Assembly (NCBI RefSeq): GCF_002220095.1
Contig: NZ_CP022372.1
Span: 124,001 to 188,000, forward strand
DNA from: Bosea sp. AS-1
GTDB lineage: Bacteria > Pseudomonadota > Alphaproteobacteria > Rhizobiales > Beijerinckiaceae
Length of the DNA stretch: 64,000 bases
Reading direction: 5' to 3'
The stretch's first letter is position 1, and each line of letters begins with the position of its first letter. Below the pieces are notes generated by a model. The model made no database searches. It was not told the origin of the DNA and saw nothing but the letters and a program-made list of their open reading frames with translations. A program made the position numbers and the translations under genes. Positions 1 through 64,000 of this stretch are shown here, in pieces.

Positions 1-81
1 ACTGAATCGTAACCACTTCATACTAAGCCCCACCTCGCTGGGGTAGCGCCGCCTGTCCGCAGCGAGGAGCTCGACCGGCCT
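1..81. other. Left-edge non-coding stretch upstream of the diguanylate cyclase
   Basis: No gene is visible. There is a small dyad CCCCA-N6-TGGGG (28-43) and a GAGGAG purine run at 63-68. That run is 13 bases from the ATG at 82, rather far for a ribosome binding site. Confidence 0.4.
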
Positions 82-1272
82 ATGAGTGGTGTAGCCCTGC
101 GTTACAGTTTGCCGCGCTGGCGCGTCACGCGCTGGCTGGCCGACGCAGGTCCGGACGTTCCCGCCGAAATCAGGACCGCCCTGGTCGCCAGCCTGTTCGG
201 CACGCTGCCGATCTTCGCCGGCGGCGTCATCAATTCGCTCGCCGTCTCCTTCCTGATCGCCTGGCGCATCCCGACCCTGCCCTTCCAGCTCTGGTGCGCC
301 TTCGAGGTGCTGTGCTGCCTGATCCGGCTCTACGTCCTCGTGACCTCCCGTCGAAAGGCAGAGCGCGGCGAGCCGACCTGGACCGATACCTACCTTCTGC
401 TCGGCGTCGCCTGGGCGGCCGGCATCGGCGCCGGCACCTTCCTGAGCCTCACCAGCGGTGACTGGGTCGCGGCGACGCTGGCGTGCCTTTCCGCAGCCGC
501 CATGGTCGGCGGCATCTGCTTCCGGAATTTCGGAGCGCCGCGCATGGCCGGCGTCATGATCGCGCTGACGCTGGGGCCGTGCTGCTTCGCGGCGCCGTTC
601 GGCCACGAGCCGATCATGTTCATCACCTTCATGCAGATCCCGTTCTACCTGCTCAGCATGACGATGGCGGCCTACAAGCTGAACGCCATGCTGATCTCGA
701 CCATGCGGGCCGAGCGCGAGAACGCCTTCCATGCCCGGCACGACATGCTGACCGGCCTGTCGAACCGCGCCGGGCTCATCCGCGCCTTCACGACCCGCTT
801 CGGCGATCCGGCGGCGCCTCAGGGGCTCGCGCTGATCTATCTCGACCTCGACGGCTTCAAGGCCGTGAACGACACCTATGGCCATCCGGCCGGCGATGCG
901 CTGCTGCAGCTCGTCGCCGAGCGGCTGCGGGCACTCGTGCGCAGCTCCGACATCGCCGCGCGGATCGGCGGAGACGAGTTCGTGGTGCTATCGGAGCAGA
1001 CCGAGCGGGTGCAGCTCCAGCGGATCGGCGAGCGCCTCGTCAAGGAGATCTCGGAGCCCTACGAGCTCGATAGCGGCCACCGGCTGCATATCGGCGCCTC
1101 GGTCGGCATCGCACTCGCGCCCGAGCACGGTAGCGACATGAGCGCCGTGATGGCAGCGGCGGACGCAGCACTCTACCAGGCGAAATCGCGCGGAAAGGCG
1201 CTTTGCGTCATTGCCGCCCAGCGCGCCGCCATCGATGGACAGGGCCCCGCCGAGACCCGCCTCCTTCACTGA
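82..1272 (+). CDS. Membrane-anchored diguanylate cyclase (GGDEF)
   Basis: Makes cyclic di-GMP from two GTP at the inner membrane. The first about 200 residues are strongly hydrophobic and look like five or six membrane helices. They are followed by a short linker starting HDMLTGLSNR and a complete GGDEF domain with the active-site motif GGDEF at about residues 296-300. An RSSD sequence lies five residues upstream, matching the RxxD inhibitory I-site, so feedback inhibition by c-di-GMP is expected. There is no EAL or PAS domain. The membrane part may sense an unknown signal. It stands alone in its orientation, 88 bases upstream of the glutaminase gene. Confidence is high for the enzyme class; the signal is unknown. 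Confidence 0.93.
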   Translation: MSGVALRYSLPRWRVTRWLADAGPDVPAEIRTALVASLFGTLPIFAGGVINSLAVSFLIAWRIPTLPFQLWCAFEVLCCLIRLYVLVTSRRKAERGEPTWTDTYLLLGVAWAAGIGAGTFLSLTSGDWVAATLACLSAAAMVGGICFRNFGAPRMAGVMIALTLGPCCFAAPFGHEPIMFITFMQIPFYLLSMTMAAYKLNAMLISTMRAERENAFHARHDMLTGLSNRAGLIRAFTTRFGDPAAPQGLALIYLDLDGFKAVNDTYGHPAGDALLQLVAERLRALVRSSDIAARIGGDEFVVLSEQTERVQLQRIGERLVKEISEPYELDSGHRLHIGASVGIALAPEHGSDMSAVMAAADAALYQAKSRGKALCVIAAQRAAIDGQGPAETRLLH

Positions 1273-1360
1273 GGCCGCGCGCCTCCTGTCGCCACGCCCG
1301 CTTGACCCGGGCCCGCGCATCGGTGTTGCCTGATCGCGACGGAAGAGCTGGAGGGGAAAC

Positions 1361-2293
1361 TTGGCGGATCTGGCGCGCCTCGTGCAGGACATCGCCGCCG
1401 ATATGCGCGATGCAAGCGAGCGCGGCGAGGTGGCGAGCTATATCCCGCCGCTGGCCCGCATCGACCCGCGTCAGTTCGGACTCTGCATCGTCACCGCCGA
1501 TGGCAATCTCCACGTCGCCGGAGAGAGCGAAGAGCCCTTCTCGATCCAGAGCATCTCCAAGGTCTTCGCCCTGACGCAAGCGCTGGGCAAGGTCGGCGAC
1601 ACGCTCTGGCGCCGCGTCGGGCGCGAGCCCTCGGGCACCCCGTTCAACTCGATCGTGCAGCTCGAGCGCGAACAGGGCATCCCGCGCAATCCCTTCATCA
1701 ACGCCGGCGCGCTGGTCGTCTCCGACATCAATCTCGCCGGCCACGAGCCGCGCGTCGCCATCGGCGAGCTGCTGCGCTTCGTGCGCTATCTCGCCGACGA
1801 CGACAGCATCATCATCGACGAGGCCGTGGCGCGCGCCGAACAAGCCACCGGTTTCCGCAACATCGCGCTCGCCAACTACATGAAGGCCTTCGGCAATATC
1901 CAGCACGCGCCGGAGCTGACGCTCGGCGTCTATTTCCATCAATGCGCCATCGCCATGAGCTGCCGCCAGCTCGCCATGGCGGGGCGCTACCTGATGCATG
2001 GCGGGCTTCATGAGCCGGGAGGGCCGCGCGTGGTCTCGGCCCAGCGCGCGCGGCGGATCAACGCGCTGATGCTGACCTGCGGCCATTACGACGCCTCGGG
2101 AGACTTCGCCTTCCGCGTCGGCCTGCCGGGGAAATCCGGGGTCGGTGGCGGCATCCTCGCCATCGCTCCGGGCAAGGCGGCGATCGCGGTCTGGTCGCCC
2201 GGGCTCAACGCCAACGGCAACTCGATGCTGGGCACGCTCGCGCTGGAACGGCTCGCCGAGGCGACGGGCTGGTCGGTGTTCAATCCGGATTGA
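1361..2293 (+). CDS. glsA: Glutaminase A
   Basis: Hydrolyses L-glutamine to glutamate and ammonia. The 310-residue protein has the usual length of the bacterial serine-dependent glutaminase family. It carries the Ser-x-x-Lys pair of that beta-lactamase-like fold (QSISK, Ser64 and Lys67), the conserved NPFINAGA segment and a C-terminal GKSGVGGGI loop. The start is TTG at 1361, preceded by GGAGGGG (1350-1356), which decides it; no closer ATG fits the family N-terminus. It lies tail to tail with the dCTP deaminase gene, with only 30 bases between the stops. Confidence 0.95.
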
Positions 2294-2323
2294 GCCGGGC
2301 TACCACAGCGCCGGGAGCGGGCC

Positions 2324-3412
2324 TCAGCCCTTGAAATGCTTGGAAAGCTTGAGCGCCTGGCCCTGGTAGTTGGACTTCAGCCCGGCACCGTAGAGCGAGG
2401 ACGGACGAGCCGCCATGGCCTCGTAGACGAGACGGCCGACAATCTGGCCGTCCTCGATGATGAACGGCACATCGCGGGATCGTACCTCCAGCACCGCCCG
2501 AGCCCCCTGCCCGCCGGCGGCGCTATGGCCGAAGCCGGGGTCGAAGAAACCGGCATAATGGACGCGGAACTCGCCGACCAGCGCGTCGAAGGGTGTCATC
2601 TCGGCGGCGTAGTCGGGCGGGACGTGCACCGCTTCCTTGGAAGCGAGGATGTAGAACTGACCCGGGTCGAGGATCATGCTGCCCGAGCCGTCATACGGGA
2701 TAGGTTCCCAGAAATCGGCGGCGCGATAGGCGCCCACGCGATCGACATCGATCAGCGCCGTGTGGTGCTTGCCGCGGTAACCGAGCAGCCCGTCGAAACC
2801 GGAGAGATCGACGCTGACGGCGACGCCACCCTGGAAGGACGGCTCCGTCGCACTGACCAGCGTCTCGCGGAGATGGACCTCGCCGAGCGCCCGATCGTCG
2901 AGCCGGGTCTCGCCAGCGCGGAATCGGATCTGCGAGAGCCGCGAGCCCGAGCGGACCAGCACCGGGAAGGTGCGCGGCGAGATCTCGATGAAGAGCGGCC
3001 CCTCATAACCGTCCTCGACCAGATCGAATTCGCGGGCGCGGTCGGTGATGACTCGGGTGAAGACGTCGAGACGACCGGTGGAGCTCTTGGGGTTGGCGGC
3101 CGCGCGCAGGCCCTTCGGCAGCTTCAGGCCCTCCATCAGCTCGGCGATATAGACACAGCCGGTTTCCAACACGGCGCCGCGCGTCAGGTCGATCTCGTGC
3201 AGCGACAGGTCCTCGATGCGGCTCTTCACCGTGCGCTCGGGGCCAGGCAGGAAGCTGGCACGCACACGATAGGCCCGCGCGCCCAGGCGCAGGTCGAGGC
3301 TGGCGGGCTGGATCTGCCCTTCGGCCGGCGGATGGGCGAGCCGGATCGCGCCCTGCTCGATGAAGGCGCGGATGGAGCTGTCGGGCTGGATGCCGGGCTT
3401 GAAAGTCAGCAT
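2324..3412 (-). CDS. dcd: dCTP deaminase, long (two-domain) form
   Basis: Deaminates dCTP to dUTP, feeding dTTP synthesis. The protein is about 362 residues, roughly twice the length of E. coli Dcd, as in the long alphaproteobacterial form. The first half carries IQPASLDLRLG and NPKSSTGRLDVF, typical of the trimeric dUTPase/Dcd fold. The second half repeats the fold (VAVSVDLSGFDG and later IIEDGQIVGRLVYE). The frame is open up to 3499, but the ATG at 3412 (MLTFKPGIQPDSS) fits the family start better. It is transcribed away from apaG. Confidence 0.88.
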   Translation of the reverse strand: MLTFKPGIQPDSSIRAFIEQGAIRLAHPPAEGQIQPASLDLRLGARAYRVRASFLPGPERTVKSRIEDLSLHEIDLTRGAVLETGCVYIAELMEGLKLPKGLRAAANPKSSTGRLDVFTRVITDRAREFDLVEDGYEGPLFIEISPRTFPVLVRSGSRLSQIRFRAGETRLDDRALGEVHLRETLVSATEPSFQGGVAVSVDLSGFDGLLGYRGKHHTALIDVDRVGAYRAADFWEPIPYDGSGSMILDPGQFYILASKEAVHVPPDYAAEMTPFDALVGEFRVHYAGFFDPGFGHSAAGGQGARAVLEVRSRDVPFIIEDGQIVGRLVYEAMAARPSSLYGAGLKSNYQGQALKLSKHFKG

Positions 3413-3581
3413 GCGAGGTCCGCGAGGATAATCGGTTACCGCTAACGAAGCCGCGCGCCGCGGCCAAGCCGAATGCGCCGCTTCCCCAATGTTGTCCACG
3501 CCTGCATGATATCGGTCGGCATTGACGCTGCCTGCGGCCGGTCCATATCAAGGGGCGGCGAGGCGCGGCGTCACCGACGAA

Positions 3582-3630
3582 GCAAAGGTCCTGGACGGCG
3601 CAAAGGTCTTGGACGGCGCAAAGGTCTTGG
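3582..3630 (+). repeat. 18-bp direct repeat, about 2.7 copies, carrying the apaG ribosome binding site
   Basis: The unit GCAAAGGTCYTGGACGGC occurs at 3582-3599 and 3600-3617, with a partial third copy at 3618-3630 ending at the apaG start. Each copy contains AAAGGTC; the last one is placed as the Shine-Dalgarno sequence of apaG (ATG 3633). Confidence 0.85.
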
Positions 3631-3632
3631 CG

Positions 3633-4025
3633 ATGTATCAAGCTCAGACGCGTGGCGTGCGTGTGACCGCGGCGCCGAAATTCATGGAGGCGGAATCTTC
3701 ACCGCCGCAGGGCCGCTATTTCTGGGCCTATTCCATCGAGATCGTGAATCTCTCGACCCAGACCGTGCAGCTCGTGGCACGCCACTGGTTCATTACCGAC
3801 GGACGCGGCGAAACCCATGAGGTGCGTGGCGAAGGCGTCGTCGGCAAGCAGCCGGTGTTGCGGCCGGGCGAGAGCTTCAGCTACACCTCGGGCTGCCCCC
3901 TGCCGACGCCGGACGGCTCGATGCGCGGCTTCTACGCCATGCTCGACGAGGGCGGCGATGTGTTCGATGTCGAAGTACCGCTCTTTCCGCTCGATTCCCC
4001 TTATGTGAAGAAGGTTCTGCATTGA
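3633..4025 (+). CDS. apaG: ApaG-domain protein
   Basis: A 130-residue protein of the ApaG/DUF525 family, an immunoglobulin-like fold of unproved biochemical role that is often linked to magnesium and cobalt tolerance. Motifs visible are FWAYSIEIVNLS, QLVARHWFITDGRG, VVGKQPVLRPGESFSYTSG and the C-terminal VDVPLFPLDSP-like stretch. The frame runs open to 3522, but the extra residues are only translated 18-bp repeats (AKVLDG three times). The ATG at 3633, with AAAGGT seven bases upstream, gives the normal family length. Its TGA stop overlaps the TTG start of argE, implying translational coupling. Confidence 0.92.
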   Translation: MYQAQTRGVRVTAAPKFMEAESSPPQGRYFWAYSIEIVNLSTQTVQLVARHWFITDGRGETHEVRGEGVVGKQPVLRPGESFSYTSGCPLPTPDGSMRGFYAMLDEGGDVFDVEVPLFPLDSPYVKKVLH

Positions 4026-5197
4026 CCGCCACCCCGCCCGCCGGGCAGCGCTACACGCCGCTCGAGATGCTCGCCCGCCTCGTCGCCTTCGATACGGTGA
4101 GTCACAGGTCCAACCTGCCGCTGATCGATTTCGTCGAAGACTACCTCGCCGGCTGGGGCGTCACCTCCACGCGCTTCCCCAACGCGGCGGGCGACAAGAC
4201 CGCGCTCTTCGCCACCATCGGACCTCAAGACCGCGGCGGTATCGTGCTCTCCGGCCATACCGATGTCGTGCCGGTCGAGGGGCAGGCCTGGAGCCGCGAT
4301 CCCTTCACGCTGCATGTCGAGGATGGGCGCGCCTATGGCCGCGGCGCCGTCGACATGAAGGGTTTTGTCGCGCTGGCGCTGGCACTGGTGCCGGATTTCC
4401 TCGCGGCCCGGCTCAAGACACCGATCCACCTGTTCTTCTCCTATGACGAGGAGGTGACCTGCCTCGGCGTCGTCGACGGCATCGCGGCGATGGGCAAGAC
4501 CCTGCCGCGTCCGCTCGCGGTCATCGTGGGCGAACCGACATCGCTCGACATAGCCGACGCGCATAAGGGCATCCGCACCTTCCTGACGAAGATCACCGGC
4601 TTCGCGGCCCATTCCTCCAAGCCTCAGCTCGGCGCCAGCGCCGTCCATGCCGGAGCCCTGCTGGCCGCGGAACTCGACCGCATGCAGGAGGAGGCCAAGG
4701 AGCGGCCGGATGCGAGCGGGCGCTTCGACCCACCCTACGACACCATCCATGTCGGCAAGTTCCACGGCGGCATCGCGCGCAACATCCTCGCGGACAAGGC
4801 CGAACTCTCCTGGGAAATCCGGACCCTGCCGGGCTCGGACCCTGAATCCGGGCCGGCACGCTTCGCCTCCCTGGCGAAGACCGTGCTGTCACGCATGCAG
4901 AGGACCGCACCGACCTCGACCATCGAGACGGTGATGACCTCCGACGTTCCCGGCCTCGCGCCGGACCCGGGCTCGGAAGCGGAGCGGCTCGCCATGCGGC
5001 TTTCCGGCCGGAACGACACCATCGCCGTGGCCTATGCGACCGAGGCTGGGCATTTCCAGCGCGCCGGCCTGCCGACAGTGGTCTGCGGACCCGGCTCGAT
5101 CGACCAGGCACATCAGCCGGACGAATACATCACCCTGCAGCAGCTTGAGGCCGGCGAGATTTTCATGCGCAAGCTGATGATGGCCTGCCAGGAATAA
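4022..5197 (+). CDS. argE: Acetylornithine deacetylase
   Basis: Removes the acetyl group from N-acetylornithine in arginine synthesis. The 391-residue M20-type metallopeptidase has the metal-binding signatures SGHTDVVP (His about 79), GRGAVDMKGF, YDEEVTC and GEPTSL, and a C-terminal GPGSIDQAHQPDEY with a further His. The start is TTG at 4022, overlapping the apaG stop (TTGA). The neighbouring argD and argF genes converge on it, so three arginine genes are clustered here, although argE is transcribed in the opposite direction. A 14-bp tandem duplication covers its stop codon. Confidence 0.93.
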   Translation: MTATPPAGQRYTPLEMLARLVAFDTVSHRSNLPLIDFVEDYLAGWGVTSTRFPNAAGDKTALFATIGPQDRGGIVLSGHTDVVPVEGQAWSRDPFTLHVEDGRAYGRGAVDMKGFVALALALVPDFLAARLKTPIHLFFSYDEEVTCLGVVDGIAAMGKTLPRPLAVIVGEPTSLDIADAHKGIRTFLTKITGFAAHSSKPQLGASAVHAGALLAAELDRMQEEAKERPDASGRFDPPYDTIHVGKFHGGIARNILADKAELSWEIRTLPGSDPESGPARFASLAKTVLSRMQRTAPTSTIETVMTSDVPGLAPDPGSEAERLAMRLSGRNDTIAVAYATEAGHFQRAGLPTVVCGPGSIDQAHQPDEYITLQQLEAGEIFMRKLMMACQE

Positions 5198-5215
5198 CGG
5201 CCCAGGAATAACGGC
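5188..5215. repeat. 14-bp tandem duplication spanning the argE stop codon
   Basis: CCAGGAATAACGGC is present twice in perfect tandem (5188-5201, 5202-5215). The first copy encodes the last residues and TAA stop of argE. Confidence 0.85.
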
Positions 5216-5220
5216 GCGCG

Positions 5221-5248
5221 AAAAGCCTCTTTCCCGGCGGGAGAGGGG
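5221..5248 (-). terminator. Probable intrinsic terminator of argD-argF-hslO
   Basis: The stem CCTCTTTCCC/GGGAGAGGGG (5226-5235 and 5239-5248, with G-U pairs) has a three-base loop. Read leftward it is followed by CTTTTCG. It lies just past the hslO stop. Confidence 0.5.
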
Positions 5249-5249
5249 C

Positions 5250-6251
5250 TCAGAGCCCCGGCGACAGCCCTTCCTCGACCTCGGCCGGGTCGAAGGTATA
5301 GCGCCGCGAGCAGAATTCGCAGGTGACGCCGAGCGTTCCGTCATCGGCGACCATCGCGCGACGATCCTCGGGCGAGAAGCCGCGCAGCATCGCCAGCACC
5401 CGCTCGCGCGAGCAGCGGCAGGCCTCGTGCACCGGAACGGCTTCGAAAACGCGCGCGCCGCGCTCATGGAAGAGCCGATAGAGCAGCCGCTCGCTCTCCA
5501 GCGTGGGGTCGAGCAGCTCATGGTCCTCGACCGTCTCGACCAGCGAGCGCGCCTCCGTCCAGGCGTCGTCCTCGATGCCGTCGGGATCGTTGCTGGCGAG
5601 GATCTCATGGCCTTCCGGCGCATCGCCGGGGTGGATGTCCGCCGCACGCAGGCGCTCGGGCGAATGGGGCATGAACTGGACGAGGATGCCTCCGGCGCGC
5701 CAATGCGCCCGCCCGCCGGTCGTGACCGTGCCGACAGCGAGCCGGACCCGCGTGGGGATCTGCTCCGACTGGCGGAAATATTGGTGCGCCGCCTCCTCCA
5801 GGCCCTGCCGCGTCAGCGGCACGATGCCTTGATAGCGCGTCGTCGCCGAACCCTGGTCGATCGTCATGGCAAGATGCCCCTCGCCCAGCAGATCACCGGT
5901 CGACAGCTTGTCCAGCGCCATCGCCTCGACGAGCTTGGCCTGATCGATCTGGGCGACGGCGCGATAGGTGTCGGGGGCGGTGAAGTCGACCACCATCATC
6001 GAAATGGCGCCGTCGCTCTTGGTCTGGAGCTGGAAGCGCCCTTCGAACTTCAGCGCCGTACCGAGCATGACGGCGAGCGCGCAAGCCTCGCCCACGACAC
6101 GCGAGACCGGCACCGGATAGGCGTGACGTTCGAGGATCGCGTCGATCGAGGGGCCGAGCCGAACGACCCGGCCACGCACGTCGAGATCGGGAACGGCAAA
6201 AGGCAGGACGGCGTCGTCGAGCCCTGCCACGGCGCCGGTTTCGGCGGCCAT
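5250..6251 (-). CDS. hslO: Hsp33 redox-regulated chaperone
   Basis: A cytosolic holdase activated by oxidation. The 333-residue protein ends with the zinc-binding cysteines CRC (about residues 272-274) and CEFC (about 309-312), the CxC...CxxC redox switch of the family. The core is conserved (YRAVAQIDQAKLVEAMALDK, DLLGEGHLAMTID). The frame is open to 6392, but the ATG at 6251 overlaps the argF stop as ATGA, giving coupling and the family-like N-terminus. It is the last gene of the leftward argD-argF-hslO unit. Confidence 0.95.
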   Translation of the reverse strand: MAAETGAVAGLDDAVLPFAVPDLDVRGRVVRLGPSIDAILERHAYPVPVSRVVGEACALAVMLGTALKFEGRFQLQTKSDGAISMMVVDFTAPDTYRAVAQIDQAKLVEAMALDKLSTGDLLGEGHLAMTIDQGSATTRYQGIVPLTRQGLEEAAHQYFRQSEQIPTRVRLAVGTVTTGGRAHWRAGGILVQFMPHSPERLRAADIHPGDAPEGHEILASNDPDGIEDDAWTEARSLVETVEDHELLDPTLESERLLYRLFHERGARVFEAVPVHEACRCSRERVLAMLRGFSPEDRRAMVADDGTLGVTCEFCSRRYTFDPAEVEEGLSPGL

Positions 6252-7171
6252 CAGGCCGCGACCCCGCCGAAGCACCAGGCCAGGATGCCCTTCTGTGCAT
6301 GCAGCCGGTTCTCGGCCTCGTCGAAGACGGCCGATTGCGGGCCGTCCATGATCTTGTCCGTAACCTCTTCGCCGCGGGAGGCCGGCAGGCAATGCATGAA
6401 GATCGCCTCCTTCTCGGCGCGGTCCATCAGCCTGTCATCGACCTGGTAGGGTCGCAGCAGGTTGTGGCGGGTGCCTTCCTCGTCGCCCATCGAGACCCAG
6501 CAATCGGTGATGACGCAATCGGCGCCCTCGACCGCCTCCTCGGGCCGCGTCGTCAGCTTGAGCTTGGCGCCCTGCTTCTTCGCCCAGGCAATCAGCGCCG
6601 GTGGCGGCGCCAGCTCTTCCGGGGTCGCGATCGACAATTCGAAGTCGAGCCGGCCGGCAGCGTGGACCCAGGAAGTCAGCACGTTGTTGGTATCACCCGT
6701 CCAGGCGATGCGCTTGCCCTCGATCGGCCCCTTGCGCTCCTCGAAGGTCATGACATCGGCCATCACCTGGCAGGGATGCTGGCGCTTGGTCAGGCCGTTG
6801 ATGACGGGGACCGAGGCATATTTCGCCATCTCGACCACGGCGTCGTGGTCGAGCATGCGGATCATGATCGCATCGACATAGCGCGAAAGCACGCGGGCCG
6901 TATCGGCGATGGTCTCGCGCTCGCCGAGCTCGATCTCGCGACCGGTCACCATCATCGGCGAGCCGCCGAGCTCGCGAATGCCGACATCGAAGGAGACGCG
7001 GGTGCGCAAGGAGGGCTGCTCGAAGATCATGGCGATGACCTTGCCTTCGAGCAGGCGATCCCCCGCGGCGGCCGGCGTGCGACGTCGCGCTTTCATCTCC
7101 TCGCCCGCGCGCAGGATGGCGCGCAGCTCGTTGCCGGAGAAATCGGAAAGATCGAGGAAATGGCGCGTCAC
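6251..7171 (-). CDS. argF: Ornithine carbamoyltransferase
   Basis: Joins carbamoyl phosphate and ornithine to give citrulline. The 306-residue protein carries the carbamoyl-phosphate site SLRTR (about residues 53-57, normally STRTR, here with Leu in the second position), HPCQ (about 132-135) and the ornithine-loop HCLPA (about 257-261), plus DCWVSMGDE. It lies 39 bases downstream of argD and overlaps hslO by four bases, so it is probably co-transcribed from the argD promoter. Confidence 0.95.
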
Positions 7172-7210
7172 GGGCGCTTCCTTCGCTTCGCGGGGTTACG
7201 TGGGTTGAAC

Positions 7211-8431
7211 TTATTCGGCGGCCGGGCGCTTCAGCGCAGCCTCGACGGCGCCGGCAGCCTTGTCGAGCCGGGAGACCGCCTCGGCGACGTCCGCCTCGGT
7301 GATGATCAGGGGCGGCAGCAGACGCACGACATTGTCCCCGGCGCCGACCACGAGCAGGCCCTGGGCGCGCGCCTCGTTGACGAAGTCGGTGTTCGGCGTG
7401 TGCAGCTTGAGGCCGAGCATCAGCCCCTCGCCGCGGATCTCCTGGATCACGTCGGGATGCTTGTCCTTGAGCTCGGCCAGCGACTGCTTCAGCCGAAGCG
7501 CGATCTGGCCGACATTCTCGATGAAGCCCGGCGCCAGCACTACGTCGAGCACGGCATTGCCGACCGCCATGGCGAGCGGGTTGCCGCCGAAGGTCGTGCC
7601 ATGGGTGCCGAGCGTCATGCCCGAAGCCGCCTCCTCGGTCGCGAGGCAGGCGCCCATCGGGAAGCCGCCGCCGATGCCCTTGGCGATCGACATGATGTCC
7701 GGCGTCACGCCGTAATGCTCATGCGCGAAGAACTTGCCGGTGCGGCCGACGCCGGTCTGGATCTCGTCGAAGACCAGCAGCAGGCCGCTCTCGTCGCAGA
7801 TCTGGCGCAGCAGCTTGAGGAAGCGCGAGGGCACCGAGCGCAGGCCGCCCTCACCCTGGATCGGCTCGATCATCAGCGCGGCGGTCTCAGGCCCGATCGC
7901 GGCGCGCAGGGCCTTCTCATCGTCGAAAGGCACCTGGTCGAAGCCGTCGACCTTGGGGCCGAAGCCGTCGATGTATTTCTGCTGGCCGCCAGCGGCGATG
8001 GTTGCCAGCGTCCGGCCGTGGAAGGCGCCCTCGAAGGTGATGATGTGGTAGCGCTCGGGATGGCCCTTCGCGGCATGGTATTTCCGCGCCATCTTGATGG
8101 CGCACTCGTTCGCCTCGGCGCCCGAATTGGTGAAGAAGACGCGCTCGGCGAAGGTCGCCTCGCAGAGGCGACGGGCGAGCCGCTCGCCTTCCGGGGCGCC
8201 GTAGAGATTCGAGGTGTGCCAGATCTTGCCGGCCTGCTCGGTCAGCGTCTTGACGAGATGCGGGTGCGCGTGGCCGAGCGCATTGACGGCGATGCCGGCG
8301 CCGAAATCGAGGTAGCGCGTGCCGTCGGCGGTGATCGCCCAGGGGCCCTCACCCCGCTCGAAGGCGACGGGAGCGCGGGCATAGGTCGGCACGAGCACGG
8401 ACTGGCTGGCGGAAACAGGAGCGGGGGCCAT
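7211..8431 (-). CDS. argD: Acetylornithine aminotransferase
   Basis: PLP-dependent class III aminotransferase of arginine (and possibly lysine) synthesis. Visible are the [16 protein letters not shown] cofactor region, [13 protein letters not shown], and the PLP lysine in [13 protein letters not shown] at about residue 250. The length (406) is normal. The ATG at 8431 is preceded by GAGGA, 11 bases away. It is first gene of the leftward argD-argF-hslO operon, with a 220-base leader that contains a promoter, a hairpin and a short Arg-rich reading frame. Confidence 0.95.
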
Positions 8432-8459
8432 GAAAGGAATATCCTCGCGAAGGGGGTGA

Positions 8460-8575
8460 CGAGTGAGACCGGATTGGCGCTGGGGTCGAGAACGCGATCC
8501 GGGTTGAAATGCTGCATCGTGCAGGCATGTTGCGACCCGGTGACGACGTTATCGTCGCACCCAGTTCCTGACCTC
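8460..8575 (-). promoter_or_regulatory. Competing inverted repeats after the Arg leader peptide
   Basis: In leftward reading, CGACG-ATAA-CGTCG is formed by the last Arg codons, the stop and the next bases. TGCGAC can also pair with GTCGCA. CCGGGT pairs with ACCCGG around an inner CTGCA-CGA-TGCAG hairpin. The first two stems exclude the third partly because they share the GTCG segment. No clear U-tract follows, so a rho-dependent or translational mechanism would be needed. Confidence 0.35.
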
Positions 8576-8596
8576 TCGTCGCGCCGTCATCCGCAT
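8549..8596 (-). CDS. Candidate Arg-rich leader peptide of the argD-argF operon
   Basis: A 15-codon frame in the argD leader encodes MRMTARREVRNWVRR, with six arginines (two as the last two codons before TAA). All are non-CGC codons (CGG, four CGA and AGG), although CGC dominates in neighbouring genes. AAGG (8605-8608) lies eight bases upstream of the ATG at 8596. An in-frame ATG at 8623 would add nine residues and two more arginines but has no Shine-Dalgarno sequence. The position, composition and codon choice are those of an amino-acid-sensing leader peptide. Conservation and expression are unknown, so this is an inference. Confidence 0.45.
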   Translation of the reverse strand: MRMTARREVRNWVRR

Positions 8597-8626
8597 CGTT
8601 CGGGCCTTGATCCGCGAAAACATAAG

Positions 8627-8646
8627 CGCCGCCCGAAAGGGCGGCG
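8627..8646 (-). promoter_or_regulatory. GC-rich hairpin at the start of the argD leader
   Basis: A perfect 8-bp stem CGCCGCCC/GGGCGGCG encloses a four-base loop. Read leftward it lies about eight bases after the predicted transcription start and is followed by CTTATGTTTTCG, a loose U-rich tail. It could be an early terminator or a 5' stabiliser. Confidence 0.45.
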
Positions 8647-8652
8647 TCACCT

Positions 8653-8661
8653 TGTGGATAA
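8653..8661 (-). promoter_or_regulatory. Perfect DnaA box
   Basis: TTATCCACA, the strong consensus DnaA site, reads leftward here. It abuts the -10 element of the predicted argD promoter and lies about 330 bases upstream of gcrA. In Caulobacter DnaA is known to activate gcrA. Confidence 0.5.
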
Positions 8662-8689
8662 ATATGCTTAAGGCCGCAGGCCCTGTCAA
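8661..8689 (-). promoter_or_regulatory. Predicted sigma-70 promoter of argD-argF-hslO
   Basis: Leftward reading gives TTGACA (8689-8684), a 17-base spacer and CATATT (8666-8661). The -35 is a perfect consensus. Transcription would start near 8654, giving a leader of about 220 bases. Confidence 0.6.
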
Positions 8690-8733
8690 TTCCATGCCGG
8701 CTTTTCTTGCCGCAACGACAGTGTTGCCGAAAA

Positions 8734-8926
8734 GATTCGCTTGACCCGCCAATCGCGAATCGTCTGGGGAAAAGCTGTTTTCAGATTCGGCGACTCTTGT
8801 CCGCGAGTCACCGCCCCTTGTATGGTCGTTTTCGTCAGATACGACATTTCGTGCGGCGTCCCCAGTCCCGTCTGTTGCGGCAGCAACGGTTTTGTCTCAG
8901 CGACAAAAGCCGGCGGTTCCGGATTC
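8734..8926. promoter_or_regulatory. Cluster of six GANTC sites upstream of gcrA
   Basis: GANTC, the target of the CcrM DNA methyltransferase, occurs at 8734, 8757, 8784, 8792 and 8805 (five within 76 bases) and again at 8922. GcrA acts with sigma-70 at promoters carrying methylated GANTC in Caulobacter, so autoregulation or methylation control is suggested. Confidence 0.6.
8874..8908 (+). promoter_or_regulatory. Two adjacent dyads in the gcrA upstream region
   Basis: GTTGC-GGCA-GCAAC (8874-8887) is followed by TTTTGTC-N5-GACAAAA (8890-8908), a perfect 7-bp inverted repeat about 80 bases before gcrA. They could be an operator or a 5' untranslated hairpin pair. Confidence 0.4.
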
Positions 8927-8989
8927 CGCCACGAAGCACCCTTAAGGCCGGCGCCGCAAGGAACCGGCCGGACAAGATAGGTGATGCGG

Positions 8990-9541
8990 ATGAACGAAGC
9001 CGGAGCATGGACGGACGAGCGCGTCGAACTGCTCAAGAAGCTCTGGAGCGATGGCCTCAGCGCCAGCCAGATCGCGGCCGAACTTGGCAACGTCACGCGC
9101 AATGCGGTGATCGGCAAGGTGCACCGGCTCGGCCTTTCGGGCCGGGCCAAGAGCGCCGCCGCCCCGGCTGCGCCGCGCAATGCCGCTCCGCGCAAGGCCC
9201 CAGCCCGCGCGCCGAGCCACCCGATGGGCAGCGCCACGACGGCGACCCGCGGCGCGCACGCCCTTGCGCCCCATTTCGCCGCCGAGGCGGAAGTGGAGAT
9301 CGAGGCCGAGCAGGCGCCACTGCCGTCCGAGGACGTGGTGATCCCGTTCTCGGAGCGCGTCACCATCATGGAGCTGCGCGAATATATGTGCCGCTGGCCG
9401 ATGGGCGATCCGACGAGCCCGGATTTCCGCTTCTGCGGCGCGCGTTCGCAGACCGGCCTGCCCTATTGCAGCTACCATTCCCGCATCGCCTACCAGCCCG
9501 CCGCGGATCGCCGACGCGACCGGAGCAAGGCGCGGGCCTGA
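8990..9541 (+). CDS. gcrA: Cell-cycle regulator GcrA
   Basis: A sigma-70-associated transcription factor that couples CcrM (GANTC) methylation to cell-cycle gene expression in alphaproteobacteria. The N-terminal helix-turn-helix (WTDERVELLKKLWSDGLSAS, ending RNAVIGKVHRLGL) is canonical. A variable Ala/Pro linker follows, and the C-terminal conserved block holds MCRWPMGDP and FRFCGA, with Cys residues. The frame opens at GTG 8981, but AGGTGA (8979-8984) is placed five bases from the ATG at 8990, giving MNEAGAWTDERV as the likely start and 183 residues. It stands alone between argD and a strong terminator, with DnaA and GANTC sites upstream. Confidence 0.95.
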   Translation: MNEAGAWTDERVELLKKLWSDGLSASQIAAELGNVTRNAVIGKVHRLGLSGRAKSAAAPAAPRNAAPRKAPARAPSHPMGSATTATRGAHALAPHFAAEAEVEIEAEQAPLPSEDVVIPFSERVTIMELREYMCRWPMGDPTSPDFRFCGARSQTGLPYCSYHSRIAYQPAADRRRDRSKARA

Positions 9542-9565
9542 GCCGCGGACTCATTCCACAGATGG

Positions 9566-9592
9566 AAAACCGGCCCTTGCGGCCGGTTTTTT
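9566..9592. terminator. Bidirectional intrinsic terminator after gcrA and aapM
   Basis: A perfect 10-bp stem AAAACCGGCC/GGCCGGTTTT (9566-9575, 9581-9590) with a five-base loop continues as TTTTTT rightward and ends in TTTT leftward. It serves gcrA (+) and aapM (-). Confidence 0.85.
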
Positions 9593-9628
9593 GTTGGTCG
9601 GATCATTCCAGCGTCACCGAACGAGGCA

Positions 9629-10684
9629 TCACAGCCGCCGCTTCTTCTCCAACGAGCGGCTCCAGCGCGAGAGCGCGAAGCAGATCAGCCAATAGATCGC
9701 GCCCGAGAAGGCGTAAGCCTCCATGTTCATGCCGACCCAGTTCGGATCGGCGAGCGAGGCTTGGGCGATACCGAGCAGGTCGAGGATCGAGACGACCAGC
9801 ACCAACGTGGTGTTCTTGATCAGCGCGATGAACTCGTTGGTCATCGCCGGCAGCGAGATGCGCAGCGCCTGCGGCAGGATGATCAGCCCCGTCGCCTTCC
9901 AATAGGTGAGGCCCAGCGCCGTCGCCGCCTCGCGCTGGCCCTTGGGCAGGGCCTGCAGGCCGCCGCGCACCGCCTCCGCCATATAGGCGGCGATGACGAA
10001 GCCAAGCCCGATCACGGCGCGCGCCAGCCGATCGATGTCGATGCCGCCGGGCATGATCAGCGGCAGCAGCAGCGAGGCGAGGAAGATCACCGCGATGATC
10101 GGCACGCCGCGCCAGAACTCGATGAAGATGACGCTGATCAACCGGATGACGCGCAGCTCCGACTGGCGCCCGAGTGCGAAGAGGATGCCGAGCGGAATGG
10201 CGATCAGGCTCGAATAGATCGAGATGAACAGGGTGAGCATCAACCCACCCCATTCGCGCGTCTCGACATAGCGCAAGCCGAAGCCGCCGGAGAGCAGCCA
10301 GATCCCGAGTGGCGGCAGAACGACGAGCATGGCGATCCCGAGCTTCAGCCGGAAACGCTGCGGCGCCAGGACGACCGCGAGGATGCCGAGCACCAGGACG
10401 ATGCCGGCGATGTCGACACGCCAGCGCTGGTCGACCGGGTAGAGCCCGTACATGAACTGGCCGAAGCGGGCCCGGATGAAGACCCAGCAGGCACCGCCGG
10501 CCGTGCAGTCGGCCCGGGTCGTGCCGCGCCAGGTGGCATCGAACACCGCCCAGCGCAGCAGCGGCACCGCCACCCAGACAATGCCGAGCAGGAGCACCAC
10601 CGTAACGAAGCCGGTGAAAGGCGTGCCGAACAGGCGCTCGCGCCAGAGCGACAGGGAGGATGCGGAGGAAGCGCGGCTGCTCAT
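9629..10684 (-). CDS. aapM: General L-amino-acid ABC transporter permease AapM
   Basis: Inner-membrane permease of the polar amino-acid uptake system described in Rhizobium. The 351-residue protein has about eight hydrophobic segments, a periplasmic loop with a Cys pair (DCTAGGAC), and the HisM-type EAA loop EAVRGGLQALPKGQREAATA in its C-terminal half. Its start overlaps the aapQ stop by four bases. The usual next gene, the ATPase aapP, is absent: a terminator and convergent gcrA follow directly. Confidence 0.9.
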   Translation of the reverse strand: MSSRASSASSLSLWRERLFGTPFTGFVTVVLLLGIVWVAVPLLRWAVFDATWRGTTRADCTAGGACWVFIRARFGQFMYGLYPVDQRWRVDIAGIVLVLGILAVVLAPQRFRLKLGIAMLVVLPPLGIWLLSGGFGLRYVETREWGGLMLTLFISIYSSLIAIPLGILFALGRQSELRVIRLISVIFIEFWRGVPIIAVIFLASLLLPLIMPGGIDIDRLARAVIGLGFVIAAYMAEAVRGGLQALPKGQREAATALGLTYWKATGLIILPQALRISLPAMTNEFIALIKNTTLVLVVSILDLLGIAQASLADPNWVGMNMEAYAFSGAIYWLICFALSRWSRSLEKKRRL

Positions 10685-11844
10685 CGCGTCACCAGGGCGA
10701 TGCGGGCGTTGTACCAGTTCATGATCGCCGAGACGGCGAGCCCGATGACGAGGTAGACGGCGAGCGTCATGGCGATGATCTCGATCGCCTGGCCGGTGTT
10801 GTTGAGCGCTGAGCCCATGAACAGGCTGACCACGTCAGGATAGGCGATGGCGGCGCCGAAGGAAGAGTTCTTCAGCACGTTGAGATACTGATTGGTCAGC
10901 GGCGGGATCATCACGCGCAAAGCCTGCGGGATGGTGACGAGGCGCAGCACCTGGCCGGAGCGCAGGCCCAGCGCCGAACCTGCCTCCGTCTGGCCATGCG
11001 AGACAGACTGGATGCCGCCGCGCACGATCTCGGCGATGAAGCCGGCGGTATAGGTGACGAGCGCGGCCAGCAGCGCGACGAATTCAGGGATCACGGCGAA
11101 GCCGCCGCGATAGTTGAAGCCGCGCAGCACCGGCACGTCCCAGCGCGTCGCCAGTATGGCCCAGGCCAGAGCCAGGAGCGGGACTGCCAGCAGCAGCACG
11201 AGCCCGGCGCGTAGCGTCGGCGCATGCTGGCCGGTGCGCTCCTGACGCTTGCGCGCCCAGACATGGAACGCCGCATAGGCCAGGATGCTGGCGAGGACGA
11301 TCCACCCCGCGATGTGCAGGTTCTCCATCCCGTCCGGCAGCGGGATGGTCAGGCCGCGATTGTTGAGGAAGGCGACGCCGAACAGGCTGATGCTCTGGCG
11401 CGGCGCCGGCAGCGCGGCGATGACGCCGAAATACCAGAACAGCACGAAGAACAGCAGCGGGATGTTGCGGACGAACTCGATATAGGCGCCGGCAATGGCC
11501 GAGACGAGCCAGATCGAGGAGAGCCGGGCGATGCCGACGATGAAGCCGAGCAGCGTGGCGAGCACGATCGCGATCACCGTCACCAGCATGGTGTTGGCGA
11601 CGCCGACCCAGAACAGGGCGAGGATATTGTCGGCCTGGGTATAGCCGGTGAGGACGAAGGGAACCTCGATGCCGGAGGTGCGCCAGAGGAAGCCGAAGCC
11701 CGAGGCAATGCCGGCCTTGAGCATGTTCTCCGATGCGTTGCGCACGAAGAACACGGTGAGACCGACGAGCACGACCACCACGACGATCTGGTAGAACCAG
11801 TCGCGGACGCGCTTGTCGTTGATGAAGGCGAGAAGGTTCGTCAT
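10681..11844 (-). CDS. aapQ: General L-amino-acid ABC transporter permease AapQ
   Basis: Partner permease of AapM. The 387-residue protein has about eight membrane segments, a large loop between the first and second transmembrane groups, and the EAA motif EIVRGGIQSVSHGQTEAGSA. It ends with the ATGA overlap to aapM. It is separated from aapJ by 163 bases that contain a large palindromic element, which may set the ratio of binding protein to permease. Confidence 0.92.
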   Translation of the reverse strand: MTNLLAFINDKRVRDWFYQIVVVVVLVGLTVFFVRNASENMLKAGIASGFGFLWRTSGIEVPFVLTGYTQADNILALFWVGVANTMLVTVIAIVLATLLGFIVGIARLSSIWLVSAIAGAYIEFVRNIPLLFFVLFWYFGVIAALPAPRQSISLFGVAFLNNRGLTIPLPDGMENLHIAGWIVLASILAYAAFHVWARKRQERTGQHAPTLRAGLVLLLAVPLLALAWAILATRWDVPVLRGFNYRGGFAVIPEFVALLAALVTYTAGFIAEIVRGGIQSVSHGQTEAGSALGLRSGQVLRLVTIPQALRVMIPPLTNQYLNVLKNSSFGAAIAYPDVVSLFMGSALNNTGQAIEIIAMTLAVYLVIGLAVSAIMNWYNARIALVTR

Positions 11845-11875
11845 GCGCGCTTCCAGCTTGCTTCGGAAACACGGA

Positions 11876-11985
11876 GTCGTCCCGGGCGGAGTGCAGCGGA
11901 GCCCCAGGGTCCATGCCTGAATGGTTTCGGCATGGACCCCGGATCAGCGCCGCCGACGCGACGCATCCGGGATGACCCGCGAGCG
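11876..11985. repeat. Intergenic palindromic element between aapJ and aapQ
   Basis: The core GGGTCCATGCC/GGCATGGACCC (11907-11917 and 11929-11939) is a perfect 11-bp stem with an 11-base loop. It is flanked by imperfect outer arms (GTCGTCCCGGG near 11877; ATCCGGGATGAC near 11967). The style, a nested inverted repeat with CCGGGATGAC ends, resembles dispersed intergenic palindromes of Rhizobiales. In the transcript it would fold right after aapJ. Confidence 0.6.
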
Positions 11986-12007
11986 GTCGCCAGCTAGCCG
12001 CCCGCTC

Positions 12008-13039
12008 TCACTGGAAGGGCGGGGTGAAGAGCACGCCACCCTTGGTCCAGAGCTGGTTCTGGCCACGCTCGAGCTTCAGCGGCGAGCCCATGCCGACATT
12101 GCGCTCATAGCTCTCGCCGTAGTTCCCGACCTGCTTGATCGCCTTGTACATCCAGTCGTTGGGGAGCCCCATCATCTCGCCGAAGCCGCCCTCGACGCCG
12201 AGCAGGCGGCGAACCTCGGAGTTCTTCGAGTTCGCCTTCATCTCGTCGACATTCGCGGAGGTGACGCCGAGCATCTCGGCGGCGATGGTGCCGTTCAGCA
12301 CCCAGCGCACGATGAGCTGCCACCGTTCGTCGCCCCAGCGGGTCACCGGGCCCTGCGGATCGTTCGAGATCGGCTTGGTCAGGATGATGTGATCATCCGG
12401 CACCTTGAGCTTGATGCGCTGGCCGGCGAGCGCGCCGACGCCGGCGGTATAGGCGTCGCAGCGCCCGGCGTCATAGGCGGCGATGGCGTCGTCGTTCTTC
12501 TGGAAATTGGTGATGGTGACCTTGAGGTTGCGCTCGCGGAACCAGTCGGCCGCGTTCTTCTCTTCGGTCGAGCCGGCGGCGACGCAGACCGAGGCGCCGT
12601 CGAGGCCTTCCGCATCCTTCACGCCGGCCGATTTGCGGACGATGAAGGTCTGGCCCTCGTAGAAGTTGATGCCCTGGAAGTTGAGGCCGAGCGTGGCGTT
12701 GCGCGAGAAGGTGATGGTCGAATTGCGCGAGAGCACATCGACCTGGCCCGATTGCAGGATCGGCCAGCGCTGCTGCACCGAGGTCGGCGTGTACTTGACC
12801 TTGCTGGCATCGCCGAGGACGGCGGCGGCCAGTGCCTTGCAATAATCGACGTCGAGCCCGCTCCACTCACCCTTGTCGTTGGCGAAGGAGAAGCCCGGCA
12901 AGCCGAGATGCACGCCGCATTCGAGATTGCCGCGCGCCTTCACCGCGTCGAGCGTCGGGCTCGGCGCAAGCTGCTGCGCCTGAGCCAACGAAACCCCCGC
13001 GGCGAGAAAGATGGCCGCTCCTGAAATCCTGATCGTCAT
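12008..13039 (-). CDS. aapJ: General L-amino-acid ABC transporter binding protein AapJ
   Basis: Periplasmic solute-binding protein for polar amino acids. The 343-residue protein begins with a clear Sec signal peptide ending ...AGVSLAQAQQ. It carries the family-3 binding-protein signatures (LECGVHLGLPGFSF, GLDVDYCKALAAAVLG, DALSRNST-like and GDERW segments). GGGGAGACGGATA precedes the ATG, a good ribosome site. It is first in the aapJ-aapQ-aapM order. Confidence 0.93.
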   Translation of the reverse strand: MTIRISGAAIFLAAGVSLAQAQQLAPSPTLDAVKARGNLECGVHLGLPGFSFANDKGEWSGLDVDYCKALAAAVLGDASKVKYTPTSVQQRWPILQSGQVDVLSRNSTITFSRNATLGLNFQGINFYEGQTFIVRKSAGVKDAEGLDGASVCVAAGSTEEKNAADWFRERNLKVTITNFQKNDDAIAAYDAGRCDAYTAGVGALAGQRIKLKVPDDHIILTKPISNDPQGPVTRWGDERWQLIVRWVLNGTIAAEMLGVTSANVDEMKANSKNSEVRRLLGVEGGFGEMMGLPNDWMYKAIKQVGNYGESYERNVGMGSPLKLERGQNQLWTKGGVLFTPPFQ

Positions 13040-13151
13040 TATCCGTCTCCCCGAAGCCGTGAGCGGCTTTCTGTGTTGAAGGACGGACTATGCAACAGAT
13101 GGACCGAAAGCGGTACCCGACGAAGTGAGCATTACTGACGGGGGATGTCCG

Positions 13152-14195
13152 TCAGTTGCCAAACACCGTGTTGAGCTGAGCACCAACCATGATGAAGGTG
13201 GTGCGCTTCGACACCTCCTTGAGATGCACGGCGCCGATATAGGTCATCGCCGAGCGCACGCCACCCATGATCTCCTGCATCGTGTCCGCGACGGGCCCGC
13301 GATAGGCCACCTCGACGGTCTTGCCTTCCGAGGCCCGGTACTTGGCGACGCCGCCGGAGTACTTGTTCATCGCCGTGTCGGAGGACATGCCGTAGAAGGT
13401 CATCGCGACCGGCACCTTCTCGCCGTCGCGCTCTTCGTAGCGGATTTCGCCCTCGCACTCGTCATGGCCGGCGAGCATGCCGCCCATCATCACGAAATCG
13501 GCGCCGCCGCCATAGGCCTTGGCGACATCGCCCGGCACGGTCAGGCCGCCGTCGCCGCAGACGAGGCCCTTCAGCCCATGCGCCGCATCGGCGCATTCGA
13601 TGATGGCGGAGAGCTGCGGATAGCCGACGCCGGTCATCTTGCGGGTGGTGCAGACGGAGCCCGGGCCGATGCCGACCTTGACGATATCGGCGCCCGCCAG
13701 CAGCAGCGCCTCGGTCATGTCGCCGGTCACGACATTGCCGGCCATGATCGCGGCGTCGGGAAAGGCGGTGCGCGTCGCCTTGACGGTATCGACGAATTTC
13801 TCGGTGTAGCCATTGGCGACGTCGAGGCAGATCTTGGAGATCGGCGACTGCGCATGGACTGCCTTGAGCTTGTCGTGATCGGCTTCGGTGGTGCCGAGCG
13901 AATAGAAGGCATTGGCCGATTCCGTCTCGCGGAAGAAGGCGATGAGGGCCTCGGCGCTGTAGTGCTTGTGCAGGGCGACCATGGCGCCATGCTTCAGGAG
14001 CGCCCGCGCCATCGCCATCGTGCCGACGACATCCATGTTCGCCGCGATCAGCGGAAAGCCCTTCCACTCCGTCCCGGTGTGCGGGAAGTGGAAGCTGCGC
14101 TCGACATCGACATGGGCGCGGCTGCCGAGCGTCGAGCGCTTGGGCCGGATCAGGACGTCGCGGAAGTCGAGCTTGGGATCGTTTTCGATGCGCAT
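13152..14195 (-). CDS. guaC: GMP reductase
   Basis: Reduces GMP to IMP with NADPH in purine salvage. The 347-residue protein belongs to the IMPDH/GMPR family without CBS domains. It shows [14 protein letters not shown] at the N-terminus, the phosphate/catalytic loop [15 protein letters not shown] (Cys at about 182) and [14 protein letters not shown]. The length and FAFYSLGT-like region favour GMP reductase over IMP dehydrogenase. The frame is open to 14282, but the ATG at 14195 ([11 protein letters not shown]) fits the family. Confidence 0.9.
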
Positions 14196-14297
14196 GGGGC
14201 CGGCCTCGAGGCTGGGCGAATATCTGCGCACGCGCTGGTCGGCGTGCGCCGACTCATAGCCCCGGACGGCCGCCCGAAGCAAATCGGAGCCTGCCGC

Positions 14298-15512
14298 TCA
14301 GCGGCGCGCTGCAGCGAGCCCCTTTGCGATTCCGTCCGCGAGCGCTGCTTGCTGCCGCGCCAGGAAAACGGCCCCGTCGAGGCGTTGTGCCCCGCCTGCC
14401 CTGATCTCGCCAACGCGATCCATCAGCGCCTGCGCAAAGTCGGTGGCGTTGTCCGCGATCGTAAAGTTAGCCGGCAATTCCGTGAAGCCGCGGCAGGACA
14501 AGGTCGTTGCCACGGCGGGCAGACCGAGTTGCATCGCCTCGACGGTCTTGAGCTGCACGCCCGTGCCGGCCCGGCTCGACAGCGCCACGACGCGGCAGGA
14601 GCGCAGGAACTGGCTGGCCGCAGGCACGCGACCGACCAGCGTGACGCCGGGCGGCGCGTGCAGATCCCCCGGCACCCGCCCGGCGACCGCGATCCGCATG
14701 TCATCCGGCAGCAGCGGGCAGACCTCCCGCAGGAACCATTCGAGGCCGACCCGATTGGGCAGCCAGGTCCAGGTCCCGATCAGCCCGGCGTCGAAGCGAA
14801 CGGGCGCGTGCCGATCCGCTTCTTCCATGGGCAAGGCATCGCCCGATACCAGCGGCAGCACCGCGGATCTGTCGAGGAGATCCGGTCCCAGCACCCGGCG
14901 ATCCTCCTCCGCCAGAGTCCAGACGAAGCGAGCCTTTCGGCAGAGATCCTGCTCGATCGCTTCCAGCAGGCGGGCCTCACGCGCGAAAAGCCGGCGGAGC
15001 ACGAAATTTCCGGCATTGCGGGCGTTCTGCCGGGCGGAGGCGTGCTCGATATTGTGCTCGACCAGCACGCAGGGCGCGATCTCCAGCAATTCGGGGAAGG
15101 CGCCGGGCAACATGACCGAGTTCAGCACCAGCGCATCGAAGGGACCATGAGCCCTGACCGTGTCGACGAGGCGGTCGACACCGGCGAGCCTGAGCTTGGC
15201 GCAGGCGACGGGCAGGCCGAAGCGAAACGCCGCCGCCAGCCATTGCAGCTGCTGGCCCGGCGAGACAGCAGCGTTCTCGATGTCGATCTCGGCCACAACC
15301 ACGGACTGGTCCGGCTCGGCCGGCACTTCGCCATGCCGCACGAAGCCGATCGCGGTGACCTGATGGCCGGCAGCCCGCAACGCCGACAGGATCGCTGCAT
15401 TGGCGATCTCGAAACCGGTATCGGGTCGGGCGACCGGGATGAGGGAGGTCAGGAAGGCAAGGCGCAAGGAAATGGGTCCGCAGCGAGAGCGTCTTAGTCT
15501 TCCCATTGCCAT
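14298..15512 (-). CDS. Family 4 glycosyltransferase
   Basis: A GT-B-fold sugar transferase of 404 residues, probably acting on a polysaccharide repeat unit in the cytoplasm. Signals are VEHNIEHASAR near the middle, LIGTWTWLPNRVGLEWF at the start of the C-terminal domain, VTLVGRVP, and SSRAGTGVQLKTVEAMQLGLP, the typical donor-sugar (E-x7-E-like) region. Starts at 15512 or 15506 are equally possible. It is divergent from the GT2 gene with a 113-base shared upstream region. The donor and acceptor sugars cannot be told. Confidence 0.85.
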   Translation of the reverse strand: MAMGRLRRSRCGPISLRLAFLTSLIPVARPDTGFEIANAAILSALRAAGHQVTAIGFVRHGEVPAEPDQSVVVAEIDIENAAVSPGQQLQWLAAAFRFGLPVACAKLRLAGVDRLVDTVRAHGPFDALVLNSVMLPGAFPELLEIAPCVLVEHNIEHASARQNARNAGNFVLRRLFAREARLLEAIEQDLCRKARFVWTLAEEDRRVLGPDLLDRSAVLPLVSGDALPMEEADRHAPVRFDAGLIGTWTWLPNRVGLEWFLREVCPLLPDDMRIAVAGRVPGDLHAPPGVTLVGRVPAASQFLRSCRVVALSSRAGTGVQLKTVEAMQLGLPAVATTLSCRGFTELPANFTIADNATDFAQALMDRVGEIRAGGAQRLDGAVFLARQQAALADGIAKGLAAARR

Positions 15513-15625
15513 GGCGGGTCAAGCGACCCGCTTCGCCATGCTCAACAAGACTTTGCCGGCATCACCCAGGAAATGGACCGCATCGCTCACCGAACCTTAA
15601 ACCGGCAGGGTCTAGACATGCGGCC

Positions 15626-16678
15626 ATGATGGCGAGCGAACCGACAAGACAGGCCGATGCGGGTCCGCAAGGCGAAATCTCGCCGCTGCGCTTTGCCGGG
15701 CCCGAAAGCTTCGACATCGTGGCACAGTCCCGCCCCGAGACATTGGCCGGCGTGACCAGCGTCGTCTGCGTGCCGACCTTCAAGCGACCCGACATGCTGG
15801 AAGCGACGCTGCGCTCGCTCGCGACACAGGCCGGTAGCCACGACTTTGCGGTGATCGTCGTCGAGAACGAGGGGCGCGAGCAGGCAGGGGCGACGCGCGC
15901 GAAAGCCCTGCTCGATGCCGGGTTGTTCAAGGGCTTCGTCATCGTCGAGTCACGCCAGGGCAACTGCAAGGCCTACAACGCTGCCTGGCGCTGCGCGCTG
16001 ACGCGCTTCCCCGCGCTGCAGCACGTGCTCGGGATCGACGACGACGAGGAGGCCGAACCGGGCTGGCTCGCCGCCTTCCTAGCGGCGGCCGCGACAGCGC
16101 CCGCAGAACTCTTCGGCGGCTCGGTGAGGCCCGTCTTCGCAGATCGTTCGCGCGCCTGGCTGGCAGCACACCCCGTCTTCCGTTCGCACTACCAGACCTC
16201 CGGCCCCGTGCCGATGCTCTATTCGAGCGCCAACTACCTCATCCGCCGCAGCGTGCTCGAACGGCTGGGCTTTCCCTTCCTCGACGAGAGCTTCGACTTC
16301 ACCGGCGGGGGCGATACGGATTTCTTCACCCGCGCCAAGGCTGCGGGCTTCCGCTTCTGGTGGGTGCAGGAAGCGGCGCAGCGCGAGGCGATGCCACAAC
16401 GCCGCAGCGAGTTCGGCTGGATCGCCGCGCGCGGGCTGCGCAACGGCGCAATTTCGGCTGCGATCCAGCGTCGCCAGAATCCGGGCCCGGCGGGCCGCGC
16501 GAAGGTGCTGGCGAAGTCACTGGCGCTGCTCGCAGCCTCCGTGCCGCGCGGCATCGCGCTCGGCTTGAAGACGCGCTCCGGCACGATCGGCCTCTATCAT
16601 GCCCAGGTTGCGCTCGGCCGGCTGATGTCCGAATTCGGCATCGCCAACGAGCAGTACCGCAAACCCGAAAAGAACTGA
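15626..16678 (+). CDS. Family 2 glycosyltransferase
   Basis: A GT-A-fold sugar transferase of about 350 residues. It has the GT2 opening SVVCVPTFKRPDMLEATLRS, the acidic nucleotide-sugar/metal motif GIDDDEE (about residues 138-144), and a GGGDTDFF acceptor-side motif. The frame is open to 15506, but tandem ATGs at 15626 and 15629 (MMASEPTRQ) match the start of real protein sequence. It belongs to the polysaccharide locus and converges on the Wzz-type gene. Confidence 0.85.
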   Translation: MMASEPTRQADAGPQGEISPLRFAGPESFDIVAQSRPETLAGVTSVVCVPTFKRPDMLEATLRSLATQAGSHDFAVIVVENEGREQAGATRAKALLDAGLFKGFVIVESRQGNCKAYNAAWRCALTRFPALQHVLGIDDDEEAEPGWLAAFLAAAATAPAELFGGSVRPVFADRSRAWLAAHPVFRSHYQTSGPVPMLYSSANYLIRRSVLERLGFPFLDESFDFTGGGDTDFFTRAKAAGFRFWWVQEAAQREAMPQRRSEFGWIAARGLRNGAISAAIQRRQNPGPAGRAKVLAKSLALLAASVPRGIALGLKTRSGTIGLYHAQVALGRLMSEFGIANEQYRKPEKN

Positions 16679-16700
16679 GCCGAAAGAGGCCCGCCCCCGC

Positions 16701-19277
16701 TCAGGCCCGGTTCGAGACGATGCCCCGCAGCTTGGCGGCATTCGTTCCAAGTTGCGCCCGCAGGCGCTCGGCATCGGCATCCGACAGCTTGCCATGGTGC
16801 GAGACGACCAGGATATCGTCCACGACCTCGGCGAAGCGCCGGGCCACAGCACTGCCGGCCGCGGCATCGACGATCACCGGCCCAAAGCGCTGTGCCGCGC
16901 CAAACAGACCATTCTCGAGCGAGCCCGCCGCCGCCAGATCCGGCCGGCTCGAACGCGGCAGGAAGGCGAGGTCGCTGCCCTCGTCCTTGAGGATGGCACG
17001 CGCCAGTGTCCGGCTGCCACCGATGACCTCCTCGAGCCCGGCCGGCGCATCGGACGCGTAGATCCGCGTCAGGGCCAGGGGGCCGTCCGCGGCATCGACG
17101 AGCAGTGCCGACTGTCCTGCAAGAGCCGCATCCAGCGCCAGATTGAGGGCGAGCGTGGTCGCGCCGGCCTGCGGCTGCAGGCCCAGCACCAGGATGCGCC
17201 GGCGCGGGTTGTCGCCGGCACCATGCGTCAACGCAGCGCGCAGGGCGGCGATGGCCGTGGCGAAGCCGGCCTGCGGCTTGTCGATGACATCGACAAGATG
17301 TGCCCCGCCCTGGAAGACCGAGCGCGGGGTCTCGATCTCACGACGCCAGCGGCGATTGCGCACGGCCGGGATCGTGCCGAGCAGCGACAGCGCAAGCGGA
17401 ACGGGCTTCTCGGGCGTCTTGTCGGAGACTTTCTGTGTTTCCGCGACGCGCGGGACAATGCGGGGCTTTTGATCGGCGACAGGCGCTTCACGCGGGCCCG
17501 TCGCCGCTTCGCTCGAAGGCGTCTTCGCCTGGCCGCCAGGGAGCGCGACGAGGCGGCGCCAACCCGCAATCCTGTCGCTGGTCACCGGCGCGGGGTCCGC
17601 CGCTGCGGCTGGAGGCGCTGCTGGGCGAGCAGCGACTGCGGGCGGCTCGGGTGGAGCCGGAGGCCCTGGCGCGGGCAAGGCCATGGGAGCCTGGACGGCA
17701 GGCTGCGGCGGTGACTGCGATGGAGGTGGCGGAGATGGTGGCGAGGCCTCGGCCACGACCTCGGGCTCGACCGGGCGAGGCTTGCGTCGCCATAGCGATC
17801 TGCGCGCGGGGCGCGCCGCAGCTTCGCTCTCGGCCGCACGCGGCGCCGCAAAAAGGGCAAGGGCCAGCGCCAGCAATGCGCCGATCGCGGCACCGGCGAA
17901 GATGCCAAGCAGCGCGATGGTGCGACGGCTCACGCCGCTCTTCTCGAGTGGCGGCATCGCCGGGCTGATGATGCGGGCATTGGTGGTGTCGATACCACCG
18001 AGCTCGCCGGTCTCGCGGGCGCGCTTGAGGAAGGCGTCATAGACGGCGCGGGAGGATTCGACCTCGCGTTCGAGCTCGCGCAGTTCGACCGAGGCGCGAC
18101 CAGCGGCGTATTGCGCGGTGGTGAGCTGCTCGGCCCGACGGGAGAGCTGGCGCTCCGCCTCGGCAGCGCGGTCGTATTCCGCCTTGGCGGCACGGGCGAT
18201 GCGAGCGAGTTCCTCCGCAATCTGGCGGCGGGCATCGGCTACCTGCGAGCGGGCGGAGGTCAGGGCCGGGTGGCGCGCGCCGAGCGAAGCGACGAGATCG
18301 GCCTCCTTGCTCAGCGCAGCGCCAAGCTGCGCGCGCAAGGCCGTCATGGTGTTGGAGGCGACAGCTTCCGGAATTGCACCGGATTCGACGCTCGAGGCGC
18401 GTGTCGCGGCGATCTGGTCGTATTTCGCCTTGGTCTCGATGGTGCGCTGGCGGGCGGCGGCAAGCTGGCCGGCATTCAGCGAAAGCTGCTCCTCACTCAG
18501 GGATCGGTTACCGCCGAGACCGACGATGTTGTGAGTCTCCTTGTATTTCTCGGCCTTGTCCTCGGCGGTCCGCAGCCGGCTGCGCAACTCTTCCAGCCGG
18601 CCGGTCAGGGCTGCCGTGGCGCGCTGTGCCGCATCGGCGCGAACGGCCGCCTGGTCTTCGAGATAGGCTTCGGCCAGGGCGTTGGCGATCTGCGCCGCCT
18701 TTTCGGGGTCGCTGGCCGTGGCGGCGATGTCGATCACGAAAGTCCGTTCGCCGCGCCGCACGGCGACGCTCCTGTCGAGCGCCGCCAAGGCGTAGAGCAG
18801 GGCCTTGCGATCGGTCGCAGCCTTGTCGGCACCCAACAGGCCCGAGAAGAGGCCACCGCGGGCCGGGCCGCCATAGTCGGGATCTTTGTCGAGGCCGAGC
18901 TTCTCGATGACCCGCGTCTTGATGCTGTCCGAGGCGATGACGCGCGCCTGGCTTTCGAGATAGCTCGCGATCGAGGTCGGATCGTTGCCGACCGTGTTCG
19001 GCGAGACGTCGTTCTGGAGTACGCGCAGATCGCGCGGATCGATGAAGAGCTGCGCCGTCGAGGTGTATTTCGGCGTGATCAGCAGGCTCGCCAGTACGGC
19101 AAGCGCCAAGCCCGCCAGCATGCACAGCAGGATGAGCCCCTTGCGGCGCCACAGCGTCGCGGTGAGCCAGAGCGGGTCGGCGAGGCGGCCGAGCTCGATC
19201 GGGCGCGGAGCGTCCAGCCGCTTTTCGCGTTCGAGCCCTCCCTGCTGGTCCTTATCGGCGGTTTCGGTGGTGAACAT
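16701..19277 (-). CDS. Wzz/GumC-type polysaccharide co-polymerase with a degenerate BY-kinase domain
   Basis: About 858 residues: an N-terminal Wzz domain with membrane helix (residues about 46-68), a long periplasmic coiled-coil region (about 170-430), a second helix (about 449-478), a Pro/Ala-rich linker (about 510-590) and a C-terminal P-loop ATPase-like domain. It should control chain length and export of a polysaccharide. In the ATPase part the Walker A lysine is lost (GLQPQAGATTLALN instead of GxGKST). Walker A' is weak (LLVDAADGP), and the C-terminus has no tyrosine cluster, so kinase activity is unlikely. An upstream ATG (19292) adds five residues. Confidence 0.85.
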   Translation of the reverse strand: MFTTETADKDQQGGLEREKRLDAPRPIELGRLADPLWLTATLWRRKGLILLCMLAGLALAVLASLLITPKYTSTAQLFIDPRDLRVLQNDVSPNTVGNDPTSIASYLESQARVIASDSIKTRVIEKLGLDKDPDYGGPARGGLFSGLLGADKAATDRKALLYALAALDRSVAVRRGERTFVIDIAATASDPEKAAQIANALAEAYLEDQAAVRADAAQRATAALTGRLEELRSRLRTAEDKAEKYKETHNIVGLGGNRSLSEEQLSLNAGQLAAARQRTIETKAKYDQIAATRASSVESGAIPEAVASNTMTALRAQLGAALSKEADLVASLGARHPALTSARSQVADARRQIAEELARIARAAKAEYDRAAEAERQLSRRAEQLTTAQYAAGRASVELRELEREVESSRAVYDAFLKRARETGELGGIDTTNARIISPAMPPLEKSGVSRRTIALLGIFAGAAIGALLALALALFAAPRAAESEAAARPARRSLWRRKPRPVEPEVVAEASPPSPPPPSQSPPQPAVQAPMALPAPGPPAPPEPPAVAARPAAPPAAAADPAPVTSDRIAGWRRLVALPGGQAKTPSSEAATGPREAPVADQKPRIVPRVAETQKVSDKTPEKPVPLALSLLGTIPAVRNRRWRREIETPRSVFQGGAHLVDVIDKPQAGFATAIAALRAALTHGAGDNPRRRILVLGLQPQAGATTLALNLALDAALAGQSALLVDAADGPLALTRIYASDAPAGLEEVIGGSRTLARAILKDEGSDLAFLPRSSRPDLAAAGSLENGLFGAAQRFGPVIVDAAAGSAVARRFAEVVDDILVVSHHGKLSDADAERLRAQLGTNAAKLRGIVSNRA

Positions 19278-19301
19278 GACGCTACGCTTCACTTTCCGAA
19301 C

Positions 19302-20393
19302 TCACGCCGTGCCGCGCCGATAGCGTTCGAGCACCGCCAGCATCGGCTTGGCCCGGTAATCCGCATCGAGCGGCAAGGGCCGCGCCTTGGCGCTGTCCTT
19401 GCGCGGAAAGGTCTCGCCGACCCAGGAATAGCGGTCGGTCAGGCCCCAGGTGACGATCGCCTTCGGCCGCTTGGCGGAAACGACCGCTTCGAGAAAGGTC
19501 GCGACCAGCGCGGCGGAGCGCTTGTCGCGCAGCGCAGCATCGGCCGGCATCTTCCAGTCGATCACGTCGAGCTCGGTCACCTCGACATCGAGGCCGAGCG
19601 CGTCGAGGTCGCGCATGAAGCGCTGCAGGCCTTCGGTGTCGATATTCTTCTCGGCATAGAGATGCGCCTGCATGCCGATGCCATGGACCGGGATGCCCTT
19701 GTCCTTGAGGCGCCGGCAGATATCGAGCGCGACCTGGCGGCGCGCGGCGGCGCCGGGCTCAGCTTCCTCGAAATGGAAGTCGTTGAGCACGAGGCGCGCC
19801 TTCGGGTCCGTGCGGCCGGCGGTACGGAAAGCGATCTCGACATGCTCCGGTCCGAGCAGGCGCTGCCAGATCGTGTCGCGCCAGGGGCCACCGGAGGTGG
19901 GATCGTATTTGATTACCTCGTTGACCACATCCCAGGTGGCGATGCGGCCCTTGTAGCGGTCGACCACGACCTCGATGTGGTTGACCAGCTCGCGCTCGGC
20001 CTCGGCACGGGTCGTCATCTCCTTGACCCATGGCGGCAGCGCCTCGCCCCAGAGCAGGGTATGGCCGCGCAGCGCCTTGCCATTGGCTTCGGCGAAGGCG
20101 ACGGCCTCGTCGGCACCGGCAAAATCGAAGCGGGCGCGCTCATGGCGCAGCGCATCCCATTTCAGATCGTTCATCGGCACGACGACGTCGCAATAGCGCT
20201 TCAACGCCTCGCGATAGCGCGCATCGTTGCGGAAAGCGCCGATCTCAGCCGCCGAGCCGACCGGAATCGGGCGCGCCGCCGCCTGTGCGCGGGCGAAACC
20301 GGTGCCGCTGGCAAGGGCAGCCGCCCCCGTGCGCAGCACGGCACGCCGCGTCAGCCTGAACCTGCCCCGATCCGCTTCGATCTCCTGCATCAC
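19302..20393 (-). CDS. GH10 endo-beta-1,4-xylanase-like glycanase, Tat-exported
   Basis: A glycoside hydrolase family 10 enzyme of 363 residues. The acid/base Glu lies in WDVVNE (about residue 156) and the nucleophile Glu in VTELDV (about 272). NDFHFEE, GIGMQAHLY and TWGLTDRYSW complete the barrel. The N-terminus has a twin-arginine signal (LTRRAVLRTGAAALASG) ending near AQA, so it is folded before export. The gene sits inside a polysaccharide locus, 24 bases from the Wzz-type gene. A role in trimming the exported polymer is more likely than plant-xylan use, but the substrate is unknown. Confidence 0.88.
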   Translation of the reverse strand: MMQEIEADRGRFRLTRRAVLRTGAAALASGTGFARAQAAARPIPVGSAAEIGAFRNDARYREALKRYCDVVVPMNDLKWDALRHERARFDFAGADEAVAFAEANGKALRGHTLLWGEALPPWVKEMTTRAEAERELVNHIEVVVDRYKGRIATWDVVNEVIKYDPTSGGPWRDTIWQRLLGPEHVEIAFRTAGRTDPKARLVLNDFHFEEAEPGAAARRQVALDICRRLKDKGIPVHGIGMQAHLYAEKNIDTEGLQRFMRDLDALGLDVEVTELDVIDWKMPADAALRDKRSAALVATFLEAVVSAKRPKAIVTWGLTDRYSWVGETFPRKDSAKARPLPLDADYRAKPMLAVLERYRRGTA

Positions 20394-20507
20394 GCCGGTG
20401 TGCTTCCGTTTCGTTTAGGGTCGCTCAACGCCTCGCGCGCTAAACAGCTCTCTCAAATCCGCACGCTCGCTGGCACAAGCCGAGCCAGCCTCCCCGAGTA
20501 CCGGTCG

Positions 20508-21758
20508 ATGTTGCCCAGTCGAGCAGCCATCCTCTCCTACCTCACCATCCTGAGCGGCTCGGCCGGCCGGCTCGTCATTTCCCTTGTCTACTTCCTCATC
20601 GTTGCGAATACGTTGACCCTTGGCGAGTTCGGGCTTTTCGCCACCGCCTCCTCGACCGGGCTCATTCTCTCGCGTTTGCTCGCCTTCGGCTTTGTCTCGC
20701 CGCTCTACCGGGTAGCGACCGTGAAGCCCCGGCTGCTCGGCGCCTATCTCGCCGGTTTCGCGGCCCTGAGCCTCGCCTCGCTCCCGGTGATCGCCGCAGT
20801 CGCTGCCGGAGCCTATTGGCTGCTCTTCGCCGACCGGCTTGCCGCGCTCCCCTTTGCGCTGATCATCATGGCGGAAGTGTTGTGCTGGCGGCCTGTCGAG
20901 GTCGTCGCCATCATCAACAACGGGCTGAGGCGCTTCCGGCAGGCTGCGCTGCTCGTCATCATCGGCTCATCGTTGCGGACGCTGGCGGCCCTGCTCTTCA
21001 TCAGCTTCGGCGATCGCAGCCTGGAAACCTGGGCCACCGCCTATCTCGCCGCGACCTTCGCGAGCCTCGTCGTCGCGCTCATCGCGTTTCTGCCGCCGGC
21101 GCGCTGGCGCTTCGTGCGGGCACTCTACCCGCGGCGGATGGCGGACGCCGTCTTCGCCGGGGCCGCCGACATCGTCTTCTACGTCCAATCCGAGCTCGAC
21201 AAGCTCCTGGTGCTCGGCCTCGCCGGCGAAAGAACGGCGGGGCTCTACGCCATTGCCCTACGTGTGATCGACCTCACCGCCATGCCGGTGCGCAGCTTCA
21301 ACCAGATGCTGGTGCAGAAGATCATGCAGGATCGCGGCATCGGCGGCGGCAAGCGTCTCGCTGCCTACGAAGCCGGCATCGCGCTGGTTTCGATCGCGGG
21401 CCTCGTCGCGGTCATCGTCGCGTTGAAACCCTTCCCGGGGCTGCTCGGCCGCAACGTCTCGGAAGCGGCCTATCTCTTCGCGCCGATGCTGCTGGTGCCG
21501 GCCTTCCGCAACCTCGTCGAATACCATGCCGAGCTGCTCTATGCGCGCGAGCGTACCGGTTCGCGCATCGTGTTGCTCTGCCTGCTGACCGCGCTGAAGG
21601 CAGGGCTGATCTCGCTGGTGATGATCCAATTCGCCGCGAACGAGGGCTGGGCGATCTGGATGAATCTCGTTTTCGGGTTGGTCTATCTCGCCTCGGCCGG
21701 CTTCACCTACCGGCTGCTGGCGATCAGGCCGAGGCCTGCTTCTCGAACAGCGCCCTGA
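20508..21758 (+). CDS. Wzx-like polysaccharide flippase
   Basis: A 416-residue integral membrane protein with about 12 hydrophobic segments of the polysaccharide-transport/oligosaccharide flippase superfamily. Features are an N-terminal SYLTILSGSAGRLVISLVYF, NNGLRRFRQAALLV after helix four, and FVYVQSELDKLLVLGL-like and ERTAGLYAIALRVIDL segments typical of Wzx/RfbX relatives. The frame is open far upstream only because it shadows the opposite-strand genes. ATG 20508 (MLPSRAAILSYL) is the first sensible start. The last 35 bases overlap the DUF6492 gene tail to tail. Confidence 0.82.
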   Translation: MLPSRAAILSYLTILSGSAGRLVISLVYFLIVANTLTLGEFGLFATASSTGLILSRLLAFGFVSPLYRVATVKPRLLGAYLAGFAALSLASLPVIAAVAAGAYWLLFADRLAALPFALIIMAEVLCWRPVEVVAIINNGLRRFRQAALLVIIGSSLRTLAALLFISFGDRSLETWATAYLAATFASLVVALIAFLPPARWRFVRALYPRRMADAVFAGAADIVFYVQSELDKLLVLGLAGERTAGLYAIALRVIDLTAMPVRSFNQMLVQKIMQDRGIGGGKRLAAYEAGIALVSIAGLVAVIVALKPFPGLLGRNVSEAAYLFAPMLLVPAFRNLVEYHAELLYARERTGSRIVLLCLLTALKAGLISLVMIQFAANEGWAIWMNLVFGLVYLASAGFTYRLLAIRPRPASRTAP

Positions 21759-22626
21759 CTTGATCGAGCGGCTGGCCGATGAAGGACTGCACGCCGATGG
21801 CCACCTGCCAGGGCTCCAGCACCTCCTCGAAGCTCTTCAGCAGATCGAAACCAGTGACGTCCTCGGGGAACCAGTAGACCTTGCAGAGCTCGCGGGCATC
21901 GGGCCAGTGCCCGGCGGTCTCCAGCCCGAGAACCCGTTCGACGTAATAGCCATAGAGCAGGTATTCCGAGAACTGCCGGTCACGGGCGATGGCGGAGACC
22001 CAGTCGCGCCCGCTCAGCCTCTCGACATGGGCAAGGAGCCCGAGCACATGCTCGCGGCGCCAGCTCACCATGTTGTTGATGTAGTCCGGCCCTGGCCAGG
22101 AGGCTGTACCGAGCCCGAGCAGCGCCGCGGCGTTCTCGCACCAGGGCCGGTGGCGGGCCATGTCGGCCGTGATCGCGTCGGGCTTGCGGTAGAGCCTGAC
22201 GGCACCGTCCCGTTCCAGCCCCGCGACGTCGAACGGTCGGACGAACAGCATGTCCGAATCGGCGAAGAGGATGATGTCCTCGGAGGCGGACTTTGCGACC
22301 GCGAATTTGCGCAGCTGCTGGGCGTGCCAGCCCCGCAGCGGCGGCAGGCCGCGCGCCAGCGCGCGCATCCCGGTCCAAACACGACGCCTGCCCAGGCTTG
22401 ACGGATCCGGCCAGGACTTGAGCCAGGGTGGCAGGAGCTGCGACTCCGGCAGGATGCGCCGCTTCGGTCCCTCGAGGTCGCGGAACAGCGGAACGTCGCG
22501 GTCCTCGACCAGCAGGTAATGCATCGCCTGGCCGCTGACGAAGCGGTCGATGCTGGCACAGAGCAGGCGGCAACGGTCGACGTCGCCTCTGTAGCTCGGC
22601 GTCGCCAAGGCGCAGCTGAGTTTCAC
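21724..22626 (-). CDS. DUF6492-family (glycosyltransferase-like) protein
   Basis: A 300-residue protein starting MKLSCALATPSYRGDVDRC, with HYLLVEDRDVPLF and a DxD-bearing segment IILFADSDMLFVRPF (Asp about 122-124) that resembles the metal site of GT-A transferases. This pattern fits DUF6492 proteins found in polysaccharide loci. It lacks a signal peptide and is expected in the cytoplasm. It is 15 bases downstream of the WecG-type gene and probably co-transcribed. The enzymatic role is an inference. Confidence 0.7.
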   Translation of the reverse strand: MKLSCALATPSYRGDVDRCRLLCASIDRFVSGQAMHYLLVEDRDVPLFRDLEGPKRRILPESQLLPPWLKSWPDPSSLGRRRVWTGMRALARGLPPLRGWHAQQLRKFAVAKSASEDIILFADSDMLFVRPFDVAGLERDGAVRLYRKPDAITADMARHRPWCENAAALLGLGTASWPGPDYINNMVSWRREHVLGLLAHVERLSGRDWVSAIARDRQFSEYLLYGYYVERVLGLETAGHWPDARELCKVYWFPEDVTGFDLLKSFEEVLEPWQVAIGVQSFIGQPLDQVRALFEKQASA

Positions 22627-22641
22627 GAGGTTTCGACCGCG

Positions 22642-23475
22642 CTACCGAACGCCGGCGAGATATTGCCGGGTCATTCGCATCACGAACGCCGGATTGCCGA
22701 GCACATAGCGGCGCCAGAGCCGACGCGGCTCCAGCCAGAGCCGGTAGAGCCATTCGAGACGAGCCTGGCGGATCGCCTCTGGAGCGCGCGGCACCTCGCC
22801 GGCGAAGAAATCGAACAGCGCGCCGACACCCGCGGCAACGGCGCAATGCTGGACGCTCAGCCTGCTGGCGATGAAGCGCTCCTGCAGCGGATTGCCCATC
22901 GCGACGAGCAGCAGGTCGGGACGATCGGCCTTGAGGCCGTCAAGCAGCCGGCCTTCGTCCTCGGGGGCGTAATAGCCGTGCGAGACGACCTTGAAGCGAT
23001 GCTGCGGATAGCGCCGGGCAAGCTGCTCGACCGCGCGATCGGCCACGCCCGGGCGGCCGCCAAGCAGGCCAACGGTCAACGACCGTGCCTCTCCGGCAAA
23101 GAAGGCCGGGAAGAAATCCGTGCCGTTCAGATTGGCGGGGAACGCCATGCCGTGCAGGAGCCAGCTGCCGAGATCGACGCCGATCCCGTCTGCCAGAACG
23201 AGGAAGGTCGAAAGGCTGCGCCGCAGGGCAGCGTCGCCGCTCGCGACATTGACCAGATTGGCGTTGCAGAAGGCGAGCTTGACGTGGCCGCCCCCGACGA
23301 TCGCCTCACGCAGCTCCGCAATCGCCGCGTCACGATGGATCACGGCGATGCCGATGCCGCCGATGTCGCGCTTGGCGTAGCCCTGGCGCCTGCGGCTCTC
23401 GGCGTCGCTCGCAAGGGAGATGGAGAGTGCTGCAGGCACGATCGTTTTCGGTCCAGAGAACAGAGGCAAGCTCAT
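22642..23475 (-). CDS. WecG/TagA/CpsF-family glycosyltransferase
   Basis: A GT26-type transferase that adds a sugar (often N-acetylmannosaminuronate or N-acetylmannosamine) to an undecaprenyl-linked intermediate. The 277-residue protein shows the family blocks KLAFCNANLVNVA, FLVLADGIGVDLG, NGTDFFPAFF, LVAMGNPLQERF and AGVGALFDFFAGEVPRAPE. The frame starts at 23514, but the ATG at 23475 (MSLPLFSGPKT) is a better start. It heads the two-gene leftward unit with the DUF6492 gene and is preceded by an AT-rich regulatory region. Confidence 0.88.
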   Translation of the reverse strand: MSLPLFSGPKTIVPAALSISLASDAESRRRQGYAKRDIGGIGIAVIHRDAAIAELREAIVGGGHVKLAFCNANLVNVASGDAALRRSLSTFLVLADGIGVDLGSWLLHGMAFPANLNGTDFFPAFFAGEARSLTVGLLGGRPGVADRAVEQLARRYPQHRFKVVSHGYYAPEDEGRLLDGLKADRPDLLLVAMGNPLQERFIASRLSVQHCAVAAGVGALFDFFAGEVPRAPEAIRQARLEWLYRLWLEPRRLWRRYVLGNPAFVMRMTRQYLAGVR

Positions 23476-23514
23476 GGCGGCGGAATGTCTTCGCCGAACC
23501 AGCGCCCGGGTCAA

Positions 23515-23864
23515 GATAAAGTCAAGTGAAAGGTGAATATAGCCTTCACCCTGTTCGATAGAGACAATTAACTACATTGCTCAAGCAAACCCAATGTCTT
23601 GTTTCAATCCGAAACGAAAGTTTAACTTTCACTCCTCGCCTTTTCCAGGTCGAAGTAGCGGATCTGTCGCAAGGTGGCACGAACCGACTATTTCCGTATC
23701 GTTTCGAAACGATCGGAAACGCTTCCGCGGACGCAATGTCGAGGGTGGGTTATCAACAGATTGCATAGCGGCCCCGCAGCAGTCGCAGGCTCGCGCCTTC
23801 GCCTCTGGCCGCCGGCGACGCCGCCCGCTAGGCTTCGGCGAACAACTGCTGGGAGGCTGCCCGA
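23515..23864. promoter_or_regulatory. AT-rich divergent upstream region with stacked inverted repeats
   Basis: This stretch between the WecG-type and SDR genes is clearly richer in A+T than its surroundings and holds no convincing gene. It contains GTTTC-N5-GAAAC (23601-23615), GAAAGTT-T-AACTTTC (23616-23630) and the perfect 16-bp palindrome ATCGTTTCGAAACGAT (23698-23713). The shared GTTTC/GAAAC halves suggest sites for one dimeric regulator. TTATCAACA at 23750-23758 is a one-mismatch DnaA box. Confidence 0.5.
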
Positions 23865-24611
23865 ATGAACCAAATCGATTTAACCAAGCGCGTCGCCATC
23901 GTGACGGGCGGTGCGCAGGGAATTGGCCGCGCCGTAGCCGAGCGCTTCGCAGCCAGCGGCGCGACCGTGGCGATCTGGGACGTCGACGGCGCCCTCGCCG
24001 AAACGGCCGCGGCCGAGATCGGCCATGGCGCGGCCGGCTTCGCCGTCGATGTCACCGATGCCGCCGCCGTTCAGGCCGCGAGCGACGCGCTCGAGGCCAA
24101 GCACGGCAGCATCGACATCCTCGTCACCAGCGCCGGCATCGCCGGGCCCAATCACAAGACCTGGGAATACCCGCTGGAGGACTGGGCCCGCGTGATGCGG
24201 CTCAATGTCGACGGCACGTTGCATTGCTGCCGCTCGGTGATCCCCGGCATGGTCAAGCGCAATTACGGCCGCATCGTCCTCGTTGCCTCCATCGCCGGCA
24301 AGGAAGGCAACCCTAACGCCTCGGCCTACTCGGCCTCGAAGGCGGCGGTGATCGCGCTGACCAAATCGCTCGGCAAGGAGCTGGCCGAGAAGGATATCGC
24401 GGTGAACTGCATTACCCCGGCAGCGGCGCGCACCCGCATTTTCGACCAGATGAGCGAGGAGCATATCGGCTACATGCTCGCGAAGATCCCGCGCGGGCGC
24501 TTCCTGCTGCCGGAAGAGGTCGCCTCGATGGTCGCCTTCCTCGCCTCGGCCGAGAACAGCTTCACCACCGCCGGCGTCTTCGACCTGTCCGGCGGCCGCG
24601 CAACCTACTGA
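23865..24611 (+). CDS. SDR-family NAD(P)-dependent oxidoreductase (FabG-like)
   Basis: A classical short-chain dehydrogenase of 248 residues. It has the cofactor motif TGGAQGIGRA (about residues 14-23), NAG-region TSAGIAGPNH, the catalytic Ser in VASIAG and the YxxxK motif YSASK (about 156-160). GGGAGG lies 10 bases before the ATG. It resembles 3-oxoacyl-ACP reductase and sugar/polyol dehydrogenases; the substrate cannot be assigned. It stands alone, divergent from the polysaccharide unit. Confidence 0.85.
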   Translation: MNQIDLTKRVAIVTGGAQGIGRAVAERFAASGATVAIWDVDGALAETAAAEIGHGAAGFAVDVTDAAAVQAASDALEAKHGSIDILVTSAGIAGPNHKTWEYPLEDWARVMRLNVDGTLHCCRSVIPGMVKRNYGRIVLVASIAGKEGNPNASAYSASKAAVIALTKSLGKELAEKDIAVNCITPAAARTRIFDQMSEEHIGYMLAKIPRGRFLLPEEVASMVAFLASAENSFTTAGVFDLSGGRATY

Positions 24612-24821
24612 GACAGCGGACGGGCAGCCTCTGCCCGCCGATCACAATCTCGCGGGGCCGGGGACCCTTCCGGCTTCCTTTCCCGGCGGAGGGCCTCGAC
24701 TCCGCTCCCAAATGCGGAGCGATCAGGCCCCCGCGCCAGATCGACGCACAGTTTTCTTGATCATGTTTACGCCTCGGTAAGATTCTTCTTTCCACCCTGA
24801 AAGCTCGAAAGGAGATGAACG

Positions 24822-25337
24822 ATGATCAAGATGGCGCTCACGGCGACCACCCTTGCCCTTCTGACAACCTCGGCAGCTCACGCCGTCACTGCCAAATCGC
24901 TCGGACAGTTCAGCGATTGGAGCGCCGCCACTTACGCGCAGGGTGATACACAGCGTTGCTTCATCATGAGCAAGCCGTCGGCCGAGGAACCTTCCAGCCT
25001 GCGCCATGGGGAGGTGTTTTTCTTCGTTCAGACCAGCGGTAGCGGCAGCAATACGGAATCGAGCTTCCAGACCGGTTACGACTTCGCCAAGAACTCGGTC
25101 GTCACCGTCACCATCGGCGACGATAGCTTCCGCATGCTGACCGAGGGCAACAATGCCTGGCTCGAGCGGCTCGAGCGCGAGCCCGCGCTGCTCGCGGCGA
25201 TGCGCGCCGGCGACGACATGGTGCTCGAGGCACGCTCGGCCCGCGGCAATGCCACGAGCTACACCTTCTCACTTGCCGGGGTCACGGCCGCCTCGCGCGT
25301 GATGCAGCGCTGCAACCCGGATGCCGCGCAGAGTTAG
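24822..25337 (+). CDS. IalB-like secreted protein
   Basis: A 171-residue periplasmic or secreted protein. A Sec signal peptide ends at AAHA (about residue 21). Two cysteines, in QRCFIMSK and MQRCNPD, sit near the ends as in the invasion-associated locus B family (first described in Bartonella). The family is common in non-pathogenic Rhizobiales, where its role is unknown. AAGGAG at 24809-24814 is a strong ribosome site. No signs of an operon. Confidence 0.75.
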   Translation: MIKMALTATTLALLTTSAAHAVTAKSLGQFSDWSAATYAQGDTQRCFIMSKPSAEEPSSLRHGEVFFFVQTSGSGSNTESSFQTGYDFAKNSVVTVTIGDDSFRMLTEGNNAWLERLEREPALLAAMRAGDDMVLEARSARGNATSYTFSLAGVTAASRVMQRCNPDAAQS

Positions 25338-25340
25338 AAC

Positions 25341-25381
25341 AGGATCTTTGCGAAAAACCGGTTCTCACTTTTTCGCATCCT
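25341..25381. repeat. Palindromic intergenic element (Rhizobiales-like hairpin)
   Basis: The stem TGCGAAAAA/TTTTTCGCA (25349-25357, 25369-25377) has loop CCGGTTCTCAC and outer arms AGGAT/ATCCT. The layout resembles a palindrome repeated in many Rhizobiales intergenic regions. It could also end transcription of the IalB-like gene. Confidence 0.55.
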
Positions 25382-25397
25382 GCACTAACGTCGCGGC

Positions 25398-26657
25398 ATG
25401 ACGCAGACGCTCCCTTCCGCCGCCGTCCTCGGCGCCCGTGCCTTCGCCGCACTCGCCGGTTTGAACCGTTTTTCCGACGAGCCGGGCAAGCTGACGCGGC
25501 TCTATCTCTCGCCCGCCCACAAGCAGGCGGCGGAATGGGTCAAGGGCGCAATGGAGGTGGCGGGCCTCACCGCCTTCGTCGACGCGGCCGGCTCCGTTCA
25601 GGGCCGGCGCGAGGGCAGCCTGCCGGGCGCGCCAGCAGTGCTGATCGGCTCGCATATCGATACGGTGAAGGATGGCGGGCGCTTCGACGGCAATCTCGGC
25701 GTCGTTGCCGGCATCCTGGCGGCGCAGGCGTTGCGCGACGCCGGGATCAGCCTGCCCTTTCCACTGGAAGTCATCGCCTTCGGCGACGAGGAGAATGTCC
25801 GCTTCCCGACGCATCTATCGACGTCCGAGGCGCTCGCCGGCGCCTATGATCCGGCCTGGCTCGACGCCCGCGACAGCGAGGGCGTGAAGCTCTCCGACGC
25901 GCTCGTCGCCTTCGGCGGCAATCCGGCCGGCATCGCGGCGCTCGCCCGCAAGCCGGGCTCGATCCAGGCCTATCTCGAAGTCCATATCGAGCAGGGGCCG
26001 GTGCTCGAGGCCGAGGACGAGGCGGTCGGCATCGTTACCGCCATCAATGCCCAGAGCCGGGCGCGCGTGCGCGTCACCGGCGAGGCGGGGCATGCCGGCA
26101 CCGTGCCGATGGCGCTGCGCAAGGACGCGCTGACCGCCGCCGCCGAGATGGCGCTCGCCCTCGAAGAGATCGCGGCTGGACATGAGCTTGCCGTCGGCAC
26201 TGTCGGCGTGCTGCGGCCCGAGCCCGGCGCGACCAATGTCGTGCCCGGGGCCGCCGAATTCACCATCGACTACCGCGCGCCGAAGAACGAGACGCTCGCG
26301 GCGATGGAGGCGGCCATCCATGAACGTTTCGGCGCCATTGCGGCGCGGCGCGGGGTCGGGCTCGAAATCGTGCCCTATGCCCGGGCCGAAGCCGTGCCGA
26401 TGGAGCCGCGCCTGCAGGAGGCGTTCGCGGCCGGCATGGCCCGCACGGGCAGCAACCTCTCAGCGCGGCGACTGCCCTCAGGCGCCGGGCACGACGCGAT
26501 GGCGGTGGCCGCCATCGCTCCGGCCGCCATGCTGTTCGTGCGCAACGAGAAGGGCATCAGCCACTCACCCCTCGAGAACATGACCGAGGCCGATGCCGGT
26601 ATCGCCATCAAGGTCCTGCTGGAAACGCTGCTGGAACTCGCCGAACGTTCGAAATAG
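25398..26657 (+). CDS. M20-family amidohydrolase (allantoate amidohydrolase / N-carbamoyl-amino-acid hydrolase)
   Basis: A zinc-dependent hydrolase of 419 residues of the hydantoinase/carbamoylase (HyuC/AllC) branch. Metal-site signatures are LIGSHIDTV, GRFDGNLGV, GDEENVRFP, VHIEQGPVL and the C-terminal GISHSPLE. The dimerisation-domain motif GEAGHAGTVPM is also present. It likely cleaves an N-carbamoyl or ureido group in purine or pyrimidine breakdown. No other allantoin or pyrimidine catabolism genes are nearby, so the exact substrate is open. Confidence 0.8.
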   Translation: MTQTLPSAAVLGARAFAALAGLNRFSDEPGKLTRLYLSPAHKQAAEWVKGAMEVAGLTAFVDAAGSVQGRREGSLPGAPAVLIGSHIDTVKDGGRFDGNLGVVAGILAAQALRDAGISLPFPLEVIAFGDEENVRFPTHLSTSEALAGAYDPAWLDARDSEGVKLSDALVAFGGNPAGIAALARKPGSIQAYLEVHIEQGPVLEAEDEAVGIVTAINAQSRARVRVTGEAGHAGTVPMALRKDALTAAAEMALALEEIAAGHELAVGTVGVLRPEPGATNVVPGAAEFTIDYRAPKNETLAAMEAAIHERFGAIAARRGVGLEIVPYARAEAVPMEPRLQEAFAAGMARTGSNLSARRLPSGAGHDAMAVAAIAPAAMLFVRNEKGISHSPLENMTEADAGIAIKVLLETLLELAERSK

Positions 26658-26738
26658 AAAGATTCCAGCCGCGACACCGCGTGCCATTCCGCAGTCGGGT
26701 CAAACGGCCTAGGAAAGGCGCGCCGCAGGAGGCTGGCG

Positions 26739-27950
26739 ATGGATTTCGAGACTTTCTTCCGCAAGGAACTGGACGGGCTGCGCAGCGAAGGCCGCTACCG
26801 CGTCTTCGCCGATCTGGAGCGTCAGGTCGGCCGTTTCCCGACAGCAACCTTTCACGGCGAGAACGGGCCGCGTGACGTCACCGTCTGGTGCTCGAACGAC
26901 TATCTCGGCATGGGCCAGCATCCGAAGGTGCTCGCGGCGATGCATCAGGCGCTCGACGGCAGCGGTGCGGGCGCCGGCGGCACGCGCAATATCGGCGGCA
27001 CCAACCACTACCATGTCCTGCTGGAGCGCGAGCTCGCCGACCTGCATGGCAAGGAAGCCGCGCTGATCTTCAATTCGGGCTATATGGCGAACTGGGCTTC
27101 GCTTTCGACCCTCGCCACGCGCATTCCCGGCTGCGTTATCCTGACCGACGGCCTCAACCACGCTTCGATGATCGAGGGCATCCGGCATTCGCGCGTCGAG
27201 AAGCATATCTTCGCCCATAACGACCCGGCCGATCTGCGCCGAAAGCTCGCTGCGCTCGATCCGGAGCGCCCCAAGCTGATCGCCTTCGAGTCGGTTTATT
27301 CGATGGACGGCGACATCGCCCCCATCAAGGAGTTCTGCGACATCGCCGACGAGTTCGGCGCCATGACCTATTGCGACGAGGTCCATGCCGTCGGGCTCTA
27401 CGGACCGCGCGGCGGCGGCGTCTCGGAGCGCGAGGGGCTGACCGATCGGCTGACCCTGATCCAGGGCACGCTGGCGAAGTCCTACGGCGTGATCGGCGGC
27501 TACATCGCCGGCTCGGCCGCGCTCTGCGACTTCGTCCGCAGCTTCGCCTCGGGCTTCATCTTCTCGAGTTCGCTGCCGCCGGCCGTGGCGGCCGGCGCCA
27601 TCGCGGCGATCCGCCATCTCAAGGAAAGCTCCGCCGAACGCGAGCGTCAGCAGGACCGCGTCCAGGCGCTGCGCCGCAAGCTCGACGCAGCCGGGATCCC
27701 GCATCTGCCCAATCCCAGCCATATCGTGCCGGTGATGGTCGGCGAGGCGAAGGCCTGCAAGGCGATCAGCGATGAGTTGCTGGCGCGCTTCGACATCTAT
27801 GTCCAGCCGATCAACTATCCGACCGTGCCGCGTGGCACGGAGCGGCTCAGGATCACGCCATCGCCCTTCCATTCCGATGCCGATATCGACCGGCTGGTGG
27901 CGGCGCTGGGCAAGATCTGGGCACGGGACGGGCTGCAGCGGGCAGCCTGA
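26739..27950 (+). CDS. hemA: 5-aminolevulinate synthase
   Basis: Condenses glycine and succinyl-CoA to 5-aminolevulinate, the first step of heme synthesis by the C4 route typical of alphaproteobacteria. The 403-residue PLP enzyme has [47 protein letters not shown] and the PLP lysine in TLAKSYG at about residue 247. AGGAGG precedes the ATG by seven bases. Its stop codon is embedded in a hairpin shared with the convergent DUF3592 gene. Confidence 0.97.
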
Positions 27951-27967
27951 GCCCCCGCCGGGGCTCA
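27948..27967. terminator. Hairpin containing both convergent stop codons (hemA / DUF3592)
   Basis: TGAGCCCC/GGGGCTCA is a perfect 8-bp inverted repeat with a four-base loop. The left TGA is the hemA stop, and the right TCA is the DUF3592 stop on the other strand. There is no T-run, so it may protect 3' ends or help a rho-dependent end. Confidence 0.55.
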
Positions 27968-28435
27968 CCCTTTCTTCGCGACGATCATCAGGGTCACACA
28001 CAACAGTCCGAAGACGCTGGCGACGAAGCCCAGGATCAGAGTTCCCGCCCAGAACGCGAGGAAACCGTCGATCCGGGCCTGATCAGGCGCCGCAGCGTCA
28101 TAGAGCACGTTCACCGAGTCGCCCACGCGGTAGGCGGGCGGATTCGTGGCCCAGGACGTGGCGAATGTGACCGCCTGACCCTGCGCGGTACGGAAGCTCA
28201 CCACCGGACGATAGGTGGAATCGCCGTCCCGCCGCAGCTCGACGACCTTGCCCGCGGCATGATCCGCGAGCGCCTGCAGCTTCCGGTTCTGCCGATAGCT
28301 GAAGAAGCAGGTGGTCGCGAGGACGACCGCGACGATGCCGAAGATGCATCCGATCCGCCAGAAGACGAGCCTGCCGTCCTGAACCGGTTGACCCTGCTGG
28401 CTCCGAGATCGGTTCCGTCTGCGGCCTTCAGCCAT
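27965..28435 (-). CDS. DUF3592 membrane protein
   Basis: A 156-residue protein with a charged N-terminus, a membrane helix at about 27-46, an extracytoplasmic part with YRPVVSFRTAQGQAVTF and VGDSVNVLYDA, and a second helix near the C-terminus. This two-helix layout with a beta-rich middle is the DUF3592 pattern. The function is unknown. It lies 18 bases downstream of truB and could be the last gene of the rimP operon. Confidence 0.75.
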   Translation of the reverse strand: MAEGRRRNRSRSQQGQPVQDGRLVFWRIGCIFGIVAVVLATTCFFSYRQNRKLQALADHAAGKVVELRRDGDSTYRPVVSFRTAQGQAVTFATSWATNPPAYRVGDSVNVLYDAAAPDQARIDGFLAFWAGTLILGFVASVFGLLCVTLMIVAKKG

Positions 28436-28453
28436 TCCGCCGCGACGCCGCCC

Positions 28454-29407
28454 TCAGAGATTGAAGACGCGATGCGGAACGAACTCGCCGTTCTCGACCG
28501 AGCCGGTCGCGATCAGCGTGCCGGCACAGGTCGCATAGGCGGCCGCCAGCTCGACAGGGGCTCCGGCACCGCGCAGCAGCGCACTCTGGCCGCGTTTGAG
28601 GCGGTTGGCTGCGTCCCGATGGATGACGATCTCGGGAATGAGGGTCAGCGCCGCCTTGACCGGCCGCAATGCCGCCAGCGCGCTCTCCGGGCTTTCCCGC
28701 AAGGTTTCGACACCGGCGGCCTCGGCGACCGTGAAAGGGCCGACGCGGGTGCGACGCAGATGCGCGACATGGCCGAGGCAGCCGAGCGCAAGGCCGAGGT
28801 CGCGGGCGATGGCGCGGACATAGGTGCCCTTGCCGCATTCGGCCTCGAAAGTCGTGGTAGCACCGTCATGGCTGACGATGGAAAGCGCATCGATCTCGAC
28901 GGGCCTCGCCTCCAGCTCGACCTCCTCACCGTCGCGGGCGAGGTCATAGGCGCGCTCGCCCGCGATCTTGATCGCGGAGAATTTCGGCGGCGTCTGCAGG
29001 ATCGTGCCGGTGAAGCGGGGCAGGAGTGCTGCGATGGCAGCTTCGTCCGGACGCTTGTCGGAGGTCGCGATGACGCTGCCCTCAGTGTCGTCGGTATTGG
29101 TCTGCGTGCCCCAGGCGACGGTGAACTGATAGGCCTTGCGGCCGTCCATGACGAAGGGAACCGTCTTGGTCGCTTCGCCGAGCGCGATCGGCAGCAGGCC
29201 GGAGGCCAGCGGGTCGAGCGTGCCGGCATGACCGGCCTTGCGAGCCGAGAAGGCACGCTTCACCACGGCAACCGCATGGGTCGAGGTCATGCCAACCGGC
29301 TTGTCGAGCACTACCCAGCCATGGACGTCGCGCTTCTTCGGGCGCGGTACCGGGGCTTCCTCGCGGGTCTCGGCGGCTTGCGGGTTGCTCTCAGTGGTCA
29401 TCGTCAC
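28454..29407 (-). CDS. truB: tRNA pseudouridine-55 synthase
   Basis: Makes pseudouridine 55 in the T-loop of tRNAs. The 317-residue protein has [14 protein letters not shown], the catalytic Asp in [14 protein letters not shown] (about residue 65), [10 protein letters not shown] and the [12 protein letters not shown] motif. Its start region overlaps the rbfA end by 17 bases, so the two are translationally coupled; a second in-frame ATG (29401) is also possible. Confidence 0.96.
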
Positions 29408-29825
29408 GGTCGTCGTCTTGATCGATCTTCAGGGGCTGGCGCAGCGTGTCGCGGCGAACCTTCTCGGAATCCAGCAGCGCGTCGATGCGCTCGGCCTCGG
29501 CGAAGCTTTCATCGGCGCGGAAGCGGATATCCGGCGCGTATTTGAGATTCACGCGATGGGCAATCTCGCCGCGCAGATAGCGCTTGTTGGCCTCGAGTGC
29601 CTTGAGCACCGGCGCAACGTCCTGCCCGCCGAGCGGCATGATGTAGGCCGTGGCGAGCTTGAGATCGGGCGAGAGGCGCACCTCGGGAACGGTGACGACA
29701 TGGCTTGCGAGGACGTCGTCATGGATGTCGCCACGCGCGAGCATCTCGGCGAGCGCGTGGCGGATCAGTTCGCCGACGCGCAATTGCCGCTGGGACGGAC
29801 CGGAGGGTTTTGCTGGTTTGGCCAT
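29391..29825 (-). CDS. rbfA: Ribosome-binding factor A
   Basis: Binds the 30S precursor and helps 16S 5'-end maturation. The 144-residue protein has [28 protein letters not shown] and a KH-type body, and ends in an Asp/His-rich tail ([10 protein letters not shown]). The frame is open to 29858, but the ATG at 29825 (MAKPAKPSG) is the standard start. It sits between infB and truB, the common bacterial order. Confidence 0.93.
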
Positions 29826-29977
29826 AAGTCTCGTTTCTCCGGGATCGGACCGGATCAAACGTCATGGTCGGGACGAGCCCTCCCATCTCTTCAACGACGA
29901 GGCGCCGGACGCGCTCTTCTTGTGACGAGATGGCCGGGCGGACCCGGCCATGACGTGCTGGTTCAGGAAGCGCAGCC

Positions 29978-32827
29978 TCAGAGGCTGCGCTTGATCTCCT
30001 CGACGCGATAGCACTCGATCACGTCGCCGACGCGCATGTCCTGATAGCTCTCGAAGGCCATGCCGCAATCCTGGCCGGCCACGACTTCCTTGACGTCGTC
30101 CTTGAAGCGCTTGAGCTGCGAGAGCTTGCCTTCGTGGACCACGACGTTGTCGCGGATGAGCCGGACATGGGCGCCACGTTCGATGGTGCCGTCGGAGACG
30201 CGGCAGCCGGCGACCTTGCCGACCTTCGAAACGTTGAAGATCTCGAGGATGTCGGCATTGCCGAGCATGGTCTCGCGCAGGGTCGGCGCCAGCAGGCCCG
30301 ACATCGCGTCCTTCACATCATCCATGAGGTTGTAGATGATGTTGTAGTAGCGGATCTCGACGCCGGCCCGCTCCGCCGCCTCGCGCGCTTCCTTGTGCGC
30401 ACGGACGTTGAAGCCGACCACGACCGCGCCCGAAGCCTGGGCGAGGGTGATGTCCGACTCGGTGATGGCGCCAACGCCCGAGGAGAGCACGCGGGCGCGC
30501 ACCTCGTCATTGCCGACCTTCTCGAGCGCACCGACGATGGCTTCGACCGAGCCCTGCACGTCGCCCTTGACGACGAGCGGGAACTCCTTGCGGCCGGCGC
30601 CTTCCTTGAGCTCGCGCATCATCTCGGCGAGCGAACGGCCGGCGCCCGAAGCCGCACCGCGAGCGGCGAGGCGATCGCGGCGCTGACGCTCACGGTAATC
30701 GGTGATCTCGCGGGCGCGGGCCTCCGACTCGACCACAGCGACGCGGTCGCCGGCCTCGGGCGTGCCGTTGAAGCCGAGAACCTCGACCGGCATGGAGGGC
30801 GGAGCCTCCTTCACCTGCGCGCCGGTATCGGCGATGAGCGCACGGACACGGCCCCATTCGGCGCCCGCCACGACGATGTCGCCGGTGCGCAGCGTGCCGC
30901 GCTGGACGAGAACGGTCGCGACCGGGCCGCGACCCCGATCGAGCTTGGCCTCGATGACCGTGCCTTCGGCCGCGCGATGCGGGTTGGCCTTGAGGTCGAG
31001 CAGCTCGGCCTGCAGCGAGATCGCCTCGAGCAGCTTGTCGAGGTTGTGGCCGGTCTTGGCGGAGACCTCGACCTCGAGCGTCTCACCGCCCAGGGTTTCG
31101 ACCTGGATCTCGTACTGGAGCAGCTCGGCGCGGACGCGGTCGGGATTGGCGTCGGCCTTGTCGACCTTGTTGATCGCGACGATCAGCGGAACACCGGCCG
31201 CCTTGGCGTGATTGATAGCCTCGGCCGTCTGCGGCATGACGCCGTCATCGGCCGCCACCACCAGCACGACGATATCCGTCACCTTGGCGCCGCGGGCGCG
31301 CATCGCCGTGAAGGCGGCGTGGCCGGGCGTGTCGATGAAGGTCACTTTCGAGCCCAGCGGCGTCGTCACCTGATAGGCGCCGATATGCTGGGTGATGCCG
31401 CCGGCCTCGCCGGTAACGACCTTGGTCTTGCGGATCGCGTCGAGCAGCGAGGTCTTGCCGTGGTCGACATGGCCCATGATGGTCACGACCGACGGGCGCG
31501 GCTCCAGGGTCTCGTCGGTGTCCGGCGTGTCGAACAGGCCTTCCTCGACGTCGGATTCGGCGACACGCTTGACGGTATGGCCCATTTCCTCGGCGATGAG
31601 CTGGGCGGTGTCGGCATCGATCACGTCGGTGATCTTGTGCATCGCGCCCTGCTTCATCAGCAGGCGGATGACGTCGACGCCGCGCTCTGTCATGCGGTTC
31701 GCGAGTTCTTGGATGGTGATCGTCTCGGGGATGATCACCTCGCGCATCACGCGCTCTTTCTGCACGTCGGAAGCCCGGTGGCCGGTCATGCGCTGCACGC
31801 GCCGGCGGAACGAGGCGACCGAGCGCGTGCGCTCGTCGTCACCACCGGTGGCGGTCGCGAGCGTCAGGCGGCCGCGCGGCCGGTCATTGGTGCTCTTGGG
31901 CGTCTTCGGCGCGGCCGGAGCCGGTCCGCGACCGGCGCCAGCACCGACACCGGCGCGGCGGAAGGCCGCCCGGACATCGACATCACCATCCGAACGGTTG
32001 CGCGGCGCGCCGGAGGACGGCGGCGCCTGGCGGGTCGGACGGGCGACGGCCGGTTCGGCCGGAGCCGAGGAATCGATGCGCGGCGGACGCGGCGAATCGG
32101 AGCGCGGCGGACGCGAATCAAGCCGCGGCGGGCGCGAGCCGACATCGCGACCTCCCGGAGCGCGCGAAGTGAACTCACGCGGACCCGAGGGAGCCGGGCG
32201 GCCATAATACTGCGTCGGCTGCGGCGCCGGAGCCTGCTGGGCGGGCGGCGGGGCGGATTCGCGCGGTTGTGCCGGCGGCGGGGGCGCAGCCGGGCGGGCA
32301 GCCTGCTCTTCGCGCTGACGCAAAGCGCTCTCGGCGCGACGCTTCTGGTCGTCCTCCTGGCGGCGACGCTCCTCCTCCTGGCGCTGGCGAGCCGCGGCGG
32401 CCTCACGCTCCTGGCGCTCGCGCTCGGCGGCCTGGGCACGCTGGCGGGCGTCCTCCTCCGCGGCGCGGCGCGCCTCGGCTTCGGAGCTGCGGGCTTCGGC
32501 GAGCGCGCGCTGGCGGGCATCCTTCTCCTCGTCGGAGAGGGTGCGCAGCAGCATGCTGCCGGCCGGGCGCTGCGGAGCAGCGGGCTGAGCCGGGGCGGCG
32601 GGCCGGGGAGCGGGCTGCTGGGCGGGTGCCTGCGGCGCACGCGGCGCGACGGGCTCCTTGACCTCATGCCCAGGGACGCGGCGCTTGACCTCCACGACCA
32701 CCTGCTTCGAGCGCCCATGCGAGAAGCTCTGGCGAACAGTGCTCTGCTCGACAGGCCGCTTCAGCGACAGGGTCTTGGGCGGGTTGACGGTGAGAGTCTT
32801 GTCGCCCGGGGTCTTGGTATCGGTCAT
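29978..32827 (-). CDS. infB: Translation initiation factor IF-2
   Basis: The GTPase that places initiator tRNA on the 30S subunit. The 949-residue protein has a long low-complexity N-terminus rich in Ala, Pro, Arg, Gln and Glu (about residues 50-340), an IF2 N-domain around 360-430, then the G domain with [15 protein letters not shown] at about 452, DTPGHAAF and [10 protein letters not shown]-Tu-like domains and the fMet-tRNA-binding C-terminus follow. The start overlaps the upstream gene stop by four bases (ATGA). Confidence 0.97.
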
Positions 32828-33516
32828 TCCGCGTTCGGTCCTGCCGGTTCGGTCGTAACTTCGGGTTCGTTCTGGTCGGATGCGGCGGTATCGTCCGTCC
32901 GGTAACGGACGAGCCGACGCCAGCGGGAGAGTACACCCTCGGCCGCCGGTCCCGGAGCAAGCGCGGCATGTATCACATGTGCCCGCCCCAACGCCAATTC
33001 CAAATCCGCCGCCGTGAAAATCGCGACAACGGGCATATCACGGGCCTTGAGACCCTCGCTCTCGCGCGCCGCCTCGGCCCGCCGGATAGCCTGGCCGATC
33101 TTGCGCTTGCCATCCTCGGCCCCGTCACTCGCCGCGATCACGGCGCGGCAGCGCCCGGTTTCGATCAGCGCCTCGACCTTGGCGAAGCCGGCAGTGACCA
33201 GCCCCGCCTTGTTCGCCATCGACAGCGCCTGCTGCGCATCGCGCAGCATCAGCGCGTCGATCATCTCCGGAAGGTCCGGCTGAACCGCGACCTTCGTCTT
33301 AAGCGAACGCTCGAACGCCTTGCGTCGGATCGCCTCGACCACTGCCTTGCGGCTGAGACTCGCCCAGACGCCCCGTCCCGGCAATTTGCACCGGAGATCG
33401 GGCACCAGCCTTCCGTCAGGCCCGGCGACGAAACGGATCAGATCGTCGGGCGCCTTCACCGCGCGGGTGACGACGCAACTGCGTTCCGGTCCATCCTTCC
33501 GCGCCGCGGCCTTCAT
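32824..33516 (-). CDS. YlxR (DUF448) and L7Ae-like fusion RNA-binding protein
   Basis: A 230-residue protein. Residues about 8-80 are the YlxR domain ([18 protein letters not shown] and LPGRGVW), and the region from about 90 resembles the L7Ae/YlxQ fold ([30 protein letters not shown]). In Gram-positive bacteria these are separate genes in the same nusA-infB interval; here they form one protein. Both folds bind RNA; the exact role in ribosome or transcription function is unsettled. Coupled to infB by ATGA. Confidence 0.88.
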
Positions 33517-33530
33517 CGCGGGCGCTCCGC

Positions 33531-35123
33531 TCAGGCTTCAGCCGCCTCGCCGGCCTCGGCTTCAGGCTCCTCGGCAGGCGCTTCGATCCAACCCGCATGG
33601 ATGCGAGCCGACATGATCAGGGCCTCGGCATCCTGACGCGACAGATCGAAACCGTCGAGATAACCGGCGTGCCGGACGGCTTCGCCATCCTTGCGCTCGG
33701 TCCAGCCGACCAGATCGTCGGTGGCGCAACCCGCGAGATCCTCGACGGTCTTCACGTCGTTCTCGCCGAGCGCGACCATCATGGAAGTGGTGACGCCCTC
33801 GACCTCGCGCAAGGCGTCCTCGACGCCGAGCGCACGACGCTTCTCGTCAAGCTCGGCCTCGATGGCGGCGAGGTGCTCCTGCGCCCGATTCTGGATCTCC
33901 GCTGCCGTGTCTTCGTCGAAGCCCTCGATCGAGGCCAGCTCGGCGAGGTCGACATAGGCGACCTCCTCGACATTGCGGAAGCCTTCCGAGGCCAGGAGCT
34001 GGCCGACCGTCTCGTCGACGTTCAGCGCGTTCATGAACAGCTCGGTACGCTGCAGGAACTCCTTCTGGCGACGCTCGGATTCCTCCTGCTCGGTGAGGAT
34101 GTCGATGTCCCAGCCGGTGAGCTGCGAAGCGAGGCGCACGTTCTGGCCGCGACGGCCGATCGCGAGCGAGAGCTGCTCGTCAGGCACCACGACCTCGATC
34201 TTGTCGGCCTCCTCGTCGAGCACGACCTTGGCGACTTCCGCCGGCTGCAGGGCGTTGACGACGAAGGTCGCGACGTCCGGCGACCACGGGATGATGTCGA
34301 TCTTCTCGCCCTGAAGCTCGCCGACCACGGCCTGCACGCGCGAGCCGCGCATGCCGACGCAGGCACCGACCGGGTCGATCGAGGAATCGCGCGAGATCAC
34401 GGCGATCTTGGCGCGCGAGCCGGGGTCGCGGGCGACGGCCTTCACCTCGACGATGCCGTCGTAAATCTCGGGCACTTCCTGGCCGAAGAGCTTGGCCATG
34501 AACTGCGGATGAGTGCGCGACAGGAAGATCTGCGGGCCACGCGGCTCGCGGCGCACGTCGTAGACATAGGCGCGAGCCCGGTCGCCGACCTTGAAGGTCT
34601 CGCGCGGGATCATCTCGTCGCGACGGATGATCGCCTCGCCACGACCGAGATCGACGAAGACATTGCCGTATTCGACGCGCTTGACCGCGCCGTTGACGAT
34701 CTCGCCGATGCGATCCTTGTACTCGTCGTACTGACGGTCGCGCTCGGCCTCGCGCACCTTCTGGACGATGACCTGCTTGGCCGACTGGGCGGCGATGCGA
34801 CCGAAATCGAAGGGCGGCAGCGGATCGGCGATGACATCCCCGACCTGCGCAGCCGGATTATGGCGCTTGGCCTCGTCGACGGTGATCTCGATCGCCGGGT
34901 TCTCGACCGTCTCGACGACCTGGAGATGGCGCGCCAGGCGCAGCTCACCGGTCTTGGTGTTGATCTCGGCATGGACATCGGTCTCGGCGCCGTAGCGCGA
35001 GCGGGCGGCGCGGGCGATGGCGTCTTCCATCGCGTCGAGCACGATCTGCCGGTCGATCGATTTCTCGCGGGCGACGGCATCCGCGATCTGCAGCCATTCG
35101 AGCCTGTTAGCGGCGACGACCAT
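33531..35123 (-). CDS. nusA: Transcription termination/antitermination factor NusA
   Basis: Binds RNA polymerase and nascent RNA to control pausing, termination and antitermination. The 530-residue protein has the NTD, S1 (VKRVEYGNVFVDLGRGEAII), two KH domains (GACVGMRGSRVQAVVGELQG, IGRRGQNVRLASQL), and C-terminal acidic helix-hairpin-helix repeats. The frame opens at GTG 35132, overlapping the rimP stop. GAGGAG, eight bases upstream of the ATG at 35123 (MVVAANRLEWLQ), supports that start. Confidence 0.96.
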   Translation of the reverse strand: MVVAANRLEWLQIADAVAREKSIDRQIVLDAMEDAIARAARSRYGAETDVHAEINTKTGELRLARHLQVVETVENPAIEITVDEAKRHNPAAQVGDVIADPLPPFDFGRIAAQSAKQVIVQKVREAERDRQYDEYKDRIGEIVNGAVKRVEYGNVFVDLGRGEAIIRRDEMIPRETFKVGDRARAYVYDVRREPRGPQIFLSRTHPQFMAKLFGQEVPEIYDGIVEVKAVARDPGSRAKIAVISRDSSIDPVGACVGMRGSRVQAVVGELQGEKIDIIPWSPDVATFVVNALQPAEVAKVVLDEEADKIEVVVPDEQLSLAIGRRGQNVRLASQLTGWDIDILTEQEESERRQKEFLQRTELFMNALNVDETVGQLLASEGFRNVEEVAYVDLAELASIEGFDEDTAAEIQNRAQEHLAAIEAELDEKRRALGVEDALREVEGVTTSMMVALGENDVKTVEDLAGCATDDLVGWTERKDGEAVRHAGYLDGFDLSRQDAEALIMSARIHAGWIEAPAEEPEAEAGEAAEA

Positions 35124-35128
35124 GGCGC

Positions 35129-35812
35129 TCACTCCTCTTCCGTGTCTGTTTCGCGCGGAGCCGGTCCGCTCTTCTTGCCCGGGCGCGGCCCCAGCGATTT
35201 TCCACGGCCCTTCTTCGGGCTCGCGATCTCGTCGGCCGCCGGCATCTCGGGCGGCAGGCCCGATTTGCCGCGGCGCAGCGACTCGGTGACCAGCGCATCG
35301 GTCAACACAAGGCGCGCCTCTGTGATCAGCGCCATCGGAATCGCGACATCGCGCTCTTCGTCGCTCTTCGCGTCGTCGCGCGCCAGCAGCGCATCCTTCC
35401 CGGCGACGCCACGCAGGATGCCGCGGAAACGCTTGCGACCGGCGACAGGCTCGCTCGTCTCGATCTTGGCGAGATGCCCGGCCCAGCGCTCAAAATCACT
35501 CGCGCGCACCAGCGGGCGATCGATCCCCGGAGACGATACTTCCAGATGATAGGCTGCCTGGATCGGATCGTCGACATCGAGCACCGGCGAAACCGCCTGG
35601 CTGATCTCCTCGCAGCCCTCGACGGTCATCGAACCGTCCGGCTGTTCGGCCATGATCTGCACGGTGCAGCCGTTCTGGCCGGTGACGCGCACGCGCACCA
35701 ACCGGTAGCCGAGATCAGCGATCGCCGGCTCGACGATCGCCGCCACGCGTGCGGCAACGCCGCTTTCCACGACGATACGCGCTTCGGTCGCTTCGCTTGT
35801 CGGTTCGTTCAT
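35129..35812 (-). CDS. rimP: Ribosome maturation factor RimP
   Basis: Needed for 30S subunit maturation. The 227-residue protein has the RimP core ([49 protein letters not shown]) and a C-terminal SH3-like part, plus a basic, Pro/Lys-rich tail that makes it longer than E. coli RimP. The frame is open into the leader; the ATG at 35812 ([12 protein letters not shown]) is chosen. It is first gene of the rimP-nusA-infB operon. Confidence 0.92.
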
Positions 35813-35860
35813 CGGAGGATTCGCGGCCCGGACCGTCCCTGTGCCTCCGGGATCGCGGCC

Positions 35861-35893
35861 AATAAAAAAGAGCGGGCCGGCAGGCCCGCTCTT
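35861..35893 (-). terminator. Intrinsic terminator in the leader of the rimP-nusA-infB operon (candidate attenuator)
   Basis: A perfect 11-bp stem AAGAGCGGGCC/GGCCCGCTCTT (35868-35878, 35883-35893) with a four-base loop is followed leftward by a TTTTTTATT tract. It lies between the predicted promoter and the rimP start. No gene ends there leftward, so it must act on the operon's own leader. Confidence 0.7.
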
Positions 35894-35931
35894 GATCATC
35901 GGCCGTAACCGATACCAGAGCTGTTGGGCGC

Positions 35932-35960
35932 TATGTAGTCCGCTCCGCGCCAAGATGCAA
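35932..35960 (-). promoter_or_regulatory. Predicted sigma-70 promoter of rimP-nusA-infB
   Basis: Leftward TTGCAT (35960-35955), a 17-base spacer and TACATA (35937-35932). The start would be near 35925, about 110 bases before rimP and just upstream of the leader terminator. Confidence 0.45.
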
Positions 35961-36068
35961 GCACAGCCGCAAGCCGGCGCCCGGCAACGGGAATTTTGCC
36001 AATCCCGCTAACCCGTTGGTCATCCTTGCCTGCCACCCTCGCGCCGAAACGCTGTGCGAGGACACGGG

Positions 36069-37157
36069 ATGAGAGCGGTCGCGACACTGCTGCGGGACCT
36101 GGAATCGACAATGCTGCGCGGCTCCGGCACCGAGCGCGCCGGCATTCTCGCCCAGCTCACCGATCTGTTCCTCGCCACGGCCGTCGACATGGGCGAAGAG
36201 CAGGTCGGTATCTTCGACGTCGTGATCGGGCGGCTGTCGCGGGCGATCGAGCTGCGCGCCCGTGTCGAGCTGGCGGAGCGGCTGGCGCCGGTCCCGAACG
36301 CGCCGAACGGCGTCGTCCACCAGCTCGCCCTCGACGAGATCGCCGTCGCGCGCCCGGTCCTCATCCATTCGCCCCGGCTGAGCGACCAGGACCTCGTGGC
36401 GATCTCGGCCGCCAAGGGCCGCGACCATATGCTCGCCATCACCGAGCGGCCGAATCTCGGCGAGCCGGTCACCGATTTCCTGATCCTGCGCGGCGGCCGC
36501 GTCGTGACGCATGCCGTCGCGGCCAACCAGACGGCGCGCTTCTCGCGGCACGGCATGGGCGTGCTGGTGATGCGGGCCGTACAGGACGACGCGCTGCAGG
36601 CGACGCTCGGCCTGCGCCGCGACATCCCCGCCGAACTCTCCGAGCAATTGATGCGGGCTGCCAAGAGCGCCGCCCGCAGACGCCTCACCGAAAGCCTCGC
36701 GCCAGCCTTGACCGGAGAGATCGACGACGCCGTCGAACGCGGCGCCGAAGCCCTCACCGCAGCAGGCCAGATGCCGGGCGAGCTCGGTCCGATCAGCGCA
36801 GCGCTCGCGGAAATCCGCGAGCTCAACGAAGCCGGGAAGCTCAACGAGGCAAAGGTGCGAGCCCTGGCCGAAGAGAGCCGGACCGAACACGCGATCTGCG
36901 CGCTCGCCGTACTGGCGCAGCTCAGCCTGCCGGCGGCCGAGCAGATCGTCCTCGGCGCCGATCGCGAGGCCGTGCTGCTCGTCGGGCGCGGGCTCGGCTG
37001 GTCCTGGGAGACCACGGCGGCGCTGATCGCGCTGCGCAAGGACTACGGCAAGTCGGAAGCCGCCATCGAGCGAGCCCGCGACAGCTTCCGCAACCTCGCC
37101 CAGAACACGGCCCAGCGCGTGCTCGGCTTCCTCAGGATGCGCGACGCAAGGCCGTGA
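36069..37157 (+). CDS. DUF2336 domain protein
   Basis: A helical, probably cytosolic protein of 362 residues with no signal peptide or membrane helix. It contains LIHSPRLSDQDLVAISA and RLSRAIELRARVELAERLA, features of the alphaproteobacterial DUF2336 family, whose function is not known. The frame opens at GTG 36054, but GAGGA (36058-36062) six bases before the ATG at 36069 decides the start. Its 3' end overlaps trmB tail to tail by 26 bases. Confidence 0.78.
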   Translation: MRAVATLLRDLESTMLRGSGTERAGILAQLTDLFLATAVDMGEEQVGIFDVVIGRLSRAIELRARVELAERLAPVPNAPNGVVHQLALDEIAVARPVLIHSPRLSDQDLVAISAAKGRDHMLAITERPNLGEPVTDFLILRGGRVVTHAVAANQTARFSRHGMGVLVMRAVQDDALQATLGLRRDIPAELSEQLMRAAKSAARRRLTESLAPALTGEIDDAVERGAEALTAAGQMPGELGPISAALAEIRELNEAGKLNEAKVRALAEESRTEHAICALAVLAQLSLPAAEQIVLGADREAVLLVGRGLGWSWETTAALIALRKDYGKSEAAIERARDSFRNLAQNTAQRVLGFLRMRDARP

Positions 37158-37827
37158 GATAGCTGGAGATCCGGCCTTCCCGGACCGCCTTCGCCTCGTA
37201 GCGGGTCCGGATCCAGCCCGGATAGGGCGTACGCCAATCGCTCGGCCGCTCGTCGGTCCAATCGAAGTCCGGCGAAGCCAGCAGCCGCGACAGAGTCCAG
37301 CCGACATAATCGTCGATATCGCTGGCGAAGCGGAAGCGCCCGCCGGGCCTGAGCGCGCGGGCAAAGAGACCGAGCGTCCGCTCCGAGACGAAGCGGCGCT
37401 TGCGCTGCCGGCGCTTCGGCCAGGGATCAGGGTAAAGCAGGTCGATGGCATCGAGGCTGCCCGCGGCGAGGCGCGGCAACAGCAGCGCCGCATCGCCATC
37501 CCAGACGCGGATATTGGTCAGCCCCTCGCGCTCGGCTACGGCCAGGAACTTGGCCATGCCGTTGATGAAGGGCTCGACGCCGATGAAGCCGATCTGCGGG
37601 CTCTCGCGCATTCGCATCAAGAGATGTTCGCCGCCGCCGAAGCCGATCTCCAACCGGACCGCCTCAACAGGCTGCGGGAACAACGCTTCGAGATCGGCGA
37701 TCTCACCTTCCGGCAGGCGCAGGCGCGGCAGCGTGTGCTCGATCAGATGGCTCTGTCCGTCGCGCAGGGCCTTGCCCTTGCGCCGGCCGAAGAAGGCCCG
37801 TTCGTCTTGATCGACGTCGTTCGTCAT
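37132..37827 (-). CDS. trmB: tRNA (guanine-46-N7)-methyltransferase
   Basis: Methylates G46 in the variable loop of tRNA using SAM. The 231-residue protein carries the SAM motif LEIGFGGGEHLL, FIGVEPFINGMAK, the TrmB signature DLLYPDPWPKRRQRKRRF and WIRTRYEAKA at the end. The ATG at 37827 (MTNDVDQDERAFFGRRKG) is the family start although the frame is open to 37890. It lies downstream of metK. Confidence 0.95.
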   Translation of the reverse strand: MTNDVDQDERAFFGRRKGKALRDGQSHLIEHTLPRLRLPEGEIADLEALFPQPVEAVRLEIGFGGGEHLLMRMRESPQIGFIGVEPFINGMAKFLAVAEREGLTNIRVWDGDAALLLPRLAAGSLDAIDLLYPDPWPKRRQRKRRFVSERTLGLFARALRPGGRFRFASDIDDYVGWTLSRLLASPDFDWTDERPSDWRTPYPGWIRTRYEAKAVREGRISSYLTALRRAS

Positions 37828-37892
37828 GTCGGATCGGTCTTTCGGCCTGATCTTGCTGCGTGACGGGGCGGTTACGCCGCCACGGTCCAAAA

Positions 37893-37924
37893 GGAAAGGC
37901 CGGAGCGAGCGCCCCGGCCTTTCC
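37893..37924 (-). terminator. Intrinsic terminator after metK
   Basis: An 11-bp perfect stem GGAAAGGCCGG/CCGGCCTTTCC (37893-37903, 37914-37924) is followed leftward by TTTTGG, 22 bases past the metK stop. Confidence 0.75.
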
Positions 37925-37945
37925 GATTCACCCGATGGGCAGGGT

Positions 37946-39151
<1,206 letters not shown>

Positions 39152-39312
39152 GGTCGCGGCTTCCCTTGAATCTGGCCTCGATGAGGACGGCAGGCGCGGT
39201 TGCGCCAGTTTGAAAAACGCTCCGTCATTGCAGCCGGACGCGTTCGCCGTCAAGCGCAATAATCCGTTTATCGGGAAGATCGTTCGCCAAGTCGAACAAA
39301 TCGACGGCGAAA

Positions 39313-39726
39313 CTACGCCTTTTCGGCGGTTTCGCTTGCGATGGCCTCGACGAGATCGATAATGCGGCGGCGGACGCGGCTATCCTTGATGCGCGTGAAG
39401 GCCTTGGTCAGCTGAACGCCTTCGCTGGTCGACAGGAAGTCGGAGATATAGGTCGTCGCAGCCGCATCGGAAAAGCCGCCGGCAGGCACGTCACCGGTCG
39501 GCGCGCCATCAAAGAAGAAGGCGACCGGCACATCGAGCATCTTGGCGATCTGCTGCAGGCGGCTCGCGCTGATGCGGTTCGAGCCCTTCTCGTATTTCTG
39601 GACCTGCTGAAACGTCAGCCCCAGCGCTTCACCCAGCTTTTCCTGGCTGATCCCGGCCAGCATGCGGCGCATGCGGACGCGACTGCCGACATGGCGGTCG
39701 ATCGGATTGGGTACCTTCTTGATCAT
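39313..39726 (-). CDS. XRE-family regulator of the PhrR/PraR type
   Basis: A 137-residue DNA-binding protein. The helix-turn-helix at about residues 20-60 ([20 protein letters not shown], then QQVQKYEKG) is followed by a helical C-terminal domain of about 70 residues. Regulators of this type sit beside lnt (actA) in Sinorhizobium (PhrR) and are known as PraR in Azorhizobium and Rhizobium, where they act in acid response, quorum or biofilm control. The same neighbours (lnt upstream, metK downstream) support the assignment; targets here are unknown. Confidence 0.85.
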
Positions 39727-39851
39727 GATTCACCTGCTCAAACGTCAGTATCATGACCAGGAGCCGCCATCCTGGTCCGGCGCGGAGGTCGTGATGTATT
39801 ACAAGGAAGCGGGCCGGTCCACTCTCCTGCCCGAAAGTTCCTGAAACAGGC

Positions 39852-41444
39852 TCAAGCCGCTCGGATCCGGGCCAGAGCGAGGAACATCAGCAGAAGCCCG
39901 GCGAAGGCCAAATCCCCGAGCCGCGCATAAGGGGTTTCAGGTCCGGAACGCGGCAACCCGACATCGAGCACACCTTCGGCCCCCAGCGGCAGGCTCGCGA
40001 CGACGCGGCCATAGGCGTCGACCACGCCGGAGATGCCGGTGTTGGCGACACGAACCAGAGGCAGGCCCTCCTCGATGCTGCGTAGCCGCGCCTGCGCGAA
40101 ATGCTGGTAGGGGCCGCTGGTCTGGCCGAACCAGCCATCATTGGTGACGTTCAGGAAGAAGGCCGGGCGCGGCCCGCGCGGCACGACCGCGCCGGGAAAG
40201 ACGGCCTCGTAGCAGATCAGAGGCGCCGCGTTCGGCAGCCCCTTGATCGCCAGCGGCAGATGGGTGTTGCCCGAAGAGAAACCGCCCGGGATCGAGACGA
40301 ATTGCGACAGGCCGACGGCACGAATCAGCGTGCCAAGGATCGGCGGCAGATATTCGCCGAAGGGCACGAGATGGACCTTGTCGTAGCTCGCGACGATGGT
40401 GCCCTCGTCATTCACGACCTGAATGGAATTGTAGATCGGCGGCCGGCTTTCTCCGGGCAGGACCTCGCCAGCCCGCGCCGCGCCAGTGATCAGGGTCACG
40501 TCCGGCGGCAGGGCCGCCGCAATGCGCGACAGCGCCTGCGGCGTGCGTCCGAGCAGGAAGGGGAAAGCCGATTCGGGCCAGATCACATGGGTAACGGCCT
40601 GCAGCCCCGGCGTCTCGGGGCTCGTCGCGCGATCGCTCAGTTCCAGGTAATGCTCTAGGATCGCCGCGCCGTTGTTGCCGTTGAACTTGGCATTCTGCGG
40701 CAGGTTGGGCTGCATCAGCCGCAGCTTCACGCCGGCAACGAGCGGCGCAGGACCGGCCGGCACGCGCCAGAAGCCATAGGCGAAGAAGCCAGCGAGCGCC
40801 GCGAGCGCCAGCAAGGATGGAAGCCACCGGCCGGACGATGTGGTGGCGGTTCCCAGCGCCGCTGGAGCGGCGCCGATGGCGACGGCGAAGAGGGTCAGCC
40901 CATAGAGCCCGAAGAGCGATGCCACCTGCTCGAGATGGACCTCTCCGGTCAGCATCATACCGTAGGCGTTCCAGGGAAAGCCGGTCAGGACATGGCCACG
41001 CAACCATTCGCTAATCCCGAGCATCGCCGCCAGGACGAGGATACGACCGGCGCCCTTCGGCCAGAACAGCCGCGCCGCGCCAAAGGCAAAAGCCGGGAAG
41101 ACCGCGAGGAAGGCCGGCAGAGCGACGACGCCGAGCGGCATCGCCCAGGCGAATTTATCGGCCTCGACGAGGAAGGCCGCTCCCAGCCACCACAGGCCGG
41201 CGACGAAGAAACCGAAGCCCCACCACCAGCCGACCATGAAAGCGGACCGGAAGCGCTGCCAGCGCGTCGCCCCGACCGCACCGTCCATCAGCCAGATCGC
41301 GAAGCTCATCGGCAGGACGACCAATGGCCAGAGATCGAGCGGCGGCAAGGCAAGCGCGCCACTGGCACCGGCGGCGAAGGCGATCAGACGCCGGCGCCAT
41401 CCCCAGGCCAGGATGACGGCCTCCGCAACCGTAGTGATGCGCAT
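39852..41444 (-). CDS. lnt: Apolipoprotein N-acyltransferase
   Basis: Adds the third acyl chain to the N-terminal Cys of lipoproteins in the inner membrane. The 530-residue protein has six or so N-terminal membrane helices and a nitrilase-like domain with the catalytic triad: Glu in IWPESAFPF (about 289), Lys in YDKVHLVPFGEYLP (about 354) and Cys in ICYEAVFPG (about 410). It overlaps the corC stop by one base (ATGA pattern), so it is coupled. Confidence 0.96.
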   Translation of the reverse strand: MRITTVAEAVILAWGWRRRLIAFAAGASGALALPPLDLWPLVVLPMSFAIWLMDGAVGATRWQRFRSAFMVGWWWGFGFFVAGLWWLGAAFLVEADKFAWAMPLGVVALPAFLAVFPAFAFGAARLFWPKGAGRILVLAAMLGISEWLRGHVLTGFPWNAYGMMLTGEVHLEQVASLFGLYGLTLFAVAIGAAPAALGTATTSSGRWLPSLLALAALAGFFAYGFWRVPAGPAPLVAGVKLRLMQPNLPQNAKFNGNNGAAILEHYLELSDRATSPETPGLQAVTHVIWPESAFPFLLGRTPQALSRIAAALPPDVTLITGAARAGEVLPGESRPPIYNSIQVVNDEGTIVASYDKVHLVPFGEYLPPILGTLIRAVGLSQFVSIPGGFSSGNTHLPLAIKGLPNAAPLICYEAVFPGAVVPRGPRPAFFLNVTNDGWFGQTSGPYQHFAQARLRSIEEGLPLVRVANTGISGVVDAYGRVVASLPLGAEGVLDVGLPRSGPETPYARLGDLAFAGLLLMFLALARIRAA

Positions 41445-42427
41445 CAGCCCGGCTCCATCGCCGCTTCTTCGGGCGCCGTCTGGTCGCGGCGGCGGATGGT
41501 GAGGCGCTTCACGCGGCGCTGGTCGGAATCGAGTACCTCGAAAGACAGCCCCTCGGGGCCGTCGATCACCTCGCCCCGCGCCGGCACCCGGCCGGCAAGC
41601 GTCACGATCAGCCCCCCAAGCGTATCGATGTCGTCGGCAACCTCGTTGCCGGAGAGATCGACCCCGGTCGCTTCCTTGAGCTCATCGAGGGTGGCGCGCG
41701 CATCGGCCGCGAAGCAGCCTTCCCCCGTCTGGGTGATCGGTGCTTCCTCCTTGTCGTGCTCGTCCTCGATGTCGCCGACAACGATCTCGATCAGATCCTC
41801 GATCGAGACGAGCCCGTCCGTGCCGCCGTATTCGTCGATGACCAGGGCGATGTGGGTGCGGGTCGCCTGCATGCGGACGAGCAGGTCGACCGCCGGCATG
41901 GAGGGCGGGACATAAAGGACAGGCCGCAGCAGCTTCGTCTCCGAGAGCTGCGTGGAAAGGTCGACCACCGCCAGATCATGCGTGGCAGTTTCCGATTCAG
42001 CGGCAGCGGCCTCGCTCTCGGGATGTGCCTTCTCTGCGATGTATTCGAGGAAATCGCGGATGTGGACCATGCCGCGCGGGTCATCGAGCGAATCGTCGAA
42101 GACGGGCAGGCGCGAATGGCCGGCCGTGCGGAAATGAGCAAGAAGCTCGTCGAGCGTCGCATCGGCCGGAACGGCGACGATGTCCGCCCGCGGAATCATG
42201 ACGTCGCCGACGCGGCGCTCGCGCAGGCTCAGCACATTGGTGAGCATGGCGCGCTCCTGCGCCGAAAGATCGGCGAGCTCGCCATTCTCCTCTGCCAGTG
42301 CCTCGACGATTTCCTCGCGGGCCGTACCGCCGCCGCGCAGGCCGAGCCGATCGAGGAACTGGCCAAGCCAGTGTCCGAGGCCGCGGCCGTTGGTTTCGTT
42401 CTGTGACTGTCGACTGTCGTCGCTCAT
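41444..42427 (-). CDS. corC: CBS-domain protein of the CorC/TlyC family
   Basis: A 327-residue cytosolic protein with two CBS domains (RVGDVMIPRADIVAVP; PAVDLLVRMQATRTHIALVI) and a C-terminal transporter-associated CorC_HlyC domain (DDIDTLGGLIVTLAGRVP). E. coli CorC is linked to magnesium/cobalt efflux; many family members are called hemolysin C without evidence. It overlaps ybeY and lnt at both ends, so the three are translated as a unit. Confidence 0.9.
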   Translation of the reverse strand: MSDDSRQSQNETNGRGLGHWLGQFLDRLGLRGGGTAREEIVEALAEENGELADLSAQERAMLTNVLSLRERRVGDVMIPRADIVAVPADATLDELLAHFRTAGHSRLPVFDDSLDDPRGMVHIRDFLEYIAEKAHPESEAAAAESETATHDLAVVDLSTQLSETKLLRPVLYVPPSMPAVDLLVRMQATRTHIALVIDEYGGTDGLVSIEDLIEIVVGDIEDEHDKEEAPITQTGEGCFAADARATLDELKEATGVDLSGNEVADDIDTLGGLIVTLAGRVPARGEVIDGPEGLSFEVLDSDQRRVKRLTIRRRDQTAPEEAAMEPG

Positions 42428-43008
42428 GATCGTGAAGGTTCTGCAGAAACGAATGCCGTCTCGGTGACGAGTTCGGCATCGGCGTAAGGGTCGGCTATGC
42501 CGAGACGGGCGAGCGCCGCGACCTCGAGCGCTTCCATGCGGCGCGCCTCGGCCTCGGTCTCATGATCCTCGCCGAGCAAGTGAAGGAGCCCGTGAACGAC
42601 GAGGTGACGGAAATGGTCGGGAAAGCTCTTGCCCTCGGCCTGCGCCTCCCGCTCCACCGTCTCGAAGGCGACGACGATGTCCCCGAGCAGCGGGCTCGCC
42701 GCGATGCGCTCCGGCGGCGCAGCCGGGAAGGAGAGCACGTTCGTCGCCTTGTCGAAGCCGCGCCAGTCGCGGTTGACGATGCGAATGCGCCGATCGTCGG
42801 TCAGAAGCAGGCTGAGCTCGGCGCCATCGAGAGGCTGGCGCGGCGCAACGGCTAGGCCAGCTGTGATCGCCTCGCCAGCGATGGCGCGCAGCATCGCGAG
42901 ATTGCCCAGCTCGCGCCAGCGGCGCGACTGGGCGCGGATATCGAGAGCCAGATTCGGGGTGGTCTTCGCGGGCGGCGCCGAACGCCGCGCGCGAGGTCGA
43001 TCCTTCAT
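42424..43008 (-). CDS. ybeY: Endoribonuclease YbeY (rRNA maturation factor)
   Basis: A metal-dependent RNase active in 16S rRNA 3'-end maturation and ribosome quality control. The 194-residue protein carries the three-histidine zinc motif HGLLHLLGEDH (about residues 144-154), plus RIVNRDWRGFDKATNVLSF. It has overlapping starts and stops with phoH upstream and corC downstream, the standard alphaproteobacterial order. Confidence 0.95.
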   Translation of the reverse strand: MKDRPRARRSAPPAKTTPNLALDIRAQSRRWRELGNLAMLRAIAGEAITAGLAVAPRQPLDGAELSLLLTDDRRIRIVNRDWRGFDKATNVLSFPAAPPERIAASPLLGDIVVAFETVEREAQAEGKSFPDHFRHLVVHGLLHLLGEDHETEAEARRMEALEVAALARLGIADPYADAELVTETAFVSAEPSRS

Positions 43009-44186
43009 CGCGGCCGCTCCCGCGCCAACATCCGCTTCAGCCCTTCGCTGTCGCCCTCGCGATGCGCCTCAGGCGCCGCGCCGGGATTGCGCATCGCCTC
43101 CTCGCGCTCATCGCGCTCGCGGCGTGCGGCCGTCTCATAAGCCATGACGATGCGGCGCACCAGATCATGGCGGACGACGTCGCCCTCCTCGAAGCGGGCA
43201 TAGCCGATACCCTCGACGTCCTTGAGCAGCTTCACCGCCTCGACGAGGCCCGAGCGCTGGCCCGGCGGCAGGTCAATCTGCGACGGATCGCCGGTGATGA
43301 TCATGCGCGAACCCTCGCCCAGGCGGGTGAGGAACATCTTCATCTGCATCGAGGTGGCGTTCTGGGCCTCGTCGAGCAGCACGACCGCATTGGTCAGGGT
43401 GCGGCCGCGCATGAAGGCGAGCGGCGCGATCTCGATCATGCCGGTCTGCAGGCCGCGCTCGACATGGCGCGCCTCCATGAAGTCGTTGAGGGCGTCGTAG
43501 ATCGGCCTGAGATAGGGATCGACCTTCTCGCGCATGTCACCGGGCAGGAAGCCGAGCCGTTCGCCGGCTTCGACGGCCGGGCGCGACAGGATCATGCGCT
43601 CGACCACGCCCTGCTCGATCAGCGAGACGGCATGCCCGACCGCGAGCCAGGTCTTGCCGGTGCCGGCCGGGCCTTCGGCGAGAACGAGCTCATGGCGCTT
43701 GAGTTGGCGCAGATAGGCGTCCTGCGCCGCGTTGCGGGCTCTGACCGGTCCCCGTTTTCTCGTAACGATCGCGTCGAAGGCGGTCTTGCTCGTGTCGGCC
43801 GTCGGGAAGAGCGAGCGCTGGACGTTGCTTTCCTCGATCGCGCCGTCGACATCGCCGAGCGTCACCGCCGCGCCCGCCTTGGCGCGGGCATAGAGCGTCT
43901 TCAGCACACGGCTGGCCTGCTCGGCAGTCTCGCGCGGGCCCTTCACCGTGACATGATTGCCGTTGGGATTGACGACGACGCCGAGCCGCCGCTCGAGATG
44001 AGCGAGGTTCTGATCGTACTGTCCGAAGACCAGGCTGGCGAGGCGATTATCTTCGAAGGTCAGCGTCACCTCGGTAGCGGGCAGGCCCTCGCGAGCGAGG
44101 GTCTCGCCGCGCGTCTGCGCGACCTCGCGCCGCGGGCTCCGGTCGGGTTTCGGCGTCATCGAATCAGCCTGTGCCAAATGCGTCAT
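43005..44186 (-). CDS. phoH: PhoH-like ATPase
   Basis: A 393-residue P-loop ATPase with a KH-like N-terminal part (FEDNRLASLVFGQYDQNL) and the helicase-like PhoH domain: Walker A GPAGTGKTWLA at about 170, VVLLDEAQNAT (Walker B) and MIITGDPSQIDLP. It is thought to act with YbeY in RNA metabolism. It overlaps ybeY by four bases. Confidence 0.93.
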   Translation of the reverse strand: MTHLAQADSMTPKPDRSPRREVAQTRGETLAREGLPATEVTLTFEDNRLASLVFGQYDQNLAHLERRLGVVVNPNGNHVTVKGPRETAEQASRVLKTLYARAKAGAAVTLGDVDGAIEESNVQRSLFPTADTSKTAFDAIVTRKRGPVRARNAAQDAYLRQLKRHELVLAEGPAGTGKTWLAVGHAVSLIEQGVVERMILSRPAVEAGERLGFLPGDMREKVDPYLRPIYDALNDFMEARHVERGLQTGMIEIAPLAFMRGRTLTNAVVLLDEAQNATSMQMKMFLTRLGEGSRMIITGDPSQIDLPPGQRSGLVEAVKLLKDVEGIGYARFEEGDVVRHDLVRRIVMAYETAARRERDEREEAMRNPGAAPEAHREGDSEGLKRMLARERPR

Positions 44187-44315
44187 CTCCCTGACGGGGG
44201 TTCCGGCCGGGCAGGAACGACCGGCCAGGTCGTCTCACAGCATAACCGAACGCAACAATCTCAGCCTGATGACAGGGCGTCCTCAACACGCAGATGGGGA
44301 CGGGGCAGGGCGCGC

Positions 44316-45686
44316 TCAAGCGGCCATTTCCTTTCGCGAACCATCCTCGGCCCCGAGCTTGCGGCCGAAGAGCGAATTGGTGCTCTTTTGCTCGATCACC
44401 ACCCGCACGATATCGCCGATCTGATTCGTGTCGCTGTCGATCTGCACAGCCTGCAGATAGGGCGACTTGCCCGCAAGCTGCCCCGGATGGCGACCAGCCC
44501 GTTCCAGCAGGACATCCACAGTCCGGCCGAGCATCGCCGCGTTGAAGGCCTGGCGGTGATGCTCGATCCGCTCCTGCAGGCGATAGAGCCGCTCGTCCAT
44601 GAGCTCACGCGGGATCTGGTCGCCGAGATCGGCCGCAGGGGTGCCGGGGCGCGGCGAATATTTGAAGGAATAGCTCGAGGCGAAGCCGATCTCGTCGACG
44701 AGGCGGATCGTGTCCTCGAAATCGGCATCGGTCTCGCCGGGAAAGCCGACGATGAAGTCCGAGGATAGGGCGATGTCGGGCCGGGCTTCGCGGATACGCT
44801 CGACCAGCCGGCGATACTCGTCGCCGGTATGCTTGCGGTTCATCGCAGCGAGGATGCGGTCCGAGCCCGCCTGCACCGGCAGATGCAGGAACGGCATGAC
44901 CTGCGGCAGATCGCGATGGGCGGCGATGAGGTCGTCGTCCATGTCTCTGGGATGGCTCGTGGTATAGCGGATGCGGGCAATGCCCGGCACCTCGGCAACC
45001 TTGTGCATCAGCCGCGCCAGCCCCCAGACGGCACCGTCCGGCCCTTCGCCGTGATAGGCGTTGACGTTCTGGCCGATCAGCGTGACGTCGCGCACGCCGG
45101 CCTCGGCCAATCGCTCGACCTCGGCCACGACCTGTGCGACCGGCCGGGAGAATTCGGCACCGCGGGTATAAGGCACGACGCAGAAGGCGCAGAACTTGTC
45201 GCAGCCTTCCTGAACCGTGACGAAGGCCGAGACGCCGCGCGCGCGGATGACCTGCGGCTTCGGGGCCGGCAGGAAGCCGAATTTGTCCTCGATCGGCAGG
45301 TCGGTATCGACGACGCGCTTGCCCGCCGCCTCGGCCAGCAGCTCCGGCAGGCGATGATAGGCCTGCGGACCGACGACGAGGTCGACCGCGGGCTGGCGGC
45401 GCTGGATCTCGCCACCCTCGGCCTGCGCGACGCAGCCGGCGACGACGATCCTGGTTTCCTGGCCCTCGGCCTTCTGGGCGGTCTTGATGTCGCGCAGCTT
45501 GCCGAGCTCGGTATAGACCTTCTGCACGGCACGGTCGCGGATATGGCAGGTGTTGAGCAGGATCAGATCCGCGCCTTCCGGCGTCGCCGTCTCCTCATAG
45601 CCCTGCTCGCCCAAGATGTCGGCCATGCGCTGTCCGTCATAGACGTTCATCTGGCAGCCGAAGGACTTGATGTGGACTTTCTTCAT
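44316..45686 (-). CDS. miaB: tRNA-2-methylthio-N6-dimethylallyladenosine synthase
   Basis: A radical-SAM methylthiotransferase acting on A37 of tRNAs. The 456-residue protein has the N-terminal cluster cysteines ([20 protein letters not shown]), the radical-SAM motif [16 protein letters not shown] and a C-terminal TRAM domain. The frame opens at 45707; the ATG at 45686 ([14 protein letters not shown]) is the family start. It is followed downstream by phoH. Confidence 0.95.
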
Positions 45687-45794
45687 CGTCGCGGTCGGGA
45701 TCTCCAAACCGTCTCCTTACTCCGGTTCGCGCAGCTTGGAAACGGCCGGCCTGCCGCAAAGGGAGGAAAGCAAGCGCCGTGCCGGCCGGCTCTC

Positions 45795-46595
45795 TCAGAC
45801 GGCTGGACGGCCGGTCACAGCTTCCTGGCGGGCCGTGCGCACCATTGCCTCGGCGCGCCGCGTCGCTTCCTTGCGCGATGTCGCCCGGCCCATCGCGATC
45901 GGCGTGCCCCAGACCAGCTCGACATCGACCGCACCGCAGTCCAGCACGTATTTCAGATGCGGCGCGAGCTCGGTATCGCCATACCAGGCGAGGGCGGCGC
46001 GCTCGAGGCGTCCGCCGGGCAGGCCCTGCAAGCCGGTATAGGTGATGGTCAGCGGGTAGACGGTGACGTCGGATTCGGTGTCGCCGATCGCCTGATGCGC
46101 GGCGCCCAGCAGCGAAGAGCGGAAGGGCAGGATGCGCGTTCCGTCTCCCGTGGTGCCCTCCGCGAAGAGGACAACGTCCTCTCCCGCCGCGATGCGCGCG
46201 CCCATCGCGGCCGCAACACCGGCCGTGGCGCCGCGGCGCTGGCGGTCGATGTAGACGGTGCGCTGCAGGCTGGCCAGGAAACCGATGACCGGCCAGCCCG
46301 CCACCTCGCTCTTGGCGACGAAGGACAGCTCGCGCTCGGCGCCGAGAACGCAGATATCGAGCCAGGAAACGTGGTTGGCGACGATCAGCGCGCCAGTCCC
46401 GGGCGGCGGCGGCGTGCCCCTGACGCGCCGCCGCACGCCCAGGCAGAAGCAGGCCAGCCGATGGAAGCGCAGCGGCAGGGTGCCGGCCCGCGCAGGCAGG
46501 ACGCGCCGGGTAACGAGTTGCAGCAGGACCAAAACAAGCGTGCCGGACCCAAGCAGCAGGAGGCGGCACAGGGCGCCGGCGGATAATCCGTTCAT
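45795..46595 (-). CDS. plsC: 1-acyl-sn-glycerol-3-phosphate acyltransferase
   Basis: Makes phosphatidate from lysophosphatidate at the inner membrane. The 266-residue protein has an N-terminal membrane helix, the acyltransferase motif NHVSWLD (about residues 73-79), FVAKSEVAGWPVIGFLA and the FAEGTTGDG motif. The ATG at 46595 (MNGLSAGALCRLL) is preferred to the 46655 frame opening. It lies between rimI and miaB. Confidence 0.9.
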   Translation of the reverse strand: MNGLSAGALCRLLLLGSGTLVLVLLQLVTRRVLPARAGTLPLRFHRLACFCLGVRRRVRGTPPPPGTGALIVANHVSWLDICVLGAERELSFVAKSEVAGWPVIGFLASLQRTVYIDRQRRGATAGVAAAMGARIAAGEDVVLFAEGTTGDGTRILPFRSSLLGAAHQAIGDTESDVTVYPLTITYTGLQGLPGGRLERAALAWYGDTELAPHLKYVLDCGAVDVELVWGTPIAMGRATSRKEATRRAEAMVRTARQEAVTGRPAV

Positions 46596-46718
46596 GCGTG
46601 AGCGGGTCCGGTCATCGGCGGCGTGTGGTCCTGCTGCGAGTGGCCTTTGTTGCACCGTCCGAAAATCGTGCCTTCGTGCCGGTGCGCCGCGCTGTCATCG
46701 CCCGATTGCCGGCAGATG

Positions 46719-47216
46719 TCACGCAAGATCGAGCCGCATTGCGATGGCGGTCGCCCGCGTGCCGTCAGGCTTGGGATAATAGCCCTTGCGGCGGCCGACC
46801 TCGCGGAAGCCGAAATGGCGATAGAGCCGCTCGGCCGGCTCGTTGCCTTCCTCGACCTCGAGGAAGACCTGGGCGATCCCCTCGCCGGCCAGATGAGCGA
46901 GATGAGCGGCCAGCAGAGACCGGCCGAGACCGTCGCGGCGACGCGCCGGAGCGACGACGATGCTGAGGATTTCGGCTTCGTCCGCCGCCTTGCGCGAGAT
47001 CACGAAACCTTCGGGGCTGCGGCCTCGGCCGCTGAACACCCCATCCGTCACGACGCCGGCATCGGCGATCAGCGCGGCGCATTCCGCCGGCTCCCAGCCG
47101 CGGGCAAAGCCGCCCTGGTGATGCAGGGCCGCGACCTGTCGCGCATGGGCGGCATCGAGACGCGCCGTCCGCGCGGGGGCCGAATCAGGGTGAAGGAGCC
47201 TGCGCAACCAATCCAT
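46719..47216 (-). CDS. rimI: Ribosomal-protein-alanine N-acetyltransferase (GNAT)
   Basis: A 165-residue GNAT enzyme with the acetyl-CoA loop in VAPARRRDGLGRSLLAAHL and VFLEVEEGNEPAERLYRHFGF. Placement directly after tsaB supports RimI, which acetylates ribosomal protein S18. The N-terminus is somewhat longer than E. coli RimI. The ATG at 47216 (MDWLRRLLHPDS) is chosen over 47231. Confidence 0.86.
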   Translation of the reverse strand: MDWLRRLLHPDSAPARTARLDAAHARQVAALHHQGGFARGWEPAECAALIADAGVVTDGVFSGRGRSPEGFVISRKAADEAEILSIVVAPARRRDGLGRSLLAAHLAHLAGEGIAQVFLEVEEGNEPAERLYRHFGFREVGRRKGYYPKPDGTRATAIAMRLDLA

Positions 47217-47269
47217 ACCGCTTGTTCGCACGAGCTACCGCAAGGTCAACCACCGTTTGGAGGATGACG

Positions 47270-47953
47270 TCATCGACGCGGCAGCCTCGCCTTGTCCTGC
47301 GGGGTCGTTTCCGGCGCCTTGAGGTAAAGCGGTCGCGGCGGGGCGGCATCCGGATCGGCGATCATACCGAGCCGCGCTACCCAGGCGATATCCGGCGCCT
47401 TGGCATTATCGACAACCACCGCGTCGAGACCGATCGCCCAGGCTTCGTTCGCCACCGCCAGCGCCGAGGAACCCACCAGGCTGACCGGCCCGGCACCGAT
47501 GGCGCGCGCCGCATCGCGATAACTGACCTGCCTCAGCGAAACGAGCGGCTTGCCTTCGGCGCTCAGCGCCTGGAACCAGACCTGGCCGTGCTTGGCGTCG
47601 AGCGCCGCGGCGATCACACGGCCGGATTCGCGGCCGATCAGCGGCGCGGCGCTCGACGCCACCGTCGTGACGCCGACGGCTGGGATGCCGGCTGCGAAGG
47701 CGATCGCGCGTGCGGCGCTGACGCCGACGCGCAGGCCGGTATAGCTACCCGGCCCGACGGTGACGGCGACGCGATCAAGCGAGGAGAACCCGCCCTCGAC
47801 CGCATCCATCACCCGCTCGATCAGCGGCATCAGCGCCTCGGCATGGCCGCGATCCATGGCGAGCTGTTCGCGGGCGAGGGGCTCGGCCTCGCCGGCTTCG
47901 AGCACACAGGCCGAGCAGGCACCGAGCGCGGTGTCGATCGCGAGAATGCGCAT
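47270..47953 (-). CDS. tsaB: tRNA threonylcarbamoyladenosine synthesis protein TsaB
   Basis: Partner of TsaD in making t6A37 on ANN-decoding tRNAs. The 227-residue protein starts ILAIDTALGACSACVL, with HAEALMPLIERVM and the TsaB core VTVGPGSYTGLRVGVSAARA. It is an inactive ASKHA-fold protein. It is upstream of rimI and downstream of nfuA. Confidence 0.94.
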   Translation of the reverse strand: MRILAIDTALGACSACVLEAGEAEPLAREQLAMDRGHAEALMPLIERVMDAVEGGFSSLDRVAVTVGPGSYTGLRVGVSAARAIAFAAGIPAVGVTTVASSAAPLIGRESGRVIAAALDAKHGQVWFQALSAEGKPLVSLRQVSYRDAARAIGAGPVSLVGSSALAVANEAWAIGLDAVVVDNAKAPDIAWVARLGMIADPDAAPPRPLYLKAPETTPQDKARLPRR

Positions 47954-47995
47954 CGGAGCAGGCTCAACCTTCCATTTCTTGCGGGAAACCGACGC

Positions 47996-48556
47996 CTAAA
48001 CCGCCTCGACGCCCTGCACTTCCGGCAGGAAGTGATGCAGCAGGTTCTGGATGCCGTGCTTCAGCGTCGCTGTCGAGGAGGGGCAGCCCGAGCAGGCGCC
48101 CTTCATGACGAGATAGACCGTACCATCGCGATAGCCACGGAAGGTGATGTCGCCACCGTCGCCGGCCACGGCCGGACGGATGCGGGTTTCCAGCAGGTCC
48201 TTGATCGTCTCGACGGTCTGGCTGTCCTCCGGTGCGAAGAACTCGCCCTCCTCGATCGCGTCCGTGGCCGAGCCCTCCGACAGGACCGGCGCGCCCGACA
48301 TGAAATGCTCCATGATCGCGCCGAGAATCGCGGGCTTGAGATGCGGCCATTCACCGTCCGACTTGGTGACGGTGATGAAATCGGAGCCGAGGAACACGCC
48401 GGAGACGCCGGAGACGCCGAACAGGCGCTGCGCCAGCGGCGAGCGCTCGGCCTCGGCGGGGTCGCGCATGTCGAGGGTGCCGCTGCCCATGACGATGCGT
48501 CCGGGGAGAAACTTCAAGGTCGCCGGATTCGGCGTCGCTTCGGTCTGAATAAACAT
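47996..48556 (-). CDS. nfuA: NfuA-type iron-sulfur cluster scaffold
   Basis: A 186-residue Fe-S carrier with an N-terminal Nfu_N domain (MFIQTEATPNPATLKFLPG) and a C-terminal NifU domain with the CxxC cluster site CSGC (about residues 154-157) in KGACSGCPSSTATL. This two-domain form is common in alphaproteobacteria and mitochondria. Its neighbour miaB is an Fe-S enzyme. Confidence 0.93.
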   Translation of the reverse strand: MFIQTEATPNPATLKFLPGRIVMGSGTLDMRDPAEAERSPLAQRLFGVSGVSGVFLGSDFITVTKSDGEWPHLKPAILGAIMEHFMSGAPVLSEGSATDAIEEGEFFAPEDSQTVETIKDLLETRIRPAVAGDGGDITFRGYRDGTVYLVMKGACSGCPSSTATLKHGIQNLLHHFLPEVQGVEAV

Positions 48557-48648
48557 GGATACCTCCAGTACCGGCGGTTCAAGGTCGCCGTTCCTGGCTT
48601 CGATATAGGCCGACGGATGGAATCATTCCAGCCGGAAGGAATGGCGGG

Positions 48649-49143
48649 TCACGCCAGCGCATCGATCTCCTCGTCCTCCAGATGGCCGGGGACGATGGCG
48701 ACGGGGATCGGGAAATTCGCGGAGGACTTGCCGGCGAGCGCGCTGACGAGCGGACCCGGCCCTTCGCGGCCGGTGCCGGCGGCCAGGACGAGAAGCGAGA
48801 TGTCCTCGTCCTCCTCGATCAGCTTCACCAGCTCGTCGGCCTTGTTGCCGGTGCGCACCACCTTCTCGGGCTCGAGGCCGGCGAGCGCGCGAATAACGGA
48901 CGCGGCCGCATCGAGACGCTTCTCGGCCTGCTCCTCCGCCTCCGCTCGCATCACCTCGCCGACGCCGAGCCAGTTTTCGTGCTCGGGCGGCGTGGCGACA
49001 CCGAGCAGCACGATGGCCGCGCCGACACGGGCGCAGCGACGCGCCGCAAAGCGCAGCGCCTTGGCGCACTCCTCGCTGTCATCGACCACCGCGAGAAATT
49101 TCGGGCGATGGCCCGTCTCGTAGGACCGCCGTCGTTTGACCAT
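48649..49143 (-). CDS. Universal stress protein family
   Basis: A 164-residue Usp-fold protein. The opening FLAVVDDSEECAKALRFAARR is the nucleotide-binding Usp start, and LLVLAAGTGREGPGPLVSAL replaces the usual GxxG(x9)G(S/T) loop, so ATP binding is possible but not certain. It lies between nfuA and trpS. The role is unknown. Confidence 0.85.
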   Translation of the reverse strand: MVKRRRSYETGHRPKFLAVVDDSEECAKALRFAARRCARVGAAIVLLGVATPPEHENWLGVGEVMRAEAEEQAEKRLDAAASVIRALAGLEPEKVVRTGNKADELVKLIEEDEDISLLVLAAGTGREGPGPLVSALAGKSSANFPIPVAIVPGHLEDEEIDALA

Positions 49144-49249
49144 GGATCAAGCCTGCCGCCGCTTCAGGAAGCGGCATGGTGGCCTGCGCCGGCAGCCCGG
49201 CGCAAGCCCCTCGCCCGAAACCGGGCCTTCCGCATTTCCGCTCCGCGCC

Positions 49250-50296
49250 TCAGCTGCGGACGAAACCGACGATATCCTTGACCTCGCGCATGATCGGCGC
49301 CGCGATGGTGTCGGCACGGGCCGCACCGGCGCCGAGAATGGCGTCGATATGCTTCGGATCGGCGAGCAGCCGGCGCATGTCCTCGGCGATGGGCGCGAGC
49401 TTCTCGACCGCAAGATCGACCAGCGCCGATTTGAAGCCGGAGAACTGGCCGCCGCCGAACTCCTTCAGCACAGCTGCCTTCGCCATCCCCGAGAGACCAG
49501 CGTAGATGCCGACGAGATTCTCAGCCTCGGGGCGACCTTCCAGCCCCTTCTCCTCCGAGGGAAGGGCCTCGGGATCGGTCTTGGCCTTGCGGATCTTCTG
49601 GGCGATGGCGTCGGCATCGTCGGTCAGGTTGATGCGCGAATAGTCGGAAGCGTCCGATTTCGACATCTTCTTGGTGCCGTCGCGCAGGCTCATGACACGC
49701 TGCGCCGGGCCCATGATCATCGGCTCGGGCAGCGGGAAGAAGCCGAGCTCGCCCGTCCCCAGGCCGAGCTCGGCGATCTGCGGCGCGAAGTCGTTGTTGA
49801 ACTTCTGGGCGATGTCGCGGGTGAGTTCCAGATGCTGTTTCTGGTCCTCGCCGACCGGCACATGCGTCGCCTTGTAGAGCAGGATGTCGGCGGCCATCAG
49901 ACTCGGATAGGCGTAGAGCCCGAGCGAAGCGTTCTCGCGGTCCTTGCCGGCCTTCTCCTTGAACTGGGTCATCCGGTTCATCCAGCCCAGCCGCGCGATG
50001 CAGTTGCAGATCCAGGCAAGCTCGGCATGGCCCGAGACCTGGCTCTGGTTGAAGATGATGCTCTTCTGCGGGTCGATGCCAGCCGCGATATAGGCAGCGG
50101 TCACCTCGCGGATGGCCCGCTTGAGGTCCGCAGGGTCCTGCCACATCGTGATCGCGTGCATATCGACGACGCAAAACACGCATTCATGCGTCTTCTGCAT
50201 CGCGACCCAGTTGGTCAGCGCGCCGAGATAGTTGCCGAGATGCAGCGTCGAGGTCGGCTGCATGCCTGAGAATACGCGCTGGTGAAAACCCGACAT
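49250..50296 (-). CDS. trpS: Tryptophanyl-tRNA synthetase
   Basis: Charges tRNA-Trp. The 348-residue class I synthetase has the HIGH-equivalent [12 protein letters not shown] near the N-terminus and the KMSKS motif [11 protein letters not shown] (about residue 205). The ATG at 50296 ([14 protein letters not shown]) is the family start; the long upstream open frame is non-coding. It lies 46 bases downstream of murJ. Confidence 0.96.
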
Positions 50297-50342
50297 GGGG
50301 CACTCCGTCGTCACGATGGAGGGAGGAAGGGGCGCTTCTGGC

Positions 50343-51917
50343 TCAAGCCCGCCGCTTGCGCAAGGGGAGAGCGCCGAAGGCGCCCAGCATCGCGCCCACC
50401 GCAGCATAGACGACGAGCCCGCCGAGGCAGAGCAGCGCCAGCGCAGCGGCGCGATGCAACAGAGGCTGGTCGGCGGCGAGTGGCCCCGCCAATGCGCCGA
50501 GCAGCAGCGGCAGGGCGCCCAGCATGACCGCGCTCGCGGCAAGGCTGGCAGCGATAGGTCGCAGATTGCTCACGCTCGGGCGCCAGATGCCGTCCCGAAC
50601 CAGCATGCCCCCGAGCATGACGGCCTGCACGACGAAAGCGAGCGTCGCGGCGATGGCCGCGATCTGCGCGGCGTTGCCGCCACCGGCCAACCCGAAGCCG
50701 ACGAGCGCCGCCACCAGCAACGCCAGCCCCCCCGACAGCAAGGGCAGGCGTGGCAGGCGCCGCGCAAAATAGATCTGGCCAAAAACCTTTGCCGCGATGG
50801 CGAAAGGCAGGCCATAGCCAAAGGCCGCGAGCGCCGCGGCGGTGCGCACGCGATCCGCCGCCTCGAAGCGGCCATGCTCGAACAGCACCGAGACGATCGG
50901 ATCGGCAAGAGCAACGAGCGCGGTGCCAGCCGGCAGAGCGAGCGCCAGGCCCAGCGCCAGCGACTGCCCCAACATCGCATCCGGGCCGTCATGGCCGGCG
51001 ACGCTCGCCATGTCGGAGAGCACGACGGTGCCCATCGCCACGCCGACGAAGCCGAGCGGGAGCTGGAAGACGCGATCGGCGTAATAGAGCGCCGAAACGG
51101 CGCCGGGCTCCATCGAGGCGATCTGCGTCGCGACCAGCAGGACAAGCTGCGCCGCCGAGGCGGCGAGCAGGGTCGCGCCGCCGGTACGCAGCAGGCGGGT
51201 CATGTCGGATGACCAGCGCAGGCTCGGACGCGGCAGGCCGAGACCGCGGAGCGCCAGCAGGATCATCGCAAGATGCGCAAGGCCGGTGAGGCTGACGCCG
51301 ATCGCGAGCCACTGTGCCGCAATCTCGGGCACCGTGCCGTAAATATGCAGCACCAGCAGCAGGACGAGCAGGATGGCGTTCATCAGGGCCGGCGCCAAAG
51401 CCGCGACGGCGAAGCGTCTTTCGGCATTGAGCAGCGCCGCGAGCAGCGCGGCCAGCGTCGTCAACAGCAGGAAAGGCAGCATCAATCGCGTATAGTACGC
51501 GGCAAAGTCCAGCGTCGCCGGCTCATCGGCAAAACCGCCGGCAAGACCGAGTACCAGCCAGGGCGCGAACAGTTCCCCCGCCACCACCAAAGCCAGAAGC
51601 AGGAAAGTCAGGTTGCCGGTCGCCTCGGCGGCGAAGCGGCGCGCCTCGACCTCGCCTCGTTCACGCGCAGTCGCGAGATAGAGCGGGACGAAGGGCGCAT
51701 TGAGACCGCCTTCGCCGAGCACCCGGCGAACGAGGTTGGGCAATCGCAGCGCCGCGAGATAGGCATCCGCAACGGGCCCGCCGCCCAGCAGACGCGCGAT
51801 CAGCACGTCGCGCGCGAAGCCGAGGAGGCGCGAGGCAATGGTCGCGGCGCCGACCACCGCCGAATCACGGGCAAGGCGGGAGGGCGGCTCCGATACCTGC
51901 TCCCCCGATTCGGCCAT
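50343..51917 (-). CDS. murJ: Lipid II flippase MurJ
   Basis: Moves lipid II across the inner membrane in peptidoglycan synthesis. The 524-residue protein has about 14 membrane segments of the MVF superfamily and conserved [40 protein letters not shown] and [19 protein letters not shown]. Its ATG overlaps the hslU stop by one base (ATGA), so it is coupled to hslUV. Confidence 0.94.
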
Positions 51918-53227
51918 CAGAGGATGAACCGGCTCAGATCGGCGTTCTTGGCAAGGTCCCCGATGCGCGCCTCGACATAGGCCGCGTCGATCGTCACTGT
52001 CTCGCCGGAGCGGTCCGGCGCGGTGAAGGAGATCTCGTCGAGAATGCGCTCGATCACCGTCTGGAGCCGGCGCGCACCGATATTCTCGACGGTGGAGTTC
52101 ACCTCGACGGCGATGCGGGCGATGGCATCGATCGCATCTGGCTTGAACGCGATCGCGACCTCCTCGGTCGCCATCAAGGCTACCGATTGCTTGATCAGGC
52201 TCGCTTCCGTCTCGGTCAGAATGCGCTTGAAATCCTCGACATCGAGCGGGTTGAGCTCGACGCGGATCGGCAGACGACCCTGCAGCTCGGGCAAAAGATC
52301 GGAGGGGCGCGAGACGTGGAAGGCGCCCGAGGCGATGAACAGGATATGGTCGCTCTTCACCGCACCGTGCTTGGTCGCAACGGTCGTGCCCTCGATCAGC
52401 GGCAGCAAATCGCGCTGCACGCCTTCGCGCGAGACATCGGCGCCGCCCTTGCCCTCGCGGGCGCAGATCTTGTCGATCTCGTCGAGGAAGACGATGCCGT
52501 TCTCCTCGACCTCGCGGATCGCCGCCTGGACGATGGCTTCCTGGTCGATCAGCTTGTCGCTTTCCTCAGCCAGAAGCGGCGCATGCGCATCCTTGACCAG
52601 CATGCGCTTGGGCTTGCCCTTCTGGCCGAAAGCCTTGCCGAACATGTCGGACAGGTTGATCGCGCCGATCGACGCGCCCGGCATGCCCGGCACCTCGAAC
52701 ATCGGTGCGGCCGCTCCGGCACCAGCCGCCACCTCGACCTCGATTTCCTTGTCGTCGAGCTCGTTGTTGCGCAGCTTGCGGCGGAAGGACTCACGCGTCG
52801 CCTGACTGGAATTCGCTCCGACGAGGGCATCGAGCACACGCTCCTCGGCCGCGAGCTGGGCCTTGGCCTCGACGTCCTTGCGCCGGCTCTCGCGCACCAG
52901 CGCGATCGCGATCTCGAGCAGGTCGCGCACGATCGATTCGACGTCGCGGCCGACATAACCGACCTCGGTGAACTTGGTGGCCTCGACCTTGAGGAAGGGC
53001 GCATTCGCCAGCTTGGCGAGGCGCCGCGCGATCTCGGTCTTGCCGCAGCCGGTCGGCCCGATCATCAGGATGTTCTTGGGCGAGACCTCCTCACGCAGCG
53101 GGCCTTCGAGCTGCTGGCGGCGCCAGCGGTTGCGCAGCGCGATGGCGACGGCGCGCTTGGCGTCCTTCTGGCCAACGATGAAACGGTCGAGCTCGGAAAC
53201 GATCTCGCGGGGGGAAAAGCTGGTCAT
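51917..53227 (-). CDS. hslU: ATP-dependent protease ATPase subunit HslU
   Basis: AAA+ unfoldase of the HslUV (ClpYQ) protease. The 436-residue protein has [20 protein letters not shown], Walker [10 protein letters not shown] (about residue 57), the intermediate I-domain, Walker [13 protein letters not shown] and the C-terminal SRFIL tail that inserts into HslV. It lies 43 bases downstream of hslV. Confidence 0.97.
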
Positions 53228-53270
53228 TGCAGAGGATGCATCCAGGTGAAGTGAGCAGCGGCGAGGGCGG

Positions 53271-53840
53271 TCACGCCGCCTCGAGCGTCTCGATGACGAG
53301 GCTGTGATTGGTATAGACGCAGATGTCGCCGGCGATCTTCATCGCCTTGCGCACGATCGCCTCGGCATCGGGCTCGACATCGATCAGGGCACGCGCCGCC
53401 GAAAGCGCGTAGTTGCCGCCGGAGCCGATCGCCATCACCGCGCCATGCTCGCTGGCCTCCGGCTCCAGCACGTCGCCCGTGCCCGAGATCAGCAGGGAGA
53501 CCTCCTTGTCGGCGACGAGCAGCATCGCCTCGAGCCGGCGCAGATAGCGGTCGGTGCGCCAGTCCTTGGCGAGCTCGACGCAGGCCCGTAGCAGCTGCGT
53601 CGGATACTGCTCCAGCTTGCTCTCCAGCCGCTCGAACAGGGTGAAGGCATCGGCGGTGGCGCCGGCGAAGCCTGCGATCACCTGTCCCTTGGCGAGACGG
53701 CGCACCTTCCTGGCGTTGCCCTTCATGATCGTCTGGCCGAGCGAGACCTGGCCGTCGCCGCCGATGACGACGCGGCCGCCCTTGCGCACCATCAGGATGG
53801 TGGTGGCGTGCATGACAGGGGCATTGCTGGATTCGGACAT
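53271..53840 (-). CDS. hslV: ATP-dependent protease peptidase subunit HslV
   Basis: Threonine peptidase of the HslUV complex. The 189-residue precursor has the mature N-terminus after [13 protein letters not shown], with catalytic Thr at about residue 13, and [25 protein letters not shown] and [14 protein letters not shown]. The ATG at 53840 (MSESSNAPV) is chosen; the longer open frame is not family-like. It is first of the hslV-hslU-murJ-trpS unit, probably heat inducible. Confidence 0.96.
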
Positions 53841-54217
53841 GGGAAACGGAAACCGGGATCTCGACTGCGGAAGACCCAACATGTTCAGGCAAGGCCCCGC
53901 GATCAAGGGGGAGGTAGCGTTACTCCGTGTTGGACCGGCATTGGCTCGGCCGCGAGCGTGACGCGATGATCCCCAGCGGCAGGTTGCCGGATGGCAGAGG
54001 GATCGACCGATACAAGTGCAGATACGACGCGCCCTTGTCTCTGCACACGACATGGACGAGATGACGTTGAGTCATATTCAATCGACTTCGATCGACAACG
54101 CTCGAATTCTACGTCAGCGCAGCGTGCGCCTCTTAAGCAGATTTTTATGATCGCTGGCAAAAGGTCGTCTGGTTGAAACGGCTTTCTCGTTCAGGAAGCC
54201 GCCCCGGGACCATCATC
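53841..54217. promoter_or_regulatory. Divergent upstream region of hslV and the chemoreceptor
   Basis: No gene seen. Leftward, CTTG near 53919 followed after 18 bases by AACATGTT loosely fits an RpoH promoter for hslV; this is weak. On the chemoreceptor side ATGAC-N5-GTCAT (54061-54075) and a 10-bp-spaced direct repeat ATCGAC (54081, 54091) may be regulator sites. Confidence 0.3.
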
Positions 54218-56344
54218 ATGAAATCCATTCGCCTGAAGATCCTCGCCATGCTCGCCATCGTCGCGGGCGGCGCCATCATGTCTGCGATCATCAGTCTCTA
54301 TGGCCTGCACAGGGCCGACGACCTGAACACGCGCTCCGAGATCCAGGGGAATGTCGCGCTGCTGACCCAGCGGATCAACGGCCTCGTGACTGCCGTCGTG
54401 ATGGATTCGCGCGGCATCTACATGGCCAAGAATTCCCAGGAGGCGGAGCCTTTCGCCAAGGGCGTCGAAGACCGCTTTCCGGCCCTGCGTACATTCGTAG
54501 CCGATCTGCAGAAGATCGCGCCGACCGAGCAGCGCGACACCGTCGACCGGATCGCCAAGGCGGTCGAGGACTTCATCACCTTCCGGGGCGAAACCGTCCG
54601 CCTTGGCCGCAGCGTGTCGCCCGCGGCCGCGAACGCCCAAGGCAACAACGAGCAGAACCGCGCCAACCGCAAGGCGCTGAACGACCTGCTCATCGGCTTC
54701 AGCCAGGCCACCGAGAAAGCGGGCATCCTCGTCGGAGACGAGGCGACCGCCTTCACCCGCCAGGTCCAGTGGGTCCTGCCGCTCGTCCTGCTGGCAACCC
54801 TCGTCATTTCCGCCGGCGTCGCCCTGGTCTTCGCCCAGCGCTCGATCACCCGCCCGCTCCTCGACCTCAGCACCGTCATGGAAAAGCTGACCGCTGGCGA
54901 CACCAGGATCGACGTCCCGCATTCCGAGCGCCCCGACGAGATCGGAGCCATGGCACGAGCCGTCGCGGTGCTGCGCCAGAGCACGGAGCAGGTCGCGTTG
55001 CTGCAGGAACAGGAACGCGCCTCGGCAGCGGCGCGGCTGGCGCGGGCGCAGTCGATGGAGGCCGTGGTCTCGGACGTCGGCGAGGTGGTCGCGGCGGCTG
55101 CCGCCGGTGATTTCTCAGCCCGGCTGCAGATCGATGGTGCCGACGAGCAGATGCAGCGATTGGTCACGGGCCTCAACGAGATCAACGCGGTCGTCGATTC
55201 AGCGACGACTGAGTTCGCGCAGGCCTTGAAGGCGATCGCTGGCGGCGACCTGACAAATCGGGTCGAGACTGCCTATCGCGGCCGCTTCGCCGATCTGAAG
55301 GGGGCCATCAACGAGACCGTCGATCGCCTCTCCGACACGGTCGCCACCATCCAGACCACTTCGGCCGATGTCGGCCTCGCCGCCCGCGAGATCAACATGG
55401 GCGCCGAGGATCTCTCGAAGCGAACCGAGGAACAGGCTTCCTCGCTCGAGGAGACCGCGGCGACCACCGAGGAGCTCGCCGCCTCCGTCAAGGCCTCGGC
55501 CCAGGCCTCGAAGGATGCCGCGCGCATCGCCACCGATGCGATGGAGGCCGCCGAGAGCGGCGGCGCCATCGCCAGCCAGGCTGTCGAGGCCATGGCCCGC
55601 ATCGAAGCGGCCTCGCAGAAGATCTCCGACATCATCCGCGTCATCGACGACATCGCCTTTCAGACCAACCTGCTCGCTCTCAACGCCGCGGTGGAAGCGG
55701 CCCGCGCCGGCGAGGCCGGCAAGGGCTTTGCCGTCGTCGCCTCCGAGGTGCGCACGCTCGCCCAGCGCTCGGGCGAGGCGGCCAAGGACATCTCCGGGCT
55801 GATTTCCTCCTCGAACACCGAAGTCGGCGCAGGCGTGAAGCTCGTGCGCCAGGCCGGCGACCAGCTCGCGCGCATCCTCGAAGCCTCACAGAAGGTCGCC
55901 GCCACCATCGCCGATATCTCGGCGGCTTCGGGCGAACAGGCCAACGGCATCGATGAAATGAGCCAGGCGGTGGCGCATCTCGACGAGATGACGCAGCAGA
56001 ACGCGGCCCTGGCCGAACAGAGCGCAGCCTCCGCCAATGCGCTCTCCGGGCGCATCGGCCAGCTCAACGATCTCGTTGCGACCTTCCGGACCGGCCGCGA
56101 GGCTGTCGGGCAGACGGGCTATCCGCAGGTCCTCCCGTCCTCCCCCGCGCGGCCAACCAAGGCGTCGCGCCCTGCGATCCGCCCGGCTCCCGCGGCAGCG
56201 GCCACCACCCCCGCGGCGGGCGATTCCGAGCCGGAGCGCCTGCGCCAGCTGGCTGAAGCCGCCTTCGTCCAGTCCAGGGCGGCCCCCGCACCCCGCAAGG
56301 TCGCCAATGGCCGTGCTCAGGATACCGGGTGGGAGGAGTTCTAG
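54218..56344 (+). CDS. Methyl-accepting chemotaxis protein
   Basis: A transmembrane chemoreceptor of 708 residues. An N-terminal helix (about 8-28) and a second at about 183-205 bracket a helical periplasmic sensor region. A HAMP domain and a second HAMP-like unit follow (about 206-370), then the signalling coiled coil with the tip [20 protein letters not shown] (about 481). A Pro/Ala-rich linker leads to the C-terminal GWEEF, which resembles the CheR/CheB-tethering pentapeptide. The TTG opening at 54173 is less likely than the ATG at 54218. No other che genes are nearby. Confidence 0.92.
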
Positions 56345-56382
56345 AGGGGGCATCTTCGCTTCTCCTCTCCGCCACATATCCT

Positions 56383-56404
56383 AACGGCGCCGAAAGGCGC
56401 CGTT
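56383..56404 (+). terminator. Hairpin downstream of the chemoreceptor gene
   Basis: AACGGCGCC-GAAA-GGCGCCGTT is a perfect 9-bp stem with a GAAA tetraloop, 38 bases after the stop. There is no T-run. The rest of 56345-56653 shows no gene or other clear signal. Confidence 0.45.
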
Positions 56405-56653
56405 CGCGATTCCCAGGCTCGCCCGCCTCGATTCCGCGCAAAATCCCGATCTTCCACCTCTTGCAATGAGGCAGCCGGCCCCTATCTACGGAACAGCGCC
56501 GCCACAGTCGTGCCCAGCAGGCGCCACCATCGACAGACATCTTCGTGAGACTTCGACTTTGCGGACGCCGCAAGCGTGCGTGACCGTCGTCGCCCCCCTG
56601 TTCCGTCCCGAGGGCGGCCGCAGGGCTCTCTTCACTTCAGGGAGACCGGACCC

Positions 56654-57004
56654 ATGCAGATCAGCCAGGTTCTTCAGGCTCTCGGCCAGTTCGCTACCGG
56701 CATTGCGCCGCGCAGCCGCGCCATTCGCCCGCTCGAGATCGATCTCGACGGAGCCGATGCTCCTTCCCCCTTCGAGCAGGCCGCCATCGGCAGCTGGAAG
56801 ACGGAAGATGGCGCCATCCTCATCGACCTGACGCCGGACGGCCGCTTCCACAAGCAGAAGCCGGAGGTCGGCGCCCGGCACAGCGGTCGCTATGCCGTCG
56901 ACCGTTCGAAACTCTATTTCGAGGGCGAATCCGGCTGGGTCGCGCTCGGCAAACTCAAGCGCGGTACACTCAGTATCGGCGAGAAGCGCTTCCGCAAGGC
57001 ATGA
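56654..57004 (+). CDS. Small Atu4866-like protein
   Basis: A 116-residue protein with a beta-rich C-terminal part: IGSWKTEDGAILIDLTPDGR, HSGRYAVDRSKLYFEGESGW and GTLSIGEKRFRK. The spacing of G-x-W, PxGR, GRY and the final F-R matches the Atu4866 family of small lipocalin-like proteins of unknown function. The ATG at 56654 is used. The N-terminus is variable and without a clear signal peptide. Confidence 0.6.
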   Translation: MQISQVLQALGQFATGIAPRSRAIRPLEIDLDGADAPSPFEQAAIGSWKTEDGAILIDLTPDGRFHKQKPEVGARHSGRYAVDRSKLYFEGESGWVALGKLKRGTLSIGEKRFRKA

Positions 57005-57023
57005 GAGCGCATTGGACATGAAC

Positions 57024-57062
57024 AAGGGCCGCGCCTCCGCAAGAGGCGCGGCCCTTTTGTTT
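57024..57062 (+). terminator. Intrinsic terminator of the Atu4866-like gene
   Basis: A perfect 14-bp stem AAGGGCCGCGCCTC/GAGGCGCGGCCCTT (57024-57037, 57043-57056) with a five-base loop is followed by TTGTTTG. It may also serve the convergent NAD(P)-binding gene. Confidence 0.85.
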
Positions 57063-57083
57063 GCTCTGCGGTCTGCCAGGCCG

Positions 57084-57695
57084 TCAGTAGCCGACCGTGA
57101 AACGACGACGGCTATGAGCCGGCTTTTCCAGCTCGTCGATCAGCGCCACGGCATAGTCCTCAGCGGAAATCGTGCTCTTGCCCTTGTCGTCGACCAGGAG
57201 CTGGTCGTCACCGAGCCGGAACTTGCCCGTGCGCTCGCCCGGCTGAATCAGGGCCGAGGGCGAAAGGAAGGTCCAGTCGAGGGTCGGTTCCCGCTTCAGC
57301 AGATCGAGGAAGACGCCGCCCTTCTTCGCTTCGTCGAGATAGATGGTCGGGAATTCCGGGGTGTCGAAGAGCTTCACCCCCGGCGCGACTTCGAGGCTGC
57401 CCGCACCGCCGACGACGAGATAGCGCTTCACGCCGGATTGCTTCACCGTGGCGAGCAGGGCCTCCGGGTCGCTTGCGGTGAAATGCACGGCGCTGATCGC
57501 CGTGTCATGGCCGGCCAGCAGCTTGGCCAGTCCGTCCTTGTCGAAGATGTCGCCCTTCACCGCCGTGACGCCCGGCAAGGATGCCACCTTCTCCGGATTG
57601 CGGACGATGGCGGTAACGATGTGGCCGCGGGAGGCCAGTTCGGCCAGCAGGCGCGAACCGATGAATCCACTGGCGCCGATCAATGCGACTTTCAT
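57084..57695 (-). CDS. NAD(P)H-binding (atypical SDR/NmrA-like) protein
   Basis: A 203-residue Rossmann-fold protein with the cofactor motif IGASGFIGSRL at the start and HFTASDP and RYLVVGGAGSLEVAPG later. It matches the small flavin-reductase/NAD(P)-binding family often partnered with HxlR regulators and oxidative or electrophile stress. The catalytic role is unknown. The ATG at 57695 (MKVALIGASG) is the start. It is divergent from the HxlR gene. Confidence 0.85.
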   Translation of the reverse strand: MKVALIGASGFIGSRLLAELASRGHIVTAIVRNPEKVASLPGVTAVKGDIFDKDGLAKLLAGHDTAISAVHFTASDPEALLATVKQSGVKRYLVVGGAGSLEVAPGVKLFDTPEFPTIYLDEAKKGGVFLDLLKREPTLDWTFLSPSALIQPGERTGKFRLGDDQLLVDDKGKSTISAEDYAVALIDELEKPAHSRRRFTVGY

Positions 57696-57713
57696 GACAT
57701 GGGCTCCTGATTT

Positions 57714-57746
57714 AGGTATATTTTTGATACCTGCATTCCAATGGAA
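57714..57746. promoter_or_regulatory. Operator-like dyads between the NAD(P)-binding and HxlR genes
   Basis: AGGTAT-N7-ATACCT (57714-57719, 57727-57732) is a perfect inverted repeat with AT-rich centre, followed by TTCCA-A-TGGAA (57736-57746). The first is the kind of site bound by HxlR-type dimers that control divergent neighbours. Confidence 0.55.
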
Positions 57747-57807
57747 CCTATCTGACCATGTCGGACTGCCCCGTAAAGAAGGCACTTTCGGGCGACATGG
57801 TCACCTC

Positions 57808-58221
57808 ATGGAAACCGCCATGCTGAAACGCCCCGACCCTTTCCAGGCTCTCTGCCCGACGCGGCGCGTGCTCGACCGCATCGGCGATACCTGGGCCGTG
57901 TTGATTCTGATCGCGCTCGATGGGGGGACGCTGCGCTTCAACCAGCTGCGGCGCAGGATCGAGAACATATCGCAGAAGATGCTGTCGCAGACGCTGAAAA
58001 GCCTCGAACGCGACGGACTGGTCCAGCGCGAGGTGTTCCCGACGGTACCGGTGACGGTCGAATATTCCCTGACCGGGCTCGGGCGCACGCTCTCGCAGAC
58101 GGTGCATCAGCTCACGCTCTGGGCCGAGGCTCATATCGGCGAGATCCAGGCCGCGCAGCAGCGCTACGATCATGGCACGGCCCCGGTGGAATCGCCCATA
58201 GTATCGCCGGCCGGCCGCTGA
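57808..58221 (+). CDS. HxlR-family transcriptional regulator
   Basis: A winged-helix regulator of 137 residues. It has the HxlR opening CPTRRVLDRIGDTWAVLILI, LRFNQLRRRIENISQKMLSQ and LKSLERDGLVQREVF. The family Cys near the N-terminus (CPTRRV), often the thiol sensor, is present. Starts at 57808 or 57820 are possible. Likely controls the divergent NAD(P)-binding gene. Confidence 0.88.
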   Translation: METAMLKRPDPFQALCPTRRVLDRIGDTWAVLILIALDGGTLRFNQLRRRIENISQKMLSQTLKSLERDGLVQREVFPTVPVTVEYSLTGLGRTLSQTVHQLTLWAEAHIGEIQAAQQRYDHGTAPVESPIVSPAGR

Positions 58222-58234
58222 CATGCGGTAGCGC

Positions 58235-58262
58235 TGGCGTTTCCACCAATTTCGTGTATATG
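58235..58262 (+). promoter_or_regulatory. Possible rpsO promoter
   Basis: TGGCGT (58235-58240), a 16-base spacer and TATATG (58257-58262) lie about 130 bases before rpsO. The match to sigma-70 is only moderate. Confidence 0.3.
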
Positions 58263-58392
58263 CCCCGGCATCCGGACCGAAAAAGCCGGCTGCGCGACCC
58301 CTCCGCGATGAGGCGGCTCGCGGATTTCGGACCTCGCTGGACGACATCCCGGCCAGGCCCGCCAGATCAACCCGAGACAAAAGGATATCCCG

Positions 58393-58662
58393 ATGTCGAT
58401 CACTGCCGAACGCAAGACCGAGCTGCTGAAGGAATACGCCACCAAGCCGAACGACACCGGCTCGCCGGAAGTTCAGGTCGCGATCCTGACCGAGCGCATC
58501 AACAACCTCACCGGCCACTTCAAGTCGCATGCGAAGGACAACCATTCGCGCCGCGGCCTGCTCAAGCTGGTCTCGCAGCGCCGTTCGCTGCTCGACTACC
58601 TCAAGGGCAAGGAAGAGGCCCGCTACAAGACGCTGATCGAACGGCTCGGCATCCGCCGCTGA
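58393..58662 (+). CDS. rpsO: Ribosomal protein S15
   Basis: The 89-residue 30S protein that binds 16S rRNA helix 22. [20 protein letters not shown] and [20 protein letters not shown] are the family signature. AAAAGGAT precedes the ATG. It is upstream of pnp in the classical rpsO-pnp arrangement, with a hairpin between them. Confidence 0.98.
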
Positions 58663-58682
58663 TCGAAGGCTGAAAACCGTTT

Positions 58683-58709
58683 CCGCCCGGTGCGCCACGC
58701 TCCGGGCGG
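58683..58709 (+). terminator. Hairpin between rpsO and pnp
   Basis: CCGCCCGG/CCGGGCGG (58683-58690, 58702-58709) with an 11-base loop is followed by CTCCTTTTCGG. It is a partial terminator or an RNase processing site, as in the E. coli rpsO-pnp region. The remaining bases to 58924 hold another weak stem (GGCCGC/GCGGCC) and no gene. Confidence 0.5.
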
Positions 58710-58924
58710 CTCCTTTTCGGGCGAGGCCGCCAGGGGCGGATCGCCTGACTGCCGCGGCGGCCGCATGGGGCGGCCCTCCCGCGTGACCCGCCGGGCGCCG
58801 CAGACGTCCATGGCAGGATCGCCGAGCGCTCGGGCGCCAACCTCGCACAACCCGAGCTTTCCGCCGTCTTGCCCATGGGCCTGAAGGCACCGGACGGGTC
58901 GAACCCGACCGAAAGACGAAAAAC

Positions 58925-61099
<2,175 letters not shown>

Positions 61100-61130
61100 T
61101 CGTCCAAGCGGATTCACGTGAAACGAGACG

Positions 61131-61164
61131 CCCCGCATCGACCGATGCGGGGTGTTTTGCTTTT
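61131..61164 (+). terminator. Intrinsic terminator after pnp
   Basis: CCCCGCAT-N6-ATGCGGGG (61131-61152) is followed by TGTTTTGCTTTT, 31 bases after the pnp stop. Confidence 0.85.
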
Positions 61165-61241
61165 CGACACCTCGGCTGCTGACATGGCCGCGCCAGCTTG
61201 GGACTAGTTTTCCCACCTCCGGGAAGCATTCGAGGCAGCCG

Positions 61242-62006
61242 ATGAAATCATTCCCCGTTCCCGGAACCGACAGCCGGCTGCGCTATCACGATCTCCCGGG
61301 CAGTGGGACGCCTCTCGTGCTCCTGCATGGGCTGGGTTGCGCATCCTCCTGCGACTACCCCACTGTCGCTGCCGATGCCGCTCTGCGCGGGCGGCGCATG
61401 CTGCTGATCGATCTTCTCGGATCCGGCTTCAGCGACCGGCCGGAAGCCTTCGGCTATACGATCGACGATCATGCCCGCAGCATCGTCGCGCTGGTCGAGG
61501 CGCTGGGCCTGCCGCAGGTCGACCTCTTCGGTCACAGCATGGGCGGAACCGTCGCCATCGTCGCCGCGACGATGCTGGGCGCGTGCCTGGGCAGGCTCGT
61601 CGTTGGCGAACCGAATCTGGATCCCGGCGGCGGCGTATTCAGCCGCCGCATCGCGGTGATGGCCGAAACGGATTATCGCGCGGGCGGCCAGGATGAAGTG
61701 ATCCGGGCCAGCAAGGCGGAGGGGAACGATATCTGGGCCACTTCCCTCGCCCGCACCGCACCTTATGCGGTTCACCGGACCGCCTGCTCGCTGGTCGCGG
61801 GCAGCGAGCCGACATGGCGGAGCATGCTCATCGCCCTTCCCGTGCCACGCCGGCTGATCGTCGGAGAATGGTCGCTGCCCTACGATGATGCGCTCGGCCT
61901 CCCCGAGGCCGGTGTCGATCTCGTCACGGTGGCGCGGGCCGGACATTCCATCCCCTGGGACAATCCGGCTGGCCTGGCAGAGGCGATCGCCGGAGCTTTG
62001 GGTTGA
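61242..62006 (+). CDS. Alpha/beta-hydrolase
   Basis: A 254-residue serine hydrolase with the oxyanion HG motif (VLLHGLGCASS), DLLGSGFSDRP, the nucleophile elbow GHSMGG (Ser about 99) and the C-terminal GHSIPWDNP His. The substrate is unknown. The ATG at 61242 (MKSFPVPGTDSRLRY) is chosen over an earlier open frame that crosses the pnp terminator. A separate transcription unit is likely. Confidence 0.85.
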   Translation: MKSFPVPGTDSRLRYHDLPGSGTPLVLLHGLGCASSCDYPTVAADAALRGRRMLLIDLLGSGFSDRPEAFGYTIDDHARSIVALVEALGLPQVDLFGHSMGGTVAIVAATMLGACLGRLVVGEPNLDPGGGVFSRRIAVMAETDYRAGGQDEVIRASKAEGNDIWATSLARTAPYAVHRTACSLVAGSEPTWRSMLIALPVPRRLIVGEWSLPYDDALGLPEAGVDLVTVARAGHSIPWDNPAGLAEAIAGALG

Positions 62007-62067
62007 GGGGCAGGGTCCAAGCAGCGGATGACGCGGCCTTCTTAATAGTCTAGACTTATGCCGCCCC

Positions 62068-62715
62068 ATGGAGACCGGCATGTCCGACCACCGTATCGCC
62101 TCGCTCGACGATCTCGCTCGCGCCTATCCCAATCCCGTCGCTCCCGCCTCGATCTTCAAGGAGATCGACCATGTCGACGAGAATTATGCAGCGCTGATCG
62201 CCGCCTCACCGTTTTTCGTGCTCGCGACGGTTGGTCCGGGGGGACTGGATTGTTCACCGCGCGGGGATTTGCCGGGCTTTGTCACGGTCCGGGACGCGAA
62301 AACGCTCCTGATTCCCGACCGAAAAGGCAATAACAGGCTGGATTCGTTGAAGAATATCCTGTTCGACGATCGAATCGGAATGCTCTTCCTGATCCCCGGT
62401 TGCGGCGAGACCCTGCGCGTGAACGGACGCGCCGAGGTTTCCTGCGATCCTGGGTTGTGTGCCAGGTTCGAGATGGGCGGGAAGCTGCCGGCAAGCGTGA
62501 TGATCGTCCATGTCGAGGCGGTCTACTTCCAGTGCTCGCGCGCGGTGGTAAGGGCGGAGCTCTGGAACCCGCAGCGGCAGGTCGAGCGGCACAGCCTTCC
62601 TTCCGCCGGCACCATCCTGCGCGACATCACCGCGCGCAATGCCGCGGTCGAGACCTTCGATGGCAAGAGCTACGACGAGGCGCTGCCCGCGCGGGTCAAG
62701 GCGACACTGTATTGA
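62068..62715 (+). CDS. PPOX-class FMN-binding flavoprotein (pyridoxamine-phosphate-oxidase-like)
   Basis: A 215-residue split-barrel flavoprotein of the MSMEG_1061-type family. It shows PFFVLATVGPGGLDCSPRGD, LLIPDRKGNNRLDSLKNIL, GMLFLIPGCGETLRVNGRAE and a C-terminal region rich in conserved polar residues. The substrate is unknown; members may act on F420 or FMN-linked reductions. The start is at 62068, or the second ATG at 62080 (MSDHRIAS). A partial dyad AGTCTAGACT (62047-62056) precedes it. Confidence 0.8.
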   Translation: METGMSDHRIASLDDLARAYPNPVAPASIFKEIDHVDENYAALIAASPFFVLATVGPGGLDCSPRGDLPGFVTVRDAKTLLIPDRKGNNRLDSLKNILFDDRIGMLFLIPGCGETLRVNGRAEVSCDPGLCARFEMGGKLPASVMIVHVEAVYFQCSRAVVRAELWNPQRQVERHSLPSAGTILRDITARNAAVETFDGKSYDEALPARVKATLY

Positions 62716-62723
62716 GAGAAAGA

Positions 62724-62749
62724 GAAAGGGCCGCGCGAGCGGCCCTTTC
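62724..62749. terminator. Bidirectional intrinsic terminator
   Basis: A perfect 11-bp stem GAAAGGGCCGC/GCGGCCCTTTC (62724-62734, 62739-62749) with a four-base loop sits between the convergent PPOX and PfkB genes. T-rich tails are short on both sides. Confidence 0.7.
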
Positions 62750-62794
62750 CTGATCCGTCCACGATGCAGGCAACATCCCAAGGGGACGGGACAA

Positions 62795-63793
62795 TCACAG
62801 CAGTCCTTCGTTGCCCGCCAGCGTCTTCAGGTTGACATCCGGCCGGGCGCCGAGGTGGGAGATGATCTCGGCCGCCGCCAGCGCGCCGAGACGCAGGGAA
62901 TCGCGCGTCTCGCGGCCCGAGGTCAGCCCATAGAGGAAGCCCGCGGCAAAAAGGTCGCCGGCGCCGGTCGCATCGACGACGCGTTCGACCGGGAAGACCG
63001 GCTCCTCGACGATGCCGTCCGGCGTCACCGCCAGCGCGCCCTTCTCCGAGCGTGTGACCACGGCGAGGATGTTCTCGGAGCGCAGCCAGGACAGGGCCGT
63101 GTCGAAATCCGCCGTCTGGTAGAGGCTCTTCAGCTCGTGCTCGTTGGCGAAGACGAGGTCGACCATGCGATTGCGGACCAGACCGAGGAATTCGTCGCGG
63201 TAGCGGTCGACGCAGAAGGAATCCGAGAGGGTGATGGCGACGCGCCCGCCAGCCTTGTGAGCGATCTCGGAGGCCTTGCGGAAGGCTTCCTTCGCCGCCG
63301 GCGGATCCCAGAGATAGCCTTCGAGATAGACGATGTCGGCGCTCTCGACAGCCTTCTCGTCGACATCGGCGACCGAGAGACCCTGGCAGGCGCCGAGATA
63401 GGTGTTCATCGTGCGCTCGCCGTCTGGTGTGACGATGATGAAGGAACGGGCGGTCGCCGGGCCGTCCATCGCATCGGCCGTGCCGAAGGCGACGCCCAGG
63501 GAGGTCAGGTCGTGCCGGTAGAGCTTGCCGAGCTCGTCGCCCCTGACCTTGCCGATGAAGGCGCCCTTGCCGCCGAAGGAGGCGAGGCCGGCGATGGTAT
63601 TGGCGGCCGAGCCGCCGGAAATGATGCGGGCCGGGCCCATGGCGGCGTAGAGCGACTCGGCGCGCTCCTCGTCGATCAGCATCATCGCACCCTTGGTCAG
63701 CTTCTGCGCGGCGAGGAAATCCTCCTCTGCCGAGGCGAGAACATCGACGATGGCGTTGCCGAGGGCGAGAACGTCCGTGCGGGTGCTGGTCAT
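62795..63793 (-). CDS. PfkB-family sugar/nucleoside kinase (adenosine-kinase-like)
   Basis: A 332-residue ribokinase-fold enzyme. It has the N-terminal LALGNAIVDVLA, the GGSAANTIAGLASFGGK substrate/ATP region, and the C-terminal signature DATGAGDLFAAGFLYG with the catalytic Asp (about residue 276). This layout is that of the alphaproteobacterial adenosine kinases, but fructokinase or ribokinase cannot be excluded. The ATG at 63793 is used. Confidence 0.88.
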   Translation of the reverse strand: MTSTRTDVLALGNAIVDVLASAEEDFLAAQKLTKGAMMLIDEERAESLYAAMGPARIISGGSAANTIAGLASFGGKGAFIGKVRGDELGKLYRHDLTSLGVAFGTADAMDGPATARSFIIVTPDGERTMNTYLGACQGLSVADVDEKAVESADIVYLEGYLWDPPAAKEAFRKASEIAHKAGGRVAITLSDSFCVDRYRDEFLGLVRNRMVDLVFANEHELKSLYQTADFDTALSWLRSENILAVVTRSEKGALAVTPDGIVEEPVFPVERVVDATGAGDLFAAGFLYGLTSGRETRDSLRLGALAAAEIISHLGARPDVNLKTLAGNEGLL

Positions 63794-63871
63794 GGATGGA
63801 TCCGGATTGATGCGGGGCTGGATGGCCGAAAAGGGGAAGTGGCGGCCGTGTCGCATCCGCCCGGTTTCGGG

Positions 63872-64000
63872 TCAAGCCGGCGGCTCGCGGCGGCTGGCTG
63901 CCTCATCGAGGATTCCGCCGAGGCGGCGCAGATCCTCGGCATCGAGCGTGTCGATCTCCCGGGCGAGGCGATTGGCGAACAGCGTTGCCTCCGCGTCCAG
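63872..64000 (-). CDS. Partial gene, C-terminal 42 residues (unrecognised)
   Basis: The window ends inside a leftward gene. The visible C-terminus reads ATLFANRLAREIDTLDAEDL followed by RRLGGILDEA and a stop at 63872. The helical, Leu-rich end could belong to a MarR-type regulator, but this is a guess. The gene is 78 bases from the PfkB start and probably in the same unit. Confidence 0.5.
   Translation of the reverse strand: MDAEATLFANRLAREIDTLDAEDLRRLGGILDEAASRREPPA

Follow-up and report, generated by a model that had tools for sequence, protein, structure and literature searches.

In the attenuators of the trp, his and ilv operons, a leader peptide rich in codons for the end product precedes the biosynthetic operon and is followed by stem-loops. 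The leader of argD in Bosea sp. AS-1 is like these in that a short open reading frame (ORF) with end-product codons lies directly upstream of the operon, with stem-loops after it. Use of the his leader as a reporter is described in the accessible part of PMC4046918.

A second system of related design is orf34 (SpeFL) of Salmonella speF which, in the part of its description available (PMC6386406), resembles the Bosea leader in that a short ORF, with Arg codons side by side, lies within a long leader, in having a hairpin just 3′ of the stop codon and in the absence of a rho-independent terminator. Arginine acts there through the consecutive Arg codons of orf34, termination in the leader is Rho dependent and a leader under translation is protected from Rho (PMC6386406, in part). 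The two leaders also differ. speF controls ornithine decarboxylase in gamma-proteobacteria, whereas the Bosea leader precedes arginine biosynthesis; SpeFL has 34 residues with an HIRRT-type core, compared with 15 residues in Bosea (PMC6386406, in part). By inspection, the HIRRT-type motif of SpeFL/DUF2618 was absent from 27 Bosea-type peptides, and the downstream gene is argD. In speF, both CGACGA and CGCCGC retained the arginine response, which indicates that CGA is not needed (PMC6386406, in part); this codon, exchangeable in speF, is never exchanged in Bosea-type leaders. Of SpeFL-type Rho-dependent termination, the Bosea leader shows only a rut-like composition.

Candidate cys leader peptides of Mycobacterium likewise have end-product codons near the stop and no terminator, and Rho has been proposed for them (PMC1262725, in part). 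They differ from the Bosea leader in concerning cysteine, in belonging to Actinobacteria and in being described, in that part of the source, as without conserved hairpins. In the alphaproteobacterium Sinorhizobium meliloti, peTrpL/rnTrpL also combines a short leader peptide, of 14 residues, with an amino-acid biosynthesis gene, but the amino acid is tryptophan and the ORF is leaderless in an attenuator RNA (PMC10117765, in part). No description of an arginine biosynthesis operon controlled by a leader peptide was found in searches of the open PMC literature, outside which most subscription journals lie. If the reading given below is true, the leader tells how bacteria such as this one, in whose genome no ArgR was detected, may sense arginine. 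Its one fixed rare codon also makes it testable whether the ribosome has been made to sense inosine decoding, rather than an amino acid or a peptide.

The locus lies in the window, the whole stretch of 64,000 nucleotides that was analyzed, and its nearest named argD relatives are Bosea loci. From the promoter to argD, a 5′ hairpin, a 15-codon ORF, two more stem-loops and a C-rich stretch follow one another (Table 1). Judged from sequence, this ORF is probably a ribosome-mediated arginyl-tRNA sensor of the attenuator type that controls argD(-argF), perhaps with Rho as the readout. The promoter-like site is the sole sigma-70-like match in 8400-9000, and its TTGACA is found 37–45 nt 5′ of the 5′ hairpin in all 37 Bosea-type loci. 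A transcription start downstream of 8549, which the original prediction had named as counting against it, is unlikely because of the position of this site.

Table 1. Positions of the argD leader elements and the adjoining genes in the window
Feature	Positions	Strand	Basis
Promoter-like site of argD, TTGACA-N17-CATATT	8661..8689	(-)	10/12 consensus matches
5′-end hairpin CGCCGCCC-TTTC-GGGCGGCG, then CTTATGTTTT; terminator-like	8627..8646	(-)	sequence scan and relatives
AAGG, weak Shine-Dalgarno of leader ORF	8605..8608	(-)	sequence; G-rich but variable in relatives
Leader ORF, MRMTARREVRNWVRR then stop; CGA at codons 6, 7, 14, 15	8549..8596	(-)	sequence and relatives' frames
First CGA-CGA pair, codons 6-7	8576..8581	(-)	invariant, 27/27 distinct Bosea-type frames
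Second CGA-CGA pair, codons 14-15, adjoins stop	8552..8557	(-)	invariant, 27/27 distinct Bosea-type frames
P2 hairpin GCGACG/CGTCGT, stop codon in loop	8543..8558	(-)	99.3% of cells paired, 25 sequences
P3/P4 stem-loop, CCGGG/CCCGG around CTGCA/TGCAG	8499..8540	(-)	two-sided changes in 6/10 pairs
C-rich, G-poor stretch, candidate Rho loading (rut) site	8447..8506	(-)	composition
AGGA, Shine-Dalgarno of argD	8442..8445	(-)	sequence; GGA invariant in 25 rows of alignment A1
argD, 406 codons	7211..8431	(-)	TIGR00707, 477 bits, cut-off 410
argF, next gene, same strand	6251..7171	(-)	TIGR00658, ornithine carbamoyltransferase, 365 bits, cut-off 281

Read from 8596 to 8549 on the (-) strand, the codons are ATG CGG ATG ACG GCG CGA CGA GAG GTC AGG AAC TGG GTG CGA CGA TAA. 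The frame thus encodes 15 residues with six Arg (CGG, four CGA and AGG), which bears out the Arg-rich, rare-codon frame of the original prediction; the AAGG noted ahead of its ATG is present as well and ends 8 nt 5′ of it. Codon usage was counted in 40 coding sequences of the window, picked by a script on length and GC3 and not from annotation. CGC, said to dominate the surrounding genes, indeed accounts for 822 of their 1286 Arg codons and CGA for 39 (3%), and CGA-CGA occurs at none of their 16,039 codon pairs. As a separate observation, the window contains eight copies of the nonamer CGACGATRA where 2.1 would be expected, and none of 100 shuffles had as many as eight. The seven sites other than the leader all read CGACGATGA.

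Conservation was followed in the window and 36 further loci (L001-L035 and L068), with the leaders excised from their TTGACA; these 37 Bosea-type loci carry 27 distinct leader frames. The alignment of relatives' argD leaders that had been suggested as a check gave a conserved Arg-rich frame in every locus: the frame is exactly 15 codons long and retains all four CGA codons in 37 of 37. The absence of such a frame from relatives, one of the outcomes that would have spoken against the prediction, therefore did not occur. Each of the 27 distinct frames starts with ATG and has CGA at codons 6, 7, 14 and 15, while the stop codon interchanges (TAA in 24, TAG in two and TGA in one) and the middle residues vary. 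The type represented by L021 and L030 reads as a single-base insertion offset by a single-base deletion, so that the frame is restored. This conservation is more than expected by chance. Among the 67 genomes of the genus, the leader was present in all 22 examined, namely the window, G081 and each of 20 additional ones.

The conservation acts on codons. Only one of the 17 Arg residues present in all 37 ArgD proteins keeps a single codon, as do nine of 163 invariant R, L, S, G, A, P, T and V residues, compared with four of four CGA positions in the leader. The ORF is very probably real and under codon-level selection. Such conservation of codons, not residues, fits the sensing of charged tRNA-Arg through ribosome speed. 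Alternatively, a ribosome holding a nascent peptide with C-terminal Arg-Arg could bind free arginine (or ornithine) and stall at the stop codon as in TnaC or SpeFL, altering the access of Rho. The C-rich stretch downstream would suit such an arrest, and CGA-CGA-stop, and with it Arg-Arg-stop, ends 64 of 66 leader-bearing loci (39 distinct sequences, duplicates between locus sets included). However, the remaining peptide varies, the codons are fixed too, with no synonym of CGA at four sites in 27 distinct frames, and the two leaders of group g17 end in Arg-Ala; arrest by the peptide is unlikely.

The Arg anticodons among 43 tRNA hits in the genome are ACG, CCG, TCT and CCT, and TCG is absent from those hits, a list that is incomplete (it lacks tRNA-Ile, for example) and to which this absence is confined. 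CGA should therefore be read by the ACG tRNA. Where a TCG tRNA is lacking, CGA is decoded by the inosine of the ACG tRNA (ICG), a slow pairing. The same tRNA would serve CGC, CGT and CGA, together 995 of the 1286 Arg codons (about 77%) in the 40 coding sequences. According to the theory of selective charging, a tRNA in such heavy use could be among the first to become uncharged when starvation sets in, so that codons of the ACG tRNA would be good sensors. A more specific form of the proposal is an isoacceptor-specific sensor that, through the fixed CGA-CGA pairs, responds to nothing but how far tRNA-Arg(ICG) is charged and how it decodes by I34-A wobble, is coupled to Rho rather than to an intrinsic terminator and replaces ArgR control in ArgR-less Hyphomicrobiales; this we advance tentatively, as possible rather than probable.

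A leader frame was found in 42 of 80 named argD loci, the 36 Bosea-type ones and six divergent ones, and the scan found no such frame in the other 38. Three divergent loci (L042, L048 and L049) encode MR[AT]VRAGWRERR before the stop, and three others (L055, L062 and L071) encode MSRMGWNGTRSR[ED]RR. Two of 40 upstream regions of the family carry a leader (L089, from the same genus as the window, and L105, from g17), as does one of 60 further regions, of which 49 are from other families of the order and 11 from the same family (L181, also g17). The g17 frames, MGVCTERLERSRRWARRQNRA and MGAWTDRTERSRRCARRTARA, each contain two CGA-CGA pairs and end in Arg-Ala. The divergent relatives have other peptides and lengths, yet all end in or contain CGA-CGA, and CGA makes up 147 of 207 Arg codons in the 39 distinct leader frames. 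In a tree of ArgD and ArgF (21 rows, row L262 being ArgD alone as its argF part was not found), the leaders of g1 and g17 were not grouped, with two changes of state, and a single clade was not rejected (p-AU 0.349). The leader may have arisen by one gain with losses or by two gains. Inspected by eye, L105 and L181 both have, 3′ of the stop, a perfect complement (TCGTCGCGC) to their second stretch of CGA-CGA (GCGCGACGA), although the intervening sequence differs between the two loci.

RNA structure and base composition were evaluated in alignment A1, which holds 25 of the 37 Bosea-type leaders, chosen for diversity. P2, P3 and P4 can pair in 92.8% of cells, with 22 two-sided cells compared with 7.1 (SD 2.0) in shuffles, none of 500 of which reached 22; this count favors P3/P4, as P3/P4 was placed by scanning the same alignment. 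Slid versions of P3/P4 gave up to six pairs with two-sided changes, but at most nine such cells and at most 53% pairing. All two-sided changes fall within P3/P4. P2 (8558-8553 with 8548-8543) shows one-sided G-C/G-U changes only. The hairpin arm described earlier as formed by the last Arg codons and the stop is correct for the Arg codons, which are in the 5′ arm of P2, but the stop lies in the loop. The stem CCGGGT/ACCCGG that encloses CTGCA/TGCAG is present, with covariation in relatives, but adjoins the first hairpin in the counted structure and does not compete with it. The first CGA pair could alternatively pair with 8536-8532, in overlap with P3, in 97.6% of cells; this pairing showed no covariation and a model probability of 0 to 0.06. 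RNAalifold drew P2 together with this alternative and not P3/P4. For mutually exclusive hairpins set by ribosome position, as in trp, his and ilv, the Bosea-type leaders offer P2 and P3/P4, both conserved, and a competing pairing with that low probability.

These structures bear on the idea that the GCGACGA repeats and their complements form a structure or a protein-binding site in RNA or DNA, the reading frame being incidental. The near-complete pairing of P2, the covariation of P3/P4 and the conservation of CGACGA at the nucleotide level would all be accounted for. Stop codons interchange in place while the frame length stays constant, however, and in the divergent relatives CGA-CGA-stop is retained although the GTCGTC partner that adjoins it in Bosea is missing. 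P2 alone fails to explain the fixation of CGA for this latter reason, and because the first CGA pair lies outside P2. An element of this kind, independent of translation, appears quite unlikely.

The stability of the folded leader is unremarkable relative to shuffles (z -1.23 for 8401-8655 and 0.07 for 8401-8601), and segments after the ORF were no stabler than shuffles (mean z -0.36, 35 distinct segments). Modelled ribosomes did not open the argD Shine-Dalgarno, for which the mean unpaired value in 25 leaders was 0.34 with no ribosome, 0.22 with one at codon 5 and 0.29 with one at the end. Folding revealed no switch, and the ribosome site of argD did not change consistently. Within the window no Rfam covariance model reached its gathering score; six matches at E ≤ 10 in 8350-8750 were all far under their gathering scores and included no T-box. 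Since folding demonstrated no regulatory switch, a slow leader ORF might be thought to have a constitutive role, spacing ribosomes or protecting the RNA with no response to arginine. Against this, the Arg codons stand before an arginine operon and the rare codon is fixed in 27 of 27 distinct frames, and end-product codons before a biosynthetic operon are the usual attenuator signature of end-product sensing. A purely constitutive role is very unlikely.

Unlike in the trp, his and ilv attenuators, no intrinsic terminator was found between the leader ORF and argD in the window; the sole terminator-like site on this strand in 8400-9000 precedes the ORF. Three of 37 Bosea-type loci have five consecutive T less than or equal to 110 nt downstream of the stop. 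The conservation of frame, stop and CGA codons supports the earlier suggestion that arginine or charged tRNA-Arg may be sensed by stalling, but a classical trp/his-type attenuator is not established because there is neither an intrinsic terminator nor a consistent change where ribosomes bind before argD. The candidate rut site is 60 nt long, ends 15 nt 5′ of argD and has an excess of C over G of 0.30. This is the highest value among 40 segments upstream of start codons in the window (next 0.183, mean 0.02), and it is reached by 10 of 12,788 60-nt segments on both strands. In the 25 aligned Bosea-type leaders, the mean C content is 0.447 and the mean G content 0.196, with C exceeding G in all 25; ten divergent leaders are less C-biased (20–29 C and 13–20 G of 60). 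Rho loading sites are cytidine-rich RNA with little structure (PMC6386406, in part). The composition, though weak evidence, makes Rho the likeliest readout, with the chances for and against it about equal.

The mechanism proposed here builds on the conserved frame, stop, CGA codons and P3/P4, and on the C-rich stretch. From these we infer that the argD leader is translated into a leader peptide that acts as a sensor of arginine supply, the ribosomes reading one CGA-CGA pair in mid-frame and the other at the stop. A shortage of charged tRNA-Arg(ACG, read as ICG) would make ribosomes slow or stall at CGA-CGA; with ample arginine, they would reach the stop and leave. The position of the ribosome would then set which of P2 and P3/P4 form and whether the C-rich stretch ahead of argD lies open. 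In the likeliest version, an open stretch would allow Rho to terminate transcription ahead of argD-argF under ample arginine, and stalling would relieve this termination.

Control by ArgR was also considered. PF01316 had no match in the genome; control matches were obtained in nine of 14 genomes, eight of them over the cut-off, Caulobacter not being among them. Among other arg genes, the scan covered argG, argH, carA and argJ and found no CGACGA within 350 nt before the first three or within 250 nt before argJ. Candidates for a second leader copy in the same genome were rejected. Seven matches to the leader pattern with at most three mismatches were obtained (control, one), the exact one being argD itself. 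A match with two mismatches (G000:C3:3566635-3566682) is a TTG-started, Arg-rich frame of 15 codons ending in CGA CGA TGA; it was taken for chance because it lies antisense within a long open frame (L278). Of the other five, L279 has no start codon and L280 has an in-frame stop, and, judged from the printed match only, two lack a terminal stop and one is inside argD.

The 5′-end hairpin is present in 37 of 37 Bosea-type loci and is widespread among argD leaders elsewhere in the order. Many argD promoters of the order are followed directly by a GC-rich hairpin, often GCCGCC..GGCGGC, whose tail is rich in T, also where the Arg-CGA ORF is absent. It was found 26–62 nt after TTGAC in 73 of 100 upstream regions (L089-L128 and L132-L191; the window equivalent is 8646-8617 on the (-) strand) compared with 174 of 2000 single anchors placed at random in these regions, a comparison that is somewhat flattering because a region may hold several TTGAC. 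This hairpin resembles a terminator close to the promoter or a structure protecting the 5′ end. In L038 and L117, probably one genome and a single case, a frame encoding MCRLIWAAPLFYRRR runs through the 5′ hairpin before argD and ends in CGC CGA CGT TAA, that is, in Arg codons and a stop. On the other side of the intergenic region, gcrA (PF07750, 192 bits; 8981-9541, (+) strand) is divergent from argD, and GAGTC/GACTC and TTTTCCCC motifs recur on the gcrA side in many relatives, as seen by eye.
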